From Pseudomonas sp. (GTDB lineage Bacteria > Pseudomonadota > Gammaproteobacteria > Pseudomonadales > Pseudomonadaceae): 64,000 nt of DNA. The stretch spans positions 1 through 64,000 of the forward strand of contig NZ_JAUXMX010000024.1 of assembly GCF_030683065.1 (NCBI RefSeq), read 5' to 3'. Of this stretch, positions 1-64,000 are shown one piece after another (positions within the stretch are counted from its first letter, which is position 1; the number at the start of each line of letters is the position of its first letter). The notes below the pieces were generated by a model, which worked only from the letters and a program-made list of their open reading frames with translations, did not search any database and was not told the origin of the DNA. The position numbers and the translations under genes were made by a program.

Positions 1-445
1 ATGAACCCTGCGAAACGCGCCACAAGGGCAAAACCATGCATTTGAAGGTGGCAAATGGCTTAGTTTTCGATTGAGACGCTGTTTTTTCGAGTTATTGAGG
101 AAATCAGTCCGGGAAATGGCACTACTTCAGACCTTCCTTAGCCATGATAGTTCCTTAAGTGTGTCTATATTAAGTATATTAAATAGTTATTAGTCTATAC
201 CGCCAAGCATCTATTTATGAATCTAGAATAGAGCGAAACGAACCAATGTTCAACATGCACAACATAAAGACATAAAAGGCACTATTAAAAATTAAAGATA
301 CTGATAATTAGAAAGATTATCAAATAACAATGATTATGGTTATTAGCCTCTGCGGCTCCGCCTGAGTATGTCTAACAGCGCGCTAACAATCAGGGTGATT
401 ACAGTCAGTTGCCCAGCATGTAATTCTGCGATGGTAAACGTACAG
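1..445. other. AT-rich non-coding left edge
   Basis: I see no supported gene here. Composition is visibly AT-rich between about 140 and 350 (runs such as TATATTAAGTATATTAAATAG), unlike the GC-rich genes that follow. No ORF of useful length, RNA gene or recognisable IS end was found. The composition suggests foreign or decayed DNA at the edge of an accessory segment, but that is inference. Confidence 0.5.
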
Positions 446-942
446 CTAAACGCGGCTCCAGTGCTGGAAATGAATTCTGGGACTGTTCGCAGTATCTGAA
501 GTGTCGTGGTGTCGTTCCGGGTAGAGCCCGATCGGCTCTTGGCCGAGCAGCTGACCGTCCGCGTCTTGGGTGGCGAACAAGTAGGCCTTCATATGGAAGC
601 TGCTGCCGGCGCTTTCGTAGACGCGCACCTGGGCGCCGTCATCCTGCAGCAACATCAGGCTGCGCAGCGCTTCGGGGTCGGTGACGTCGAGGTAATCGCT
701 GGTGACCACGCGCACCCGGGCGGGTAGCCCGCCCTCCTCGCCCGGCTTTAGCCGCGCCAGCAAATCGGGCAACAACAACGAAGCTGCGCACCGCCACAAG
801 CTGACCGAAGTGCTGGCTGGCCAGCGCCGCCAGCGGGTATCGCTTCGAGAAAGCGCGCATACAACGCGCTCATGTCCACGGCGCTGGTATCGGCAAAAAA
901 CTGCTCGGCGTTCTGCTCATAGTAGCTGTGCGTGTCGCTCAA
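446..942 (-). pseudogene. Chimeric remnant: methyltransferase N-terminus joined to a PLD-like helicase N-domain fragment
   Basis: Read on the minus strand, the first ~38 codons (MSDTHSYYEQNAEQFFADTS..., ORF 748..942) look like the start of a small class I SAM-dependent methyltransferase, but the sequence leaves that family before the glycine-rich SAM motif. About 30 bases further, a different frame gives LLLPDLLARLKPGEEGG, RVRVVTSDYLDVTDPEALR and SSFHMKAYLFA. This is typical of the phospholipase-D-like N-terminal domain found in some DEAD/DEAH (DUF3427-type) helicases. That domain also breaks off, and no helicase motifs follow. At least one frameshift and two truncations are therefore needed. 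I infer a deletion that fused two formerly neighbouring genes. The family assignments are from motif memory only. Confidence 0.6.
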
Positions 943-1834
943 ACTTCGCTTCTTTGTGCAACGACTAATACCGGGATGTCGAGGGTGCAGCGTACGTGAT
1001 CGCCACTCGCTGAAGGCTGCCCTTTTAGCACAATGCGCATCGCCTGCTTAGCGCTTAGCCATCCGCATGCCTTGCTCAACCGTTGCCTCTGATTGCTTGC
1101 AGAGTGCCACCGCTTGCCTCCGGCGCTGGCCATAGACTCGGCGTAAAGCTGAGTCAGGTGGTCCTTAGTAGCAAGCCCAGGCCAGCTTTCTAATGAGCCA
1201 TGCAAGCATGCGATGTCGTGATCCTGTACGCATCTAGAGTGTTTACTCGTACAGGTAAAGTTTTCGCACAGGTGCGGCAGGCCCCGAAGGGCTGCGCCTG
1301 AAGTATCTGGCTACTTGCTGGATCGGCCTGCATAGCGAGCCACACCGGTATGCACCGGCATGTACGTGCCTGCCGCGGAGAGCACCGCACTTGCGCGCAC
1401 GAGGAGGTACTGGAATGGGCTCATATCGATTTCCCCCGTCGCCCGCCCCTTCTAAACATTGATCGTTCAGGCAGTCAGATGCACATGCCCTCTACGCCGC
1501 GTGCCTGCCTGTAAAACCACGGGTATTCCCGCTAGCATATCTGGGCTGGCATGCAGTTTTAAGGTAGCAGCGCGTCGTGATTTTCGACGATATTGGCGGG
1601 CGGCTGGCGCTAGGAATGTGCTGCAAGTTGGGCCGAGGTACAACGTGACTAAGCCCAAGGTGTGATGCCAGTGCCTACCGGGCTTCGCTACGCTCCATGC
1701 CAACCTACCCGTTGCCGCAATACCCAACAGCTGCACAGTCTAAAAATAATCTGCGGCTAGCCGATATGCTGCTCGTGACAATAAGAATTTATCTGCTGCG
1801 CCTTGGCAAAAGGGTGCGCTTTCGAGGCCTTTAT
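943..1834. other. 892-bp stretch without a supported gene
   Basis: The ORFs listed here (for example 939..1205 and 1190..1390 on the minus strand, 1459..1665 on the plus strand) resemble no family I know and lack good ribosome binding sites. The stretch contains the first copy of a 75-bp repeat and ends with the leader of the BdlA-like gene. It looks like decayed intergenic DNA. Confidence 0.5.
1208..1282. repeat. 75-bp repeat, copy 1
   Basis: This stretch matches 3519-3593 in the same orientation with five mismatches in 75 positions. The last ~38 bases (TGTTTACTCGTACAGGTAAAG... to ...GGTGCGGCAGGC) are identical. It contains the small inverted repeat TTTAC-N8-GTAAA, which could be an operator or promoter element. 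The function is unknown. Confidence 0.8.
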
Positions 1835-3154
1835 ATGTTCAATTCAACGCTTCGCAGTGAGTTACAACAGTGCCAACAGGAGTTAGCTGCGTACCAACAA
1901 GTGGTGGGGGCGATTCGCCACACATTTGCCGTGATCGAATTCACTGCTCAGGGCGAAATCCTGGATGCCAATCAACCCTTTCTCACGGTCATGGGCTATG
2001 GCTTGGACGAGCTTCGAGGCCAGCATCACCGCATGTTTTGCAGCCCAGAGCAGTCGGCCAGCGCTGCCTACGCGCAGTTCTGGCGACGCCTGGCCGGTGG
2101 CGAGAGTTTCAGTGATCGCTACATGCGTATTGCCAAGGGTGGCCGCGAGGTCTGGTTAGAGGCGCGCTACCTGCCGGTGCACAATGCCCAGGGGCAGGTG
2201 AGCCGAGTGATCAAGCTAGCAACCGATATCACCGAGCACATGCACGCTGAGTTTCAGCAGAAGAGTCATCTGAATGCGATCAACCGTTCAATGGCGGTGA
2301 TCGAGTTCAACCTGGCCGGTGAGGTGCAAACCGCCAATGACAATTTCCTCAGCACCATGGGTTATCGGCTGGAGGAGATTCGCGGCAAACACCATCGCCA
2401 GTTCTGCACGCATGAAGAAGCCAGCAGCGAGACGTACCGTGGTTTCTGGCAGCGTTTGGGTCGTGGCGAAGTATTCTCTGGCCGCTACCAACGGGTCAGC
2501 AAGAGTGGCAAGGACGTTTGGTTGCGCGCGACTTACAACCCGCTGTTTGATGCCAACGGTCGTCAGTATGGGGTCGTCAAATTTGCCAGCGACATTACCG
2601 AGCAGGTTGAGCAGCGCGAAGCCGAATCAGCGGCAGCCCGTTTGGCCTATGAGATAGCCCAGCACACGGGCAGCAGTGCCGATGCTGGCAGCGAGACTGT
2701 CAGGGAGGCTGTGCATGTTGTGCACGGTGTGGCGCAGGAGCTGGTTGACGTGGCGCAGCGCATCGAAGCCCTGGGCGCGCAATCCGAACGCATCAGCAGC
2801 ATTGTGCAGGTGATTCGAGGGATTGCCGAGCAAACCAACTTGCTGGCGCTGAACGCGGCCATCGAAGCGGCGCGAGCCGGTGAGCAAGGACGCGGTTTTG
2901 CCGTGGTGGCAGATGAGGTGCGTAACCTGGCGGCGCGTACCAGTCAGGCTACGGTTGAGATCAATGATGTAGTGCGCCTCAATCATGATCTGGCGTTGCA
3001 GGCGGTCAGTGGTATGGCTGGCAGCAAGGCGCAAGCAGAAAAAGGGGTGCTGCTGGTCAATCAGGCGGGCGAGATGATCCTGAAAATTCGTGAAGAAGCG
3101 CAGCGTGTAGTCGATGCCATCGGCCAGTTCAGTGACGTGGTTAAGGACGAATAA
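1835..3154 (+). CDS. bdlA: BdlA-like PAS-PAS-methyl-accepting signal transducer
   Basis: This is a cytoplasmic chemotaxis-type sensor of 439 aa with no membrane segment. Two PAS domains occur in tandem (about residues 25-140 and 150-265), each ending in the S-box-like LATDITE or FASDITE motif. A short methyl-accepting signalling tail follows, with the hairpin tip [19 protein letters not shown]. This architecture matches BdlA, the P. aeruginosa protein controlling biofilm dispersal. The listed ORF starts at 1697. I prefer the ATG at 1835 because the first 46 residues are low-complexity and the GAGG upstream of 1835 is a usable ribosome site. It is convergent with the next small gene. An Aer-type or orphan transducer is the alternative. 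Confidence 0.85.
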
Positions 3155-3174
3155 CGTCTGCACCTAGACACCCT

Positions 3175-3190
3175 GGGCGGTTAACCGCCC
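3175..3190. other. Hairpin between convergent genes
   Basis: GGGCGGTTAACCGCCC is a perfect palindrome just after the BdlA-like stop codon and before the end of the convergent small gene. It lacks a T-run, so it is at best a weak terminator. Confidence 0.35.
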
Positions 3191-3199
3191 GGCGTGACA

Positions 3200-3475
3200 C
3201 TAGCCCCGGCCTGCCTCATTCAAAACCGCCTGCAGCAGCACAACCTTTCTCTGCAGTTGCGCCACATGCGCACGTTCGGCGCGGACGGCGCAACGCAGTT
3301 CCTGGTCGTTGCGCTGTAGCAGCTGCAGGCAGTCACTTTGCCGGGCGCTATGCCGGCACTGGGCGCCCAGCAGCGCTTGCAGATGGTTGCCGTGTACCAG
3401 CAGCACTGCGGCGAACAGGCCGAGCACCAGCAAGCCGCAGCCGGCGATCCCCATCAGTGCCCAGTTTGCTGTCAT
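3200..3475 (-). CDS. Small single-pass membrane protein with coiled coil (hypothetical)
   Basis: This 91-residue protein has one hydrophobic segment near the N-terminus (about residues 7-27, GCGLLVLGLFAAVLLVHG). A charged, Gln/Arg-rich helix that could form a coiled coil follows (about 45-85). I do not recognise the family. A strong Shine-Dalgarno, AGGAGGGG, lies seven bases upstream of the ATG, which supports real translation. It is convergent with the BdlA-like gene, and the second 75-bp repeat lies 44 bp upstream and could carry its promoter. Layout resembles small phage or conjugation accessory proteins such as Rz-like spanins, but that is a guess. Confidence 0.55.
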   Translation of the reverse strand: MTANWALMGIAGCGLLVLGLFAAVLLVHGNHLQALLGAQCRHSARQSDCLQLLQRNDQELRCAVRAERAHVAQLQRKVVLLQAVLNEAGRG

Positions 3476-3518
3476 GCCTGCCCCTCCTGCAGCCGGGCTC
3501 TCACTTCAACCCGACACA

Positions 3519-3593
3519 ATGCTATGTCGTGATTCTTTACGCATCTATATTGTTTACTCGTACAGGTAAAGTTTTCGCACAGGTGCGGCAGGC
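3519..3593. repeat. 75-bp repeat, copy 2
   Basis: This is a direct repeat of 1208-1282 with 70 of 75 bases identical. On the minus strand it reads toward the small membrane protein at 3475 and contains ...TTTACCTGTACGAGTAAACAATATAGAT..., where a weak -35/-10 pair and an inverted repeat overlap. A promoter/operator role is inference. The remaining gap up to 3860 shows nothing else I can support. Confidence 0.75.
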
Positions 3594-3860
3594 ATGCAGC
3601 ACAAGCAATCGGCCGTAGGCCGGGCACGCAAAGTACGGCAACGGGCCAACAGATCGGCGAGTAAACATCGACGGTATGCATGCAGCATCGGTTGAAGCGT
3701 TGCAGGTGAGTGGAGGGAGCGCTGACCGCGGGACAAGTAATACGTGGCAAACCACGCTTTCCATGAGGCGCTATTGCAGGCGTGAGTCTTGTGCCGGGTC
3801 ACTGTGATCGAGAATCATCGTGCTAGCGAACCCTGATGGCATAACAGTATAGTCATTCGC

Positions 3861-5219
3861 ATGACGTCAAAACTCCACCTGCCCCACGACAAACTACTGG
3901 ACATGCTGCTGGACGTTGTCTGCGTAGTGGATAAAGAGGGTCGCTTTCTATCGGTAAGCGCGGCCAGCGAGCGCGTGTTTGGCTATCGGCCCGATGAAAT
4001 GATTGGCCGGACCGCCTTTGAAATGATGCACCCGGACGATCGCATTTCCGGCCGGGCACTCGTAGAGCGCATTAATAGGGGCGAGCCTTCCCGCGATCAT
4101 GAGAACCGTTATATTCATAAAGACGGTCATATCGTTCATATCATGTGGTCTGCCCAATGGCTTGAGACCGAGCAGGTGCGGGTGGGTGTGGCTCGGGATA
4201 TTACCCAGCGCAAGCGTGCAGAAGCGATGCAAGCCGCGTTGTATGCAATATCGAACGCGACTCACTCGCCTGGCAATCTGCAGACGCTCTATCGGCGGGT
4301 GCACGAGGTGATTCGCCAGTTGCTGCCCGCCGAGAATTTTTTTTTGGCGTTATACGACGCGGCAGATGACCAGCTCAGTTTTCCGTACTTCGTTGATCAA
4401 TTCGACGCACCGCTGCCACCCATGCCGCTGGCTTGCGGCACCTTCTGTGCCCAGGTGATTCGCTCCGCTGAAGCACTGTTGTTCACCGCCGAGCAGACGC
4501 TTGCAAAGACGGACACGGTGGCCGGTAAGCAGCCTCTGGACTGGCTGGGTGTGCCGCTGATCTCAGGCACGAAAACCATCGGTGCCCTGGTGCTCCAGAG
4601 CTATGCCGGGAGCGTGCACTACGACGAACAGGACAAGGAACTGCTGCAATTTGTCTCAAGCCAGGTGGCGGATGCGATTGAGCGCAAACGTACGCACGCT
4701 CGCCTGGAGTTTCTTGCGCAATACGACCAGCTGACTGAACTGCCAAACCGTGCGCTGTTCCTGGACCGCTTGTGCGGTTCTCTGCAGAGGGCGCAGAGAG
4801 GTTCCTTACGGCTGGCAGTACTTTATCTCGACATGGATAACTTCAAGCACATCAACGATACCTTTGGCCACACCACAGGCGACCATCTGCTGCGCGAAGT
4901 CGCTGAACGCCTCAGGCGCTGCGTACGTGAGTCCGATACTGTTGGCCGTTTGGGCGGTGATGAATTCGCCGTTCTGCTGGACAGCATCAACAGTCAGGAA
5001 GACGCCACCGTGGTGGCCGAGAAAATCCTTGTCGCCCTGAGTGACCCCTACGTGCTGGAAGGCAAAACGTTGATTAGTGCGCCAAGCCTGGGTGTCGCGG
5101 TATACCCCGAGCACGGCCAAAGTGATCTGCATCTGATTCGGCACGCAGATGAAGCCATGTATGTGGCCAAGCGCAGCGGGGGCAAGCGCTATATTGTTGC
5201 CAAGATGCCTGCACAGTAA
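3861..5219 (+). CDS. PAS-GAF diguanylate cyclase
   Basis: This 452-aa cytoplasmic enzyme is predicted to make the second messenger c-di-GMP from two GTP. A PAS domain (about residues 12-120) is followed by a GAF domain (about 135-285) and a GGDEF domain (about 290-450). The active-site loop reads GRLGGDEFAVLL and is intact. RESD five residues upstream matches the RxxD inhibitory site, so product inhibition is expected. No EAL domain and no membrane segment are present, so the stimulus is probably sensed inside the cell through PAS or GAF. The ATG at 3861 has no clear Shine-Dalgarno. The BdlA-like transducer upstream makes a shared c-di-GMP/biofilm role plausible. Confidence 0.9.
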   Translation: MTSKLHLPHDKLLDMLLDVVCVVDKEGRFLSVSAASERVFGYRPDEMIGRTAFEMMHPDDRISGRALVERINRGEPSRDHENRYIHKDGHIVHIMWSAQWLETEQVRVGVARDITQRKRAEAMQAALYAISNATHSPGNLQTLYRRVHEVIRQLLPAENFFLALYDAADDQLSFPYFVDQFDAPLPPMPLACGTFCAQVIRSAEALLFTAEQTLAKTDTVAGKQPLDWLGVPLISGTKTIGALVLQSYAGSVHYDEQDKELLQFVSSQVADAIERKRTHARLEFLAQYDQLTELPNRALFLDRLCGSLQRAQRGSLRLAVLYLDMDNFKHINDTFGHTTGDHLLREVAERLRRCVRESDTVGRLGGDEFAVLLDSINSQEDATVVAEKILVALSDPYVLEGKTLISAPSLGVAVYPEHGQSDLHLIRHADEAMYVAKRSGGKRYIVAKMPAQ

Positions 5220-5303
5220 TCAACGCAGCGCCTGGCCTTGCGCTGCAACGGCTGCGAGCAATCACGGCACATAGGGTTTTACCCTTCAGGCCGCGAGGCG
5301 ATG

Positions 5304-5450
5304 TCAGCCGGCGCTATCTTCGTCGAGTGCGATGAAGTCCGGCTTGTCGCGCACGCAGCACTGCGGGCAGTTGTAGTCTTCGATCGGCAAACGGGGTGGG
5401 GTGTCACCGTGCTGGCTGTCATATACATAACCACACTCTGGGCGGTTCAT
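5304..5450 (-). CDS. Shortened AlkG1-like rubredoxin remnant or variant
   Basis: This 48-codon ORF begins inside the alkB stop (ATGA overlap), so it is translationally coupled. The text ECGYVYDSQHGD...CPQCCVRDKPDF is clearly rubredoxin, and CVRDK resembles the AlkG1 type. Rubredoxins carry iron on four cysteines in two CxxC knuckles and pass electrons to AlkB. Here the first cysteine is Arg3 (CGC, one base from TGC) and roughly six residues of the Gly-Pro loop before the second knuckle are missing. Only three of the four ligand cysteines remain at the expected places, plus one extra Cys after the second pair. It may be a decayed electron carrier, with another rubredoxin elsewhere in the genome serving AlkB. 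Confidence 0.6.
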   Translation of the reverse strand: MNRPECGYVYDSQHGDTPPRLPIEDYNCPQCCVRDKPDFIALDEDSAG

Positions 5451-6652
5451 GCGCCCGCCTGCTGCTGGGCAGCCGGTTCTGCCTGCAGGCCGTATTGGCG
5501 AATCAGTTGCCGGCGTTTGGCGGGCAGGAAGTTGATGCGCTGGACATCGCCCTGCACAGCGGCGATCAGGCGCGGATTCATCACGCGGAACCACAGTGGC
5601 GGGATGTAGGCCGCGATAAACATGCCGAAATAGCCAGACGGTAGGCGCGGCAGGTCGGTGAAGTCACGCAGCGACTGGTAGCTGCGTGTCGGGTGAGCGT
5701 GGTGGTCGGAATGACGCTGCAAGTGGAACACCACCAGGTTGGAGATGATGTGGTTGCTGTTCCAGGAGTGACGCGGCAGGCAGGGTTCGTAGCGGCCATT
5801 GGGCAGTTTTTGCCGCACCAGGCCGTAGTGTTCGATGTAGTTGGCCGAGGTCAGCTGGAAGGCGCCCCAGAAGGCAACCAGCAGCAACACGGGCACCATC
5901 GCCGAGCCGAACAGGGCAATCAAACCACCGTAGAGGGCCAGGGTGACCAGGCCGGCCTGGACGATTTCGTTGTGCAAACTCCAGCTAGAGCGGCCTTGGT
6001 GCTGCATACGCTCGGCTTCCAGATCCCAGGCACGGAAGAAAGCACCCGGCAGTTCACGAAACATAAAGCGGTAGATGCTTTCGCCCATCTGCGAGGAGGC
6101 TGGGTCTTCCGGGGTGGCCACATGCCGGTGATGGCCGCGGTTATGTTCGATGGAGAAATGCCCGTAGCCGCCCAGCGCGGTGTTAAACAGGCCGATCTTG
6201 CGCCCCAGCCAGTCCTTCTTGTGCCCAAGTTCATGGCTGAGGTTGAGGCCGAAACCGAGTATCGAGCCTGTCACCAGCACCGTGGCCAGCCAGCTGTACC
6301 AGGGCAGCTCATGGGTGGCCAGGAAGATGCAGTTGAACAGCATGCCAAACCACAGCACCGGCACCACCGCATAGTTGATTGCGCGGTAATAGCCGTCTGC
6401 TTCCAGGGCCGGCACAGCAGACTCCAGCGGGTTGCTCAGGTCTTCTCCCAGCAACTTGTCCAGCAGCGGCAAGCCGATGTAAAACACCCCCAGCGCGACA
6501 AAAAACCACAGTTGGCTGGTCGCTCCCAGCAGATGAGCCAGCGGGCCAATGGTGACGCCAAGCGGCGCGAACACCGACAATAACCAGGCATAGCGTTTGC
6601 GGTCGCGGTAAACCGCTTGTTCAGTTACGGCGGTGGGCATTACGGCGCTCAT
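5447..6652 (-). CDS. alkB: Alkane 1-monooxygenase (AlkB)
   Basis: This integral-membrane di-iron enzyme hydroxylates the terminal carbon of n-alkanes using O2 and electrons from rubredoxin. All histidine boxes are present: HELGHKK (about residues 140-146), EHNRGHHRHVATPEDPASS (about 170), NYIEHYGL, and LQRHSDHHAHPTRSYQSLRDF. About six membrane helices surround them. The ORF track starts at 6709. I choose the ATG at 6652, preceded by TGAGGGA, which gives 401 aa. From my recollection of the P. putida GPo1 sequence, the chain-length-limiting Trp55 corresponds to Phe here (VFYIGLPLLD). The gene is divergent from an AraC-type regulator and overlaps the rubredoxin-like ORF downstream. Confidence 0.95.
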   Translation of the reverse strand: MSAVMPTAVTEQAVYRDRKRYAWLLSVFAPLGVTIGPLAHLLGATSQLWFFVALGVFYIGLPLLDKLLGEDLSNPLESAVPALEADGYYRAINYAVVPVLWFGMLFNCIFLATHELPWYSWLATVLVTGSILGFGLNLSHELGHKKDWLGRKIGLFNTALGGYGHFSIEHNRGHHRHVATPEDPASSQMGESIYRFMFRELPGAFFRAWDLEAERMQHQGRSSWSLHNEIVQAGLVTLALYGGLIALFGSAMVPVLLLVAFWGAFQLTSANYIEHYGLVRQKLPNGRYEPCLPRHSWNSNHIISNLVVFHLQRHSDHHAHPTRSYQSLRDFTDLPRLPSGYFGMFIAAYIPPLWFRVMNPRLIAAVQGDVQRINFLPAKRRQLIRQYGLQAEPAAQQQAGA

Positions 6653-6879
6653 ACACGTTCCCTCAGGGTTTGCTGTGGAACCAGCATGACCGCAAGGATT
6701 GTCGGACAATACCGTTTACGCGGGCAGATAATCGTCATATGGTGCCAACGCGCCTCGTGGCGTTGAGCACGCCAGATGCCTGCGCTGCGGGCACAAACGT
6801 TTACTGGGCTGGATCATCGATTTTTTACCCCCGCCGACCGCTGACACTGGCGGCGGGCGATGCGTGCAGGAGCAGCCCC

Positions 6880-7938
6880 ATGTCCAATGCCCAAGCCTGG
6901 CTTCAACCCTGTCTGCACCCGGTGTATGCACGCTTGCTGTGCGCCGAGTTGCGCCGCTGCGGTTTTGCACCGCAGCAGATCTTGGATGGCACGCGCCTGG
7001 ACTGGACGGCGATGCACACGGACAACCGTTTTCTCAGCTTTGCCCAGTTTCGCCGTCTGGTGCTGCGTGGGCTGGAGCTCAGCCAGTGCCCATGGCTGGG
7101 GCTGCGCGTTGGTGCCAGCACCCAGCTGTCGACCCACGGCGCGCCTGGCGTACTCGCCATGGCCAGCCCGAACGTGGCGCAGGCACTGCTGGCCATGCAA
7201 CGCTTCGTCAGCCTGCGCGAGAATCTGGGCACCTTTAGCATCGAGCATGCAGACAATCTGACGCTGCAACTGCACGAGAGCGTGCACAGCGACGATGTCC
7301 GCGAATACGTGCTGGGGCATATCCTGGCAGGCACGCTCAACCTGCTGCAAACCGTCAGCGGTCAGGCCTTGCACAGCCAGGCCATGATCCGCTGGCCCTT
7401 CGCCGAACCGCCCTGGGCGCACGCCTATCGGGAGCTGTACCCGCAGTCGACCTTCAATGCCCCGCGCCTGCAGGTGCAACTGCCCCTGGCGTTACTCGAC
7501 TGCCCGAGCCTGGGCTGCGACAGCGAAGCCCAGCGCCTGGCCCTGCGCGACTGCGAGCATCAGCTCAAACAATTGAAGAGTGGCAGTCTGAGCCAGCGGA
7601 TTCATCAGCGGCTGCTGGCCTGCGATGGCCACTACCCGAGCCTCGACCAGATGGCAGCCGTTGAGTGTATGGCGCCGCGCACCCTGCTGCGTCACCTGAG
7701 CGAGGAAGGCGTCAACTATCAGCAATTGCTCGACAGCGTGCGCGAGGAGCTGGCCTGCTGGCTGTTGCTGCAAACCCCGTTGAGTGTTGAGGCCATCGCC
7801 GAACGCCTGGGTTATCAGGACACCTCCAACTTCAGCCGCACCTTCAGGCGCTGGCTGGGCGTGACCCCACGCGCCTTTCGCCAAAGGGCGATAGACGACC
7901 CACAAGGTTTTCGCGGCCCCGGCGGCGCGGTCATTTAA
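6880..7938 (+). CDS. AraC-family regulator, probably of alkB
   Basis: This 352-aa transcription factor has an N-terminal ligand-binding domain of the Arabinose_bd/OruR type (about residues 20-210). The C-terminal AraC helix-turn-helix pair is at about 250-340 (LSVEAIAERLGYQDTSNFSRTFRRWLGVTP). The ATG at 6880 has CAGGAG upstream, while the longer ORF start at 6670 would run back into the alkB promoter region. The 227-bp gap to divergent alkB is the natural control region. Pairing of AlkB with an AraC/XylS-type activator is known from other bacteria, so alkane-responsive activation is the likely role, but no operator repeat was identified. Confidence 0.85.
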   Translation: MSNAQAWLQPCLHPVYARLLCAELRRCGFAPQQILDGTRLDWTAMHTDNRFLSFAQFRRLVLRGLELSQCPWLGLRVGASTQLSTHGAPGVLAMASPNVAQALLAMQRFVSLRENLGTFSIEHADNLTLQLHESVHSDDVREYVLGHILAGTLNLLQTVSGQALHSQAMIRWPFAEPPWAHAYRELYPQSTFNAPRLQVQLPLALLDCPSLGCDSEAQRLALRDCEHQLKQLKSGSLSQRIHQRLLACDGHYPSLDQMAAVECMAPRTLLRHLSEEGVNYQQLLDSVREELACWLLLQTPLSVEAIAERLGYQDTSNFSRTFRRWLGVTPRAFRQRAIDDPQGFRGPGGAVI

Positions 7939-8071
7939 CGATTAAAATTCACCGCCGCACTTTAGTCTTTTGCATTCAGCACCCGTATGGGAACGATCAA
8001 ACCAGGCGAGCGTTACAATGCCGCCAACGCCGATTCCCCCAATCGGGCCTGCCCCCGGAGCCAGACTCACG

Positions 8072-8758
8072 ATGTTCACCCTTGTACACCTGAACACCCC
8101 GCCGCCCGAGTCACTGAAAGCCCAGGTCCTGCAAATGGTCGTGGACTACCTCAGCGACATCAGCCCGGTGTCGCTGAGACCCAGCAATCCCCTGTATCAG
8201 CTGTACCAGTACGTCATCGGCTACGAGATGCATCTTTATCTACAGGCGATGGACAGTGCCTCGGACACTACGGCGCAGCTGATCCTGGCCCTGGACGATC
8301 TGGACCCCTCCCAGGTGCTGGGCTTTGCCCTGTACCTGCCGGCCAAGGATTACCCAGAGGCCTGCACCCTGGCCTATATGGCTGTGCACGCCAGCCAACG
8401 CCGGCAGGGCGTTGCCCGGGCCATGCTGGGAAAAATCATCACGCGCCGCCCCCATGCCGAACTGGCCTGTGTGGCCAGTAAAGTGCCGTATTTCGAGGCC
8501 ATGGGTTTTAAGGTACTGGCTGCGCGGGGGCCGCAGGTGCTGATGAGTACTCGCAGCCGTGGTTCGGACGGCATGGTGGCGGTGCAAGACCTGGCGCCGA
8601 TCTACCAATCCGAGGAAGTCCGGCAGATCCACACCTACCTGCTCAAGCAGCACGGCAAGAAGGCCATGAGCGAGGCGGAAAAACAACGCGACCGCCAGCT
8701 CGACCAAATGGCGCAACACGCTCAGGCACTGGTGCGCGAGCGCTTTTCTATTAATTAA
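8072..8758 (+). CDS. GNAT-family N-acetyltransferase
   Basis: This 228-aa protein is predicted to transfer an acetyl group from acetyl-CoA to an unknown substrate. The acetyl-CoA loop AVHASQRRQGVARAMLGK (about residues 110-128) fits the Q/RxxGxG/A signature. The C-terminal ~60 residues form a charged extension beyond the core fold. The ATG at 8072 (GGAG 11 bases upstream) fits better than the ORF start at 7970, which adds a proline-rich tail unlike the family. It appears to be a single-gene unit. Confidence 0.75.
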   Translation: MFTLVHLNTPPPESLKAQVLQMVVDYLSDISPVSLRPSNPLYQLYQYVIGYEMHLYLQAMDSASDTTAQLILALDDLDPSQVLGFALYLPAKDYPEACTLAYMAVHASQRRQGVARAMLGKIITRRPHAELACVASKVPYFEAMGFKVLAARGPQVLMSTRSRGSDGMVAVQDLAPIYQSEEVRQIHTYLLKQHGKKAMSEAEKQRDRQLDQMAQHAQALVRERFSIN

Positions 8759-8870
8759 TTTCTATATATATCAGCTGCTTGGGTAGATCAATCGCCGGAC
8801 CAGGCAGCCGGCAGCCAAGCTGCCGCGCAACACCTGTCCGCCGGCCATTGGTGACCATGGCCGGGATCGA

Positions 8871-9062
8871 TCAGGCCTTGTCGACGCCGTCCTTGATTAC
8901 GTCTTTGACGTCACCCTTGAGCTGTTGCGCCTTGCCCTTCACTTGCTGGCCAACACCTTCGCCTTCAAGCTTCGGATTGTCGGTGGCCTTGCCGATAGTT
9001 TCTTTCACTTTGCCGATGGCTTCGTTGACGTTACCTGTGATCTTGTCTTTTGTGCTGCTCAT
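8871..9062 (-). CDS. CsbD-like stress protein
   Basis: This 63-residue hydrophilic protein is rich in Lys, Gly and Val, with the sequence DKITGNVNEAIGKVKETIGK and a repeated G(K/D)VK pattern. These features define the CsbD family, which is general-stress-induced in many bacteria with unknown biochemistry. The start has GAGGTGAG upstream. It stands alone between the GNAT gene and a lipoprotein gene. Confidence 0.85.
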   Translation of the reverse strand: MSSTKDKITGNVNEAIGKVKETIGKATDNPKLEGEGVGQQVKGKAQQLKGDVKDVIKDGVDKA

Positions 9063-9387
9063 GGCTCACCTCATTTCGATGGGTTACAGAGAGTGGAACG
9101 CTGCGCGGCGTTATCGTTCTATTTATTTGACGTGTGAATTACCCACACGGGTCTGTGGGGCGGGCAACGCGTTGCGTGCCCCTTAGCAGGCCCGCGACCT
9201 GTTTGGCGGCGGAGCAGCTCGATCGACGTCGCGGCGCAGGTCGCGCATTCCTGGGGTGCTGGGCTGTGGTTGCTGGCGTCTGCCCGCCCACACACATGGT
9301 CGCGACCGCCCCTGAGGCAACGGAACCTTCGCGGCTTTTTTGGCACTAAACCGGCAACCTTTTCTCCATATGCCGGGATACTCTGCC
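9063..9387. other. Gap without a supported gene
   Basis: The 325-bp stretch between the CsbD gene and the lipoprotein gene holds overlapping ORFs on both strands but none with family resemblance or a good start. It presumably contains the divergent promoters of the two genes. No clear -35/-10 pair was identified. Confidence 0.4.
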
Positions 9388-9687
9388 ATGCGCACCACCG
9401 TCCGCCTGCTCCTGCTGAGCACCGCTGCCCTGACATTATCCGCCTGCTTCAATAGCCCCCCACCCATCGACCTGAGTGGCCTGTGCACCTTCAACACCGA
9501 TCCCCAGGCGGAACGCTGCAAGCCCGGCCAGATGGCCTGGTTCCGTCCGGATCAGGGCGCGTTGATCAGCGAGGAAATGGCCCTGAGCGTGGCGGCGGCC
9601 TACTGCGACTTCAACCATCCAGTGATGCACAACCGCGCCGGCGTGCTCTGCGTATTCACCGACCAACGCCTGGCCGTCGCAAAATAA
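9388..9687 (+). CDS. Small lipoprotein (hypothetical)
   Basis: This 99-aa protein has a lipoprotein signal peptide (MRTTVRLLLLSTAALTLSAC). Cys20 would be lipidated after cleavage in the TLSAC lipobox. The mature part is about 80 residues with four further cysteines (CTF, RCKP, YCDF, LCVF), possibly two disulfides in the periplasm. I chose the ATG at 9388 because it gives a proper signal peptide. The ORF start at 9340 adds 16 residues before it. I do not recognise the family. Confidence 0.65.
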   Translation: MRTTVRLLLLSTAALTLSACFNSPPPIDLSGLCTFNTDPQAERCKPGQMAWFRPDQGALISEEMALSVAAAYCDFNHPVMHNRAGVLCVFTDQRLAVAK

Positions 9688-9766
9688 CCGCGCGGCCCAT
9701 GTCCACGGATTACCCCCGCGACGGTACTCCGACGATCCTTGCAGATAAAAAGCCCAACGAGAGGTG

Positions 9767-9930
9767 CAATGCTGTTCACTTAAGCAGCCATCTCTGGGCG
9801 CCTGCCGTAGCCATGCACCCACCCGTAGCCCGGAAGCAATCCGGGAGCGATTATCAAGCGCCAGACTTGCCCCGGATTTCATCCGGGCTACAAAAAAATG
9901 CTGCTCACTTGGCTTAAGTGAACAGCATTG
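9767..9930. mobile_element. MITE-like element, copy 1 (164 bp)
   Basis: This element is bounded by perfect 18-bp inverted repeats, CAATGCTGTTCACTTAAG at the left and its complement at the right. Inside is a GTAGCCCGGA...TCCGGGCTAC hairpin pair. It is a near-identical inverted copy of 17101-17263 (roughly 95% by eye) and encodes no transposase. No target-site duplication is visible at this copy. A non-autonomous element moved by a transposase elsewhere is the simplest reading. Confidence 0.8.
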
Positions 9931-9989
9931 CCGATACGTCGGGGCTTAGCGGGTGTTGCGCCGTTGTGCGGCGCGCACTTAAACGTCAA

Positions 9990-11099
9990 TCAGACCAGGG
10001 TGGCCAGCGCACTGCGACTGAACGGCAGGATGTCCTGCTCGCGACCTTCGCGTACCTTGACGGCCCAATCCGGGTCGACCAGTAGCGCACGGCCCACGGC
10101 CACCAGATCGAACTCCTGATTGTTCAGGCGCTCCAGCAGGTTTTCCAGGCTGGCAGGCTCGGCTACTTTGTCGGTGTTGACCATGAACTGCAGGAACTCG
10201 CCGTCCAGGCCGACGCTGCCGACGGTGATGGTCGGTTTGCCGGTGAGCTTGCGCGTCCAGCCGGCCAGATTGAGGTCGGAACCTTCAAATTCCGGCTCCC
10301 AGAAGCGTCGGGTCGAGCAGTGAAAGATATCCACCCCAGCCTCGGACAGCGGCTTGAGGAAAGCGCCCAGCTCTTCCGGGGTTTGCACCAGACGGGCGCT
10401 GTAGTCCTGCTGCTTCCACTGCGAGAAGCGGAAGATGATCGGGAAGTCCGGGCCGACTGCGGCGCGCACGGCCTGGATCAGTTCGATGGCGAAGCGCGAA
10501 CGCTGGGCCAGGTCGCCGCCGTATTCGTCAGTACGCTGGTTGCTGCCTTCCCAGAAGAACTGGTCGACCAGGTAACCATGGGCGCCGTGGATTTCCACGC
10601 CGTCCATGCCGATGCGCTGGGCATCCTTGGCGGCCTGGGCGAAGGCTGCGATAACCTCCTGGATATCCTCGTGAGTCATGCCATGGACCACAACAACGTC
10701 ATCCTTGATCTTCTCGCTCGGGCCATAGCCCGGCACGCTGGCATCCGGCTCGGTGCCCAGCTTGCGCACATTACCCACGTGCCACAGCTGCGGAACGATC
10801 TTGCCGCCTTCGGCATGCACCGCCTCGACCACTTTCTGCCAGCCGGCCAGGGCATCTTCGCCGTAAAAACGCGGCACATTGGGGTAACCGTTTGCGGCCT
10901 TGTGGTCCACGGTGGTGCCTTCGGTGACGATCAGGCCAACGCCCGCTGCGGCACGGCGACGGTAATACTCAATGACCTTGCTATTGGGTACGCCGCCCGG
11001 CGAAAAGGAGCGGGTCATGGGCGCCATCACCACACGGGTTGGCAACTCCAGGGAACCGAGGCTGAAGGGTTGAAACAGCGCTTTTACCGGGTCGTTCAT
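9990..11099 (-). CDS. nemA: Old yellow enzyme-type NAD(P)H:flavin oxidoreductase (NemA/XenA-like)
   Basis: This 369-aa FMN-dependent TIM-barrel ene-reductase belongs to a family that reduces activated C=C bonds, N-ethylmaleimide, nitro-esters or quinones. Characteristic segments are VVMAPMTRSFS near the N-terminus, EIHGAHGYLVDQFF (about residues 175-188) and the C-terminal phosphate loop LVAVGRALLVDPDW. Of two ATGs six bases apart, the second (11099) is better spaced from AGAGGA. The regulator gene lies immediately upstream on the same strand. A copy of the operator ATATGACCGGTCGTCT sits 21 bp upstream of the start, so repression by the TetR-family neighbour is likely. The symbol is by analogy with E. 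coli nemRA. Confidence 0.85.
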   Translation of the reverse strand: MNDPVKALFQPFSLGSLELPTRVVMAPMTRSFSPGGVPNSKVIEYYRRRAAAGVGLIVTEGTTVDHKAANGYPNVPRFYGEDALAGWQKVVEAVHAEGGKIVPQLWHVGNVRKLGTEPDASVPGYGPSEKIKDDVVVVHGMTHEDIQEVIAAFAQAAKDAQRIGMDGVEIHGAHGYLVDQFFWEGSNQRTDEYGGDLAQRSRFAIELIQAVRAAVGPDFPIIFRFSQWKQQDYSARLVQTPEELGAFLKPLSEAGVDIFHCSTRRFWEPEFEGSDLNLAGWTRKLTGKPTITVGSVGLDGEFLQFMVNTDKVAEPASLENLLERLNNQEFDLVAVGRALLVDPDWAVKVREGREQDILPFSRSALATLV

Positions 11100-11119
11100 G
11101 ATCATTCCTCTAGCCGGCC

Positions 11120-11135
11120 ATATGACCGGTCGTCT
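11120..11135. promoter_or_regulatory. Putative NemR-type operator, copy 1
   Basis: ATATGACCGGTCGTCT has a perfect GACCGGTC core and lies between the regulator stop and the oxidoreductase start. The identical 16-mer occurs in front of the regulator gene. Two exact copies at the two expected places strongly suggest a TetR-family binding site. Confidence 0.75.
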
Positions 11136-11156
11136 ACTTGATAGATTTTTAAAAAA

Positions 11157-11750
11157 TCAGGGCTGCAGCAACAACCGTAAACGCTGCATGAAGTCTTCCA
11201 GCACGCGGGTATTGCTCGACACTTTCAGGCGGGTCAGAGCACCCTGCCAGGCGCTGGCAATAAAACTCGCAAGGTTGGCGCAATCTTCCTCGGCGGCCAG
11301 TTCACCGCTGCTTTGCATCTGCTCCAGACAAGCCTGCAGAATGTCTGCCGAGCGCTGCAAGATGGCGTCGACCTCGACACCGAGGCTCGGCGACAACTCG
11401 GCCATTTCGAAGCTCAGGCTGCCGATAAAGCAGTAGTACTCGCGTTTTTCCTGGCGCGTGAAATGCTCAACCAGCTCGCCGTAGTAATCGAGAATGCGCT
11501 GACATGGACTCAAGGCCGGGTTCGCCAGAGCCTGGGCATAACGCTGCAGTCGCGGCCCGTAGACCTGTTGCAGGGCCTGCAGGGCGAAGTCTTCCTTACT
11601 CGCGAAGTAATGGTAGAAAGAGCCCTTGGGCACACCGGCGGCCTGGACGATTTCCTGCACGCCAGCGCCGTGATAACCGCGACGGGCCATCACCTCGGCG
11701 CCTTTGGCGAGGATCAGGTCACGCTTATCGAATCGTTGGGTAACAGTCAT
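11157..11750 (-). CDS. nemR: TetR/AcrR-family repressor (NemR-like)
   Basis: This 197-aa repressor has an N-terminal helix-turn-helix (about residues 8-55, IVQAAGVPKGSFYHYFASKEDF). That sequence is the signature of the NemR/AcuR branch of TetR regulators. Cys108 (YYCFIGSLSFEMAEL) lies where the electrophile-sensing cysteine of E. coli NemR sits, so control by reactive electrophiles or oxidants is plausible. A copy of the shared operator lies about 10 bp upstream of its start, implying autorepression. The oxidoreductase gene follows 57 bp downstream, with the second operator in the gap. Confidence 0.85.
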   Translation of the reverse strand: MTVTQRFDKRDLILAKGAEVMARRGYHGAGVQEIVQAAGVPKGSFYHYFASKEDFALQALQQVYGPRLQRYAQALANPALSPCQRILDYYGELVEHFTRQEKREYYCFIGSLSFEMAELSPSLGVEVDAILQRSADILQACLEQMQSSGELAAEEDCANLASFIASAWQGALTRLKVSSNTRVLEDFMQRLRLLLQP

Positions 11751-11760
11751 ACCAGCAAGG

Positions 11761-11776
11761 ATATGACCGGTCGTCT
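11761..11776. promoter_or_regulatory. Putative NemR-type operator, copy 2
   Basis: This is an exact second copy of ATATGACCGGTCGTCT, just upstream of the regulator start. The position overlaps the expected 5' leader or promoter and would allow autoregulation. Confidence 0.75.
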
Positions 11777-11843
11777 CGCCCCGCCCAGCACTATAGGTTT
11801 GCGTGATGAGCGGCTACAACGAAGGAATGGAGAGGCAGTCCAT

Positions 11844-12022
11844 ACAAGGTCTGCCGCATCGTAGGGGGGATGACGCTCTATCCATCCACCAATAGCGCTA
11901 GGGGATGACAAAGGCGTCAGCTACTCGCCCCGATCTACCCTACATCGCTCCCGTAGCCCGGATGCAATCCGGGAACCGTATCCGGCGCACGGTATTCCCC
12001 GGAATGCATCCGGGCTACGGGA
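11844..12022. repeat. Composite intergenic repeat, copy 1
   Basis: This begins CAAGGTCTGCCGCATCGTAGGG, continues through ATCCACCAATAGCG and AAGGCGTCAGCTAC, and ends in a REP-type hairpin (GTAGCCCGGATGCAATCCGGG...CCCGGAATGCATCCGGGCTAC). A diverged copy in the same orientation lies at about 41160-41337. It fills most of the gap between the TetR gene and the peroxidase gene. Confidence 0.7.
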
Positions 12023-12033
12023 CTTGAGGCCTT

Positions 12034-12516
12034 TCAGCCCAAGGCTTTTTCGATGGCCTGGATCACTGCAGGGTCATCCGGCGCAGTCCGTGGCGAGAAA
12101 CGCGCCAGCACCCGGCCGTCCTGACCGACCAGGAATTTCTCGAAATTCCAGGTGATATCACCTGGAAATTCCGCCCCCTCACCGGCCAGCAGGCGGTACA
12201 GCGGATGACGATCAAGGCCATTGACCTCGATCTTGCTCCCCAAGGGGAAGCTCACCCCATAGTTGAGGCTGCAAAACTCGCGAATCGCCTCTTCGCTGTC
12301 AGGTTCTTGCTCGGCAAACTGGTTGCACGGCAAGCCAAGCACGGCAAACCCTTGCGCATGGTATTGCTGATAGAGTTTTTCCAGCCCAGCGTATTGCGGG
12401 GTCAGGCCACACTTGGAGGCGACGTTGACCACCAGTACAACCTGCCCGTTGAATGGTGCCAGCGGTAAATCCTGACCATCCAATGCACGCAGATTGAGGT
12501 CGTGAAAGGCACTCAT
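12034..12516 (-). CDS. Glutathione peroxidase family (thiol peroxidase, BtuE-like)
   Basis: This 160-aa cytoplasmic peroxidase reduces hydrogen peroxide and organic peroxides. The catalytic residues are visible: peroxidatic Cys36 (NVASKCGLTPQY), Gln70 (CNQFAEQEP) and Trp123-Asn124 (ITWNFEKFLV). It is a cysteine enzyme rather than a selenoprotein. Cys82 (REFCSLNYG) is a likely resolving cysteine, suggesting thioredoxin as reductant despite the family name. Its position near slyD-ackA-pta matches the P. aeruginosa gene order I recall. A terminator-like hairpin upstream isolates it from slyD transcription. Confidence 0.9.
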   Translation of the reverse strand: MSAFHDLNLRALDGQDLPLAPFNGQVVLVVNVASKCGLTPQYAGLEKLYQQYHAQGFAVLGLPCNQFAEQEPDSEEAIREFCSLNYGVSFPLGSKIEVNGLDRHPLYRLLAGEGAEFPGDITWNFEKFLVGQDGRVLARFSPRTAPDDPAVIQAIEKALG

Positions 12517-12560
12517 GACTAGCTCCTTGAAAACACTTCGAATGACCTGAAAAAGACAAA

Positions 12561-12586
12561 AAAGGCGCCTTCATGAAGGCGCCTTT
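12561..12586. terminator. Bidirectional terminator upstream of gpx
   Basis: AAAGGCGCCTTCATGAAGGCGCCTTT is a near-complete palindrome with A-rich sequence on the left and TTTGTTGTTT on the right. On the minus strand it would stop transcription coming from slyD before gpx. Confidence 0.7.
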
Positions 12587-12845
12587 GTTGTTTAACTCAG
12601 CTTAGCAGCCGACGGCACAGTTGCTACGACCACAAGTCGTTTTAAGCAAGCGGCCAAAACCTGATTCACAACATCGCGAGCTGGTGCCAGGCAAGGCAGG
12701 CAGCACGAGCTAACAGCTTGCCTGGTCGACGACGCGAGCCAGATTGACTCGCTTCATTCGCCCTGCGGGTCAGCTTTCGCCGTTGCTTGGCGTCGCCAGG
12801 TTGCAACGCAACATGGCCGACGCGCAGCAAGTCGTGAGCGGGTTC
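12587..12845. other. Gap between slyD and the gpx-side terminator
   Basis: No convincing gene is seen. On the minus strand a GTG-started frame of about 35 codons ends in a Cys-rich tail (CGRSNCAVGC) before the terminator, but it has no ribosome site. Its 5' half overlaps sequence (AAAACCTG..CAAC..AGGCAAGGCA) resembling the structured repeat at 44168-44308. I treat it as a diverged repeat fragment plus a possible micro-ORF of low support. Confidence 0.3.
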
Positions 12846-13331
12846 TCAGTGCTGGTGACCGCCTTCGCCATGCACGTGACCATGAGCCACTTCTTCGTCA
12901 CTGGCATCACGTATGTCAACCACTTTGACCTTGAAGCTTAGGCGCTGGCCGGCCAAGGGGTGGTTGCCGTCGACGATCACGTCGTCGCCTTCCAGCTCAC
13001 GAACGGTAACGATCTGCATGCTGCCGTCCGGGCCGGAGGCGTGAAACTGCATACCGACTTCCATTTCGTCGACGCCTTCAAACATGCTGCGGTTGAGCGT
13101 TGCGACCAGTTCGGCGCTGTACTCGCCGTAAGCGTCTTCCGGCTCGACTGTTACGTCCAGCTCGTCGCCAACTTGTTTGCCAAGCAGCGCTTTTTCCAGA
13201 CCAGCAATGATGTTGCCGGCACCGTGCAGATAAACCAGCGGCGCGCCGCCAGCGGAACTATCTATCACCTCACCGGCATCGTTGGTCAGGGTATAGTCGA
13301 TAGAGACAGCCTTATTGAGGGCGATCAGCAT
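12846..13331 (-). CDS. slyD: SlyD-type FKBP peptidyl-prolyl isomerase and metallochaperone
   Basis: This 161-aa cytoplasmic chaperone/isomerase has a split FKBP domain (YTLTNDAGEVIDSSAGGAPLVYLHG and HPLAGQRLSFKVKVVDIR) with the inserted IF chaperone domain at about residues 75-120. A short His-rich tail (HGHVHGEGGHQH) could bind nickel or other metals. The tail is shorter than in E. coli SlyD. The start at 13331 (MLIALNKAVSIDYTL) matches the family. The ORF start at 13379 adds an Arg-rich extension. It is divergent from the DUF3565-ackA-pta unit, with a ~100-bp shared promoter region. Confidence 0.9.
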   Translation of the reverse strand: MLIALNKAVSIDYTLTNDAGEVIDSSAGGAPLVYLHGAGNIIAGLEKALLGKQVGDELDVTVEPEDAYGEYSAELVATLNRSMFEGVDEMEVGMQFHASGPDGSMQIVTVRELEGDDVIVDGNHPLAGQRLSFKVKVVDIRDASDEEVAHGHVHGEGGHQH

Positions 13332-13431
13332 GGGGCGAGACCTTCTGCGTAGAAATAAAGAACGGACAAGTTTAACCAAGGGTGCGCGCGAAAGCGAACC
13401 CAGTGCTGACCGACGGCAGGAGGTGTCCTTG

Positions 13432-13659
13432 GTGCGACTGATTGACTTTGGTCAGGACGCAGACGGCCATTGGCTGGCAATCTTGTCCTGTGGTCATACT
13501 CAACACCTACGCCATCAGCCGCCTTGGCAAAATCGCGCGTGGGTACTCGACGCCAAACAACGCAATATTCGCCTGGGCCAGCCGTTCGCATGCGGCTGGT
13601 GCACGGCAGCTGTCGCGTCCGACGCAGCCAACCCGAGCGACACAGACAAGGAACGGTAA
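13432..13659 (+). CDS. DUF3565 small Cys/His-containing protein
   Basis: This 75-residue protein consists of the conserved VRLIDFGQD(A)DGHW...CGHTQHLRHQPPW...GQPFACGWC block known as DUF3565. The Cys-Gly-His and CxxC pattern suggests metal binding, but no function is known to me. The start is a GTG at 13432, eight bases after a near-perfect AGGAGGT. The ATG at 13315 in the ORF track lies inside the divergent slyD region and is unlikely. The stop codon directly abuts the ackA start (TAAATG), so it is probably the first gene of the ackA-pta operon. Confidence 0.8.
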   Translation: MRLIDFGQDADGHWLAILSCGHTQHLRHQPPWQNRAWVLDAKQRNIRLGQPFACGWCTAAVASDAANPSDTDKER

Positions 13660-14847
<1,188 letters not shown>

Positions 14848-14866
14848 GCGCCCCACCGGAGACACC

Positions 14867-16960
14867 ATGCACACCTTCTTTATCTCGCCCACCGGCTTTG
14901 GCGTCGGCCTCACTTCCATCAGCCTCGGCCTGGTTGGTGGCCTGGAGCGCGCCGGCCTCAAGGTCGGCTTCTTCAAGCCGATCGCCCAGCCCCACCAGGG
15001 CGACGATGGCCCGGAACGCTCCAGCGAGCTGATTGCCCGCACCCACGGCCTGCACTCGCCAAAACCGCTGGCCCTGGCACACGTCGAGCGCATGCTCGGC
15101 GACGGTCAACTGGATGAACTGCTCGAAGAAATCATCAGCCTTTACCACCAGGCTGCCGCCGGCAAAGATGTGGTCATCGTCGAAGGCATGGTGCCCACTC
15201 GCCAGGCCAGTTATGCGGCGCGGGTCAACTTTCACCTGGCCAAGAGCCTGGATGCCGACGTGATTCTGGTCTCGGCACCGGAGCAGGAAAGCCTGAGCGA
15301 ACTGTGCGACCGGGTGGAAATCCAGGCGCAACTATTTGGCGGCCCGCGAGACCCGAAAGTGCTCGGCGTGATCATCAACAAGGTGCGCAGTGAAGATGGC
15401 ATCGAGGCTTTCTGCGAGCGGCTGATGGAGCATTCCCCGCTGCTCAAGAGCGAAGACTTCCGCCTGCTCGGCTGCATCCCCTGGCAGGACGAACTGAACG
15501 CCCCGCGCACCCGCGACATCGCCGACCTGCTCGGCGCGCGCGTGCTCAATGCCGGCGACTACGAGCAACGACGCATGCTCAGAATCATGCTCTGCGCCCG
15601 CGCCGTGGCCAACACCGTGCAACTGCTCAAGCCCGGCACGCTGGTGGTGACCCCCGGCGATCGTGACGACATCATCCTCGCCGCCAGCCTGGCGGCAATG
15701 AACGGCATGCCGCTGGCCGGCTTGCTGCTGTGCAGCGATTTTGTGCCCGACCCGCGGATCATGGAACTGTGCCGTGGCGCGCTGCAAAGCGGCCTGCCGG
15801 TCATGACGGTACGCACCGGCTCCTACGACACCGCCACCGACCTCAACCGGTTGAACAAGGAAATCCCGGTGGACGACAAGGAGCGCGCGCAGAAAGTCGC
15901 CGACTTCGTCGCCAGCCATGTCGACCACGACTGGCTGCGTACCCGTTGCGGCACCCCACGGGAATTGCGCCTGTCGCCCTCCGCGTTTCGCTATCAGTTG
16001 GTCCAGCGCGCCAAGGCCGCGGACAAACGCATCGTCCTGCCAGAAGGCAGCGAGCCACGCACCATCAAGGCGGCTGCCATCTGCCAGGCGCGCGGCATTG
16101 CTCGCTGCGTGCTGCTGGCCAAACCGGAAGAGGTGCATGCCGTGGCCCAGGCTCAGGGCATCGAGCTGCCGGCAGGGCTGGAAATCCTCGACCCGGACCT
16201 GATCCGCGAGCGCTATGTCGAATCCATGATCGAACTGCGCAAGGGCAAGGGCCTCAACGCACCAATGGCCCTGGCGCAACTGGAAGACAACGTGGTGCTC
16301 GGCACCATGATGCTGGCCCTGGACGAGGTCGACGGCCTGGTCTCCGGCGCCATCCACACCACCGCCAACACCATTCGCCCGGCCCTGCAGCTGATCAAGA
16401 CCGCACCGGGCTACAACCTGGTGTCCTCGGTGTTCTTCATGCTGCTACCTGACCAGGTACTGGTCTATGGCGACTGCGCGGTCAATCCAGACCCAACTGC
16501 AGCACAACTGGCGGAGATCGCCGTGCAAAGCGCCGCCTCGGCCACGGCCTTCGGCATCGAACCGCGGGTAGCGATGCTTAGCTACTCCACTGGCGACTCG
16601 GGCACCGGCGAAGAGGTCGAGAAAGTCCGCGAGGCCACCCGCCTGGCCAAGCTGATAAACCCGGACCTGTTGCTCGACGGCCCGCTGCAGTACGACGCCG
16701 CAGCGATCGAAAGCGTAGGCCGGCAGAAGGCGCCAAACAGCCCGGTAGCCGGCCGCGCCACGGTATTCGTGTTCCCCGACCTGAATACCGGCAACACCAC
16801 CTACAAGGCGGTGCAGCGCAGCGCCGACTGCATCAGCGTCGGTCCCATGCTGCAAGGCCTGCGCAAGCCGGTCAACGACCTGTCCCGCGGCGCGCTGGTC
16901 GACGACATCGTCTACACCATCGCCCTGACTGCCATCCAGGCAGCCGACTTGCCCAAGTAG
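14867..16960 (+). CDS. pta: Phosphate acetyltransferase, long form
   Basis: This 697-aa enzyme interconverts acetyl-CoA plus phosphate and acetyl phosphate. It is the long form: an N-terminal P-loop-derived CobB/BioD-like domain (about residues 1-230), a DRTGG domain (about 240-345) and the catalytic PTA domain (about 375-697). The catalytic region carries SYSTGDSGTGEEVEKVREA. CCGGAGACACC precedes the ATG. It lies 19 bp after ackA and ends the operon. A 10-bp stem-loop follows the stop codon. Confidence 0.97.
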   Translation: MHTFFISPTGFGVGLTSISLGLVGGLERAGLKVGFFKPIAQPHQGDDGPERSSELIARTHGLHSPKPLALAHVERMLGDGQLDELLEEIISLYHQAAAGKDVVIVEGMVPTRQASYAARVNFHLAKSLDADVILVSAPEQESLSELCDRVEIQAQLFGGPRDPKVLGVIINKVRSEDGIEAFCERLMEHSPLLKSEDFRLLGCIPWQDELNAPRTRDIADLLGARVLNAGDYEQRRMLRIMLCARAVANTVQLLKPGTLVVTPGDRDDIILAASLAAMNGMPLAGLLLCSDFVPDPRIMELCRGALQSGLPVMTVRTGSYDTATDLNRLNKEIPVDDKERAQKVADFVASHVDHDWLRTRCGTPRELRLSPSAFRYQLVQRAKAADKRIVLPEGSEPRTIKAAAICQARGIARCVLLAKPEEVHAVAQAQGIELPAGLEILDPDLIRERYVESMIELRKGKGLNAPMALAQLEDNVVLGTMMLALDEVDGLVSGAIHTTANTIRPALQLIKTAPGYNLVSSVFFMLLPDQVLVYGDCAVNPDPTAAQLAEIAVQSAASATAFGIEPRVAMLSYSTGDSGTGEEVEKVREATRLAKLINPDLLLDGPLQYDAAAIESVGRQKAPNSPVAGRATVFVFPDLNTGNTTYKAVQRSADCISVGPMLQGLRKPVNDLSRGALVDDIVYTIALTAIQAADLPK

Positions 16961-16978
16961 CCTGTCTCATTGAGCTGC

Positions 16979-17005
16979 GTCGCGTTGCGCCTCAGGCAAC
17001 GCGAC
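16979..17005. other. Stem-loop after pta
   Basis: GTCGCGTTGC-GCCTCAG-GCAACGCGAC is a perfect 10-bp stem with a 7-base loop, 18 bp after the pta stop. It lacks a T-run, so it may be a 3'-stabilising or weak terminator hairpin. Confidence 0.5.
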
Positions 17006-17050
17006 CCGGTTTATCGCCTCGCAACCGTTAACGGGTTTCATCCAAAGCTT

Positions 17051-17290
17051 CGCGGACAAGTCCCCTCCCACAAGGTCACCGCACAACCTCGTAGGAGGGG
17101 CAATGCTGTTCACTTAAGCCAAGTGAGCAGCGTTTTTTGTAGCCCGGATGAAATCCGGGGGAAGTCTGGCGCTTGAAAATCGCTCCCGGATTGCATCCGG
17201 GCTACGGGTGGGTGCATGGCTACGACAGGCGCCCAGAGATGGCCGCTTAAGTGAACAGCATTGCCGTAGGAGGGGACTTGTCCGCGACAG
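17051..17290. repeat. REP pair (BIME) split by a MITE
   Basis: The left arm CGCGGACAAGTCCCCTCC (from 17051) and the right arm GTAGGAGGGG|ACTTGTCCGCGA form an inverted REP pair once the 164-bp insertion and one target-site copy are removed. REP pairs of this sequence are typical of Pseudomonas intergenic regions. The remaining sequence from 16961 to 17498 shows no gene. Confidence 0.7.
17101..17263. mobile_element. MITE-like element, copy 2 (163 bp) with target-site duplication
   Basis: This is an inverted copy of 9767-9930 with the same terminal repeats CAATGCTGTTCACTTAAG/CTTAAGTGAACAGCATTG. The 11-bp sequence CGTAGGAGGGG is present on both sides (17090-17100 and 17265-17275), as expected for a target duplication. 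Eleven to twelve bp is the size made by IS4-family transposases, so mobilisation by an IS4-type element is inferred. Confidence 0.85.
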
Positions 17291-17461
17291 CAATCGCCGG
17301 CGCGCCGTCGTTCATGCACGCTTGCACCCCAGCCTGGATTTCAAGCCGCCTTCGCCCAAGCATGACCAGACGGTCAGCTCCAGCACTTGCAGTCCGGTGC
17401 TCAGGCGCTAACCTGTGCGCCGAACGACCCACGGTGGAGCACCCTGGGCTATAAACGATCC

Positions 17462-17497
17462 GGGGCAAATGCCCCCCTTTGCGGAGGCATTTGCCCC
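17462..17497 (+). promoter_or_regulatory. Perfect 12-bp stem-loop covering the ribosome site of the acyltransferase gene
   Basis: GGGGCAAATGCC (17462-17473) pairs perfectly with GGCATTTGCCCC (17486-17497), with a 12-base loop. The ATG follows one base after the stem, and the GGAGG ribosome site is split between loop and stem. Folded, the transcript would be expected to hinder initiation. A protein-binding palindrome is the alternative. Confidence 0.55.
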
Positions 17498-17498
17498 C

Positions 17499-18425
17499 AT
17501 GCTGCATTTTCTGCCCGCCGCCCTGCGCGGCCTGATTGGCGCAAGCCTGCTGGCCCTGAATACGCTGTTCTGGTGTTGGCCGCTGTTTTTCCTCGCCCTG
17601 CTCAAACTGCTGCTGCCGATACCCGCGCTACAGCGCCGGCTGCGCGACCTTATGCATGGAATTGCCGAGGCGTGGATTTCCAGCAACAAGTGCTGGATGG
17701 ACCTGCTTTCCCAGACCCGCTGGCACATCCAGGGCATCGAGCGTTTCGACAAACAGCACACCTACCTGGTGACGAGTAACCACCAGAGCTGGGTCGACAT
17801 TCTGGTGCTGCAATATCAACTCAACCGCCGCATGCCGCTGCTCAAGTTCTTCCTCAAGCAGGAATTGATCTGGGTGCCTGTCATCGGCCTGTGCTGGTGG
17901 GCGCTGGAGTTTCCCTTCATGAAGCGCTTCAGCAAGGAATACCTGGCCAAGCACCCGGAAAAGCGTGGCCAGGATCTAGCAACCACCCGCAAGGCCTGCG
18001 AGCGCTACAAAACTAACCCGGTGTCGGTCTTCAATTTCCTCGAAGGCACACGCTTCACCCCGGCCAAGCATGCCGCGCAGGGTTCGCCATTGCGCTACCT
18101 GCTCAAACCCAAGGCGGGCGGCATCGCGTTCGTGCTCGACGCCATGGGCGAACAACTGCACAGCATCGTCAACGTCACCATCCACTACCCGCAGGGCATC
18201 CCGGGCTTCTGGCAACTGCTCAGCGGCGAGATCGGCGAGGTTGTGGTGAACTTCAATGAATTGCCGATCCCGCAACAGTTCATCGGCCGCAACTATGATC
18301 AGGACGACGCCTACCGCCTCAGCTTTCAGCAATGGGTCAACCAGTTGTGGCAAGACAAGGACGCCGAGTTGGAGCGCCTGCATCAGCAGTACCCCGACCG
18401 TCGCACCAAGCCCCAGAGCCGGTAA
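17499..18425 (+). CDS. YihG-like lysophospholipid acyltransferase
   Basis: This 308-aa inner-membrane enzyme has hydrophobic N-terminal segments (about residues 5-45) and the glycerophosphate acyltransferase motifs: NHQSWVD (HX4D catalytic pair) and FLEGTRFTPAKH. It resembles E. coli YihG, which sets acyl-chain composition of phosphatidic acid. The start at 17499 (MLHFLPAALRGLIG) puts a hydrophobic anchor at the N-terminus. The ORF start at 17415 would include the REP-rich leader. The pta/ackA neighbourhood matches P. aeruginosa order. The stem-loop at the start codon suggests translational control. Confidence 0.85.
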   Translation: MLHFLPAALRGLIGASLLALNTLFWCWPLFFLALLKLLLPIPALQRRLRDLMHGIAEAWISSNKCWMDLLSQTRWHIQGIERFDKQHTYLVTSNHQSWVDILVLQYQLNRRMPLLKFFLKQELIWVPVIGLCWWALEFPFMKRFSKEYLAKHPEKRGQDLATTRKACERYKTNPVSVFNFLEGTRFTPAKHAAQGSPLRYLLKPKAGGIAFVLDAMGEQLHSIVNVTIHYPQGIPGFWQLLSGEIGEVVVNFNELPIPQQFIGRNYDQDDAYRLSFQQWVNQLWQDKDAELERLHQQYPDRRTKPQSR

Positions 18426-18493
18426 GGCATTACGAGAGCGCCGACACCGCTGGCACAACGTAAAAGGCTATGTAGCCGTTAGCTGTTGCAGCA

Positions 18494-18527
18494 CAAAAAA
18501 AGGCCCCCTGCTGCAGGAGGCCTTTTT
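18494..18527. terminator. Bidirectional terminator
   Basis: AAAAAGGCC...GGCCTTTTT with an inner CCTGC/GCAGG stem lies between the convergent acyltransferase and OmpA-like genes. A- and T-runs on both sides make it usable in both directions. Confidence 0.85.
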
Positions 18528-18556
18528 GTTGTGCGTCACATCAGAACAACTGGCTA

Positions 18557-19213
18557 CTACAGCGGGCGCAGGTTGATCTCGACGCGGCGATTCTGCGCAC
18601 GGCCGGCTTCGCTGGCATTGCTGGCGATGGGCTGGTTCGGCCCGGCACCGTAGGAAGAAATCCGCGACTGCATTACGCCATTGGCGGACAGGTAGGAAGC
18701 GACGCTTTGCGCGCGGCGATTCGACAGGTTCTGGTTCAGCTCCAACGAGCCGGTGCTATCCGTGTGACCGACGATATCGATACCGTTCTTGTCAAATTCC
18801 TTGAATACCGTGACCAGGGAATTGAGGGTCGGGTAGAAGCCGCTGGAAATATCCGCCGAGTTGCTGGCGAAGGTGATATTGCCCGGCATGATCAATTTCA
18901 GGTCATCGCCGTTGCGCTGTACCTGCACGCCAGTACCTTGCAGGGTCTGACGCAGTTTGGCTTCCTGGGTGTCAACGTAGTAGCCATAACCACCACCGGC
19001 GGCACCACCCACTGCTGCGCCGATCAAGGCACCTTTGGCCCGGTCTTTCTTGCTCGACGTCGCCGCACCAATCACCGCACCGGTTACCGCGCCAACACCA
19101 CCGTAGATCCCGGCTTTACCGGCTTCACGTTCGCCAGTGTAGGGGTTGGTGGTGCAGCCAGCGAGGAAGGTAATGCCCACTGCTGCAAATGCCAGATTGC
19201 GCCATTTAGTCAT
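18557..19213 (-). CDS. OmpA-family outer-membrane lipoprotein
   Basis: This 218-aa lipoprotein has a signal peptide and lipobox FLAGC (Cys20). A glycine-zipper segment follows (about residues 30-75, GIYGGVGAVTGAVIGAATSS), and then a C-terminal OmpA domain (about 105-218). The peptidoglycan-binding signature is DIVGHTDSTGSLELNQNLSNRRAQSV...GAGPNQPIASN...RRVEI. It should link the outer membrane to diaminopimelate of the cell wall, like YiaD/PAL-type proteins. It is convergent with the acyltransferase gene across a shared terminator. Confidence 0.93.
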   Translation of the reverse strand: MTKWRNLAFAAVGITFLAGCTTNPYTGEREAGKAGIYGGVGAVTGAVIGAATSSKKDRAKGALIGAAVGGAAGGGYGYYVDTQEAKLRQTLQGTGVQVQRNGDDLKLIMPGNITFASNSADISSGFYPTLNSLVTVFKEFDKNGIDIVGHTDSTGSLELNQNLSNRRAQSVASYLSANGVMQSRISSYGAGPNQPIASNASEAGRAQNRRVEINLRPL

Positions 19214-19326
19214 GCTTGTTCCTTTATTTTTTCGTGTTGTGACAGATCTTTATCCGGGTTTTCGAACCTGAATCAGACGTTAAGTTCCGATCCAGCTTAG
19301 CAATATCTGCCAGGAATATTTGCCAA

Positions 19327-19971
19327 TCATGCCCGCACGAATGGGTTCTCGCGCATTTCATCGCCCAGACGGGTGTCGTCGCCGTGGCCGGTGACGACCG
19401 TGGCGTCCTCGTCCAGGCGGTACAAGCGCTGCTTGATCGAACGCTCGATGGTCTTGTAGTCCCCACCCCACAAATCGGTGCGACCGATACCACGCTTGAA
19501 CAGGGTATCGCCGGCAATCAGCAGCTTGTCCTGGGGGAACCAGAAACTCATCGAACCCGGCGTATGCCCCGGCGTGTGCAGCGCGACCCCGCAACCGCAA
19601 TCCAACGCCTGATCATCGCTCAACCATTGATCCGGCGCCGGCACCGGCACATAGGGCACGCCGAACATGCTGCATTGCATCTCCAGATTGTCCCAGAGGA
19701 ACTGATCTTCCTTGTGCAGGTGCAGGGTCGCGCCGGTCTTCTCCTTCATCTGCCCGGAAGCGAGGAAGTGATCCAGATGGGCGTGGGTATGGATGATGCT
19801 CACCACCTTGAGGCCATGAGCCTCCAGGCGCGCCATGATCAACTCCGGATTGCCACCCGGATCGACCACAATCGCCTTCTTGGTCAGCGGGTCGCCGATG
19901 ATCGTGCAGTTGCACTGCAAAGGCCCGACAGGGAAGGTTTCGCGGATTAGCGCGGGTTGAGAGGCTTGCAT
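19327..19971 (-). CDS. Metallo-beta-lactamase-fold hydrolase (glyoxalase II-like, YcbL type)
   Basis: This 214-aa cytoplasmic hydrolase has the zinc-binding HTHAHLDH motif (about residues 61-68), a later HTPGHTPGS histidine, GDTLFKRGIGRTD for the bridging aspartate, and a final GHGDDT histidine. This is the short glyoxalase II-like branch, acting on thioesters. The exact substrate is not predictable. The ATG at 19971 (GGAG five bases upstream) is preferred to the ORF start at 20214. It is the last core-type gene before the restriction-modification island. Confidence 0.88.
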   Translation of the reverse strand: MQASQPALIRETFPVGPLQCNCTIIGDPLTKKAIVVDPGGNPELIMARLEAHGLKVVSIIHTHAHLDHFLASGQMKEKTGATLHLHKEDQFLWDNLEMQCSMFGVPYVPVPAPDQWLSDDQALDCGCGVALHTPGHTPGSMSFWFPQDKLLIAGDTLFKRGIGRTDLWGGDYKTIERSIKQRLYRLDEDATVVTGHGDDTRLGDEMRENPFVRA

Positions 19972-20305
19972 AGAGGCTCCACGAGGTTGAATGGCACAAT
20001 TTTGGCACGCTCGGCCTGAAAAATGCCAAGCAAGTAAGGCCCGATCAGCGGCATACCACAGCAGATGCAAAGGGTGACCCCAACAACCCCACGTATTCAA
20101 TAGCCCGACGACAATCCTTGAGCGTGCCCGCCCGGCGGCGACGACTGCCCAGCCGACCGAAGGAGCAAGACAAGAATCGAGAATGGTCGCCCCTGGGCAA
20201 GACGCCCCGCCCAATCAACGTCAAACAGGGTACATTTACGCCCATCGAGCACGATCAGCAGTGCCGGGATAGAGCGACATACCGGTTTTAAAGGGAATTG
20301 GAGTT
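19972..20305. other. Divergent intergenic region at the island boundary
   Basis: No gene is supported in these 334 bp between the hydrolase and hsdR. A GG-N10-GC pattern (TGGCACAATTTTGGCA at about 19993) loosely resembles a sigma-54 site but departs from consensus at the -12 TTGC box. No direct repeats or tRNA marking an integration site were found. Confidence 0.4.
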
Positions 20306-22669
20306 ATGGACAAGAAGTCGCTTTCCGAGCGGGACATCTGCAGCAAGTACATCGCCCCAGCCGTCCAGCAAGCTGGCTGGGACATGCACAAACAGGTACG
20401 TGAGGAAGTCAGCTTTACCAAAGGCCGCATCATCGTCCGCGGCAAGCTGCACAGCCGGGGCGAATCGCGGCGTGCCGACTTCATCCTCTATCACCAGGCC
20501 AACCTGCCCATCGCCGTGATCGAGGCCAAGGACAACAAGCACACTGTGGGCTCCGGCATGCAGCAAGCCCTGGGCTATGCCGAGGCGCTGGATGTGCCGT
20601 TCGTGTTCTCCAGCAATGGCGATGGCTTTCTGTTTCACGACCGCAGCGGCACCGGCGCGCAGGTCGAAACCGAGCTGCGCCTCGACCAGTTCCCCAGCCC
20701 GACTGAACTCTGGCAGCGCTACTGCCAATGGAAGGGCCTGGATAACGCAGCCCAGCACAAAATCGCCGCGCCCTATTACGACGACGGCTCCGGGCGCCTG
20801 CCGCGCTACTACCAGAGCAACGCCATCAACCGCACGGTCGAGGCCGTGGCGCGCGGGCAGGATCGCGTGCTGCTGGTCATGGCCACCGGCACCGGCAAGA
20901 CCTACACCGCCTTCCAGATCATCTGGCGGCTGTGGAAATCCAAGCAGAAGAAACGCATCCTGTTTTTGGCCGACCGCAACATCCTGGTCGACCAGACCAA
21001 GAACAACGACTTCAAGCCGTTCGGCCAGGCGATGACCAAGATCGCCAAACGTCAGATCGACACCTCCTACGAGATCTACCTGTCGCTCTATCAGGCCGTC
21101 ACCGGCGCTGAAGAAGAGATGAACATCTACAAGCAGTTCTCCCGCGACTTCTTTGACCTGATCGTGATCGACGAATGCCACCGTGGCAGCGCCGCCGAGG
21201 ATTCCGCCTGGCGCGAGATTCTCGACTATTTCTCCAGCGCCACCCATGTCGGCCTCACCGCCACGCCGAAGGAAACCAAAGAGGTATCGAGCATCACCTA
21301 CTTCGGTGACCCGGTGTACAGCTACACCTTGAAGCAAGGCATCGAAGACGGCTTTCTCGCCCCCTACAAAGTGGTGCGCATCGACTTCGACAAAGACCTG
21401 CAAGGCTGGCGGCCGCCCAAGGGCATGCTCGACAAGAACGGCGAGCTGATCGAAGACCGCATCTACAACCTCAAGGACATGGACCGCACCCTGGTCATCG
21501 AGGCGCGCACCCAACTGGTGGCGCAGAAGGTCACCGAGTTCCTCAAGGCCACTGATCCGTTCCAGAAAACCATCGTCTTCTGCGACGACATCAACCACGC
21601 CGAGCGCATGCGCCAGGCCCTGGTCAACCTAAACCCCGAGCGTGTGGCCGAGAACCGCAAATACGTGATGCGCATCACCGGCGATGAGCAAGAGGGCAAG
21701 GCCGAGCTGGACAACTTTATCAACCCGGAAGCGCGCTACCCGGTCATTGCCACCACCAGCAAGCTGATGACCACCGGCGTCGATGCACAGACCTGCAAAC
21801 TGATCGTGCTCGACCAGCACATCAAGTCGATGACCGAGTTCAAGCAGATCATCGGCCGTGGCACCCGCATCAACGAGGACTACGGCAAATACTGGTTCAC
21901 CATCATGGACTTCAAGAAGGCCACCGAGCTGTTTGCCGACCCGGCCTTCGACGGTGACCCGGTGGTGGTCTATGCCCCCGAGGGCGATGAGCCGCCCGTG
22001 CCGCCTGACGATTTACTCGAAGGCGATGGCATCAGTGCCGGCAGCGATGCCGAGGGCGATGACCTGGAATTTACCGGAGATGACGGCGGCAAGAAGCGCA
22101 TCAAGTACGTCATCGACAGCATCCCGATCTACGTCATCGCCGAGCGCGTGCAGTATTACGGCCCGGATGGCCGGCTGATCACCGAATCGCTGCACGACTA
22201 CACCCGCGCCTGCGTGCAAAAACAGTTCGCCTCGCTGGATGACTTCCTGCGCCGCTGGAGTGATGCCGAGCAGAAGAAAGCCATCATCGACGAAATGGCC
22301 GCCCAGGGCGTGATGTGGGAAGCCCTGGCCGAAGAAGTGGAAAAGAAACAGGGCAAGCCCCTCGATCCGTTCGATTTGATCTGCCACGTCGCCTTCGACC
22401 AACCACCACTGTCGCGTAAAGAGCGCGCCGAGCAGGTGAAAAAGCGCAACTACTTCGCCAAGTATTCCGGCGCAGCCCGCCAGGTGCTGGAAGCGCTGCT
22501 GGATAAATACGCCGACACCGGCATCGAGCATATCGAGGACATCAAGATCCTCCAGCTCGACCCCTTCAGCCAGATCGGTGCGCCCATCGAACTGGTCAAG
22601 GCCTTTGGCGGCAAGGCCGGTTACAACCAGGCCATCCATGAACTGGAAGACGCGCTTTACGCCAGTTAG
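20306..22669 (+). CDS. hsdR: Type I restriction enzyme R subunit
   Basis: This 787-aa motor and nuclease subunit belongs to a type I restriction system that translocates and cuts unmethylated DNA. The N-terminal PD-(D/E)xK nuclease is intact: Asp58 (RRADFIL) and Glu73-x-Lys75 (VIEAKD). Superfamily 2 helicase motifs follow, with Walker A ATGTGKT (192-198), DECH (289-292), the TATP motif (GLTATPKE) and motif VI ([12 protein letters not shown]). Length fits the shorter EcoEI-like R subunits. It is first in the order R-M-S, separated from hsdM by 175 bp that contain REP sequences. All catalytic motifs are present, so it is probably active. Confidence 0.95.
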
Positions 22670-22677
22670 CCGAACGC

Positions 22678-22762
22678 TTGTAGGGTGCGCCGTGCGCACC
22701 AGGGCCAGTTCGTAGGATGGGTCGGGCCGCGCAGGTTGAGCGCAGCGATACCCATCAAAGGC
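22678..22762. repeat. REP-type sequences between hsdR and hsdM
   Basis: GTAGGGTGCGCCGTGCGCACC is the inverse of the core seen seven times in the tandem array at 33795-34170. GTAGGATGGGTCGGGCCGC...GCGATACCCATC is another familiar Pseudomonas intergenic repeat. Their presence inside the hsd locus separates hsdR from hsdM. Confidence 0.7.
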
Positions 22763-22844
22763 TACCCCAAGGTGCCCATGCAACCCATAACGGCTAAATA
22801 GCCTTTACAATCCCCCGCTTTGCCGCACCCACCGAGAATTCGTC

Positions 22845-24329
22845 ATGTCGATCAGCTCCACCATCAAATCCATCCAGGACATCATGCGCAAAGACGTCGG
22901 CGTCGATGGCGACGCCCAGCGCATTGGCCAGTTGGTCTGGCTGCTGTTCCTGAAGATTTTCGATGACCGCGAGCTGGAATGGGAGCTGATGGACGACAGT
23001 TACCAATCGCCGATCCCCGAGAGCTGCCGCTGGCGCACCTGGGCCGCCGACCCGGAAGGCATGACCGGTGACGACCTCAAGGGCTTTATCGACAACAACC
23101 TGTTCCCGCAGCTGCAGAACCTGCACGAGTACAGCAACACGCCATCGGCCTTCGTGGTGCGCGGCGTGTTTGAAGATGCCTACAACTACATGAAGTCCGG
23201 CCAGCTGCTGCGCCAGGTGATCAACAAGATTCAGCAAGGCGTGGACTTCAACAAAGCCCAGGAACGCCACGAGTTCGGCAATCTCTACGAGCAACTGCTG
23301 CGCGACCTGCAAAACGCTGGTAACGCCGGTGAGTTCTATACCCCGCGCCCGGTCACCGAATTTATGGTGCGCATGGTCGACCCCAAGCTGGAAGAAAAGG
23401 TCATGGACCCGGCCTGCGGCACCGGCGGCTTTCTCACCTGCGCCATCGAGCACAAGCGCAGCCGCTATGTAAAAACCGCCGAGGACGAACGCACCCTGCA
23501 AGCGAGCATCTTCGGCGTGGAGAAAAAGCCGCTGCCGCACCTGCTGGCCACCACCAATATGATCCTGCACGGCATCGAGGTGCCGAGCCAGATCCGCCAC
23601 GACAACACCCTGAGCAAACCGCTGATCAGCTGGGGCCCGAGTGAGCGCGTGCACTGCATCGTCGCCAACCCGCCGTTCGGCGGCATGGAAGAAGACGGCA
23701 TCGAAACCAACTTTCCCGCCACCTTCCGCACCCGCGAAACCGCCGACCTGTTTCTGGTGCTGATCATGCAGCTGCTCAAGGACGGTGGCCGTGCCGCCGT
23801 GGTGCTGCCCGATGGCTTCCTGTTCGGCGAAGGCATCAAGAGCCGCATCAAGGAAAAGCTGCTGACCGAGTGCAACCTGCACACCATCGTTCGCCTGCCC
23901 AACGGCGTATTCAACCCCTACACCGGCATCAAGACCAACCTGCTGTTCTTCACCAAAGGCACGCCGACCAAACAGGTGTGGTTCTACGAGCATCAGTACC
24001 CGGCCGGCGTTAAGAACTACTCGAAAACCCGCCCCATGCGCATCGAAGAATTCGCCGTGGAACAAGACTGGTGGGGCAGCGAGGCCGATGGCTTTGCCGC
24101 ACGGGTGGAGAACGAATTCGCCTGGAAGGTCGGCGTCGAAGAGCTGCAAGCGCGCAACTGGAACCTGGACTGCAAAAACCCGCATATCGGCGAACAGATC
24201 AGCCACGACCCGGACGAGTTGCTGCGCAACTACGCCAGGCTGCAAGGCGAAATCAGCGAGCTGCGCGACCAGCTTAAGGCGGTGCTGGCTGAAGCCCTTG
24301 CCTCTGATAAAGAGGAGCGCCAGGTATGA
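22845..24329 (+). CDS. hsdM: Type I DNA methyltransferase M subunit
   Basis: This 494-aa N6-adenine methylase subunit has an N-terminal helical HsdM_N domain (about residues 5-130) and the catalytic domain. Motif I is DPACGTGGF (188-196) and motif IV is NPPF (275-278). With HsdS it methylates the bipartite target, and with HsdR it forms the restriction complex. The ATG is well placed at 22845. hsdS overlaps by four bases (ATGA), implying coupled translation and balanced M:S stoichiometry. Confidence 0.95.
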   Translation: MSISSTIKSIQDIMRKDVGVDGDAQRIGQLVWLLFLKIFDDRELEWELMDDSYQSPIPESCRWRTWAADPEGMTGDDLKGFIDNNLFPQLQNLHEYSNTPSAFVVRGVFEDAYNYMKSGQLLRQVINKIQQGVDFNKAQERHEFGNLYEQLLRDLQNAGNAGEFYTPRPVTEFMVRMVDPKLEEKVMDPACGTGGFLTCAIEHKRSRYVKTAEDERTLQASIFGVEKKPLPHLLATTNMILHGIEVPSQIRHDNTLSKPLISWGPSERVHCIVANPPFGGMEEDGIETNFPATFRTRETADLFLVLIMQLLKDGGRAAVVLPDGFLFGEGIKSRIKEKLLTECNLHTIVRLPNGVFNPYTGIKTNLLFFTKGTPTKQVWFYEHQYPAGVKNYSKTRPMRIEEFAVEQDWWGSEADGFAARVENEFAWKVGVEELQARNWNLDCKNPHIGEQISHDPDELLRNYARLQGEISELRDQLKAVLAEALASDKEERQV

Positions 24330-25909
24330 CAGCGCTGCTCACCGAAAATCTGCCGCTACTGGCCGGTGCGCCTAATGGCATCAAAAAGCTGCGTGAGCTG
24401 ATTCTGGAGCTGGCGGTGCGGGGCAGGTTGCTTGAGCAGAACTCCAGTGGTGAGCCTGCCAGCGAGCTGTTGGAAAGTATTGCGAAAGAGAAAACGTTAC
24501 TCATTGAAAATAAGACCATTCGAAATGGAAAGCCGTTACCCGATATCGAACAAGATGAAATGCAGTTCAAGCTACCCATTGGCTGGGAATGGGTACGACT
24601 AGGTCAGATCGGTGATTGGGGGGCTGGGGCAACTCCTGCTAGAGGGAACTCAAGTTACTACGGCGGTGAAATGCCTTGGTTCAAATCGGGCGAGCTGGTT
24701 GCAGACTTCATTTCAGATTCGGACGAGTCGGTAACTGATCTAGCGCTTAAAGAGTGCTCATTGCGTCGAAATAAACCGGGAGACGTACTCATTGCAATGT
24801 ACGGCGCGACCATTGGTAAAACGGCAATCTTGAGCGTGGAAGGCACAACAAATCAGGCTGTCTGCGCCTGCACGCCGTTCAATGGTGTGTTCAATAGATA
24901 TTTGCTGCTTACCCTCAAAGCGCTTAAATCGAACTTCATTGGACAAGGCGCTGGTGGAGCGCAGCCAAACATCTCACGAGAAAAAATCGTCGCCACGGTA
25001 ACAGGACTTCCTCCTCTCGCCGAACAACACCGCATCGTCGCCAAAGTCGATGAACTGATGGCCCTCTGCGACAGCCTGGAAGCCCAGCAGGCCGACGCCG
25101 AAAGCACCCATACCCAACTGGTGCAAGCGCTGCTCGACAGCTTGACCCAAACCAGCGACGCCACCGAGTTCGCCACCAACTGGCAACGCCTGGCCGAACA
25201 CTTCCACACCCTATTCACCACCGAACCCAGCATCGACGCCCTCAAGCAAACATTCCTTTGCTTAGCTGCCGATGGACGCCTGGTTAGTTCAGATGTGCCT
25301 GCAGCTCATTTGTCTCTTTCAGATGTGATTGATGGTGACTCGCTGAACGGTTCGTCCAAAAAGCCACAAGACACACCAAGCGCTGTAGAAATTCTTCGAA
25401 TAAGCGCAGGCACCGGAGTTGCGGACTTCCTTACTGATGAATACGAGCACAAGTGGGCAGACGTTACGGAGGCGGAAATACAAAAATTCCTTTTGGCTAA
25501 AGACGATCTCCTAGCCTGCCGATTCAATGGAAACCTTCACTACGTCGGAGCTTTTTCCCTCTACTGCGGCAACAGAGGTGTGCCTCAAATTTTCCCAGAC
25601 AAACTCATCCGATTCCGGGCTGACCGCAATAAAGCTTCGCCTCATTACCTCAAATACATATTGAACGCAGCTCCTGCGCGAGCGCAGATTGAGTCGTTTT
25701 GCGCGACCACCGTCGGAAATATCGGTATCAGTGCCAAGAATCTAAAAACGATAAAACTACGCCTGCCCTCGCTGGAAGAACAAAGCAATATTGTTAACCG
25801 TCTAGATCAGCTTATGGCCCTCTGCGACCAACTGAAAACCCGCCTAACCCAGGCCCGCCAGCTCAACGAACAACTGGCCAGCACCCTGGTCGAGCAGGCG
25901 GTGGCGTGA
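24326..25909 (+). CDS. hsdS: Type I specificity subunit
   Basis: This 527-aa target-recognition subunit has two target-recognition domains (about residues 65-215 and 320-480), each followed by a conserved helical spacer. The spacers read LPPLAEQHRIVAKVDELMALCD and LRLPSLEEQSNIVNRLDQLMALCD. These near-repeats are the usual HsdS dimer-like symmetry. The recognition domains are visibly lower in GC than the conserved parts, consistent with domain swapping by transfer. The start overlaps the hsdM stop and the end overlaps the next gene. DNA specificity cannot be predicted from the sequence alone. Confidence 0.93.
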   Translation: MTALLTENLPLLAGAPNGIKKLRELILELAVRGRLLEQNSSGEPASELLESIAKEKTLLIENKTIRNGKPLPDIEQDEMQFKLPIGWEWVRLGQIGDWGAGATPARGNSSYYGGEMPWFKSGELVADFISDSDESVTDLALKECSLRRNKPGDVLIAMYGATIGKTAILSVEGTTNQAVCACTPFNGVFNRYLLLTLKALKSNFIGQGAGGAQPNISREKIVATVTGLPPLAEQHRIVAKVDELMALCDSLEAQQADAESTHTQLVQALLDSLTQTSDATEFATNWQRLAEHFHTLFTTEPSIDALKQTFLCLAADGRLVSSDVPAAHLSLSDVIDGDSLNGSSKKPQDTPSAVEILRISAGTGVADFLTDEYEHKWADVTEAEIQKFLLAKDDLLACRFNGNLHYVGAFSLYCGNRGVPQIFPDKLIRFRADRNKASPHYLKYILNAAPARAQIESFCATTVGNIGISAKNLKTIKLRLPSLEEQSNIVNRLDQLMALCDQLKTRLTQARQLNEQLASTLVEQAVA

Positions 25910-26616
25910 TGAGCGAAACCTTCAATATCTACTGCGACGAGTCCTGCCATCTGGAGAACGATGGCCAGAAGGCCATGGTACTGGGTGCCGTCTGGTGCCC
26001 GGAGGCCAAGCGTCTGGAGATTGCCCAACGTCTGCGTGAAATTAAGGTCAGGCACAAGCTACCGGCGGATTTCGAGATCAAGTGGACCAAGGTGGGTTCG
26101 ACCAAGCTGCAGTTCTACCTGGACTGCATCGACTATTTCTTCGATGACGACGATCTGCATTTCCGCGCCCTGATCGTGGCCGACAAGGCGCGCCTCAATC
26201 ATCAGCAGTTCCGGCAGAGTCATGATGACTGGTACTACAAGATGTACTTCTCGATGCTCAAGACCATCTTCGAGCCAGATGCCGGTTATCACGTTTATAT
26301 CGACATCAAGGACACCCTGGGGCATGAGAAGGTCGCCAAGCTCCATGAGGTGCTGGCCCACAATGCCTATGACTTCTCGCGCAGGGTGATTCGCCGGGTG
26401 CAACGCATCCACTCCCATGAAGCCGAACAACTGCAGCTGGCTGACTTGCTGATCGGCGCGCTGTCCTATCTGCATCGCGGGCTTGCCGGCAGCGAAGCCA
26501 AGCAGCGCCTGATCGAACGTATCCGTGAGCGCAGCCGCTACAACCTGAAGCAGAACACGCTGCTGCGTGAGTCCAAGTTCAACCTGTTCCTTTGGAACGG
26601 GAGCAATGGGGTATGA
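25909..26616 (+). CDS. DUF3800 protein (predicted RNase H-fold nuclease) coupled to hsdS
   Basis: This 235-aa protein starts with the DUF3800 hallmark IYCDESCHLEN. Further acidic residues follow (VYIDIKDTLGH) and a C-terminal EAEQLQLADLLIGALSY helix. DUF3800 is considered related to the RNase H fold, so a nuclease role is inferred from family literature. The start codon overlaps the hsdS stop (TGATG). A GTG three bases earlier is possible. Tight overlap on both sides places it in the hsd operon. It may be an accessory defence nuclease or a passenger gene. No experimental role is known to me. Confidence 0.8.
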   Translation: MSETFNIYCDESCHLENDGQKAMVLGAVWCPEAKRLEIAQRLREIKVRHKLPADFEIKWTKVGSTKLQFYLDCIDYFFDDDDLHFRALIVADKARLNHQQFRQSHDDWYYKMYFSMLKTIFEPDAGYHVYIDIKDTLGHEKVAKLHEVLAHNAYDFSRRVIRRVQRIHSHEAEQLQLADLLIGALSYLHRGLAGSEAKQRLIERIRERSRYNLKQNTLLRESKFNLFLWNGSNGV

Positions 26617-27098
26617 GCCTGCCGGGATGGCTGCCGCCACTGGAGGAGTTTACGGATTACGGGGGCGATTTTGCTCGTTACCTGGACGCCATCTACCAGG
26701 TCTTCTGTGCCGACTTCGTTGAGTCGAAACCTGTGTTTGCCGGTAAGCGCTTGGGCTTGAAACGCCACCCGATCATCCAGGGCAAGGAGGCCACCTTCTG
26801 GCACATGATTTCCGAAGGCAACGACGAGGCGGAGCGCCTGCCCGACTTGAGACGCTGTGAGCGCATTCGTTGGCCCAGACCGATTATCGAAAATGCTGCA
26901 GACGCCGCGCTCAAGGTCTGGCGCGAGCCAAACGGTTCAGGTCATCGCGTGCTGATCTGGTTTGCAGAAGCCAAATACCTGGTGGTACTGGACGAGCGCA
27001 AGGACTACATCCTGCCGTGGACGGCCTACCCGGTTGAGCGGGAGCATCAGCAGAGAAAACTGGAAAGGCGCTGGGAGCGGCATAGCGGGGGGAATTAG
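26613..27098 (+). CDS. Unrecognised protein, possibly BECR-fold nuclease, coupled to DUF3800
   Basis: This 161-aa soluble protein overlaps the DUF3800 stop by four bases (ATGA). I do not recognise it with certainty. The central part, RRCERIRWPRPIIEN...VLIWFAEAKYLVVLDERKDYILPWTAYPVEREHQQRKLER, resembles domains described in phage polyvalent proteins as BECR-like (barnase/colicin E5/RelE) nucleases. Conserved Arg/Trp/His residues precede a hydrophobic beta hairpin and a final WTAYPVE strand. This assignment is inference. With DUF3800 it would form a two-gene module behind the type I system. The ATG at 26613 is chosen for the overlap. Confidence 0.55.
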   Translation: MSLPGWLPPLEEFTDYGGDFARYLDAIYQVFCADFVESKPVFAGKRLGLKRHPIIQGKEATFWHMISEGNDEAERLPDLRRCERIRWPRPIIENAADAALKVWREPNGSGHRVLIWFAEAKYLVVLDERKDYILPWTAYPVEREHQQRKLERRWERHSGGN

Positions 27099-27106
27099 GC
27101 TGGCCG

Positions 27107-27306
27107 CGCCCTCCGCAGGAGGACGGGGCCGTTACTCCTTCTACGCTGACACCCGAAGGCTGGTAGATGAGCTGGTGCGAACAGTAGGCGCTACCGGGCA
27201 CAATTTCAAGTCACGTTACGTTAATTCAGACGACCGTTGCGCCTGCACCGACTATCTGGTCGAACTACCTGCTGATGGGGTAGGCATTAATGAAATCCCC
27301 CAATAG
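27107..27306 (+). pseudogene. Possible 3' gene fragment
   Basis: One frame reads YSFYADTRRLVDELVRTVGATGHNFKSRYVNSDDRC...DYLVELPADGVG to a TAG at 27306. It looks protein-like in composition but has no in-frame ATG after the preceding gene. An AGGAGG at about 27117 has no start codon at the right distance. I read it as the tail of a gene lost by deletion. The family is unknown. Confidence 0.25.
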
Positions 27307-27325
27307 ACACATGCAAGGAGCACTG

Positions 27326-27874
27326 ATGCAATCCACCGAACTCTCTCTGGCCGGCAAGCTGGATAACGGACTGACCAAAGGCCTTTGCCTACTACTGCGA
27401 GGGTTGAAGACAGCCTGTTTGTGGCTGGCCGGCCTGCTAACGCTGGCATCGCTACCTTTGCTGATCTTTGAGTATGGCGAGGGCCTCGCTGACCTCTCCC
27501 TCTTGGAGTGGGCGTTTATGCCGTTGCTGGTTTTGTTATTGTGGCGGCATATCCACTACTGCCAACACTTCGCCATGGGTTTCTGGCGAGGGTTGAGTTG
27601 TCTACTGATAGCCCAGGGGATCATGGCTGCCCTGAGCATGGTGCTATTTGGTGCATATGCAGCTTGGCTTGCGCAGACCGAGCATCCAGATGAAATACTT
27701 CGTCTGCTGACACAGGAAGACCCTCTCGACAAGCTTTTGGCCTTCGGCATGGTCTTGCTGGCCCTCTATCTCGCTATACCCAAGTCTGCGTCCAACACCC
27801 TCCTGCAACCTGCAACCGTGCACGCACGGGTTGAACCCGAAATATTCACCCCGGCCAAGGAGGCCAGCCTGTGA
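27326..27874 (+). CDS. Inner-membrane protein of unknown function
   Basis: This 182-aa protein has about four hydrophobic segments (roughly residues 26-48, 60-75, 88-116 and 135-152) and a soluble C-terminal tail. The ATG at 27326 has AAGGAG at ideal distance, and the upstream in-frame ATGs at 27290 and 27311 do not. The stop overlaps the GTG start of the next gene, so the two are coupled. I do not recognise the family. The partner looks like a periplasmic immunity-type protein, so a toxin-protection or secretion-associated role is possible. Confidence 0.7.
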   Translation: MQSTELSLAGKLDNGLTKGLCLLLRGLKTACLWLAGLLTLASLPLLIFEYGEGLADLSLLEWAFMPLLVLLLWRHIHYCQHFAMGFWRGLSCLLIAQGIMAALSMVLFGAYAAWLAQTEHPDEILRLLTQEDPLDKLLAFGMVLLALYLAIPKSASNTLLQPATVHARVEPEIFTPAKEASL

Positions 27875-28221
27875 ACACTAGAACACTGACCATCGTTTGC
27901 CTGTGCCTGCTGCCCAGCCTGGTTTTACCTACGGCACAAGCCAACGACAACCCAGAACATCTGATTCAGAGCTGCAAGGAGTTGGTGGGTATCTATGCCA
28001 AGCGTGACCAGCAGCATCTCTTAGCGGGCCTTACGACCTCATCCTCTGAAGCTCTGCGGGCAGGTTACTGCCGGGGCGTCCTCGACGAGTACCGACGCAG
28101 TGGTGGTTTCTGCGCCCAGAGTGACTGGTATGCTCAAGCGGATCGCATCGCAAAGTACCCAGCGTACGCAGAGGAACTTCCGCCAGTAGAAACATTGTTG
28201 AAGCAATCCTGTGCGCTCTAA
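27871..28221 (+). CDS. Secreted Rap1a/Tai-like immunity-type protein
   Basis: This 116-aa protein has a cleavable signal peptide (about residues 1-24, ending PTAQA). The mature domain has four cysteines (SCKE, YCRG, FCAQ, SCAL) in the Rap1a/Tai-like pattern: a GYCRGV helix, FCxQ and a final KQSC. That family includes periplasmic immunity proteins against type VI amidase effectors, but many members are of unknown use. The start is GTG at 27871 with AAGGAGG upstream, overlapping the previous stop. No recognisable effector or T6SS gene lies nearby, so it could be an orphan immunity gene. Confidence 0.65.
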   Translation: MNTRTLTIVCLCLLPSLVLPTAQANDNPEHLIQSCKELVGIYAKRDQQHLLAGLTTSSSEALRAGYCRGVLDEYRRSGGFCAQSDWYAQADRIAKYPAYAEELPPVETLLKQSCAL

Positions 28222-28230
28222 TTCAAATCA

Positions 28231-28968
28231 GTGGCCCGAGCACACGGTGGTGCTGGAGCGGCTGCTTTGCCCGCCGCTATCGCCCCCCTGTCTCAGAAGC
28301 AGTACGGGGGCCTCAGAATCGCGCTAAACACGCTGATTGAAGCTCTGGCTAGCGTAACGGTGAAGGGACGCAGCGCGCTCAAAACGACACTGCCGTCACT
28401 TATAACGATGAAGCGCAGCAGAGCCGATGGGCCAGGTGCTTCAGGTAGCCGTGAGCATTGGTATCTCAATCCTGCCGATGAGGTGCTGATCTGGAACGCA
28501 ATCGTATTGCAGGGTCTATTTGGCGTACCAAAAATTGCGGTCATGCTGATCAGGGATCGTTCGGAGCGGCAGGCTTATGTGGATTGGGCCAAACAGCTAT
28601 TTCTGGATCGACAGTCCGTTGCGGGGCTTGGACTGTTACGCAAAGAGCTGAACATTCTGCTTGCTCAATTGGCAGATGCGGATCTTTCCAAAGAAAAGCT
28701 GCCCAATCCATTTGCGGATGCATTGCCACAAATGGGGCTCGGCCCGCACCAAGGTAATCTGCTTAAAACTCTGGCGAGTCAGACAGCAGCACTGTCGGTG
28801 GGCGACAGCATGATGGCGCACTACCTCAATGGTGAGTTGAAGCAGGCTTACGACAAGGCAACCGAAGTTGTTACAGATAATGCCCTGCTGCTGAAATACC
28901 GCGATCTGATCATCACTGAATATCAGGACGCGAAGGAATTTGATGTTTTATTGGATTTTCTTCGCTGA
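28231..28968 (+). CDS. Unrecognised 245-aa protein with uncertain 5' end
   Basis: The ORF opens with GTG nine bases after the preceding gene but has no ribosome site, so the true start is unclear and the N-terminus may be truncated. The protein is mostly helical in appearance, with EVLIWNAIVLQGLFGVPKIAVMLIRDRSERQ near the middle and an acidic helical end (TEYQDAKEFDVLLDFLR). There is no signal peptide and no motif I know. Composition and codon use look like real coding sequence. Position after the immunity-like gene suggests the same accessory module. Confidence 0.5.
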   Translation: MARAHGGAGAAALPAAIAPLSQKQYGGLRIALNTLIEALASVTVKGRSALKTTLPSLITMKRSRADGPGASGSREHWYLNPADEVLIWNAIVLQGLFGVPKIAVMLIRDRSERQAYVDWAKQLFLDRQSVAGLGLLRKELNILLAQLADADLSKEKLPNPFADALPQMGLGPHQGNLLKTLASQTAALSVGDSMMAHYLNGELKQAYDKATEVVTDNALLLKYRDLIITEYQDAKEFDVLLDFLR

Positions 28969-29027
28969 CCTGTTGGTTGTGGAATCCACACATCGAAACT
29001 GGCTCCGTCATCACAGAGGAGCCAATC

Positions 29028-29417
29028 ATGACAAACCATCAATCCCTCCCCATCGATCCCGCTATCGAGCAATTGGATCTGCTTGCCCTGCACTTCGCCC
29101 CCCAGGTGCAATGCCTGGACTGGGCCAAGGCTGAGCGAGAGTACCGGCGTTTTCTTAGCCTGAAGAAGTGCTATCCCAATCAACTGCTGATGCCGTCTGG
29201 TTCTGCCTGGCAGTTGTGGCAGGCGCACATTCTGGACACTCGGCGTTACCGCAGCGATTGCGAACGCCTGTTTGGCCGTTTTATCGACCACTTCCCCTAC
29301 CTTGGCTGTGACAGCACGGCTGACCGGCGTGAAAGGCATTTCGCTGAACAGCTGTACCAAGGGCTCTATGCCCGGCACTTCCCGGTTCCAGCTGGTGCAT
29401 TGGCGTTGAACGACTGA
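29028..29417 (+). CDS. GRDP-like small protein
   Basis: This 129-aa protein contains WQLWQAHILDTRRYRSDCERLFGRFIDHFPYLG (about residues 62-95). It resembles the conserved (V/D)xxWHxHILDT..Y..DC..FG.xxHHxPYxG signature of glycine-rich-domain-like (GRDP/DUF1399) proteins. The function is unknown to me. The ATG at 29028 has AGAGGAG upstream. It stands between the unrecognised ORF and the beta-CASP nuclease gene in the accessory segment. Confidence 0.6.
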   Translation: MTNHQSLPIDPAIEQLDLLALHFAPQVQCLDWAKAEREYRRFLSLKKCYPNQLLMPSGSAWQLWQAHILDTRRYRSDCERLFGRFIDHFPYLGCDSTADRRERHFAEQLYQGLYARHFPVPAGALALND

Positions 29418-29520
29418 CGTTCAACACGCTTTCGCTACAACCGCAAAAACTCAATTCAGACAGCTCGGCTCAGTTGCCTATGAGCAGTGGCCGCTGTCGT
29501 CCAGAACAAAGGAAAAGATC

Positions 29521-31146
29521 ATGTTGAAGATTAAATTTGTCGGCGCAATCGAAGGTGTCAGCGGCTCGTGCACCTGGCTGCATCACACTGACTCCGATAC
29601 CCAGTTTCTGGTGGATTGCGGCATGCATCAGGGCAATGAGCGCGAGGAATGGGCCAATCGCCAGGCGTTTCCATTCCAGGCTGCGCGCCTCAAGTATGTG
29701 TTACTGACTCATGCGCATATCGATCACTGCGGCCTGCTGCCCCGGCTGGTGCGTGAAGGCTTTACCGGCCAGGTGTATGCCACCCGCGCGACCCGCGAAC
29801 TCACCGAGCTGATGCTGCTGGACGCTGCTCGGGTAAGTGGCATGTTTACGGAACAGGAGGTGAAGCAGATTCACTGGAGCATTCTGGATGATGACCAGGG
29901 CTTCAAGTGGGGGCGCAGCATGCGCTTGGCTGAAGGCGTCTGGATGGCCTACTTGCGCAGTAGCCATATCCTAGGAGCCTGCCTGATCAGCATTGCCTGG
30001 AAAGTGGGTGGGGAGAATCGCTCCATCTGCTTCAGTGGTGACGTAGGCTGTCAGACCGATGAGAACGCTTACCTGCCATTGATGAAGAGCGGCCAACATC
30101 CCTTTGCCGACACGGACTACATCGTTGTCGAGTCCACTTATGGCGGGCGCGTGCGAGCACAGGAGCATCAAGATTCGCAACTGCGACTGGCACGCCTGGC
30201 TGAAGTCATCGCCCACACCTTGTTCGTTAAAGGCGGCAAGGTCTTGATGCCCGCCTTCTCGCTGCATCGTGCTCAGGAATTATTGATGGACGTATTGCAG
30301 TGGATGAAAACTAACCTGCCAGCACACGAACAAGGACGCGAGCTGAGTCGCTACGACGATGACTTCCCCTTGGTAGCGAATGTCCATGCGCCACTGGGTC
30401 ACGCGGTGACTCAGGTGTATGCCAAACACCTCTGCAGCAAGTCGCCCAACGGCAAGTTCAAATACCTGAACGCTGAGCTGTGTAAGTCGCTGGCGATGGA
30501 TGCCGACGCCATTCAAGGCATGCTGCAGCGTTTGGTCGAGCATGGGAGTTTCAAAGTGACCGCCGAGCGCTACCTGAGCATGACCAAGCCCAAGCAACCC
30601 TCCAACTTTGACGCCGATATCGTGATTGCCAGCGCAGGCATGTGCGACAACGGTCCGGTGGTCAGTTACCTGGAGCGCTGGGGGAGCGATCCGCGTAACA
30701 CCGTGATCCTCACGGGCTATCAGTCTGCCGGCAGCAAAGGTGCAGAGCTTATGCCGCGTGCTACAGCATCCCCTGCGCCCATGGATAGCCTTTCAGCTGG
30801 CCAGGCAGAGGTGATTGATATGTCGCCGTATTACTCGGCACATGCCGATCAACAGATGCTGCTGGATTTCCTGTTCCGTACCGATGGCTTTGACTGTAAG
30901 AAACCCGCGACGCTGCTGATCAACCACGGCAACCCGGAGAGCAAATACGCGCTGAGCAAAGCCGTTCAGATGCGTGCGGACAGTCGAAAGGATAATGATC
31001 GTCAAATCAAAGCAGTGAGGATTGCAGATGCACGCTGGCTGAACCTCGACAGTGGCGAGGTGATTGAGCAAAGCCATAGTGAGCAACAATTGCTGAGCGA
31101 ACTTGAGGCTTTGCGATTGCAGGTCAAGCGCCTCAGCGATAGCTAA
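29521..31146 (+). CDS. Beta-CASP metallo-beta-lactamase nuclease (RNA-processing type)
   Basis: This 541-aa protein has the zinc site HAHIDH (residues 64-69), a GDVGC aspartate/bridging segment and the CPSF/RNase J-like VVESTYGGR motif. The beta-CASP domain follows, with VLMPAFSLHRAQELL, IASAGMCDNGPVVSYLERW, a YYSAHADQQMLLDF histidine and a final INHGNPESK. This architecture belongs to the family that cleaves RNA (and in some branches DNA) endo- or exonucleolytically. AAAGGAAAAG precedes the ATG. It sits next to the NYN ribonuclease gene, so an RNA-directed function of this end of the island is plausible. Bacterial members of this subgroup also occur in core genomes. Confidence 0.88.
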   Translation: MLKIKFVGAIEGVSGSCTWLHHTDSDTQFLVDCGMHQGNEREEWANRQAFPFQAARLKYVLLTHAHIDHCGLLPRLVREGFTGQVYATRATRELTELMLLDAARVSGMFTEQEVKQIHWSILDDDQGFKWGRSMRLAEGVWMAYLRSSHILGACLISIAWKVGGENRSICFSGDVGCQTDENAYLPLMKSGQHPFADTDYIVVESTYGGRVRAQEHQDSQLRLARLAEVIAHTLFVKGGKVLMPAFSLHRAQELLMDVLQWMKTNLPAHEQGRELSRYDDDFPLVANVHAPLGHAVTQVYAKHLCSKSPNGKFKYLNAELCKSLAMDADAIQGMLQRLVEHGSFKVTAERYLSMTKPKQPSNFDADIVIASAGMCDNGPVVSYLERWGSDPRNTVILTGYQSAGSKGAELMPRATASPAPMDSLSAGQAEVIDMSPYYSAHADQQMLLDFLFRTDGFDCKKPATLLINHGNPESKYALSKAVQMRADSRKDNDRQIKAVRIADARWLNLDSGEVIEQSHSEQQLLSELEALRLQVKRLSDS

Positions 31147-31189
31147 GTGCTCGGCAGTCAATCGCACGCCTCAAAACTGCAGTAATTGA

Positions 31190-31222
31190 GTACGACAGGC
31201 TCTGCACCTAAGCCTGTCGTAC
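31190..31222. other. 12-bp perfect inverted repeat
   Basis: GTACGACAGGCT pairs with AGCCTGTCGTAC around a nine-base loop, 44 bp after the beta-CASP gene. No T-run follows. It could be a 3' hairpin, an operator or a recombination site. Confidence 0.5.
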
Positions 31223-31449
31223 GTTCAGGCACAGTAGGCGCTTATCAAGCGTGATGGCTTGCCTGTTCTTGTGACCCAGACCTATCCCAAACCCAAATTC
31301 CGCAAAGAGGAGAAGAGGCAGGCCTACCCAGTGACCGGCTGTAACCCCATCTTTATAAAAGGTTGACGGTCCCGTCATGCCCTATTAGCCTCTTTCCCAA
31401 CAACTAACCCTCACGACCGGCGTGGCTTGACCATCTGGTTGGAGGGGGG

Positions 31450-31474
31450 AAAAGCCGGCACTAGCCGGTTTTTT
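31450..31474 (+). terminator. Hairpin with U-tract in the NYN leader (possible attenuator)
   Basis: AAAAGCCGGCACTAGCCGGTTTTTT has the form of an intrinsic terminator and lies 20 bp upstream of the NYN start codon. It either ends transcription from the beta-CASP side or attenuates the NYN transcript itself. Confidence 0.6.
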
Positions 31475-31493
31475 CGTTTCTGGAGTACAAGAA

Positions 31494-32456
31494 ATGCTAG
31501 GCGCGCCTCAGCGAGTGCCTCTGCGTGCCCGCACCTACATCGACGGATACAACTTCTACTACGGCTGCCTGCGTGGCACTCCCCACAAGTGGCTGGATCT
31601 GCTGCCCCTCTTCGTAAAACACATCCTGCCGTCTGCGCTGGTCAAGGATGGCGATGGCCATATCCGGCAATCGACCCTGCTCCCCTCCCCCTCGATCAAG
31701 TTCTTCACCGCGAAGATCATCGAGTCCGTTGCCCGGGCTCCCGACTCTATATCGTCTCAGGCGCGCTACCACACCGCGCTGCGCAAGCTGCATGACGGTC
31801 GAATCGAGCTGATCGAAGGCTACTACGCCGTCAACAAGATGAAGGTGAAGATCGTCGACGCCGAGGATCCCGACAGGGCTCCCCGCGAATGCCAGGAAAT
31901 CCAAGCCTGGAAGGTCGAGGAGAAGCAAAGCGACGTGAACTTGGCCCTGCAGGTCTACCACGACGCGATCACCGGGCAGATCGATCATGCTGTCATCGTG
32001 ACCAATGACACGGACATTGCGCCGGCACTGGAGATGATCAGAGCCCATACCAATGTGTTGATCGGCGTGGTTGTGCCGACTACCGACCACACGCGCCCGC
32101 CAAACACCGACTTGGTGAAGCTGGCCCATTGGACTCGCCGGCATATCAACGCCAATGAGCTGGCTGCCTGCCAATTGCCCCGAGTCATCCAGGGCAAGCG
32201 CCCGACAACCAAACCTGAATCCTGGTACGGGCAACCGGAGCTGCTGCGGGAGATCCTGGAACTGGCAATCCCGGTACGAGGCAACAAGGCGGCAGCCTTC
32301 AAATGGATGGAGCAGCCTAACCAGTACCTGGATGGCGAGCGCCCGATCGAGCTCGCTGAGACAGTCGAGGGCGCGAACCGCGTGCTGGAGTACATTCGGA
32401 ACTGGATTGCGCAGCAGGCGCAACCGGGCGCACCGGATGAGCAAAACATGCGCTAA
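31494..32456 (+). CDS. NYN-domain ribonuclease with C-terminal MbcA/ParS-like domain
   Basis: This 320-aa protein has an N-terminal NYN (PIN-like) nuclease domain of about 215 residues. The acidic metal-binding residues are intact: Asp17 (RTYIDGYNFYYG), Asp147 (KQSDVNLALQVYHDA), and Asp172 and Asp174 (VIVTNDTDIAPAL). After a linker, residues about 254-306 (AAAFKWMEQPNQYLDGERPIELAETVEGANRVLEYIRNW) resemble the toxin-binding domain of Xre/MbcA/ParS-type antitoxins. That combination is unusual. The start has GGAG nine bases upstream, preceded by a terminator-like hairpin. The nuclease assignment is firm, and the C-terminal assignment is from pattern only. Confidence 0.75.
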   Translation: MLGAPQRVPLRARTYIDGYNFYYGCLRGTPHKWLDLLPLFVKHILPSALVKDGDGHIRQSTLLPSPSIKFFTAKIIESVARAPDSISSQARYHTALRKLHDGRIELIEGYYAVNKMKVKIVDAEDPDRAPRECQEIQAWKVEEKQSDVNLALQVYHDAITGQIDHAVIVTNDTDIAPALEMIRAHTNVLIGVVVPTTDHTRPPNTDLVKLAHWTRRHINANELAACQLPRVIQGKRPTTKPESWYGQPELLREILELAIPVRGNKAAAFKWMEQPNQYLDGERPIELAETVEGANRVLEYIRNWIAQQAQPGAPDEQNMR

Positions 32457-32511
32457 TCACCGGGTAGCTTTCACAACTTCTGATAGCTGTTCGCAGGGCC
32501 GCGCTGCACGG

Positions 32512-32832
32512 TCACTGCCCAGCCGGTACACCTTCGGCCACGCAGCGCACGGCGCGCTTGCGCTGGTCGACCAGTACGCCACTGAGGCCTTTCTGTTCCA
32601 GGTCGAACAGCACCACGACACCGTCGATGCACTGGGCCACCTGGCTGGCCGGTTTGACCGAGACTTTGTAGTCCTCGCCGGGAACGGTCTTGAGCATGGT
32701 GTATTCGGCGAGCAGCAGGGCATCCTCCGGCTGGGCGATGTGCAGGTAGCCGTAGTAGCCGAGGGCGGCCACGGTGGCGCAGATGCTGCCGATGCCGGTG
32801 AGGATCAGGGGGATGGGGTTCAGTTCGCTCAT
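32512..32832 (-). CDS. Small membrane protein (hypothetical)
   Basis: This 106-aa protein has one N-terminal hydrophobic segment (IPLILTGIGSICATVAALGYYGYL, about residues 7-30) and a soluble domain of about 70 residues (QPEDALLLAEYTML...). GAGAG lies eight bases upstream of the start. I do not recognise a named family, but the gene looks like a normal conserved Pseudomonas gene. It marks the return to the core genome after the island. Confidence 0.65.
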   Translation of the reverse strand: MSELNPIPLILTGIGSICATVAALGYYGYLHIAQPEDALLLAEYTMLKTVPGEDYKVSVKPASQVAQCIDGVVVLFDLEQKGLSGVLVDQRKRAVRCVAEGVPAGQ

Positions 32833-32978
32833 TACAGGCTCTCGAGGTTGGACGTTTCAGCAAAAAATAGGGATCTATCGAGCCAGATCGCTCACTGACA
32901 GGCAAGCGAACAATTGGCACAGGCGGTATCCATAGGCGGCGCAGCTTGATACATAAGTGGGCGCTTGCCCAGCCTCGA

Positions 32979-33725
32979 TCATTTACCGCCGGCGCGAACT
33001 TGCTCGCGGGCCTTGAAGGTCGCTTCATAGATGCGTTCGGCCAGGCGCGAGAACGGCAGGCTCTGTACCCAGACCGTGCCGGTGCCTTTGAGGGTCGCCA
33101 GGACGATGCCTTCGCCACCGAACAGCATGCTTTTCAGGCCGCCGGCCAGGGCGATGTCGTACTCGATACCGCGGGTGAAGGCCACCAGGCAACCGGTGTC
33201 GAGGCGCAAGGTCTGGTTGTTGAGTTGCTTGCGGATTACCGTACCGCCGGCGTGCACGAAGGCCAGGCCGTCGCCTTCGAGCTTTTGCAGGATGAAGCCC
33301 TCGCCGCCGAAGAATCCGGCGCCCAGGCGCTTGTTGAAGCTGATGCCAACTGCCGTGCCGTAGGCGGCGCAGAGGAAGGCGTCTTTCTGGCAGATCAGGC
33401 TGCCGCCGTGCTCGGCCAGCGAGATCGGCACCACGGTACCCGGATAGGGCGCGGCAAAGGCGACTCGCGCCTGGGTTTTGCCGGCGTTGGAGAAGTGCGT
33501 CATGAACAGCGATTCGCCGGTGAGCATGCGCTTGCCGGCACTCCACAACTTGCCCAGCACGCCGTTTGCCGCGCCATCACCCATGCGCGTTTCAAAACGT
33601 ATGCCGTCAGTCATGTAGTTCATTACCCCGGCTTCGGCGATCACCGTCTCGCCGGGATCGAGGATGATTTCCACACTCTGCGCCGAGGCGCCGAGAATTT
33701 CGTAGTCGAGTTGATGGCTGGGCAT
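32979..33725 (-). CDS. AIM24/TIGR00266-family protein
   Basis: This 248-aa beta-rich protein belongs to the AIM24 family (TIGR00266), with the repeated pattern [54 protein letters not shown] and [15 protein letters not shown]. The family occurs in bacteria, archaea and mitochondria, and its biochemical role is unsettled. The start at 33725 ([11 protein letters not shown]) has AGGAG upstream. The longer ORF start at 33770 is unlikely. It lies close to lysS-prfB, as I recall for P. aeruginosa. Confidence 0.85.
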
Positions 33726-33794
33726 ACAGGGCTCCTGGCGGTTCGAGTGGGATGCTTGCCCGGATTGCATCAGGGCTACGGTTCACAGCAGCGG

Positions 33795-34170
33795 GCATCG
33801 GCAGTGCCATGTGTACCAGCCTTGGTGCGCGCGGCGCACCCTACGCGGGCAGTGCCATGTGTACCAGCCTGGGCAGTGCCATGTGTACCGGCCTTGGTGC
33901 GCACGGCGCACCCTACGCATCGGCAGCGCCATGTGTACCAGCCTTGGTGCGCGCGGCGCACCCTACGCGGGCAGTGCCATGCGTGCCGGCCTTGGTGCGC
34001 ACGGCGCACCCTACGCGGGCAGTGCCATGTGTGCCAGCCTTGGTGCGCACGGCGCACCCTACGCATCGGCAGCGCCATGTGTGCCATGTGTGCCGGCCTT
34101 GGTGCGCGCGGCGCACCCTACGCGGGCAGTGCCAGGCGTGCCTGCATTGGTGCGCACGGCGCACCCTACG
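33795..34170. repeat. Tandem array of seven REP-core units
   Basis: Seven copies of TTGGTGCGC(G/A)CGGCGCACCCTACG occur in direct orientation, spaced by 48-62 bp. The linkers read GC(GGG/ATCG)GCAGYGCCATGTGTRCC. One unit has an extra 26-bp partial copy and another a 9-bp internal duplication. The core is self-complementary around GGTGCGC/GCGCACC and matches a single REP-type sequence between hsdR and hsdM. The array fills the gap between the AIM24-like and QEGLA genes. The variable units imply slippage or unequal exchange. Confidence 0.9.
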
Positions 34171-34180
34171 ACGTGCAGCT

Positions 34181-35476
34181 TTACAGGATGTTGGAGTAGT
34201 CGGCTTCGATCCGGTCGAGGCTCAGGTGATTGAGGAAGTTGGAAAAGCACATCCAGGCCGACAGGGCATTCAGGTCCTGGAACTGCTGCGGCAGGTACTT
34301 GGGCGGTTGCACCAGGCCTTCGTCCACCAGTTTGCGCAGGGTGCGCATGTCTTCCAGGGTGGTCTTGCCGCAGAACAACAAGGGGATCTGTTCCAGCTTG
34401 CCTTTGCGCACGGCCAGCTGGATGTAGTTGTAGATCATGATGAAGCCCTTGAGGTAGGACAGATCCTTGGTGAACGGCAAACCTTGTGGCACCGAGCCGC
34501 GGAACACCCGGCTGGCGTTGCTGTAGCCGTCTTCCAGGCCATAACCCTGCTCGCGGAAGAACTCGAACACGTCGAGAAAATCGGCGCCCTCCTCGGCCAT
34601 GTGAATGGCGCGGGTGCGGTTGGTGAGCTTGCGCAGGCGGCTCGGGTAGGAGGCAAAGGTGATCACTTCCATCAGAATCGCCAAGCCTTCCTGGGTCACG
34701 GTGGACGATGGCGGCCCCTTGGACAGGAAGGTGCAGATCGGCTGGTTCAGGCCATTCAGGGTGGTGCCGACATGCACCAGGCCTTCATGCACTTCCAGCG
34801 CCCGCACGTCACGTTCATTGAACATGGCGTCGCTGCGAATCTTGATGTAGTCAGCGCCGGCGGCGGCATCGGCGAGAATGCCATCGGACTCGAACACCCG
34901 GATGGTGCTCTCCGCTTCGCCGAACACCTTATTCAGGCGACTCTGCAACAGGCTGACCGCGGTCTTGGCATTGAGGGTTTTCGCTTCGTCCTTGAGGTCG
35001 CCACGGTCGGCGATGTTGTTCAGGTAGTCGGACAGCATCAGGCCCAGGTCGGACAGGGTCGGATCACCGGCATGAAAGGCATCGGAGGCGGCGCCGTAGA
35101 GATCCTGGGAGATCAGGCCGAATTCGGTGGTGCCCCGCGCGTCGAGCATGCGGATAACCATGCGGTATTCGCGACACATGCGCCGCATGATCTGCCCAAC
35201 GGGATTGAACTGTCCAAGCTGGCGAGTGACATCGCGTTCGATGTTCTGGAACTCGAGCTTTTTCGCGCTGGAGTCAAAGCCCAGTGGCCGGCTCAGGTAG
35301 TAAGCCTGGTCGACCGCCGGCAGCACCTTGCCCTTGGCCTTGAGAAAACCCTCGCGAATGCTGTCGTCCCACTTCACCGCGTCCAGTATGCGGATCGGCG
35401 TCTGCGCCTCGACAATCCGCTCAGATAACGCCCGCACGATCAGTTGATAGTCGTCCAACCCGCTGTGACTGTTCAT
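34181..35476 (-). CDS. QEGLA-motif protein (DUF1704, putative metallopeptidase-like)
   Basis: This 431-aa cytoplasmic protein has the naming motif TQEGLAILME (about residues 249-258) and a preceding VHEGLVHVGTTLNG segment in which His-Glu-x-x-x-His resembles a metallopeptidase helix. Databases call this group flavohemoglobin expression-modulating QEGLA motif protein (DUF1704). The start at 35476 (MNSHSGLDDYQ) has GAGGGA upstream. The ORF start at 35527 lacks one. The stop codon lies only 11 bp from the tandem array. Confidence 0.85.
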   Translation of the reverse strand: MNSHSGLDDYQLIVRALSERIVEAQTPIRILDAVKWDDSIREGFLKAKGKVLPAVDQAYYLSRPLGFDSSAKKLEFQNIERDVTRQLGQFNPVGQIMRRMCREYRMVIRMLDARGTTEFGLISQDLYGAASDAFHAGDPTLSDLGLMLSDYLNNIADRGDLKDEAKTLNAKTAVSLLQSRLNKVFGEAESTIRVFESDGILADAAAGADYIKIRSDAMFNERDVRALEVHEGLVHVGTTLNGLNQPICTFLSKGPPSSTVTQEGLAILMEVITFASYPSRLRKLTNRTRAIHMAEEGADFLDVFEFFREQGYGLEDGYSNASRVFRGSVPQGLPFTKDLSYLKGFIMIYNYIQLAVRKGKLEQIPLLFCGKTTLEDMRTLRKLVDEGLVQPPKYLPQQFQDLNALSAWMCFSNFLNHLSLDRIEADYSNIL

Positions 35477-35629
35477 CGATCCCTCATGGTTTCTGACATT
35501 GACTGGGAGGCTGTGAAAAAAACCCACCTACTGCGACTGCTTTAACATCGGTAGCCCGTTCAGCGCGCAGCGACAACCCGCCCTGAGCCACGGTGCATTG
35601 CCTGCGACGAGTGACACCCTTCGCGCCGG

Positions 35630-36181
35630 CTATGGGCCGACGCGCTGATAGCGCGCGACTTCGATAAATACATCGGAATTGGCCTGGTCGTCGAGGTAGG
35701 CGAATACTGCGTCCAGCGGGCTGGAAATCAAAACGCCCTCTCCCTCCTGCGTATCGACGGGCTTGCCTTGCAATGTGCCCGCCTCAAGTTCCTGCAGGAT
35801 GCGATCGACGTCGAGGGTGTAGACCACCAGCTCATTGCCGGTGGTCAGCTCAAAGCCGGCGATGGCGAAGTTGCCGCCCAGGCGTTGCGGCAAGCCAGCC
35901 GACAGGTACCAGCGGCGTCCGTGGTGGGCGACGGTAAAGCCGTACCTTTCCAGGCTGTCCAGGTTATCCGGGCTGCCTTGGTAAGTTCTGGCCTCGTAGA
36001 GATTGGAGCCGGCACGGGTGATGTCGAGAAACAGCCACTCGCCCCATTCATTCTTGCGCGACCATTCGCCGAGCAGCGGCATGGGCGCCGCTTCATTGGC
36101 TGGAATCGGGTCGTTGAATGTCACCAGACAGCCACTCAAGAGCAGCAGGGACAAGACGATTACTGCGCGCCACGCGTTCAT
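35630..36181 (-). CDS. Lipoprotein (hypothetical)
   Basis: This 183-aa lipoprotein has a signal peptide (MNAWRAVIVLSLLLLSGC) and a LLSGC lipobox, so it would be anchored in the envelope. The mature part is beta-rich, with GEWSRKNEWGEWLFLDI near the start. The start at 36181 is supported by GGAGAG upstream. It overlaps the end of a weakly supported ORF upstream (ATGA). The family is unnamed to me. Confidence 0.7.
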   Translation of the reverse strand: MNAWRAVIVLSLLLLSGCLVTFNDPIPANEAAPMPLLGEWSRKNEWGEWLFLDITRAGSNLYEARTYQGSPDNLDSLERYGFTVAHHGRRWYLSAGLPQRLGGNFAIAGFELTTGNELVVYTLDVDRILQELEAGTLQGKPVDTQEGEGVLISSPLDAVFAYLDDQANSDVFIEVARYQRVGP

Positions 36182-36408
36182 TTCGCTCTCCGTGTGAAAA
36201 CAGGTCGAGGATCCCCATCGGGACGTACCACCGCAAGCGCACATCCCAGAGGTGCCAACAGTACATCGGTGCAGCGTTTAAGAATGATCAACGTGTCACC
36301 CAACTGCACGATCCCGCCATGCCAGCCTTGATATTCCATCCCGACGATAATCGCCGTCAACAGCCTGGTTTCCTGCCCCTTGGCCTGGGATGGCGTGCGA
36401 GCGGACAA
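36178..36408 (-). CDS. Questionable small ORF upstream of the lipoprotein
   Basis: The 76-codon frame opens with TTG, and an internal ATG at 36339 would give 53 aa (MEYQGWHGGIVQLGDTLIILKR). Neither start has a clear ribosome site. In favour, its stop overlaps the lipoprotein start (ATGA), as in coupled genes, and the composition is protein-like. No family is recognised. It could be a 5' remnant. Confidence 0.3.
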   Translation of the reverse strand: MSARTPSQAKGQETRLLTAIIVGMEYQGWHGGIVQLGDTLIILKRCTDVLLAPLGCALAVVRPDGDPRPVFTRRAK

Positions 36409-36471
36409 ACATCACGCACACAGCGACCTTGCCAAGCCGTATTGCGCAGAATAAATCCGCAGCCAGACAGC

Positions 36472-36495
36472 AAAAAGCCGCCCGAAGGCGGCTTT
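36472..36495 (-). terminator. lysS terminator
   Basis: AAAAAGCCGCCCGAAGGCGGCTTT lies five bases after the lysS stop. Read on the minus strand it is a GC-rich stem with a UUCG-type loop followed by TTTTT. Confidence 0.9.
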
Positions 36496-36499
36496 GGTT

Positions 36500-38017
36500 T
36501 TACGCTTGCGGGCGCATGTGCGGGAAGAGGATCACATCGCGGATCGACGGCGCATTGGTCAACAGCATCACCAAACGGTCGATGCCGATACCTTCACCGG
36601 CGGTGGGCGGCATCCCGTACTCCAGGGCGCGGACGAAGTCGGCATCGTAATGCATGGCCTCGTCGTCGCCGGCGTCCTTGTCGGCCACCTGGGCATGGAA
36701 GCGCTCGGCCTGGTCTTCCGCGTCGTTCAACTCGGAATAGGCGTTGGCGATTTCACGACCACCGATAAACAGCTCGAAACGATCGGTGACGTTCGGGTTG
36801 TCATCGTTACGGCGAGCCAGCGGCGATACTTCAAACGGGTATTGGGTAATGAAGTGCGGCTGCTCCAGTTTGTGCTCGACCAACTCTTCGAAAATCATTA
36901 CCTGCAGCTTACCCAAGCCTTCAAAACCGAGCACCTTGGCGCCGGCCTGCTTGGCGATGGCGCGGGCCTTGTCGATATCGTTCAGGTCGTCGGCGCTCAG
37001 CTCGGGGTTGTACTTGAGGATCGAGTCGAACACCGACAGGCGCACGAACGGCTCGCCGAAATGGAACACTTTGTCGCCGTAGGGCACGTCGGTCGAACCC
37101 AGCACCAACTGCGCCAGCTCGCGGAACAGCTCCTCGGTGAGGTCCATGTTGTCTTCGTAATCGGCGTACGCCTGATAGAACTCCAACATGGTGAACTCGG
37201 GGTTGTGCCGGGTCGACACGCCTTCGTTACGGAAGTTGCGGTTGATCTCGAAGACCCGCTCGAAGCCACCGACCACCAGACGCTTGAGGTACAACTCCGG
37301 CGCGATGCGCAGGTACATGCCCATGTCCAGCGCGTTGTGGTGGGTCTCGAACGGCTTGGCCGCAGCGCCGCCGGGGATGGTCTGCAGCATCGGCGTTTCC
37401 ACTTCAAGGAAATCGCGCTGCATCAGAAACTGGCGAATGTGCGCGATCACCTGGGAGCGCACACGGAAGGTGTGGCGCACGTCTTCGTTGACGATCAGGT
37501 CGACGTAGCGCTGGCGATAGCGCTGCTCGGTGTCGGTGAGGCCGTGGTGCTTGTCCGGCAGCGGGCGCAGCGACTTGGTCAGCAGGCGCACGCTGGTCAT
37601 TTCCACGTACAGATCGCCCTTGCCGGAGCGGGCCAGGGTGCCTTCGGCGGCAATGATGTCGCCCAAGTCCCAGTGCTTGACCTCGGCCAGTTTTTCTTCC
37701 GGCAGGGTCTTGCGGTTGACGTAGACCTGGATGCGCCCGCTCATGTCCTGAATAACCATGAAGGAGCCGCGATTGAGCATGATGCGACCAGCCACCTTGA
37801 CCGGGATAGCGGCTTCGGCCAGCTCTTCCTTGGTCTTGTCGACGTACTGCTTCTGCAAGTCGGCGCAGTAGCTGTCGCGGCGGAAATCATTGGGGAAGGC
37901 ATTACCCTGCTCACGCGCAGCCGCAAGTTTTTCCTTGCGCAGGGCAATCAGCTTGTTTTCTTCCTGCAGCCGGTCTTCGTGGGAGAGGGCCTGGTGGTCG
38001 GATTGTTGGTCGCTCAT
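36500..38017 (-). CDS. lysS: Lysyl-tRNA synthetase (class II)
   Basis: This 505-aa enzyme charges tRNA-Lys. An N-terminal OB-fold anticodon-binding domain (about residues 65-170, [19 protein letters not shown]) precedes the class II catalytic core. Motif 2 is [21 protein letters not shown] and motif 3 is [15 protein letters not shown]. Length is normal. It follows prfB with a 153-bp gap that holds REP-like sequence, and it ends in a strong terminator. The large plus-strand ORF across it is a shadow. Confidence 0.97.
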
Positions 38018-38049
38018 GGTCTTTTCTATCTGCCTGGCGTGTAGTGCGA

Positions 38050-38125
38050 TCTGGGTAGGAGCCAGCTTGCTGGCGATGCTCTTTCGTGGCGAATCGGCGG
38101 AATGTCAGGTCGCCGGATCGCCGGA
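38050..38125. repeat. REP-like sequence between prfB and lysS
   Basis: GTAGGAGCCAGCTTGCTGGCGATG... is the classical Pseudomonas REP type, with internal CCAGCTTGCTGG dyad. A degenerate partner GTCGCCGGATCGCCGGAC follows. Confidence 0.6.
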
Positions 38126-38170
38126 CCACAGCAAGGACTAGGCGTCCCCCTGGCTCCTGGATAATTAGGT

Positions 38171-39266
38171 TTACAGCCCCTGTTTCAGGCTGGCCACCAG
38201 GTACTCGTCGATATCGCCGTCGAGCACGTTGACACAGTCACTGCGCTCGACGTTGGTGCGCAGATCCTTGATCCGCGACTGATCGAGTACGTAGGAGCGA
38301 ATCTGATGCCCCCAACCGATGTCCGATTTGCTGTCTTCCAGCACCTGCGAGGCGGCGTTGCGCTTCTGCACTTCCTGCTCGTACAAGCGCGCCCGCAGCA
38401 TCTTCATCGCGGTGTCTTTGTTGGCGTGCTGGGAGCGTTCGTTCTGACAGCAGACCACGGTATTACTTGGCACGTGGGTAATGCGCACGGCCGAGTCGGT
38501 GGTGTTTACGTGCTGCCCGCCGGCCCCGGAGGAGCGGTAGGTATCGATGCGCAGGTCCGACGGATTGATATCGATCTCGATGTTGTCGTCGATTTCCGGC
38601 GAGACGAACACCGCGGTGAACGAGGTGTGACGACGGTTGCCGGAGTCGAACGGGCTCTTGCGCACCAGGCGGTGCACGCCGATCTCGGTGCGCAGCCAAC
38701 CAAAGGCGTACTCACCCTTGATATGCAGGGTCGCGCCCTTGATCCCGGCGACTTCACCGGCGGACAGCTCCATGATGGTGGCGTCAAAACCGCGTTTGTC
38801 AGCCCAGCGCAGGTACATACGCAGCAGCATGTTGGCCCAGTCCTGGGCTTCGGTGCCGCCGGAACCAGCCTGGATGTCCAGGTAGGCGTTGTTGGCATCC
38901 ATCTCGCCGCTGAACATGCGGCGGAACTCCATCTTCTCGAGAATCCCGCGCAGGCGCTCAATCTCGGCCGCGACATCGTCGACGGCGCCCTGGTCTTCCT
39001 CTTCGGCGGCCATTTGCAGCAGGTCGCGTGAGTCGACCAGGCTGCCGTCGAGGTCGTCGATGGTGTCGACGATCAACGCCAGAGAGGCACGCTCACGCCC
39101 CAGATTCTGGGCGTATTCGGGGTTGTTCCAGACGTTCGGGTCTTCGAGCTCGCGGTTTACTTCAACTAGCCGATCATGCTTTTGATCGTAGTCAAAGATA
39201 CCCCCGAATAGTCAGGGTGCGCTCGGAGAGGTCCTTGATGCTGTTCAGGATCGGGTTGATTTCCAT
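38171..39266 (-). CDS. prfB: Peptide chain release factor 2 with programmed +1 frameshift
   Basis: RF2 releases peptides at UGA and UAA. The first 24 codons ([24 protein letters not shown], 39266-39195) end at an in-frame UGA (39194-39192). Translation must skip one base in CTTTGAC to continue with GAC at 39193 to 38171. The GGGGG-TATCTTTGAC context shows the usual stimulatory SD-like run. The product is 364 aa. The GGQ motif ([13 protein letters not shown]) and the SPF anticodon-like tripeptide ([10 protein letters not shown]) are both present. It precedes lysS, as in many gammaproteobacteria. Confidence 0.97.
39191..39197 (-). promoter_or_regulatory. prfB autoregulatory frameshift site
   Basis: CTTTGAC on the minus strand, preceded by TTCGGGGGTAT, is the programmed +1 slip site. 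Low RF2 favours slipping and raises RF2 synthesis, which is established for prfB in many bacteria. Confidence 0.95.
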
Positions 39267-39380
39267 GGCTGGCGGCACTCGCAGGTGAAACTTTCGGAAA
39301 AGCCGGCGAGTATACCGTAATCGCAGTAACTCTGGCAGCCTGCGCCCCCACGATTGGCCAAACGGCAGGCTCGTCATTGC

Positions 39381-41036
39381 TCAGCCAGCAACACCCTCGC
39401 CCACCGGCAGCGCTACCGTCGCCCCTGAGCGGGACGGCGGTGTGAGGATCAGTTCGGCGGCTTTCTCGGCGATCATCAGCACCGGCGAACAGGTGTTGCC
39501 GGAAACGATGGTGGGCATGACCGAGGCATCGGCGATGCGCAGCCCCGGCACGCCGTGCACACGCAGTTGCGCATCGACCACCGCATCCCGCCCCTGGCCC
39601 ATCTTGCAGGTGCCGACCGGGTGGAAAATCGTGGTACCGATCTCCCCCGCCGCCCGCTGCAGGTCTTCCTGGCTCTGGTAACTCGGCCCCGGTTTGTATT
39701 CCTCGGGCTTGAATGCCGCCAGTGCCGGCGCGGCAACGATGCGTCGGGTCAGGCGAATGGCGTCGGCGGCCACCCGCAGATCGCGTTCATCACTCAGGTA
39801 ATTGGGCTGGATCAACGGCGCCTGCGCAGCGTCCAACGAGCGGATTTCGACCTTGCCACGACTGTACGGACGCAGGTTGCACACCGAAGCGGTGAAGGCA
39901 GGGAAGCTGTGCAGCGGCTCGCCAAAACGTTCCAGCGACAGCGGCTGCACATGGTATTGCAGGTTGGCCGACGGCTGCTCGGCACTGGAACGGGCGAACG
40001 CGCCCAACTGGCTCGGCGCCATGGCCAACGGGCCGCTACGTTTGAGCAGATACTCCAGGCCCATACCCAATTTGCCCCACAAGCTGCCGGCGATCTGGTT
40101 GAGGGTCGGTACACCGCTAACCTGGTAGATCAGGCGCAGTTGCAGGTGATCCTGCAGGTTCTCGCCCACACCGGCCAGCTCATGCTGCACGGCGATGCCG
40201 AGGCGCTGCAATAGCGGACGCGGGCCGATCCCCGAGCGCTGCAACAACGCTGGCGTGCCGATCGAGCCAGCACACAGAATGATCTCACGGCGCGCGCGGA
40301 TCAGCCGCTCACTGCCCTGCCAGCGCAAACTCAGCGCGTCGGCCCGGCCCCCTGCAAGAATTACTCGCTGCACCTCGGCATCGGTCACTACGCGCAGATT
40401 GGGGCGCTGGCGAATATCGCGCAGGAAGGCTTTCGATGCATTCCAGCGCACGCCACGGCGCTGATTGACCTGAAAGTAGCTGCAACCCTCGTTATCGCCC
40501 GCGTTGAAATCTTCGATACTGGCAATACCGCTCTGCCCAGCCGCCTGACGGAAGGCCTCCAGCACCTGCCAGGACAGACGCTGGCGCTCGACCCGCCACT
40601 CGCCTGCCGCGCCATGCACCTCGCTGCTGCCGGCGAAATGGTTCTCCGTGCGCTTGAATAGCGGCAACACATCACCCCAGGCCCAGCCCGGATTGCCCGC
40701 CGCCGCCCAAGCATCGTAGTCGCGGGCCTGGCCGCGCATGTAGATCATGCCGTTGATTGACGAGCTGCCGCCGAGCACGCGGCCCCGCGGGTATTTCAAC
40801 GCACGCCCGTTCAACCCGGGCTCGGCCTCGGTTTCATAGCACCAGTCGGTACGCGGGTTGCCAATGCAATACAGGTAGCCGACCGGGATATGAATCCAGG
40901 GGTAGTTGTCACGCCCGCCCGCCTCCAGCAGCAACACCCGCACCGCAGGGTCTGCCGACAGTCGATTGGCCAACAGGCAACCGGCCGGCCCGGCACCGAC
41001 GATCAGGTAGTCGTAACTGTCATCGAGTTGCTGCAT
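39381..41036 (-). CDS. GMC-family FAD alcohol/choline dehydrogenase
   Basis: This 551-aa flavoprotein has the N-terminal dinucleotide motif YDYLIVGAGPAGCLLANRLS. GMC signature 1 is YPRGRVLGGSSSINGMIYMRG and signature 2 is CAGSIGTPALLQRSGIG. The C-terminal catalytic His is FHPVGTCKMG, and Asn is in VSGNTCSPVLMI. It oxidises an alcohol, passing electrons to a quinone or acceptor. It is similar in layout to AlkJ, so it could use alkanols made by the AlkB in this window, though it is not adjacent. The start at 41036 has GAGG at good distance. The ORF start at 41057 does not. Confidence 0.88.
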   Translation of the reverse strand: MQQLDDSYDYLIVGAGPAGCLLANRLSADPAVRVLLLEAGGRDNYPWIHIPVGYLYCIGNPRTDWCYETEAEPGLNGRALKYPRGRVLGGSSSINGMIYMRGQARDYDAWAAAGNPGWAWGDVLPLFKRTENHFAGSSEVHGAAGEWRVERQRLSWQVLEAFRQAAGQSGIASIEDFNAGDNEGCSYFQVNQRRGVRWNASKAFLRDIRQRPNLRVVTDAEVQRVILAGGRADALSLRWQGSERLIRARREIILCAGSIGTPALLQRSGIGPRPLLQRLGIAVQHELAGVGENLQDHLQLRLIYQVSGVPTLNQIAGSLWGKLGMGLEYLLKRSGPLAMAPSQLGAFARSSAEQPSANLQYHVQPLSLERFGEPLHSFPAFTASVCNLRPYSRGKVEIRSLDAAQAPLIQPNYLSDERDLRVAADAIRLTRRIVAAPALAAFKPEEYKPGPSYQSQEDLQRAAGEIGTTIFHPVGTCKMGQGRDAVVDAQLRVHGVPGLRIADASVMPTIVSGNTCSPVLMIAEKAAELILTPPSRSGATVALPVGEGVAG

Positions 41037-41159
41037 CGGCGACCTCGCTCTAGCCATTGCTGTTCGAAAGAAAACAGCCTAGCCGCCCGGCTAGCCGAGC
41101 AGTATGGTCTTTTGGTCTGAGATGGATTCAGCTGTAGAGCTGTAGATCCTATGTTCGTA

Positions 41160-41337
41160 TGCAAGGTCTGCGGAATCGTAGGGTGGATGACGCCTTTTTC
41201 ATCCACCAATAGCGATGGCGGATGCAAAAGGCGTCAGCTACACGCCCCCATCCAACCTGCACCGCTCTCGTAGCCTGGATGAAATCCAGGGACGATGCGC
41301 CAGGAAAGGGCGCTGCCCCGGATGGCATCCGGCTACA
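41160..41337. repeat. Composite intergenic repeat, copy 2
   Basis: GCAAGGTCTGCGGAATCGTAGGGTGGATGACGC...ATCCACCAATAGCG...AAAGGCGTCAGCTAC matches 11844-12022 in the same orientation and is followed by a degenerate REP hairpin (GTAGCCTGGATGAAATCCAGGG). It occupies most of the 311-bp gap between the GMC and TerB-like genes, which holds no gene. Confidence 0.7.
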
Positions 41338-41347
41338 GGGGCGCATT

Positions 41348-42076
41348 TCAGCCGGCGTTCAGCTCCACGCGCACCTGGGCTTCCAGCTCACTTTTCAGCG
41401 CAGGGTCGAGCTTGAGCTGACGGGCCAGTTCTTCCAGGTAGGCGCGCTCCATGAAGTGCTCCTCATCGACCATCAGCACGCTGGCGATATACATCTCGGC
41501 AGCCATTTCCGGACTGGTCGCCGCGCGCGCCACGTCGGCTGGATCGAGCGGTTTGTTGAGCTCGGCCTCAAGCCAGCGCTGCAACTCGGCGTCATTGGTC
41601 AACTTGGCCAACTCGCCTTCGATGAGTTGACGCTCACGCGCATCGACATGCCCGTCCGCCTTGGCTGCGGCCACCAACGCCTTGAGAATGCCCTGGCTAT
41701 GCACTTCGACCTGCGGCGCCGGCAAGCGGTCGAGGGTTTGCGGTTCGCCCTGCGGTGCTTGTGCCTGCTGCGCTTGCCAATTGCCGTAAGCCTTGTAGGC
41801 AATCACCCCGAGCGCAGCCAGGCCGCCATAGGTCAGCGCCTTGCCGCCCAGCTTGCGGGCGCTCTTGTTACCCAGCAGCAAACCCATGGCGCCGCCCGCC
41901 AAAGCGCCGCCACCGGCACCGGACAGCAGGCTACCCAACCCACCCGCAGCCCCACCTGACAACAAACCGCCTAAACCACCCGCAGCGGAGCCCTTGCCGG
42001 GGTTCTGTCCAGCCTTGTTTTGCAGCAAATCCTGGCCGGATTTGAGTAGCTGATCGAGCAAACCACGCGTATTCAT
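41348..42076 (-). CDS. DUF533/TerB-like protein
   Basis: This 242-aa protein starts with a short helix, then a Gly/Leu-rich zipper (about residues 25-75, GGLGGLLSGGAAGGLGSLL) that may insert in the inner membrane. One hydrophobic stretch follows (LTYGGLAALGVIAYKAYG). The C-terminal ~130 residues form a TerB-like helical domain (KALVAAAKADGHVDARERQLIEGEL). The layout matches DUF533/YebE. The start at 42076 has AGGAG upstream. The biochemical role is unknown. Confidence 0.82.
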   Translation of the reverse strand: MNTRGLLDQLLKSGQDLLQNKAGQNPGKGSAAGGLGGLLSGGAAGGLGSLLSGAGGGALAGGAMGLLLGNKSARKLGGKALTYGGLAALGVIAYKAYGNWQAQQAQAPQGEPQTLDRLPAPQVEVHSQGILKALVAAAKADGHVDARERQLIEGELAKLTNDAELQRWLEAELNKPLDPADVARAATSPEMAAEMYIASVLMVDEEHFMERAYLEELARQLKLDPALKSELEAQVRVELNAG

Positions 42077-42377
42077 CAACACGTCTCCTAGGTAGACAAA
42101 GTGAAAATATGACCGCCAGAGTAAATCGAAAATCCCCGCAATTGCCGAAGGATTGCGTCGAGATATTGCAGGGTTTTTCACGCTGCCGAGCGGCAAAAAT
42201 GCCTCGCCCAATCAGTTAGCCGACGTACGACTGCAGCCACGCCCAGCAGGCTGCAGATGACCTTGAGCAATCCGCAATCCGTAGGGTGCTACTCGCCGCA
42301 AGCAGTGCAGCAGAATTCATCGGCGCAGCACAAACGTTGGCGGACGGCCGCCCCACTGGCAGGCAGCGGGCGACACC
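42077..42377. other. Gap without a supported gene
   Basis: These ~300 bp between the TerB-like gene and the recJ stop show no ORF with family resemblance and no clear terminator. CTGCAGCC...GGCTGCAG near 42230 is a minor dyad. Confidence 0.4.
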
Positions 42378-44090
42378 TCAACGTGGCGCCAGGTGCGCCA
42401 CCATCAGCTGCACGCTTTCCCGACCGCGGAATTCGTTGACGTCGAGTTTGTAGGCCGCCTCGACCCAGCGCACAGTGGGGTTGGGCCAGATTTCGCGATC
42501 TACATTGAAGGCGATACCGTCCAGAGTCTGGCCGCCGCATTCGGTCTTCAGCACCATTTTGAGGTGTTTGTCGCCGACCAGACGCTGCTGCACCACCTGG
42601 AACACGCCATGGAACAACGGCTCGGGGAAGTGCTGGCCCCAAGGGCCGGCATTGCGCAGTTCCTTGGCCAGAGGCAGGTGAAACTCTTCGACCGACAAGC
42701 TGCCGTCGGATAGCAGGCGCCCGGTCAGGTCATCTTCATCAAGCTGGCGCCGCACCTCGGCATCGAAGGCCGCGGCAAAGGCACCGAAGTTGGCCTCAGG
42801 CAGGGACAAGCCCGCCGCCATGGCGTGACCGCCGAACTTGCTGATCAGCTGCGGATGCCTGGCGGCAACAGCATCCAGCGCATCACGAATATGAAAGCCC
42901 GGCACCGAGCGCGCCGAGCCCTTGAGCACGCCGTCGCCGGCATCAGCAAAGGCGATGGTCGGCCGGTGGTAACGCTCCTTCATGCGCGAAGCGAGAATGC
43001 CGATCACACCCTGGTGCCAATCCGCGTCGAACAGGCACAAGCCGAACGGCATGTCTTCCAGCGGCAGGTCCTTGAGCTGGGCCAGGGCCTCGCGCTGCAT
43101 GCCCTGCTCGATGGCCTTGCGGTCCTGGTTGAGCTGATCCAGCTCCACCGCCATGTCGCGGGCCAGGGCTTGATCTTCGCAGAGCAGGCACTCGATCCCC
43201 AGACTCATGTCGTCCAGACGCCCGGCCGCATTCAGGCGCGGGCCTATGATAAAGCCCAGGTCGGTGGAGGTGATGCGCTCCGGCTGGCGTCCCGCCACGT
43301 CGAGAATGGCGCGCAGGCCCGGCCTTGCACGGCCGGCACGAATCCGCGCCAGGCCCTGATGAACCAGAATGCGGTTATTGGCATCCAGCGGCACCACGTC
43401 GGCGACGCTGCCCAGCGCCACCAGGTCGAGCAGCTCGGCCAGATTCGGCTCCGGACGCTGAGCGTTGAACCAGCTCAGCTCACGCAAGCGCGCACGCAAC
43501 GCCAGCAGCACATAGAAAATCACCCCGACCCCGGCCATCGCCTTGCTCGGGAACTCGCAGCCCAGCTGATTGGGATTGACGATGGCATCCGCTGCCGGCA
43601 GCTCGGCTCCCGGCAAGTGGTGGTCGGTGACCAGCACCGTCAGCCCCGCCGCCTTGGCTGCCGCCACGCCTTCGACGCTGGAGATACCGTTGTCCACGGT
43701 AATCAGCAACTGCGGCTGGCGCTGCAGCGCTACTGCGACGATTTCCGGGGTCAGGCCGTAGCCATACTCGAACCGGTTCGGCACCAGATAGTCGACGTGG
43801 GCCGCGCCGAGCATGCGCAAACCGAGCATGCCCACCGTGCTGGCGGTGGCGCCATCGGCGTCGAAGTCACCGACGATCAGCATGCGTTGGCCTTGTTCCA
43901 GCCCCTGCACCAGCAGTTCGACCGCCGCCTCAATGCCCTTGAGCTGCTGATAGGGCAGCAGACGCGCCAGGCCCTTGTCCAACTCGGCCACCGACTGCAC
44001 GCCACGGGCGGCATACAGACGGGTCAACAGCGGCGGCAGATTGCCCAGATCGGGCAGGATGGCGGGTAGCGGGCGGGCTTCAATGCGCAT
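42378..44090 (-). CDS. recJ: Single-strand-specific 5'-3' exonuclease RecJ
   Basis: This 570-aa DHH-family exonuclease acts in recombination and mismatch repair. The metal-binding motifs are present: GDFDADGATAS (motif I), DNGISS, VTDHHLPG (DHH) and the DHHA1 region with KFGGHAMAAGLSL. A C-terminal OB domain completes the fold. Length is typical. I prefer the ATG at 44090 (MRIEARPLP). The ATG six bases upstream is possible, and the ORF start at 44207 runs into a REP hairpin. It is downstream of yaeQ on the same strand, separated by two structured repeats. Confidence 0.95.
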   Translation of the reverse strand: MRIEARPLPAILPDLGNLPPLLTRLYAARGVQSVAELDKGLARLLPYQQLKGIEAAVELLVQGLEQGQRMLIVGDFDADGATASTVGMLGLRMLGAAHVDYLVPNRFEYGYGLTPEIVAVALQRQPQLLITVDNGISSVEGVAAAKAAGLTVLVTDHHLPGAELPAADAIVNPNQLGCEFPSKAMAGVGVIFYVLLALRARLRELSWFNAQRPEPNLAELLDLVALGSVADVVPLDANNRILVHQGLARIRAGRARPGLRAILDVAGRQPERITSTDLGFIIGPRLNAAGRLDDMSLGIECLLCEDQALARDMAVELDQLNQDRKAIEQGMQREALAQLKDLPLEDMPFGLCLFDADWHQGVIGILASRMKERYHRPTIAFADAGDGVLKGSARSVPGFHIRDALDAVAARHPQLISKFGGHAMAAGLSLPEANFGAFAAAFDAEVRRQLDEDDLTGRLLSDGSLSVEEFHLPLAKELRNAGPWGQHFPEPLFHGVFQVVQQRLVGDKHLKMVLKTECGGQTLDGIAFNVDREIWPNPTVRWVEAAYKLDVNEFRGRESVQLMVAHLAPR

Positions 44091-44107
44091 GTTCATTCTT
44101 TTTCGTG

Positions 44108-44161
44108 TAGGGCGGGTGCAACCCGCCGGGTTCCTTGCTTGGCGGGTTGCACCCGCCCCAC
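44108..44161. repeat. Perfect 17-bp inverted repeat (REP hairpin) upstream of recJ
   Basis: GGCGGGTGCAACCCGCC (44111-44127) pairs perfectly with GGCGGGTTGCACCCGCC (44141-44157). Each arm is itself a dyad. It has the form of a Pseudomonas REP element and lies about 20 bp upstream of the recJ start. Confidence 0.75.
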
Positions 44162-44167
44162 GGCAAT

Positions 44168-44308
44168 AAAACCTGTTCTCAACGCGTCGTGAGCGCAGGT
44201 TAGGCAAGGCAAAAGCTGGCGAGGAAGCGGAGTTTACGGCTGTAAATGAGCATTCCGAGCCAGCTTTTAACGCCGCATAACCAAGCGCAACAGCGTTGAA
44301 ACAGGTTT
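44168..44308. repeat. 141-bp structured intergenic repeat
   Basis: The ends AAACCTGTTCTCAACGC and GCGTTGAAACAGGTTT are inverted repeats differing by one base. Inside, AAAAGCTGGC pairs with GCCAGCTTTT, and TTTAC-GGCT-GTAAA forms an inner loop. The right end overlaps the yaeQ stop codon by one base. I recall similar elements in other Pseudomonas intergenic regions. Confidence 0.65.
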
Positions 44309-44847
44309 CAGCGCTGGCCGATCAGCCACTCGATGGGCACTTCATGCTGACCGCGCTCGTCGGTGACGAACAGCTCGCCATCACTGATCATCACGCTCCA
44401 GCTCAGCGCGCGCGGCATGTCGAGGGCCAGGCTGGCCAGGGCCTCCTGGTCCAGCGCCACCACATTGATGTTCTTCAGGCTGCGCACCGGATCAAGCGCC
44501 TTGGCCTGCCACACGCGCAGATTGCCGTAGGCGACCAGGCTGAATTTTTCGGTACGGCGCGAACACCAGGTCATGCGGTCGCTATCCGGCTGACCGACCT
44601 CGATCCAGTGCAGCACCCGACCATCCAGGCTCTTCTCCCACAACGCCGGCTCGTCCACGTCCGACAGGCCGCGACCGAACGCCAGGTGCTCGTGATAGAA
44701 CAGCGCATAGCCAATCAACCGTGCGGCCAGGCGTTCTTCGGTTTCTGACGGGTGCTTGGCCACAGTGAAACGCAGGCTTTGATAGATGCTGCGGTCGATG
44801 TCGGTGAGGTTCAGATCGATCTTGTAGGTGGTGGACGGCTGGGCCAT
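44308..44847 (-). CDS. yaeQ: YaeQ family protein
   Basis: This 179-aa soluble protein belongs to the YaeQ family (restriction-endonuclease-like fold in known structures, without proven nuclease activity). Segments include YKIDLNLTDIDRSIYQSLRFTVAKHPSETEER at the start, LWEKSLDGRVLHWIEVGQPD, and WSVMISDGELFVTDERGQHEV near the end. The start at 44847 (MAQPSTTYKIDL) matches the family. The ORF start at 45021 reads through the divergent promoter. It is divergent from the CoA-transferase gene. Confidence 0.92.
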   Translation of the reverse strand: MAQPSTTYKIDLNLTDIDRSIYQSLRFTVAKHPSETEERLAARLIGYALFYHEHLAFGRGLSDVDEPALWEKSLDGRVLHWIEVGQPDSDRMTWCSRRTEKFSLVAYGNLRVWQAKALDPVRSLKNINVVALDQEALASLALDMPRALSWSVMISDGELFVTDERGQHEVPIEWLIGQR

Positions 44848-44942
44848 GGGGGCTTCTTGACTGGGCAAATAGCTGGCAAGTCTACCCGATGCCGCTCCAC
44901 TCACGTTAGAGTCGCGACCATCCCCAGATAGATGGACGCCCC

Positions 44943-46142
44943 ATGAGCCTGCCCAGCAAACCCCTCGCCGGCCTGAAAGTGATCGAACTCGGCAGCCTGA
45001 TTGCCGGCCCCTTCGCCGCACGTATCTGCGCCGAATTCGGTGCCGAGGTAATCAAGGTCGAATCGCCAGACGGCGGCGACCCACTGCGCAAGTGGCGCAA
45101 GCTGTATGAAGGCACTTCTTTATGGTGGTTCGTGCAGGCACGCAATAAACAGTCGATCACCCTCAACCTCAAGCATGCCCAAGGGCTGGAGGCACTGAAA
45201 AAACTCCTGGCAGGCGCTGACATCCTGATCGAAAACTTTCGCCCTGGGGTACTGGAAAAACTCGGCCTGGGCTGGGACGTATTGCACGCACTCAACCCCA
45301 AGCTGGTGATGGTGCGCCTGTCCGGCTTCGGCCAGAGCGGGCCAATGAAGGACCAGCCGGGCTTCGGCGCGGTGGGTGAAGCCATGGGCGGGCTGCGCTA
45401 TATCACCGGCTTCGAGGACCGCCCACCGGTGCGCACTGGAATCTCCATCGGCGATTCAATTGCCGCGCTGTGGGGTGTGATCGGTGCATTGATGGCGCTG
45501 CGGCACCGCGAGGTCAACGGCGGCCAGGGCCAGGTGGTCGACGTGGCGCTGTATGAAGCGATCTTCGCGATGATGGAAAGCATAGTGCCGGAGTTCGACG
45601 TGTTCGGTTTCATCCGCGAGCGCAGCGGTAATATCATGCCCGGCATCACCCCGTCCTCGATCCACACCAGCCACGACGGCAAACACATCCAGATCGGCGC
45701 CAACGGCGATGCGATCTTCAAGCGCTTCATGCAGGCCATCGACCGCCATGACCTGGCCGACGACCCTACCTTGACCAGCAACGACGGCCGCGATGCGCGC
45801 CGCGACGAGCTGTACGGGGTGATCGACCGCTGGGTTGGCTCACTGCCGCTGCAGCAGGTGCTGACGACCCTGACCCAGGCCGAAGTACCTGCCAGCCGCA
45901 TCTTCAGCGCCGAAGACATGTTCAGCGACCCGCAATACCTGGCGCGCGAGATGTTCCTCAGCGCCACGCTGCCGGATGGCAAGCCGTTCAAGATGCCCGG
46001 CATCGTGCCTAAGCTGTCCGACACCCCGGGTGGGGTCGAGTGGACCGGGCCGCAACTGGGCGAACACACCGAGCCAGTGCTCACTGCGTTAGGCTACACA
46101 CGTGAGGCTATTGCCGAACTGCGTCGCAACGGCGCCATTTGA
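44943..46142 (+). CDS. Class III (CaiB/BaiF) CoA-transferase
   Basis: This 399-aa enzyme transfers CoA between carboxylic acids. Family features are LAGLKVIELGSLIAGPFAARICAEFGAEVIKVE at the N-terminus and DILIENFRPGVLEKLGLG. Others are LSGFGQSGPMKDQPGFG and the catalytic aspartate in TGISIGDSIAALWGVIGAL (about residue 170). The substrate cannot be told, and such enzymes act in carnitine, oxalate, bile acid or mesaconate metabolism. Start ATG follows AGATGGACGCCCC. A small membrane protein gene follows 19 bp later, probably in the same transcript. Confidence 0.9.
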   Translation: MSLPSKPLAGLKVIELGSLIAGPFAARICAEFGAEVIKVESPDGGDPLRKWRKLYEGTSLWWFVQARNKQSITLNLKHAQGLEALKKLLAGADILIENFRPGVLEKLGLGWDVLHALNPKLVMVRLSGFGQSGPMKDQPGFGAVGEAMGGLRYITGFEDRPPVRTGISIGDSIAALWGVIGALMALRHREVNGGQGQVVDVALYEAIFAMMESIVPEFDVFGFIRERSGNIMPGITPSSIHTSHDGKHIQIGANGDAIFKRFMQAIDRHDLADDPTLTSNDGRDARRDELYGVIDRWVGSLPLQQVLTTLTQAEVPASRIFSAEDMFSDPQYLAREMFLSATLPDGKPFKMPGIVPKLSDTPGGVEWTGPQLGEHTEPVLTALGYTREAIAELRRNGAI

Positions 46143-46161
46143 CCCCAGTCAGGAGCAGAGC

Positions 46162-46425
46162 ATGCTTGCCAATGCACCAAGACTTCCAAAAGACGTAATG
46201 CTGGTTTTGCAGCAGGACAGGCGCGCAGATGCCATCGAACTGCTGCAGGCAGACCAAAAAATAAGTGCGCAAGAAGCCGAAGAACGAATCAACCGCTACC
46301 TGGAGGAAAACCCACCGATTCGCCTGCGCGGCGCTGGGGTTGTTGCCTTCAGCAAGCTCAATGCGCTGATCTGGCTGGGCCTGATCGTCATCATGGTCTT
46401 GGCCTACCTGCTGCTGGCTGGCTGA
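46162..46425 (+). CDS. Small single-pass membrane protein (hypothetical)
   Basis: This 87-aa protein has a soluble, charged N-terminal part (LPKDVMLVLQQDRRADAIELLQADQKISAQEAEERINRYLEENP, reminiscent of ribosomal-L7/L12-like or bL12-type helices). A C-terminal membrane anchor follows (about residues 64-85, LIWLGLIVIMVLAYLLLAG). AGGAG precedes the ATG at 46162. It is co-directional with the CoA-transferase and ends before the thrC terminator. Confidence 0.7.
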   Translation: MLANAPRLPKDVMLVLQQDRRADAIELLQADQKISAQEAEERINRYLEENPPIRLRGAGVVAFSKLNALIWLGLIVIMVLAYLLLAG

Positions 46426-46444
46426 GGCCGCAGCCACGCCCACG

Positions 46445-46477
46445 AAAAAGGCCGGCAACCTTGCGGTGACCGGCCTT
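46445..46477. terminator. thrC terminator (bidirectional)
   Basis: AAGGCCGG...CCGGCCTT with an inner stem lies between the convergent small membrane protein gene and thrC. On the minus strand it is followed by TTTTT. Confidence 0.85.
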
Positions 46478-46494
46478 GAGTTAAGCGCCTAGGC

Positions 46495-47904
46495 TTAGAG
46501 CGGCTTGCCGCGATTGCCGTGCTGGGTGACAAAGCCCTGCACCGTTTTCAGGTCATTAGCCAATACCGTGCAGCGCTCTTCGCGCTCGAACAGGTCAGCC
46601 AGGTGCGGCGGCAGTGCCGGAGCCTGGCCGACGCCGGCCTTTTCCACTGCCTCGGGGAACTTCACGGGGTGTGCAGTACCCAGGATCACCATGGGCGTGG
46701 CCAGGCTGCGGCGACATTCGCGAGCCGCACGCACGCCGATGGCGGTGTGCGGGTCGAGCAGCTCGCCACACTCGGCCAACACATCGGCGATGGTTTCGCA
46801 GGTCTGCGCATCGTCAACCGCAAGGGAATCGAACAGCTTGCGCGCCTCGATCCAGCGGTCTTCGTCGACGCTAAAACCGCCGCCTTGTTTAAAGGTGCTC
46901 ATCAGTTCGGCAACGGCCGCACCGTTACGCCCGTGCAGGTCGAACAACAGGCGCTCGAAGTTGGACGAGACCATGATGTCCATAGACGGCGACAGTGTCG
47001 GGTGCAGGCCGCCCTTGACGTACTGATTGCCGCTCATGAAGCGATGCAGGATGTCGTTACGATTGGTCGCAACGATCAGCTGGCTGATCGGCAAGCCCAT
47101 GTTGCGGGCCAGGTAACCGGCGAAGATGTCGCCGAAGTTACCGGTCGGCACCGAGAACGCAATGGAGCGAGCCGGACCGCCAAGCTGCAGCGCCGCATGA
47201 AAGTAGTAGACGGTCTGGGCCATGATCCGCGCCCAGTTGATCGAGTTGACCGCCACCAGACGTGTGCCTTTGAGGAAGCTCTGGTCGGCAAAGCTGTCCT
47301 TGACCATCTCCTGGCAGTCGTCGAAGTTACCTTCAACGGCGATGTTGTGGATGTTCTCGCCGAGAATGGTGGTCATCTGCCGGCGCTGCACCTCAGACAC
47401 CCGGTTGTGCGGATGCAGGATGAAGATGTCGACGTTGTCGCAGGCCTTGCACCCCTCGATGGCCGCCGAACCGGTGTCACCCGAGGTGGCGCCCATGATG
47501 ACCACACGCTCGTTGCGCTTGGCCAGTACATAATCAAGCAAACGACCGAGCAGTTGCAGGGCGAAGTCCTTGAACGCCAGGGTCGGGCCGTGGAACAGTT
47601 CGAGCACCCACTCGTTACCGTTCAACTGACGCAGTGGCGCCACTGAACCGTGGGCGAATACCGAGTAGGTTTCTTCGAGAATCTTCTTGAAGTCGGCATC
47701 CGGAATGCTGCCGGTAACGAACGGGCGCATCACCCGGAACGCTAGCTCGTGATAGGGCAAGCCAGCCCAGGAAGCGATTTCTTCCTGGGTAAAACGTGGC
47801 AGGTTTTCCGGTACATAGAGACCGCCATCACTGGCCAGGCCAGCCAGCAGAACGTCTTCGAAATTCAGGGCCGGTGCCTGGCCGCGGGTACTGATATAGC
47901 GCAT
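46495..47904 (-). CDS. thrC: Threonine synthase
   Basis: This 469-aa PLP enzyme converts O-phosphohomoserine to threonine. The lysine that binds PLP is in GPTLAFKDFALQLLGRLLDY (about residue 111), and the phosphate-binding GATSGDTGSAAIEG loop follows. This is the longer bacterial/fungal-type threonine synthase with an N-terminal MRYISTRGQAPALNFEDVLLAGL domain. The ATG at 47904 has GAAGG upstream. The track start at 47913 is a TTG. It lies 74 bp after hom on the same strand, forming the hom-thrC unit, and ends in a terminator. Confidence 0.96.
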   Translation of the reverse strand: MRYISTRGQAPALNFEDVLLAGLASDGGLYVPENLPRFTQEEIASWAGLPYHELAFRVMRPFVTGSIPDADFKKILEETYSVFAHGSVAPLRQLNGNEWVLELFHGPTLAFKDFALQLLGRLLDYVLAKRNERVVIMGATSGDTGSAAIEGCKACDNVDIFILHPHNRVSEVQRRQMTTILGENIHNIAVEGNFDDCQEMVKDSFADQSFLKGTRLVAVNSINWARIMAQTVYYFHAALQLGGPARSIAFSVPTGNFGDIFAGYLARNMGLPISQLIVATNRNDILHRFMSGNQYVKGGLHPTLSPSMDIMVSSNFERLLFDLHGRNGAAVAELMSTFKQGGGFSVDEDRWIEARKLFDSLAVDDAQTCETIADVLAECGELLDPHTAIGVRAARECRRSLATPMVILGTAHPVKFPEAVEKAGVGQAPALPPHLADLFEREERCTVLANDLKTVQGFVTQHGNRGKPL

Positions 47905-47978
47905 GTTTGGCAAACCTTCGGTTTGAGCTGCAAGCGGTAAGCCACACGCGCCTGCTGCGCGTGCGGCCTGCTGTGGGG

Positions 47979-49283
47979 TTAGTTCAACTGTTCAACACGG
48001 ATACGCATGACTTTGCCGACGACATCGTCAAGCGCTTCCAGGGCGGCCAGCGCCTCGTCGATACGCGCCTCGATTACCCGGTGGGTGACCAGGATCATCG
48101 GCACCAGGCCGTCATGTTCTTCGGCTTCCTTCTGCATGATCGACTCGATGTTGATGCCGCGCTGCGACAGGATGCTCGCCACCTGAGCCAGCACGCCGGG
48201 ATGATCCTTGGCCTGGATACGCAGGTAGTAGGCGCTCTCGCACGCTGCGATCGGCAGAATCGGGTGATCGGACAGCGAATCCGGCTGGAAGGCCAGGTGC
48301 GGCACACGATTGGTCGGGTCGGTGGTCAAGGCGCGAACCACGTCGACCAGGTCGGCGATGACCGAGGAAGCGGTCGGTTCCATGCCGGCGCCTGCACCGT
48401 AGTAGAGGGTCGAGCCTGCCGCGTCACCATTGACCATCACCGCGTTCATCACGCCGTTGACGTTGGCGATCAGGCGGTCGGCCGGGATCAGAGTCGGGTG
48501 CACGCGCAACTCGATACCGGCGTCAGTGCGCCGCGCCACGCCGAGGTGCTTGATGCGATAGCCCAGCGCTTCGGCATAGTTGACGTCAGCCGTGGTCAGC
48601 TTGGTGATGCCTTCGGTGTAGGCCTTGTCGAATTGCAGCGGAATGCCGAACGCAATGGACGCAAGAATGGTCAGCTTATGCGCCGCGTCGATGCCTTCGA
48701 CATCAAAGGTCGGATCCGCCTCGGCATAACCCAGGGCCTGGGCTTCCTTGAGGACGTCATCAAAGGCACGGCCCTTCTCGCGCATTTCGCTGAGAATGAA
48801 GTTGCCAGTGCCGTTGATGATCCCGGCCAGCCAGTTGATGCGGTTGGCTGCCAGCCCCTCGCGGATCGCCTTGATCACTGGAATGCCGCCTGCAACAGCC
48901 GCCTCGAACGCCACTATCACGCCCTTCTCGCGCGCCCGGGCGAAGATTTCGTTGCCATGCACGGCGATCAGCGCCTTGTTAGCGGTGACCACGTGCTTGC
49001 CGTTGTCGATGGCCTGAAGCACCAGCTCCTTGGCCAGGGTATAGCCGCCAATCAGCTCGATAACGATGTCGATCTCGGGGTTGTTCACCAGCGCGAAAAC
49101 ATCGCTGGTCATGCTAATACCGGTCGTGTCGTACTGCGGCTTGGGCGAGCGAATGGCAATCTGGGCAACTTCAATACCACGCCCTGCACGCCGGGTAATT
49201 TCCTCGGCGTTACGCTTGAGTACATTCAACGTACCGCCACCGACGGTACCGAGCCCACAGATGCCTACTTTGACCGGTTTCAC
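47979..49283 (-). CDS. hom: Homoserine dehydrogenase
   Basis: This 434-aa enzyme reduces aspartate semialdehyde to homoserine. It has an N-terminal NAD(P) fold (VGICGLGTVGGGTLNVL), a catalytic domain with [44 protein letters not shown], and a C-terminal ACT domain (about residues 350-430, DHPGVLAQVASILSQRGINIES). The ACT domain suggests threonine feedback inhibition. A 22-bp perfect palindrome followed by TTTT lies 30 bp upstream and may act as an attenuator or operator. thrC follows. Confidence 0.96.
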   Translation of the reverse strand: MKPVKVGICGLGTVGGGTLNVLKRNAEEITRRAGRGIEVAQIAIRSPKPQYDTTGISMTSDVFALVNNPEIDIVIELIGGYTLAKELVLQAIDNGKHVVTANKALIAVHGNEIFARAREKGVIVAFEAAVAGGIPVIKAIREGLAANRINWLAGIINGTGNFILSEMREKGRAFDDVLKEAQALGYAEADPTFDVEGIDAAHKLTILASIAFGIPLQFDKAYTEGITKLTTADVNYAEALGYRIKHLGVARRTDAGIELRVHPTLIPADRLIANVNGVMNAVMVNGDAAGSTLYYGAGAGMEPTASSVIADLVDVVRALTTDPTNRVPHLAFQPDSLSDHPILPIAACESAYYLRIQAKDHPGVLAQVASILSQRGINIESIMQKEAEEHDGLVPMILVTHRVIEARIDEALAALEALDDVVGKVMRIRVEQLN

Positions 49284-49312
49284 ACTGAATTCCCCATCTG
49301 CACTGCGTAAAA

Positions 49313-49334
49313 CGGCCGGAGCTAGCTCCGGCCG
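49313..49334. promoter_or_regulatory. 22-bp perfect palindrome upstream of hom
   Basis: CGGCCGGAGCTAGCTCCGGCCG is perfectly self-complementary. On the minus strand it is followed by TTTTACG, and it lies 30 bp before the hom start codon. It could be a second terminator, an attenuator or a dimeric protein site. Confidence 0.55.
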
Positions 49335-49340
49335 CAGAAA

Positions 49341-49371
49341 AGAAAAAAGAGCCGCACCTTACGAAGCGGCT
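49341..49371 (-). terminator. dsbC terminator
   Basis: On the minus strand AGCCGC-TTCGTAAGGT-GCGGCT is followed by CTTTTTTCTTTTC, a standard intrinsic terminator 30 bp after the dsbC stop. Confidence 0.85.
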
Positions 49372-49402
49372 GTTTATTAGTCAATCGTCCAAACCCAGCA
49401 AA

Positions 49403-50128
49403 TTAGTTGGCTTCCAGCGCCAACTTGGCCAGTTGCGCCGCCGGCTGGTAACCGGGTATCAGCTTGCCGTTGGCTAAAACGATGGCCGGCGTACCACTAA
49501 CCCCGATCGTCTGCCCCAGAGCGTATTGCTTGGCCACCGGATTGTCGCACTTGGCCTCGGCAACGGGCTGGCGCAATTTGGCCTGCGTCATCGCTGCATG
49601 GGGGTCCTTGGCGCACCAGACACTGACCATTTCCGTGTAGACCTTGCTTTGCAAGCCCTGACGCGGGAACGCTACATAACGGACATCGACGCCCAGGCGA
49701 TTGAGCTCGGCAACTTCGCTGTGCAGTTTTTGGCAGTAGCCGCAATCGGTATCGGTGAACACGGTAATGTGGGTCTTGGGCTGCTTCGCCGCGAAAATCA
49801 CCATTTCCTTGGCCGGAATACTGTTGATCTCTTTGGCAATTTCTTTGGTTTCGTGCAGTTCAGTCAAGTTGACAGCCTGGCCGTCCTTGATCTGGAACAG
49901 GTAACCCTGCAGAAGGAACTGACCGTCGCCGCTGGCATACAACTGACGGCCACCCTTAAGCTGGATCTGATACAGGCCAGGCATCTGACTCTCGGCAATT
50001 GCTTCGATAGGCAGGTCTGGCTGGATCGATTGCAGGCTCTGGCGGATAACCTGATCGGGGTCAGCGGCCAGGCTCAAGCTGCTGGCCAGGCCGAGGGCCA
50101 CGGCTGCAAAAATGCGGGTCACACGCAT
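49403..50128 (-). CDS. dsbC: Periplasmic disulfide isomerase DsbC
   Basis: This 241-aa periplasmic thiol-disulfide isomerase has a signal peptide (about residues 1-21, MRVTRIFAAVALGLASSLSLA). An N-terminal dimerisation domain (about 25-85) precedes the thioredoxin-fold domain, with the active site TDTDCGYCQKLH. A second cysteine pair (VWCAK and EAKCDN) matches the structural disulfide of DsbC. The start at 50128 has TAGGAG upstream. It lies upstream of hom-thrC, as in P. aeruginosa, but xerD, which I recall next to it there, is absent. Confidence 0.95.
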   Translation of the reverse strand: MRVTRIFAAVALGLASSLSLAADPDQVIRQSLQSIQPDLPIEAIAESQMPGLYQIQLKGGRQLYASGDGQFLLQGYLFQIKDGQAVNLTELHETKEIAKEINSIPAKEMVIFAAKQPKTHITVFTDTDCGYCQKLHSEVAELNRLGVDVRYVAFPRQGLQSKVYTEMVSVWCAKDPHAAMTQAKLRQPVAEAKCDNPVAKQYALGQTIGVSGTPAIVLANGKLIPGYQPAAQLAKLALEAN

Positions 50129-50314
50129 GGATACTCCTAACGAGCGTCGGACAAACAAAGGTGGCGACAGCCTACCATAGATGCCCGCAAAGGCAGACCA
50201 CAGCAGGTCGGGCGAGCATTCACAATGCTGCCAGCGCAGCCCAGGCAAGAAGAAATGCAGCGCCCGGCCAATCCCAGCCCGACAAAGGCATAATTTCTCC
50301 AGCCCCAGAAACGC

Positions 50315-50340
50315 AAAAAGCAGCCCGAAGGCTGCTTTTT
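50315..50340. terminator. rplS operon terminator
   Basis: AAAAAGCAGCCCGAAGGCTGCTTTTT is a compact stem with tetraloop-like CGAA and A/T-runs both sides, 17 bp after the rplS stop on the minus strand. Confidence 0.9.
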
Positions 50341-50356
50341 GTAAGGAAGCTGAGGC

Positions 50357-50707
50357 TTAGCCCAGTTTTTCCTTGATACGTGCTGCCTTACCGGACAGAT
50401 CACGCAGGTAGTACAACTTGGCTTTACGTACGTCACCGCGACGCTTGACGGCCAGGCTGTCGACCAGCGGGCTGTAGGTCTGGAAAGTACGCTCTACGCC
50501 AACACCGTTGGAGATCTTGCGAACAGTGAACGCACTGTTCAGACCACGGTTACGCTTGGCAATTACTACGCCTTCGAATGCCTGCAGACGCTCACGGTCG
50601 CCTTCCTTAACTTTTACCTGGACGATGATGGTGTCGCCCGGGGAGAAGGGAGGGACTACTTTGCCCATCTGCTCAGCTTCGATTTGCTGAATGATCTTGT
50701 TGGTCAT
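50357..50707 (-). CDS. rplS: 50S ribosomal protein L19
   Basis: This 116-aa ribosomal protein lies at the 30S-50S interface. [35 protein letters not shown] and [27 protein letters not shown] are the conserved L19 sequence. It is the last gene of the rpsP-rimM-trmD-rplS operon, 42 bp after trmD, and is followed by a strong terminator. Confidence 0.98.
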
Positions 50708-50749
50708 GCTGCGCTCCTAAGACCAGCCGTCTGGCCGATCATCGATACA

Positions 50750-51502
50750 TTAACTATCGTCCCGCTGGCGGATGTATTCCTCCAGCAGCTTTTTCTCTTC
50801 CCCAGAAAGCGAGCGGCTATCCAGAAGATCGACACGGCGTTCCCAGGTCCGACCGAGGGACTGCTGCAAACGCCAGCGCCGGATGTGTTCGTGGTTGCCG
50901 CCAAGCAGCACCTCAGGAACACGTTTATCCGCATACACCTCCGGACGAGTGTAATGCGGGCAGTCGAGCAGGCCATCCGTAAAGGAGTCCTCCTCAGCCG
51001 AACTTGCATGACCCAGTGCACCAGGCAAAAGGCGCGTTACCGCATCGATCAGCACCATGGCCGGCAGCTCACCGCCAGACAGGACGTAATCCCCAATCGA
51101 CCATTCTTCATCGACATGCGCTTCAATGAAACGCTCATCGACGCCTTCGTAGCGCCCGGCAATGAGGATTAAAGCTTCCTCGTTCGCCAATTCGCGTACG
51201 GCTGACTGCGTCAGCTGACGACCCTGCGGCGAAAGGTAAATTACCTTCGCTTTTACACCTGCGGCCTGCCTGGCATCGAGCAAGGCATCCTCAAGCGGCT
51301 TGATCTTCATCACCATGCCCGGACCGCCACCAAAGGGCCGGTCATCCACAGTGTGGTGACGGTCCAAGGTGTAGCTCCGCGGATTCCAACAGGTCAATTG
51401 CAGCAAGCCCTGTTTCACCGCGCGGCTGGTGATGCCGTAATCACTGATTGCGGCAAACATTTCCGGGAACAGCGTAATGACTTCAACGCGCAGATTTGGC
51501 AT
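50750..51502 (-). CDS. trmD: tRNA (guanine37-N1)-methyltransferase
   Basis: This 250-aa SPOUT-class enzyme makes m1G37 in tRNAs reading CUN, CCN and CGG and prevents frameshifting. The knotted SAM site is visible as [37 protein letters not shown] (about residues 110-145), and the N-terminal part has [14 protein letters not shown]. It starts five bases after rimM in the ribosomal-protein operon. Confidence 0.98.
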
Positions 51503-51507
51503 CAGGC

Positions 51508-52044
51508 TTAGAAGTCCGCATCCCAGTCGACCCGCATTTCGCCAGCACCAAGGTCAATCGACAACACGCATTGCTCCGTATAGGGCAACAAGCGTTCACG
51601 ATCATCCAGGCTGTCGGTGCAGGGTTTGACCATAATCACATCGTTGGCACCGGTCTCGAACAAATGGTCGATCTTGCCGAGCAACTGCCCTGCCTGATCG
51701 ATAACCTTGAGACCTTCCAACTGATACCAGTAGAACTCGCCTTCGCTCAGATCAGGTAACTGGCTGCGTGGCACACAAATCTCGAAACCGGCGAATGTAC
51801 GTGCTACTTCGCGATCATCGAGACCTTTGAGCCTTGCTACCAGGACCTTGCCTTGCAGGCGTCCACTGGCCACTTCGACTTGCTTTACCTCGTTGTCACG
51901 CTTAAGCGTCCAGCGAGGGTAATCGAGCACGTTGGTCAAAGGATCAGTAAAGGAAAAAACCTTCACCTCGCCTTTTATGCCATGCACCGAGACAATCTTG
52001 CCAAGAACCACTAAGTCCTCGGCGGGAGCTGGCGTCATGCTCAT
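51508..52044 (-). CDS. rimM: 16S rRNA processing protein RimM
   Basis: This 178-aa 30S maturation factor has an N-terminal beta-barrel ([24 protein letters not shown]) and a C-terminal PRC barrel ([34 protein letters not shown]). It assists assembly of the 30S head. Two ATGs (52044, 52038) are possible, and neither has a strong ribosome site, so coupling to rpsP eight bases upstream is likely. Confidence 0.97.
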
Positions 52045-52052
52045 AGGATTGC

Positions 52053-52304
52053 TTAGGCAGCAGCCTTAGCAGCTTCCTTGAGCAGCTGAGCAACACGCTC
52101 AGACGGCTGTGCACCCTGACCGAGCCAGTAAGTGGCACGCTCTTGGTCAACGGACAGTTTGATTTCAGCACCCGAAGCAACCGGATTGAAGAAACCAATA
52201 CGCTCAACGAAACGACCATCGCGCGGGTTGCGGCTGTTGGTCACGGTGAGATGGTAGAACGGGCGCTTTTTGGAGCCGCCACGGGCAAGACGGATGGTTA
52301 CCAT
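52053..52304 (-). CDS. rpsP: 30S ribosomal protein S16
   Basis: This 83-aa ribosomal protein has the conserved start [47 protein letters not shown] lies upstream of the ATG at 52304. The ORF start at 52352 is a read-through into the leader. It is first in the rpsP-rimM-trmD-rplS operon, directly downstream of ffh on the same strand. Confidence 0.98.
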
Positions 52305-52504
52305 TGAACTTCTTTCCTGTAGTCGGTGCTGCAAACTAGAAAATGCAAGCATAGGGCACTAGGCCCGAAAGGCCGCATATTCTAAGGATTATCGGTACTT
52401 TTGCAAAGCCTTTTTCCGAGAAGGAGAAAAGCCCCGGCAAACTGCAAGCCTCAAACTAGTAAGCGGCACGTTCACCGCTCTGGCTTACAGCCTTGCCGCT
52501 CACG

Positions 52505-53878
52505 TTACATCTTCGGCATACCGCCCGGCATCATACCGCCCATGCCGCGCATCATCTTGGCCATGCCGCCTTTGGCCGTGAATTTCTTCATCATCTTCTG
52601 CATCTGCTTGTGCTGCTTGATCAGACGCCCAATGTCCTGCACCTGAGTGCCGGACCCCATGGCAATGCGTCGCTTGCGCGAGCCACTGATGATCTCAGGA
52701 TCACGTCGCTCGCCTGGCGTCATCGAGTTGATGATGGCTTCCATCTGCTGGAATTGTTTCTCTGCAGCACCTTGGGCATTGCCCATCTGCGCCAGATTGA
52801 CACCACCCATCTGTGGCAACTTGTCCATCAGGCCGCCCAGACCGCCCATATTCTTCATTTGCTGCAATTGGTCGCGGAAGTCTTCGAGGTCAAAGCCCTT
52901 GCCCTTCTTCAGCTTCTTGGTCAGCTTGTCGGCTTTTTCGCGATCGAGGGTCTGCTCGGCCTGCTCGATCAGGCTGAGCACATCGCCCATACCAAGAATG
53001 CGCGAGGCAATCCGATCCGGATGGAACGGCTCCAGCGCATCGCTCTTCTCGCCCATGCCGATGAATTTAATCGGCTTGCCAGTGATATGCCGCACCGACA
53101 GAGCCGCACCACCGCGCGCATCGCCATCAACCTTGGTCAGCACTACACCTGTCAGCGGCAAGGCATCACCGAAGGCCTTGGCGGTGTTGGCGGCATCCTG
53201 ACCAGTCATGGCATCGACCACGAACAGGGTTTCCACCGGATTGATCGCAGCGTGCAGCGCCTGGATCTCCGCCATCATCTCGGTATCGATGGCCAGACGA
53301 CCGGCGGTATCGACGATGACCACATCAATAAACTTGAGCCTGGCTTCCTTGATCGCCGCCTCAGCGATATCCACCGGCTTCTGACTGAGGTCGGAGGGGA
53401 AGAAGGTCACGCCAATATCATTGGCCAGGGTTTCCAGCTGCTTGATCGCCGCCGGACGGTATACGTCAGCCGACACCACCATCACGGTCTTCTTCTTGCG
53501 CTCTTTAAGGAAGCGCGCCAGCTTGCCGACCGTAGTGGTTTTGCCCGCACCCTGCAGACCGGCCATCAGCACTACGGCTGGCGGCACGGCACTCAGCGCC
53601 AGATCTTCGTTGGCTGCGCCCATGAGCTCTTCCAGCTCGGCACGCACGATCTTCACGAAGGCCTGGCCCGGCGTCAGACTTTTCGACACCTCGGTGCCGA
53701 CTGCACGGTCCTTGACCTTGTTGACGAAGTCCTTGACCACCGGTAGCGCGACGTCAGCTTCGAGCAACGCCATGCGCACTTCACGCAAGGTGTCCTTGAT
53801 ATTGTCTTCGGTCAGCCGGGCTTTGCCGGTGACATTGCGCAGCGTCTGCGAGAGGCGGTCGGTAAGATTTTCGAACAT
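52505..53878 (-). CDS. ffh: Signal recognition particle protein Ffh
   Basis: This 457-aa SRP54 GTPase targets nascent membrane proteins to FtsY/Sec. An N-terminal helical bundle is followed by the G domain with GLQGAGKTTTVGKLA (G1), VIVDTAGRLA (G3) and TKVDGDARGG (G4). The Met-rich M domain (about residues 325-457) ends in GGMAKMMRGMGGMMPGGMPKM, which binds 4.5S RNA and signal peptides. The start at 53878 has AAAGGAA upstream. It is divergent from the cytochrome-assembly-like gene. Confidence 0.98.
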   Translation of the reverse strand: MFENLTDRLSQTLRNVTGKARLTEDNIKDTLREVRMALLEADVALPVVKDFVNKVKDRAVGTEVSKSLTPGQAFVKIVRAELEELMGAANEDLALSAVPPAVVLMAGLQGAGKTTTVGKLARFLKERKKKTVMVVSADVYRPAAIKQLETLANDIGVTFFPSDLSQKPVDIAEAAIKEARLKFIDVVIVDTAGRLAIDTEMMAEIQALHAAINPVETLFVVDAMTGQDAANTAKAFGDALPLTGVVLTKVDGDARGGAALSVRHITGKPIKFIGMGEKSDALEPFHPDRIASRILGMGDVLSLIEQAEQTLDREKADKLTKKLKKGKGFDLEDFRDQLQQMKNMGGLGGLMDKLPQMGGVNLAQMGNAQGAAEKQFQQMEAIINSMTPGERRDPEIISGSRKRRIAMGSGTQVQDIGRLIKQHKQMQKMMKKFTAKGGMAKMMRGMGGMMPGGMPKM

Positions 53879-54036
53879 GCACGTTCCTTTCAGGCTCCTA
53901 TAGAGCCGAGGGTGGGCTTGCAACAAGCCGGTGATTATATCGGAGACTCCCAACCACCGACACCATCAGCAGTCTTTCGTGAAATGCCCGTTGTATGCCA
54001 CACTCAGAACCTTCCGGGCTTGCTTAACAAGGATTT

Positions 54037-54837
54037 ATGCACCCTCTGCTTCCCAGCCTCGCTGCTGCCGGCCTTTATGCCGGCGCCACCGTCTACCAAG
54101 GCCTGCGCCTCAGTCAGCGCAACGCACCCGACAAACGCCTTCTGGCGCTACTTGGTGTGCTTGCCCTGATCTGTCATGGCCTCAGCCTGTTTTTACAGAT
54201 GAGCCAATCATCCGGCCTGGCGCTCGACTTCTTCAATGCAGCCAGCCTGATCGCTTATGCCGTGATTATGCTGACCTTGCTCGCCTGCATCCGCATCCCG
54301 GTGGAAAACCTGCTGTTGCTGCTATTCCCGCTAGGCTGTCTGACCGTGTTGCTGGCGCAGTTCGTGCCATCCGGCACCCTGCAGCCGATCAACGAAGCCC
54401 AGGGCATCGTCGCCCACATTCTGTTGTCGATCATCGCCTACGGCATGCTCACTATCGCCGTGTTCCAGGCGCTACTGCTGCTCCTGCAGGATCATCAACT
54501 CAAGCACAAACACCCCTCCGGACTGATCAAAAACTTCCCCCCGCTACAAACCATGGAGAGCCTGCTGTTCGGTTTTCTCTGGACGGGCTGGATCATGCTG
54601 TCGCTGTCCTTGCTGTCCGGCGCGATATTCATCGACGACCTGTTTGCTCAGCACCTTGTGCATAAAACCATCCTTTCCAGCTTTGCCTGGATCGTCTTTG
54701 CCATTCTCCTTTGGGGCCGCTTTCAACTCGGCTGGCGCGGACACAAGGCGATCCGCTTGACGCTGGTTGGCTTCTGCCTGCTGATGCTGGCGTACTTCGG
54801 CAGCAAGCTGGTTCGCGAATTCATTCTACATATCTAG
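54037..54837 (+). CDS. CcsA/YpjD-like inner-membrane protein
   Basis: This 266-aa polytopic membrane protein has about eight hydrophobic segments. It belongs to the HemX/CcsA-like cytochrome c assembly superfamily, with LSIIAYGMLTIAVFQALLLLLQD in the middle and WGRFQLGWRGHKAIRLTLVGFCLLMLAYFGSKLV at the end. E. coli YpjD is similar. The precise function is unsettled. It lies opposite ffh and nine bp before a CorC-like gene, probably one operon. Confidence 0.88.
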   Translation: MHPLLPSLAAAGLYAGATVYQGLRLSQRNAPDKRLLALLGVLALICHGLSLFLQMSQSSGLALDFFNAASLIAYAVIMLTLLACIRIPVENLLLLLFPLGCLTVLLAQFVPSGTLQPINEAQGIVAHILLSIIAYGMLTIAVFQALLLLLQDHQLKHKHPSGLIKNFPPLQTMESLLFGFLWTGWIMLSLSLLSGAIFIDDLFAQHLVHKTILSSFAWIVFAILLWGRFQLGWRGHKAIRLTLVGFCLLMLAYFGSKLVREFILHI

Positions 54838-54846
54838 GCCCTTTCC

Positions 54847-56136
54847 GTGGACAACGCTCACCCTGGCTTTCTGATTGGCCTGCTGATCTTCCTGCTCGCC
54901 TGCTCGGCTTTTTTCTCTAGCTCTGAAACCGGCATCCTCAGCCTCAATCGGTACCGTCTGCGCCATCTGGCCAAAGAAGGGCACCGCGGTGCCAAACGGG
55001 TCAGCGACCTGCTGAGCCGCCCGGATCGCTTGCTCGGCACCATCCTGATTGGCAACAACTTCGTCAACATCCTCGCCTCAGCCATTGCCACCGTGCTGGC
55101 CATTCAGATCTGGGGCGAAGCCGGGATCGCGATAGCCACCATAGGCCTGACCTTGGCACTGCTGATTTTCGGTGAGATCACGCCCAAGACCCTGGCCGCC
55201 CTGCACCCGGAAAAAGTCGCCTACCCATTCAGCCTGCCGCTGCTGATTCTGCTCAAGCTGTTCTACCCGCTGGTGATCCTGCTCGGCTGGATCAGCAACG
55301 GCCTGCTGAGACTGCTGGGCGTCGACCCGGCCAGTAAAAACAACGACAGCCTGACCACCGAAGAGCTGCGCAGCGTGGTCCGAGAGTCGGGCCATGAGCT
55401 GCCGAAAAATCGCCAGAACATGCTGCTGGGCATTCTCGATCTGGAAAATGTCACGGTCGATGACATCATGATCCCGCGCAACGAAGTCACCGGCATCGAC
55501 CTGGAAGATGACATCGAAACTATCATCAACCTGCTCACCACCACGACTCACACACGTCTGCCGGTTTTTCGCCACGATATAAATCAGGTCGAGGGCATCG
55601 TGCACATGCGCCAGATAGCGCGCCTGATGAGCCAAAACCAGCTGACCAAGGACGACTTGCTCGCTGCCTGCAACGAGCCCTATTTCATCCCGGAGAACAC
55701 CCCGCTTTCGACCCAACTGATCAACTTCCAGAAGCAGAAACGCCGTATCGGTATTGTTGTCGATGAGTACGGCGATGTGATCGGTATCGTCACCCTGGAA
55801 GATATCCTCGAAGAAATCGTCGGCGACTTCAGCAATCAGAACACCCTGCGCAGCCCGGACATTCACCCGCAAGAAGATGGCACTCAAGTAATTGACGGCG
55901 CCGCTTACGTGCGCGAAGTGAACAAGACACTCGGCTGGCACCTGCCCTGCGACGGCCCCAAAACCCTCAACGGCCTGATCACCGAAGCCTTGGAAAGTAT
56001 TCCCGACAGCGCCGTATGCCTGAAAATCGGCCCTTATCGCCTGGAAATCCTACAGTCGTCGGAAAATAGGGTGAAAAGTGTACGCGTCTGGCAAACCAGC
56101 GCTGCTGCGCCGAACGAGTCACCAGCAGACCAGTGA
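54847..56136 (+). CDS. HlyC/CorC-family (CNNM-like) transporter
   Basis: This 429-aa membrane protein has an N-terminal DUF21/CNNM domain with about four membrane helices (residues 1-185). A CBS pair follows (about 195-315, DIMIPRNEVTGIDLEDDIETI and VVDEYGDVIGIVTLEDILEEIVGDF), and then a C-terminal CorC_HlyC domain (about 335-415). The family is linked to divalent cation (Mg/Co) export, and the old hemolysin label is misleading. The start is a GTG nine bases after the upstream gene. Confidence 0.9.
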   Translation: MDNAHPGFLIGLLIFLLACSAFFSSSETGILSLNRYRLRHLAKEGHRGAKRVSDLLSRPDRLLGTILIGNNFVNILASAIATVLAIQIWGEAGIAIATIGLTLALLIFGEITPKTLAALHPEKVAYPFSLPLLILLKLFYPLVILLGWISNGLLRLLGVDPASKNNDSLTTEELRSVVRESGHELPKNRQNMLLGILDLENVTVDDIMIPRNEVTGIDLEDDIETIINLLTTTTHTRLPVFRHDINQVEGIVHMRQIARLMSQNQLTKDDLLAACNEPYFIPENTPLSTQLINFQKQKRRIGIVVDEYGDVIGIVTLEDILEEIVGDFSNQNTLRSPDIHPQEDGTQVIDGAAYVREVNKTLGWHLPCDGPKTLNGLITEALESIPDSAVCLKIGPYRLEILQSSENRVKSVRVWQTSAAAPNESPADQ

Positions 56137-56144
56137 CCCCTGCA

Positions 56145-56900
56145 CTATGCTGGCTCGCACTCAGCAACTGCGGACCGACCTAACAGGTCGCAAGCAACCA
56201 GCCCTTCGGCCCAGACCCGATAACCGAGACTTGATGGGTGGTAGCCGTCGAGTGCCAGGTAATCTGCGGAAAACTTCAGGCTTACCGAGTGATGACCTGC
56301 CCCAAGGCAACCCGCGAGCTGGCGCAGGCTAGCATCCAGCAAGGCCGCACGCAGGCCTAGCACACGCCGCAACAACCAGGGCAAGGCACTGAAATGCTGT
56401 AGCGGCGGCACACCACTGAACGCCACCTGAGCACCCCGCAAAGCCAACGCACCAGCCATGCTGCCAAGCGAGACACGCCAGCGCCGCAGCGAAGTCAGGT
56501 GGGTGGTGTCGTTGACGCCGAAGACCAACAGCGCCAGATCGAACGGCTCATCAAGCACCTGCGGCAACAACCGCTCACAGGCCTGTGCGGCGGTGATGCC
56601 ATTCTCACCACAGGCACGCCAAGCCACTGGCCTGGCATAGCGAACGGCCAGCGCTTCGGCCAACTGCCCCACCAAGGCCGAGCGCAGACACGTCACTCCA
56701 ACACCCACCACGGTAGACTCGCCTAGCACCAGCACACGCAATGGCTCACCCGGCAACTCAGCCCCGGCCAATCCGCACCGTGGCCCCGCGGCGGGCGGCA
56801 GCCTTAGCGCCCGCCTGCGCGTATGCACGGCCTGCAGTACCAGCACCGGCGACAGCACAACCACCGCCAGCCACCAGGCACAAGCAAGCACGCGATTCAA
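56145..56900 (-). CDS. SGNH/GDSL-family hydrolase with N-terminal membrane anchor
   Basis: This 251-aa protein has an N-terminal hydrophobic anchor (about residues 7-25) and SGNH esterase blocks. These are [13 protein letters not shown] (Ser nucleophile, block I), [10 protein letters not shown] (Gly/Asn), [10 protein letters not shown] (block III) and [15 protein letters not shown] (catalytic Asp-His). It is probably an envelope-located lipase/esterase. Its ATG overlaps the purT stop by four bases, so it is coupled to purT. It is convergent with the CorC-like gene. Confidence 0.85.
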
Positions 56901-58078
56901 AGCTCGATACTGACCGCCTGCGCTGCGCGAGTTGCCTTGGCCCGCGCCGCCGGCAGCGACTCATCGCGCGCCAGGGCCACGCCCAGACGCCGCTGCCCGC
57001 TGACCTCCGGCTTGCCAAACAACCGCAGCGCCGTGTCCGGCTCGGCCAGCGCCACAGCAAGATTGGAAAAGCTCACCTGACGCGACTCACCCTGCACCAG
57101 CAGCACCGCCGAAGCCGAGGGGCCAAGCTGGCGAATTAGCGGAATCGGCAGACCGAGAATGGCCCGCGCATGCAGGGCAAACTCGGACAGATCCTGAGAA
57201 ATCAGGGTAACCAGGCCGGTATCATGCGGCCGCGGCGACACCTCGCAGAACCAGACCTGATCGCCCTTGACGAACAACTCGACGCCAAACAGACCACGGC
57301 CACCCAGCGAATCAGTGACGGCCAGCGCAATGCGCTCGGCCTCGGCCTGAGCCTTGGGGCTCATCGCCTGCGGCTGCCAGGACTCCTGATAATCACCCTT
57401 TACCTGGCGATGGCCGACTGGCGCGCAGAAGCTGGTGCCGCCCGCATGCCGCACGGTCAGCAGGGCAATCTCATAGTCGAAATCGATAAACCCTTCAACG
57501 ATCACCCGTCCCTTGCCAGCGCGACCACCCGCCTGGGCATACTCCCAGGCAGCCGGCAAGTCATCGATGGTTTTCAGCAGCGACTGACCTTTACCAGAGG
57601 AACTCATGATCGGCTTGATCAGGCAGGGAAAGCCGATCTGCTGCACCGCCGCCTGGCACGCCTCAAGCGAGTCGGCGAATTGGTAAGGCGATGTCGGCAG
57701 GCCCAGCTCTTCGGCCGCAAGGCGACGGATACCCTCCCGGTTCATGGTCAACTGCGCGGCACGCGCGCTGGGGATAACGGTAAACCCTTCGCTCTCCAAC
57801 TCAACCAACGTCGCCGTGGCAATTGCCTCGATTTCGGGAACGATGTACTGCGGCTGCTCCAGCTCGATCACCGCACGCAACGCCGCGCCATCAAGCATGT
57901 CGATCACATGACTGCGGTGCGCCACCTGCATCGCTGGGGCATTGGCGTAGCGGTCCACGGCGATTACTTCAACGCCGAGGCGCTGCAACTCGATCACCAC
58001 TTCCTTGCCCAGCTCACCAGCACCACAGAGCAAGACACGCGTCGCACTCGGCGACAATGGGGTTCCGATACGGGGCAT
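56897..58078 (-). CDS. purT: Formate-dependent GAR transformylase
   Basis: This 393-aa ATP-grasp enzyme makes formyl-GAR from GAR, formate and ATP in purine synthesis, an alternative to PurN. The N-terminal fold reads [24 protein letters not shown]. The ATP-grasp loop is [14 protein letters not shown], and the metal site is [24 protein letters not shown]. It precedes the SGNH hydrolase with an ATGA overlap. purL lies at the right end of the window. Confidence 0.97.
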
Positions 58079-58126
58079 GAGGATTCCTCGGTCTAACAGG
58101 GATAAAAAACCAGCGAAAGGTGAACG

Positions 58127-58315
58127 CTAGAGCAACACACCCTTGGCCTGTGCACGCTCGTGACAGAGCAGCAGCACCTGGCGACGCTGGATATTGTCCA
58201 TGCGTCCCCAGTGGGTGATTTCGGCAACGTTACGCTGGCAACCGATACAGATGTCGTCATCGTCCAGCGCACAAACCTGCACGCAGGGCGAAGCAACGGG
58301 GCGTTCGTGCGCCAT
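58127..58315 (-). CDS. DUF1289 small cysteine protein
   Basis: This 62-aa protein has the DUF1289 core SPCVQVCALDDDDICIGCQRNVAEITHWGRM, with four cysteines that could bind a metal or Fe-S cluster. The ATG overlaps the stop of the carbonic-anhydrase-like gene (TGATG), so the two are coupled. The function is unknown. Confidence 0.85.
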   Translation of the reverse strand: MAHERPVASPCVQVCALDDDDICIGCQRNVAEITHWGRMDNIQRRQVLLLCHERAQAKGVLL

Positions 58316-58839
58316 CAGTCGTCCTGCGGAGCGAGGTCGCGGGCATAACGCTGGGCGTTATGCACATAGTGGGCAGCACTGGCTTCGAGCATTTTCTTCT
58401 GCGCCTCAGTCAGCTCGCGCACCACCTTGCCTGGCGAGCCGACCACCAGCGAGCCGTCAGGAATTTCCTTGCCTTCGGCAATCAGCGTATTGGCGCCGAT
58501 GATGCAGTACTTGCCAATTTTTGCGCCATTGAGCACCACTGCATTGATGCCGATCAGGCTGTAATCGCCCACTGTACAGCCATGCAGCATGGCGTTATGG
58601 CCAATGGTCACACCCTTGCCGATGGTCAGCGGAGAACCCATGTCGGTGTGCATCACGGTGCCGTCCTGCACGTTGCTCTGTTCGCCGATATGGATCAGCT
58701 CGTTATCGCCGCGCAATACCGCACCGAACCAGACGCTGGCGCCCTGCTCCAGCCTGACCTTGCCGACCAGCGTAGCGTTCGGTGCCACCCAGCTCTCGGG
58801 ATGGACGTCGACACAGGATTGCCCCAGGCGATAGTTCAT
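58315..58839 (-). CDS. Gamma-class carbonic anhydrase-like protein
   Basis: This 174-aa left-handed beta-helix protein has hexapeptide repeats. Metal-ligand histidines are in [27 protein letters not shown] (three His at spacing typical of gamma-CA/YrdA). N-terminal [26 protein letters not shown] is the usual start of the PaaY/YrdA/CaiE group. Whether it hydrates CO2 is uncertain for this branch. It is coupled to the DUF1289 gene downstream. Confidence 0.9.
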
Positions 58840-58881
58840 TGGTTGACCCTCGTCTCGCGATTGATGTCCGCGCTTGCGTGA

Positions 58882-59484
58882 TTAACGCAGCGTGATGAAA
58901 TGCTCAGGTGGCAGGTGCAGATTGATGTCGGCGTCATAGACCAGGTTGACCAATTCCACCAGCATGATCGCAGTAAGCCCCCATATTTTGTATTCGCCAT
59001 AACGGTAACTCGGGACGTACCAGCTCTGCCCGAGGTAGTCGATACGGTGGGTCAGCTCACGCGGGTCAGCGCGAAAAAACGCCAGTGGCACCGAGAATAC
59101 CGAGGCAATTTCGTCATCGTTGGCCAGGTACTCGACGTAATCCGGCACCAGCCCGACGTAGGGGGTAACCTGAATGCCGTGACGTGACACCAGGGTACTG
59201 AGCGGCCCAACCACTTCAACCAGCCCAGGCGGCAGGCCGATTTCCTCCTCAGCCTCGCGCAGCGCCGTACGAATCAGATCGGCATCTTCAGGGTCCCGCC
59301 GGCCACCGGGAAAAGCCACCTCACCGCCATGCGTGGACAGCCCGCTGGCGCGCAAGGTCAGTACCACTTCCGGCTCTTCACTGCGGGTGAGCGGAACCAA
59401 CACCGCCGCTTCGGGGAAGTTACGGTCGGTCCCCAGAAGGCGCGGACTGTGACCGCGCACGCGTAGGAGTAGTTCGTCCAGCAT
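58882..59484 (-). CDS. NUDIX hydrolase, CoA pyrophosphatase type (NudL-like)
   Basis: This 200-aa enzyme carries the Nudix box in the form typical of CoA pyrophosphatases: FPGGRRDPEDADLIRTALREAEEEIGL (about residues 68-94). This is preceded by PLTRSEEPEVVLTLRASGLSTHGGEVA, the UPF0035 signature. It would split CoA or its derivatives into phosphopantetheine and 3',5'-ADP. The start at 59484 is chosen. The ORF start at 59565 adds an unrelated tail. Confidence 0.92.
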   Translation of the reverse strand: MLDELLLRVRGHSPRLLGTDRNFPEAAVLVPLTRSEEPEVVLTLRASGLSTHGGEVAFPGGRRDPEDADLIRTALREAEEEIGLPPGLVEVVGPLSTLVSRHGIQVTPYVGLVPDYVEYLANDDEIASVFSVPLAFFRADPRELTHRIDYLGQSWYVPSYRYGEYKIWGLTAIMLVELVNLVYDADINLHLPPEHFITLR

Positions 59485-59657
59485 GGAGATTCTCGGTCTT
59501 TTATTCTGCCTTCGATCATGGCACAAAAACAGCGCACGGCCCAAGCCCCGCGCCATCAGCGGCAATCATTCAGGCGCGGGATAATCCGACCAGCCAGACC
59601 GCTTGCCGAGCAGCTGAAATGCGCGCCAAGATAGCCAACACGCAGCGAGGGTCTGGC

Positions 59658-60215
59658 ATGAAGTTCTGTAGCAACTGTGGCGGCGCGATCAGCCGCATCA
59701 TCCCGCCGGGCGACAACCGCCTGCGCCACGTCTGCGCGCAGTGCCAGACCGTGCATTATCAAAACCCACGGATCATCGCCGGCTGCCTGCCGGTGTGGGG
59801 CGAGCAGGTGCTGTTGTGCCGGCGCGCCATCGAGCCGCGCCACGGTTACTGGACCCTGCCGGCCGGTTTTATGGAGAACGGCGAAACCCTGGAACAGGCC
59901 GCCGCCCGCGAAACCCATGAGGAAGCCTGCGCACGGGTGCGCAGCCTAAGTCTCTATACCCTGTTCGACCTGCCGCACATCAATCAGGTGTACATGCTGT
60001 TTCGCGCCGAACTGGTCGACCTGGACTTTGCCCCCGGCGAAGAAAGCCTGGAGGTGCAGCTATTTCACGAACAGGACATTCCCTGGTCAGAGCTGGCTTT
60101 CCCGACTATCGGGCGTACCTTAGAATGCTACTTCGCGGACCGCCTGCAGCAGCACTATCCGGTCCGTAACGAGCCGCTTGAAGCCTTGCGCGCACATTAC
60201 AAGAAAGCCTTTTGA
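59658..60215 (+). CDS. NUDIX hydrolase with N-terminal zinc ribbon
   Basis: This 185-aa protein begins with a zinc ribbon MKFCSNCGG...RHVCAQC (residues 1-35), followed by a Nudix domain with PAGFMENGETLEQAAARETHEEA (a canonical GX5EX7REUXEE variant with HEE). It resembles the NudC/ADP-ribose pyrophosphatase group. The ATG at 59658 has GAGG at good distance. It is divergent from the CoA pyrophosphatase gene and followed by an L,D-transpeptidase gene. Confidence 0.9.
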   Translation: MKFCSNCGGAISRIIPPGDNRLRHVCAQCQTVHYQNPRIIAGCLPVWGEQVLLCRRAIEPRHGYWTLPAGFMENGETLEQAAARETHEEACARVRSLSLYTLFDLPHINQVYMLFRAELVDLDFAPGEESLEVQLFHEQDIPWSELAFPTIGRTLECYFADRLQQHYPVRNEPLEALRAHYKKAF

Positions 60216-60230
60216 TCCATGGGAATTACG

Positions 60231-60734
60231 ATGCGCTGGTTGTTCGCCCTGCTCTGCCTGACCGTTGCCCTGACTGGCCACGCCAGTACCACACCGACCC
60301 TTAATGGCAAGACCATCGACAAAGTGCTGGTGGTTAAATCCGAACGCAAGCTGCACTTGATCAGCCGCGGCGACACGCTCAAGTCCTACCGTGTATCTCT
60401 GGGCAAGCAGCCTGAAGGGGCAAAACAACGTGAAGGTGACCTGCGCACACCGGAAGGTCTGTACTGGATCGATTGGCGAAAAACCAGCGAGAAATACCAG
60501 CTATCCCTGCACATTTCCTACCCCAATGCCCGCGACCAGGCGCAAGCCCGCGCCAAGGGCGTACCGGCCGGCGGCATGATCATGATCCACGGCACGCCGC
60601 TGGACGAAGAATATCCGGAGTGGTTCTTTCACACCCTGGACTGGACCGAAGGCTGCATCGCCATGAAAAATGACGACATGCGTGAGATCTGGAGCCTGGT
60701 CAAAGACGGCACGCTGATCGAAATCAGACCCTGA
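60231..60734 (+). CDS. L,D-transpeptidase (YkuD domain)
   Basis: This 167-aa exported protein has a signal peptide (about residues 1-20, MRWLFALLCLTVALTGHAS) and a YkuD domain. The catalytic signature is MIHGTPL...DWTEGCIAMKNDDMREIW (His and Cys). It would form 3-3 peptidoglycan crosslinks or attach proteins to the wall. I prefer the ATG at 60231 (GGGA seven bases upstream) to that at 60219. It ends at a bidirectional terminator. Confidence 0.88.
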   Translation: MRWLFALLCLTVALTGHASTTPTLNGKTIDKVLVVKSERKLHLISRGDTLKSYRVSLGKQPEGAKQREGDLRTPEGLYWIDWRKTSEKYQLSLHISYPNARDQAQARAKGVPAGGMIMIHGTPLDEEYPEWFFHTLDWTEGCIAMKNDDMREIWSLVKDGTLIEIRP

Positions 60735-60745
60735 TCGACAGGCAT

Positions 60746-60775
60746 AAAAAAGGCGCCTTCATGGCGCCTTTTTTT
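60746..60775. terminator. Bidirectional terminator
   Basis: AAAAAAGGCGCC-TTCAT-GGCGCCTTTTTTT lies between the convergent L,D-transpeptidase and NIF3-domain-like genes. Confidence 0.92.
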
Positions 60776-60780
60776 ATGAG

Positions 60781-61098
60781 TTAGAACTGAATATCCGAAA
60801 GCCGCCACACCTCAAAAGCCGGCGTCTCGTAGGGATGGCTCGTCTTCAGGGCCTTGACCGCGTCATGAATAAGCTCGTCGGCCACCACCATCTCGACTTT
60901 CCACTCTGCCACCTGCTCGACCTGCCCAGGCTGACCGAGAAATGGCTGACTGCCTTCCAGAGCGCGGAACTGGCCCTGACCCAGGGTCTGCCAACAACAC
61001 TGATCATAATGACCAATACGTCCGCCACCGGCGCTGAATACTGCGCTTTTCACGGCATCCAGATGAGTTTCAGGCACATAAAAACACAGCTTGTACAT
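60781..61098 (-). CDS. NIF3/YqfO C-terminal-domain-like protein (CutA1-like fold)
   Basis: This 105-aa protein matches the stand-alone YqfO/NIF3 insertion-domain family, with MYKLCFYVPETHLDAVKSAVFSAGGGRIGHYDQCCWQTLGQGQF and a final LKTSHPYETPAFEVWRL. A trimeric ferredoxin-like, PII/CutA-like fold is expected. The role is unknown. The ATG at 61098 has GGAGAC upstream. Confidence 0.85.
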   Translation of the reverse strand: MYKLCFYVPETHLDAVKSAVFSAGGGRIGHYDQCCWQTLGQGQFRALEGSQPFLGQPGQVEQVAEWKVEMVVADELIHDAVKALKTSHPYETPAFEVWRLSDIQF

Positions 61099-61255
61099 CG
61101 AAGTCTCCGCCGGCAAGACTGATAAAAACAGTTCGATAATGATGCCACGCAATAATGGCATTTTGCCTTATCGGGTATTCGCGCAGCCCATCACACTTGC
61201 ACCTATGACCGGATAATGTGCTGTGTGTTCAACGTATTAGCTTAATAAGCCCAGG

Positions 61256-61525
61256 CTACAAGCCACGCCAGAATCGCCGCCAACGGGCCTTGAAGCCGGT
61301 TACCGGCTGGTTATGGCTACCATCACAGCAAGGTAGACGTTGCGAGCGAGCGCAACGGCAAAGCAGCAGAATCTGCTCACGCTCAGGCTGCAGTTCAAGC
61401 ACATCAGGGCAGGCGGCAACACAATCGGGAAGCTGGGACGAACGCCCGCAGCGGCACAGCAGCAAGGTATCGCCAGGTTTGACCTGGCGCACCTCAGGCA
61501 GAATCGGCGCAGGCTTACTCGACAT
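61256..61525 (-). CDS. CDGSH iron-sulfur domain protein
   Basis: This 89-aa protein has a complete CDGSH motif CRCARSQRLPCCDGSH (CxC, then CDGSH), which binds a 2Fe-2S cluster through three Cys and one His. An earlier half, LLLCRCGRSSQLPDC, has the same start but has lost the DGSH part. Two-motif CDGSH proteins are common in bacteria, so here one half appears degenerate. It ends 19 bp after the purL stop on the same strand and is probably co-transcribed with it. Confidence 0.82.
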   Translation of the reverse strand: MSSKPAPILPEVRQVKPGDTLLLCRCGRSSQLPDCVAACPDVLELQPEREQILLLCRCARSQRLPCCDGSHNQPVTGFKARWRRFWRGL

Positions 61526-61543
61526 AAGCCTACGCCAACCGGA

Positions 61544-64000
61544 TCAGTCCACCCACACGCGAGCATTGCGGAACATACGCAGCCAGCCAGCATCTTCCTG
61601 CCACTCGTCTGGCTGCCAGGAGTTCTGTACGGCGCGGAACACCCGCTCTGGGTGCGGCATCATGATGGTCACCCGGCCGTCGCGGCTGGTCAGGCCAGTA
61701 ATCCCGCGCGGTGAGCCATTCGGGTTGGCCGGATAGCTTTCGGTGACCTTGCCGTGGTTGTCGATAAAGCGCATGGCCACGCAACCGGACAGGTCAGCCT
61801 CGAGCAGGGCTTCCTCGTTCTCGAACTCGGCATGACCTTCACCGTGGGCGATGGCGATCGGCATACGCGAGCCGGCCATGCCCTGGAGGAAGATCGAGGC
61901 CGACTCCTGGACCTGGACCATCGCCACCCGCGCCTCGAACTGTTCGGAACGATTGCGCACGAAGTGTGGCCAGAGCTCGCTGCCGGGGATCAACTCGTGC
62001 AGGTTGCTCATCATCTGGCAACCGTTGCACACGCCGAGGGCGAAGCTGTCATTGCGCTCGAAGAAGGCCTGGAAGCCATCACGGGCACGGGCATTGAACA
62101 GGACCGACTTGGCCCAGCCCTCACCGGCACCAAGCACGTCGCCGTAGGAGAAGCCGCCACAGGCGACCAGACCTTTGAACTCGTCGAGGCTGACGCGACC
62201 GCTGAGGATATCGCTCATGTGTACGTCGATCGCACTGAAACCGGCACGATCGAAGGCGGCGGCCATTTCCACCTGGCCATTGACGCCCTGCTCACGCAGC
62301 ACGGCAATTTTCGGACGCAGGCCCTTCTTGATGTAAGGCGCAGCGATGTCCTGATTGACGTCGAAAGCCAGCTTGATGCCAAGGCCCGGATTGTCTTCCT
62401 CGAGCAGCGCGTCGAACTCCTGCTCGGCGCACTGCACGTTGTCACGCAGGCGCTGGATCTGGTAGCTGGTTTCGCTCCACTGACGCTGCAACAAGCGGCG
62501 CTGACCAGTGAATACGAGCTGATCGTTGAAGCTGATGCGCACCTCGCCATTGTTGACCGGCTTGCCGATCACCGCCACGCAATCAAGCCCCGCCGCGCTG
62601 AACTGGGTCAGCACCTGCGGCGTGGCGTCCTTGTGCACCTGGATCAACGCACCCAGTTCCTCGTTGAACAGCACTGCCGCCAATTCGTCCGGGCTGCCGG
62701 CCAACGAGTCGAGCGACAGATTGAGGCCGCAGTGACCCGCGAAGGCCATTTCCAACGCGCTGACCAGCAGGCCGCCGTCGGAACGGTCATGGTAGGCCAG
62801 CAGGTGACCATCGGCATTCAGCCCCTGGATCACCGCGAAGAACGCCTTGAGGTCTTCGGCGTCGTCGACGTCGGGAGCCTGCTTGCCAATCTGCCCGTAC
62901 ACCTGGGCCAGAATCGAGGCGCCCATGCGGTTCTGCCCACGACCCAGGTCAATCAGGATCAGATCGGTTTCGCCCTTGTCCATACGCAGTTGCGGGGTCA
63001 AGGTCTTGCGAATATCGCTGACCGGGGCAAAGCCGGTAACGATCAACGACAGCGGCGAGGTGACACTCTTCTCCGCGCCGTCATCCTGCCAGCGGGTTTT
63101 CATCGACATCGAATCCTTGCCCACCGGGATGGTGATGCCCAGCTCCGGACACAACTGCATGCCGACGGCCTTGACCGTGTCGTACAAGCGCGCGTCTTCG
63201 CCCGGATGGCCTGCGGCGGCCATCCAGTTAGCGGACAGTTTGATGTCGGAAATCTTCTCGATCCGCGCCGCAGCCAGGTTGGTCAGGGTTTCGCCAATGG
63301 CGATACGCCCCGATGCGGCCGCATCCAGCAAGGCCAGCGGCGTGCGCTCGCCCATCGCCATGGCTTCGCCGGTATAGACGTCGAAGCTGGTCGCGGTGAC
63401 CGCACAATCGGCCACTGGCACCTGCCACGGACCGACCATCTGGTCGCGCGCAACCAGACCGGTAATGGTGCGGTCACCGATGGTGATCAGAAAGCTCTTG
63501 CTGGCCACGGCCGGGTGATGCAGCACACGGGTAAGCGCGTCGTCGATGGCTAGGCTGCTGGGATTGAAGTCATCACCCACTTCGGTTTCGTGGCTGGCTG
63601 AGCGGTGCATGCGCGGCGCCTTGCCGAGCAGCACGTTGAGCGGCATGTCCACTGGCTTATTGCCGAAATGGCTGTCAGCCACCGTCAGGTGTGGCTCCTC
63701 GATCGCCTCGCCGACTACCGCGAACGGGCAACGCTCACGCTCGCAAATCGCCTTGAAGCGCTCAAGGTCGGCAGCGTCAACGGCCAGTACGTAGCGCTCC
63801 TGGGATTCGTTGCTCCAGATCTCATGGGGCGCCATGCCCGGCTCGTCATTGGGCACGTTGCGCAGTTCAAAGCGCCCGCCCCGGCCGCCATCGTTGACCA
63901 GTTCGGGGAATGCATTGGACAGGCCGCCGGCGCCGACGTCATGGATGAAGCTGATCGGGTTGCGCTCGCCAAGCTGCCAGCAACGGTCGATCACTTCCTG
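61544..64000 (-). CDS. purL: Phosphoribosylformylglycinamidine synthase, C-terminal ~818 residues (partial)
   Basis: PurL converts FGAR, glutamine and ATP to FGAM. The frame is open to the window edge. The track start at 63994 is an internal GTG within [15 protein letters not shown], so the gene begins beyond 64000. Of about 1,300 residues, the window holds the second half of the synthetase region ([35 protein letters not shown]) and the C-terminal glutaminase. The glutaminase nucleophile is in [13 protein letters not shown] and the His/Glu pair in [14 protein letters not shown]. No frameshift was seen. Confidence 0.97.

Follow-up and report, generated by a model that had tools for sequence, protein, structure and literature searches.

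A gene in the window, a 64,000-nucleotide stretch of DNA from Pseudomonas sp., encodes a predicted NYN-family RNase fused to a C-terminal domain of the Xre/MbcA/ParS antitoxin type, and it is preceded by a conserved, structured leader RNA that ends in an intrinsic terminator. Given that this anatomy is that of type III loci and of AbiF with RCd22, we lean towards reading the locus as a toxin-antitoxin module that resembles type III: the leader RNA would restrain the NYN RNase, and the MbcA-type domain would be a later assembly module. An initial annotation, made from the sequence alone, assigned the protein domains correctly and overlooked the leader RNA directly upstream of the gene. The features of the locus are collected in Table 1.

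Table 1. Features of the NYN locus, in window coordinates.
Feature	Position	Strand	Basis
Candidate sigma-70-like promoter, TTGACG (31363-31368) and TATTAG (31383-31388)	31363..31388	+	Sequence reading; upstream comparison of 47 leaders
Leader RNA R1, conserved; 78 nt in the model	31398..31475	+	Folding, covariation, model match
Single-stranded 5' motif ACAACUAA, consensus ACNACUNA	31400..31407	+	Comparison of 47 leaders
Hairpin 1 of leader RNA, 39 nt	31408..31446	+	Covariation; single folds
Intrinsic terminator of leader; U-run 31469-31474, ends 19 nt before start codon	31448..31475	+	Homologue versus control-ORF counts
Shine-Dalgarno GGAG, between leader terminator and ATG	31482..31485	+	Sequence reading
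NYN-MbcA_C fusion gene, 320 aa, intact ORF	31494..32456	+	ORF reading, Pfam, AlphaFold2
NYN (PIN-like) RNase domain, residues ~10-244	31521..32225	+	Pfam PF01936, PADLOC HEC-09, MARF1 NYN fold, residue invariance
Xre/MbcA/ParS-type C-terminal domain, residues 248-309	32235..32420	+	PF09722 score, structure matches
Pfam PF09722 match, residues 263-301	32280-32396	+	Pfam

The NYN domain is intact, as had been claimed. PF01936 scores 26.2 bits against a Pfam cut-off of 24.2, and the N-terminus of the full-length AlphaFold2 model (26 homologues; pLDDT 92.7, pTM 0.88) matches the NYN domain of MARF1 in a Foldseek search. Residues D17, E143, D147, D172 and D174 are acidic and invariant in all 26 homologues aligned, so that D147 and D172 had rightly been singled out as key positions. 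The window protein has both the NYN fold and the conserved acidic active site of an NYN/PIN-like RNase. A search of solved structures by sequence with the fusion protein gave no match, and no resemblance to ToxN, in sequence or fold, was found by Pfam, solved-structure search or Foldseek.

Assignment of the C-terminus to the MbcA/ParS type is also confirmed. The Xre_MbcA_ParS_C profile (PF09722) scores 42.8 bits (E 5e-11, cut-off 24.5), and the fusion locus ranks first, with 46.2 bits, when the whole 4.65-Mb genome is searched with this profile. The C-terminus of the full model matches Xre-type antitoxins in Foldseek. When the C-terminal 85 residues are modelled alone, the top 13 PDB matches are all Xre, VPA0769, NatR, MbcA or ParS antitoxin chains, with probabilities of 0.77-1.00 and only noise afterwards, and the first eleven superimpose with an RMSD of 1.2-2.5 A over 54-63 residues. 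The short length of the domain keeps the E-values of the isolated model weak (0.04-0.5), and there is no competing fold. Chance resemblance is ruled out by the Pfam score and the structure matches, and the contrary outcome that the initial annotation had named, a match to generic helical bundles only with no score against MbcA/ParS profiles, is not what is seen. Of the 26 rows in the homologue alignment, 14 are fusions and 11 match PF09722; the fused proteins lack the helix-turn-helix (HTH) of Xre.

Dimerisation or assembly, and not the neutralisation of a RES toxin, is the most likely role of the C-terminal domain. Xre antitoxins are dimeric in Xre-RES complexes (PMC12204516), and dimerisation or assembly, the role that we prefer, needs no partner toxin. 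Related domains occur elsewhere. The genome that contains the window also has an ORF for a lone Xre/MbcA/ParS C-terminal domain (L002:1489-1692), without HTH and with no RES gene adjoining. On plasmid pG20, a gene 1.6 kb from an NYN fusion (L104:7518-8096) encodes an antitoxin-like protein in which a sub-threshold MazE-like N-terminus is joined to an Xre HTH and to this same type of C-terminal domain.

The leader was found by comparing the 5' flanks of homologues, in which a block is kept while the neighbouring genes differ. That the leader is simply the terminator of the upstream gene can be ruled out, as it stays with the NYN gene even where the neighbours are different. In the window, positions 31398-31500 have a minimum free energy of -46.3 kcal/mol, and the folding energy of the leader lies at a z of -5.1 relative to shuffled sequences. 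The candidate promoter is weak in the window, with a 14-nt spacer, and is missed by a consensus scan; among the 47 leaders compared, relatives have a better -10 element (GATACT, TAATACT or TATAAT-like) at the same place as TATTAG. Over 21 homologues, 89.6% of the cells in the leader structure are paired, and 8 pairs are changed on both sides, all in hairpin 1. The covariation score for these homologues is 0.194, compared to 0.129 for shuffles (0/500 reach the observed score, a count that is not a probability, the homologues compared being non-independent) and no higher than 0.126 when the structure is slid. The window leader matches the leader model with an E-value of 5e-19, the sole strong match in the genome, and no Rfam family was matched by the leader RNA.

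The terminator is nearly universal. It lies no more than 120 nt upstream of the gene in 49/58 NYN homologues, compared to 1/261 control ORFs, defined as ORFs of at least 200 aa in the same loci, and it ends a short and nearly constant distance before the start codon. In 46/47 leaders, from alpha-, beta- and gammaproteobacteria, the distance from ACNACUNA to the U-run is 68-74 nt, and a -10-like box usually lies immediately ahead of the motif. As background, the motif lies that close in 32/1142 U-runs across 31 loci, several of which are near-copies of one another; most of these 32 belong to the leaders themselves, and the rate falls to about 0.5% once the leaders are set aside. Each of 23 leaders folded singly (23/23) gives an unpaired 5' end, then a hairpin, then the terminator hairpin.

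The same order of elements is recovered outside the sample. A protein search of 369 gammaproteobacterial genomes gave 11 matches, including the genome of the window, and the hairpin and terminator are present in 7/7 of the out-of-sample relatives with a readable 5' end, with an ACNAC-type end in 6/7. A covariance model built from the fusion leaders alone recovers, through the RNA by itself, NYN-only loci in Pseudomonadaceae at 31-36% protein identity. Its weak matches there, most of them under about 40 bits and under 70 nt in length, are largely bare terminators and were counted only if an NYN gene followed. A relative on a Leptospira plasmid keeps the order of the elements, but its U-run is weaker and it lacks the exact motif. 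A recognisable leader is absent from Actinobacterial and other distant homologues (L034, L039, L044, L115, L121), and the exact leader pattern gave 0 matches in viral contigs.

Some leaders are repeated. In E. coli plasmids of 4.6 kb and ColE1 type, the leader consists of a hairpin of about 33 nt repeated four times in tandem (spacing 33, 33 and 29 nt; fold z -6.6), followed by the terminator and the NYN gene. The leaders of Klebsiella plasmids have two similar segments ahead of the terminator, and more than one hairpin is present on a Serratia plasmid. The annotated NYN starts on some of the E. coli plasmids (L107, L108, L110) sit upstream, within the repeat leader, such that the RNA is hidden from gene annotation.

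Other leaders have outlived their gene. In L018 and L035 the leader is intact and the NYN core has been lost through internal deletions, and further fusion genes are frameshifted beside an intact leader. Assembly errors may account for some of these frameshifts. At L063:1501-1578 an isolated leader, of the NYN-only type, has no NYN gene within 1.5 kb. In two Pseudomonadaceae genomes (L060:1306-1383 and L061:1501-1578) the leader is found ahead of a gene for an N-acetyltransferase. The leader is absent from the two plasmid relatives checked, so that recombination seems likelier here than a second partner family.

The NYN-MbcA_C fusion forms one clade within the NYN family (support 99/96), with members in alpha-, beta- and gammaproteobacteria, and has a single origin. 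NYN-only relatives are also preceded by the leader, and the leader is therefore older than the fusion. On this sequence comparison, the ancestral unit is leader RNA, terminator and NYN RNase, with the MbcA/ParS-type domain a late addition that was gained once, in the ancestor of the clade. The initial annotation offered three readings, a self-contained toxin, a nuclease recruited by a distant toxin and a general dimer module, all of which centred on the C-terminal domain; that focus does not fit a domain that came late to a unit whose leader also precedes homologues without it. The self-contained toxin can be kept if it is modified, its likely restraint being RNA. The architecture had also been called new. 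NCBI already annotates members in many genomes by domain name, and the claim holds to the extent that no description of the fusion was found in the searchable literature (preprints and most subscription journals lie outside the search); nor, in that literature, was any NYN protein found to be linked with an RNA antitoxin or a type III toxin-antitoxin system.

The absence of an adjoining toxin gene, noted at the outset for the window, extends to 30 related loci. Across the 31 fusion and NYN loci, no RES/MbcT/ParT-type toxin gene of the kind expected beside a type II antitoxin is adjacent, no protein family adjoins the gene in at least three loci, and there is no homologue of the RES/Xre pair encoded elsewhere in the genome of the window. 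NYN genes are found on small mobilizable plasmids, on conjugative plasmids and in one prophage. Relatives, mostly NYN-only, occur in 419/72,556 plasmid records, many on small mobilizable plasmids of Klebsiella and E. coli.

Several neighbours of the window gene can be described. Genes for type I restriction-modification (hsdR, hsdM and hsdS) and a DUF3800 gene (20306-26616) lie 5-12 kb upstream, and a DUF3800 gene is also carried by the E. coli plasmid L101 together with its NYN gene. The gene that adjoins the NYN gene (29521-31146) encodes a beta-CASP metallo-beta-lactamase RNase and is not conserved with it; its product resembles aCPSF1 and type VII Cas14 at 212 bits, far below the equivalog cut-off. 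A GC-rich repeat block with repeated peptides in several frames (33780-34230) lies between an AIM24-family gene and a MATCAP gene.

In the mechanism that we propose, one promoter would drive a small structured RNA with an intrinsic terminator, followed by an NYN-family endoribonuclease. Most transcripts would end at the terminator, giving an abundant RNA of about 75 nt with an unpaired ACNACUNA end and a hairpin, which would bind and block the NYN RNase, and a minority of read-through transcripts would allow the enzyme to be made. Loss of the short-lived RNA, for instance upon transcription shut-off by a phage or upon loss of the plasmid, would release the RNase, which would then cleave cellular or phage RNA. 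Besides the conserved leader with its terminator, the tandem repeats on E. coli plasmids and the invariant catalytic residues, we count in favour of RNA restraint that leaders persist beside broken genes, that there is no conserved protein partner, that the genes are found on mobile DNA and that the family is listed as HEC-09. Counted against it are the single RNA unit in most relatives, a layout that equally fits a transcription attenuator, a link of HEC-09 with susceptibility and the leaderless distant homologues.

The main rival to RNA restraint is an autoregulated, cis-acting attenuator, in which the NYN RNase or another factor would bind or cut the leader and so set read-through of the terminator; the RNA would not inhibit the enzyme, which could be a housekeeping or a defence nuclease. 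Leaders are used in this way by many riboswitches and autoregulated RNases, and both the near-constant short distance from terminator to start codon and the strongly conserved 5' end of the leader would suit such control. However, the sole antiterminator pairing that can be drawn, between leader positions 20-24 and 57-61, has no double changes and does not rise above shuffles, and was rejected because covariation support is absent. An attenuator also has no need of the four hairpin repeats in the E. coli members, and leaders that remain where the gene is broken or absent speak against it, so we regard it as possible but doubtful. Another rival is a stand-alone antiphage effector, an NYN RNase that would by itself sense infection and degrade RNA, the leader only keeping expression low. 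Every member tested matches the PADLOC candidate HEC-09: profile PDLC04163 scores 74.2 bits over residues 11-244 of the window protein, and 6/6 diverse relatives match. The nearby genes for type I restriction-modification, the DUF3800 protein and the beta-CASP RNase also suit this explanation, as does the position of the relative on pPBPR1, which adjoins cas3. Yet it does not account for the repeats, nor for a leader whose 5' end and length are widely conserved, and in one survey of P. syringae HEC-09 correlated with phage susceptibility, not resistance (PMC12447246). We judge it improbable as a full explanation, and an antiphage role is compatible with RNA restraint as the biological role of the module.

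Two further explanations turn on the protein itself. In the idea of recruitment by a distant toxin, the fusion is an orphan antitoxin-nuclease hybrid that has kept the ability to bind a RES-type toxin through its C-terminal domain and in this way delivers the nuclease to that toxin; the fold of the domain is intact, and one RES protein is encoded in the genome. The sole RES gene, however, is already paired with a neighbouring Xre antitoxin that has both HTH and C-terminal domain, no RES gene lies near any fusion, the fused proteins have no Xre HTH, and the unit of leader and RNase is older than the domain, leaving this idea unsupported and very unlikely. Hardly credible is the reading of the protein as a metabolic enzyme, 6-hydroxy-3-succinoylpyridine (HSP) hydroxylase (HspA/NicB). 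Several annotations state it: the plasmid records H1-H6 carry the name nicB or HSP hydroxylase, and a Klebsiella relative is called HspA. In addition, purified HspA of P. putida has been reported to be active with NADH (PMC6122326). Against this stand the NYN fold and its invariant acidic active site, and a distribution on small plasmids that fits no pathway. HspA, judged here by its published description, is portrayed in a review as unlike any protein of known function, without detailed kinetics and not induced by nicotine, whereas the flavin enzyme HspB is well characterised (PMC6122326). Members of the family are otherwise recorded as "antitoxin Xre/MbcA/ParS toxin-binding domain-containing protein" or "NYN domain-containing protein". 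The names nicB and HspA on NYN relatives (H1-H6 and H71, for example L104:5001-5957) are probably a propagated misannotation.

If RNA does restrain the RNase, an NYN toxin family would join the few known RNA-antitoxin systems, one already widespread on plasmids of Klebsiella and E. coli. Restraint by RNA would also suggest how the orphan defence candidate HEC-09 might work and would correct the naming of proteins annotated as nicotine-pathway enzymes. The fusion clade is a case of an antitoxin-type domain built into a predicted nuclease with no protein antitoxin alongside. Our opinion is evenly balanced on a broader generalization, a family of RNA-restrained toxins that would extend from Leptospira to the plasmids of E. 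coli, Klebsiella and Pseudomonas. In each, an NYN/PIN-like RNase would be held by a compact RNA of near-constant length with a ACNACUNA end, repeated in some members, and one lineage would have taken a type II antitoxin domain into its toxin to give a type II/type III hybrid.

An NYN-type enzyme in the layout of an RNA-restrained toxin appears to be new relative to the searchable literature, and the layout itself has precedents. Type III loci consist of a single promoter, one or more RNA units, an intrinsic terminator and an RNase gene (PMC5086642). ToxIN, CptIN and TenpIN share this layout with the NYN loci, and the E. coli members, whose leader repeats in tandem every 33 nt or so, match the published arrangement (PMC5086642). 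The toxins of those systems are of the ToxN family, whereas the candidate toxin here is an NYN protein rather than one of the ToxN/CptN/TenpN families, and the antitoxin is repeated there but mostly single here, with one unit in the window and most relatives and four in the E. coli relatives. RNA-antitoxin systems are not limited to ToxN, a point made by AbiF and AvcD. AvcID is a type III system that places a non-ToxN toxin, a deoxycytidylate deaminase, under an RNA antitoxin (PMC10511110); it differs from the NYN loci in its deaminase toxin, in its longer RNA (~171-300 nt) and in having no terminator predicted between RNA and toxin. The Xre-RES, MbcTA, ParST and NatRT systems have type II antitoxins whose toxin-binding fold is that of the C-terminal domain of the window protein, which in contrast has no HTH and no partner toxin gene and is fused to a predicted RNase. 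The NYN family matches the profile of the PADLOC candidate defence gene HEC-09, a protein-only model, such that the leader RNA and the MbcA-type fusion fall outside it. In C. difficile, RCd22, with two motifs of 33-35 nt and a terminator, is the RNA antitoxin of AbiF, an Abi_2/AbiD/F-family protein (PMC12373285). Its locus resembles the NYN loci in promoter, structured RNA with hairpin motifs, intrinsic terminator, single toxin-like gene and location on mobile DNA (PMC12373285). The AbiF protein is of the Abi_2 type, which is linked to ancestral Cas13, whereas that of the NYN loci is NYN/PIN-like; the RNA motifs are unrelated, and activity has been demonstrated for AbiF and RCd22, whereas the NYN locus is known from sequence.
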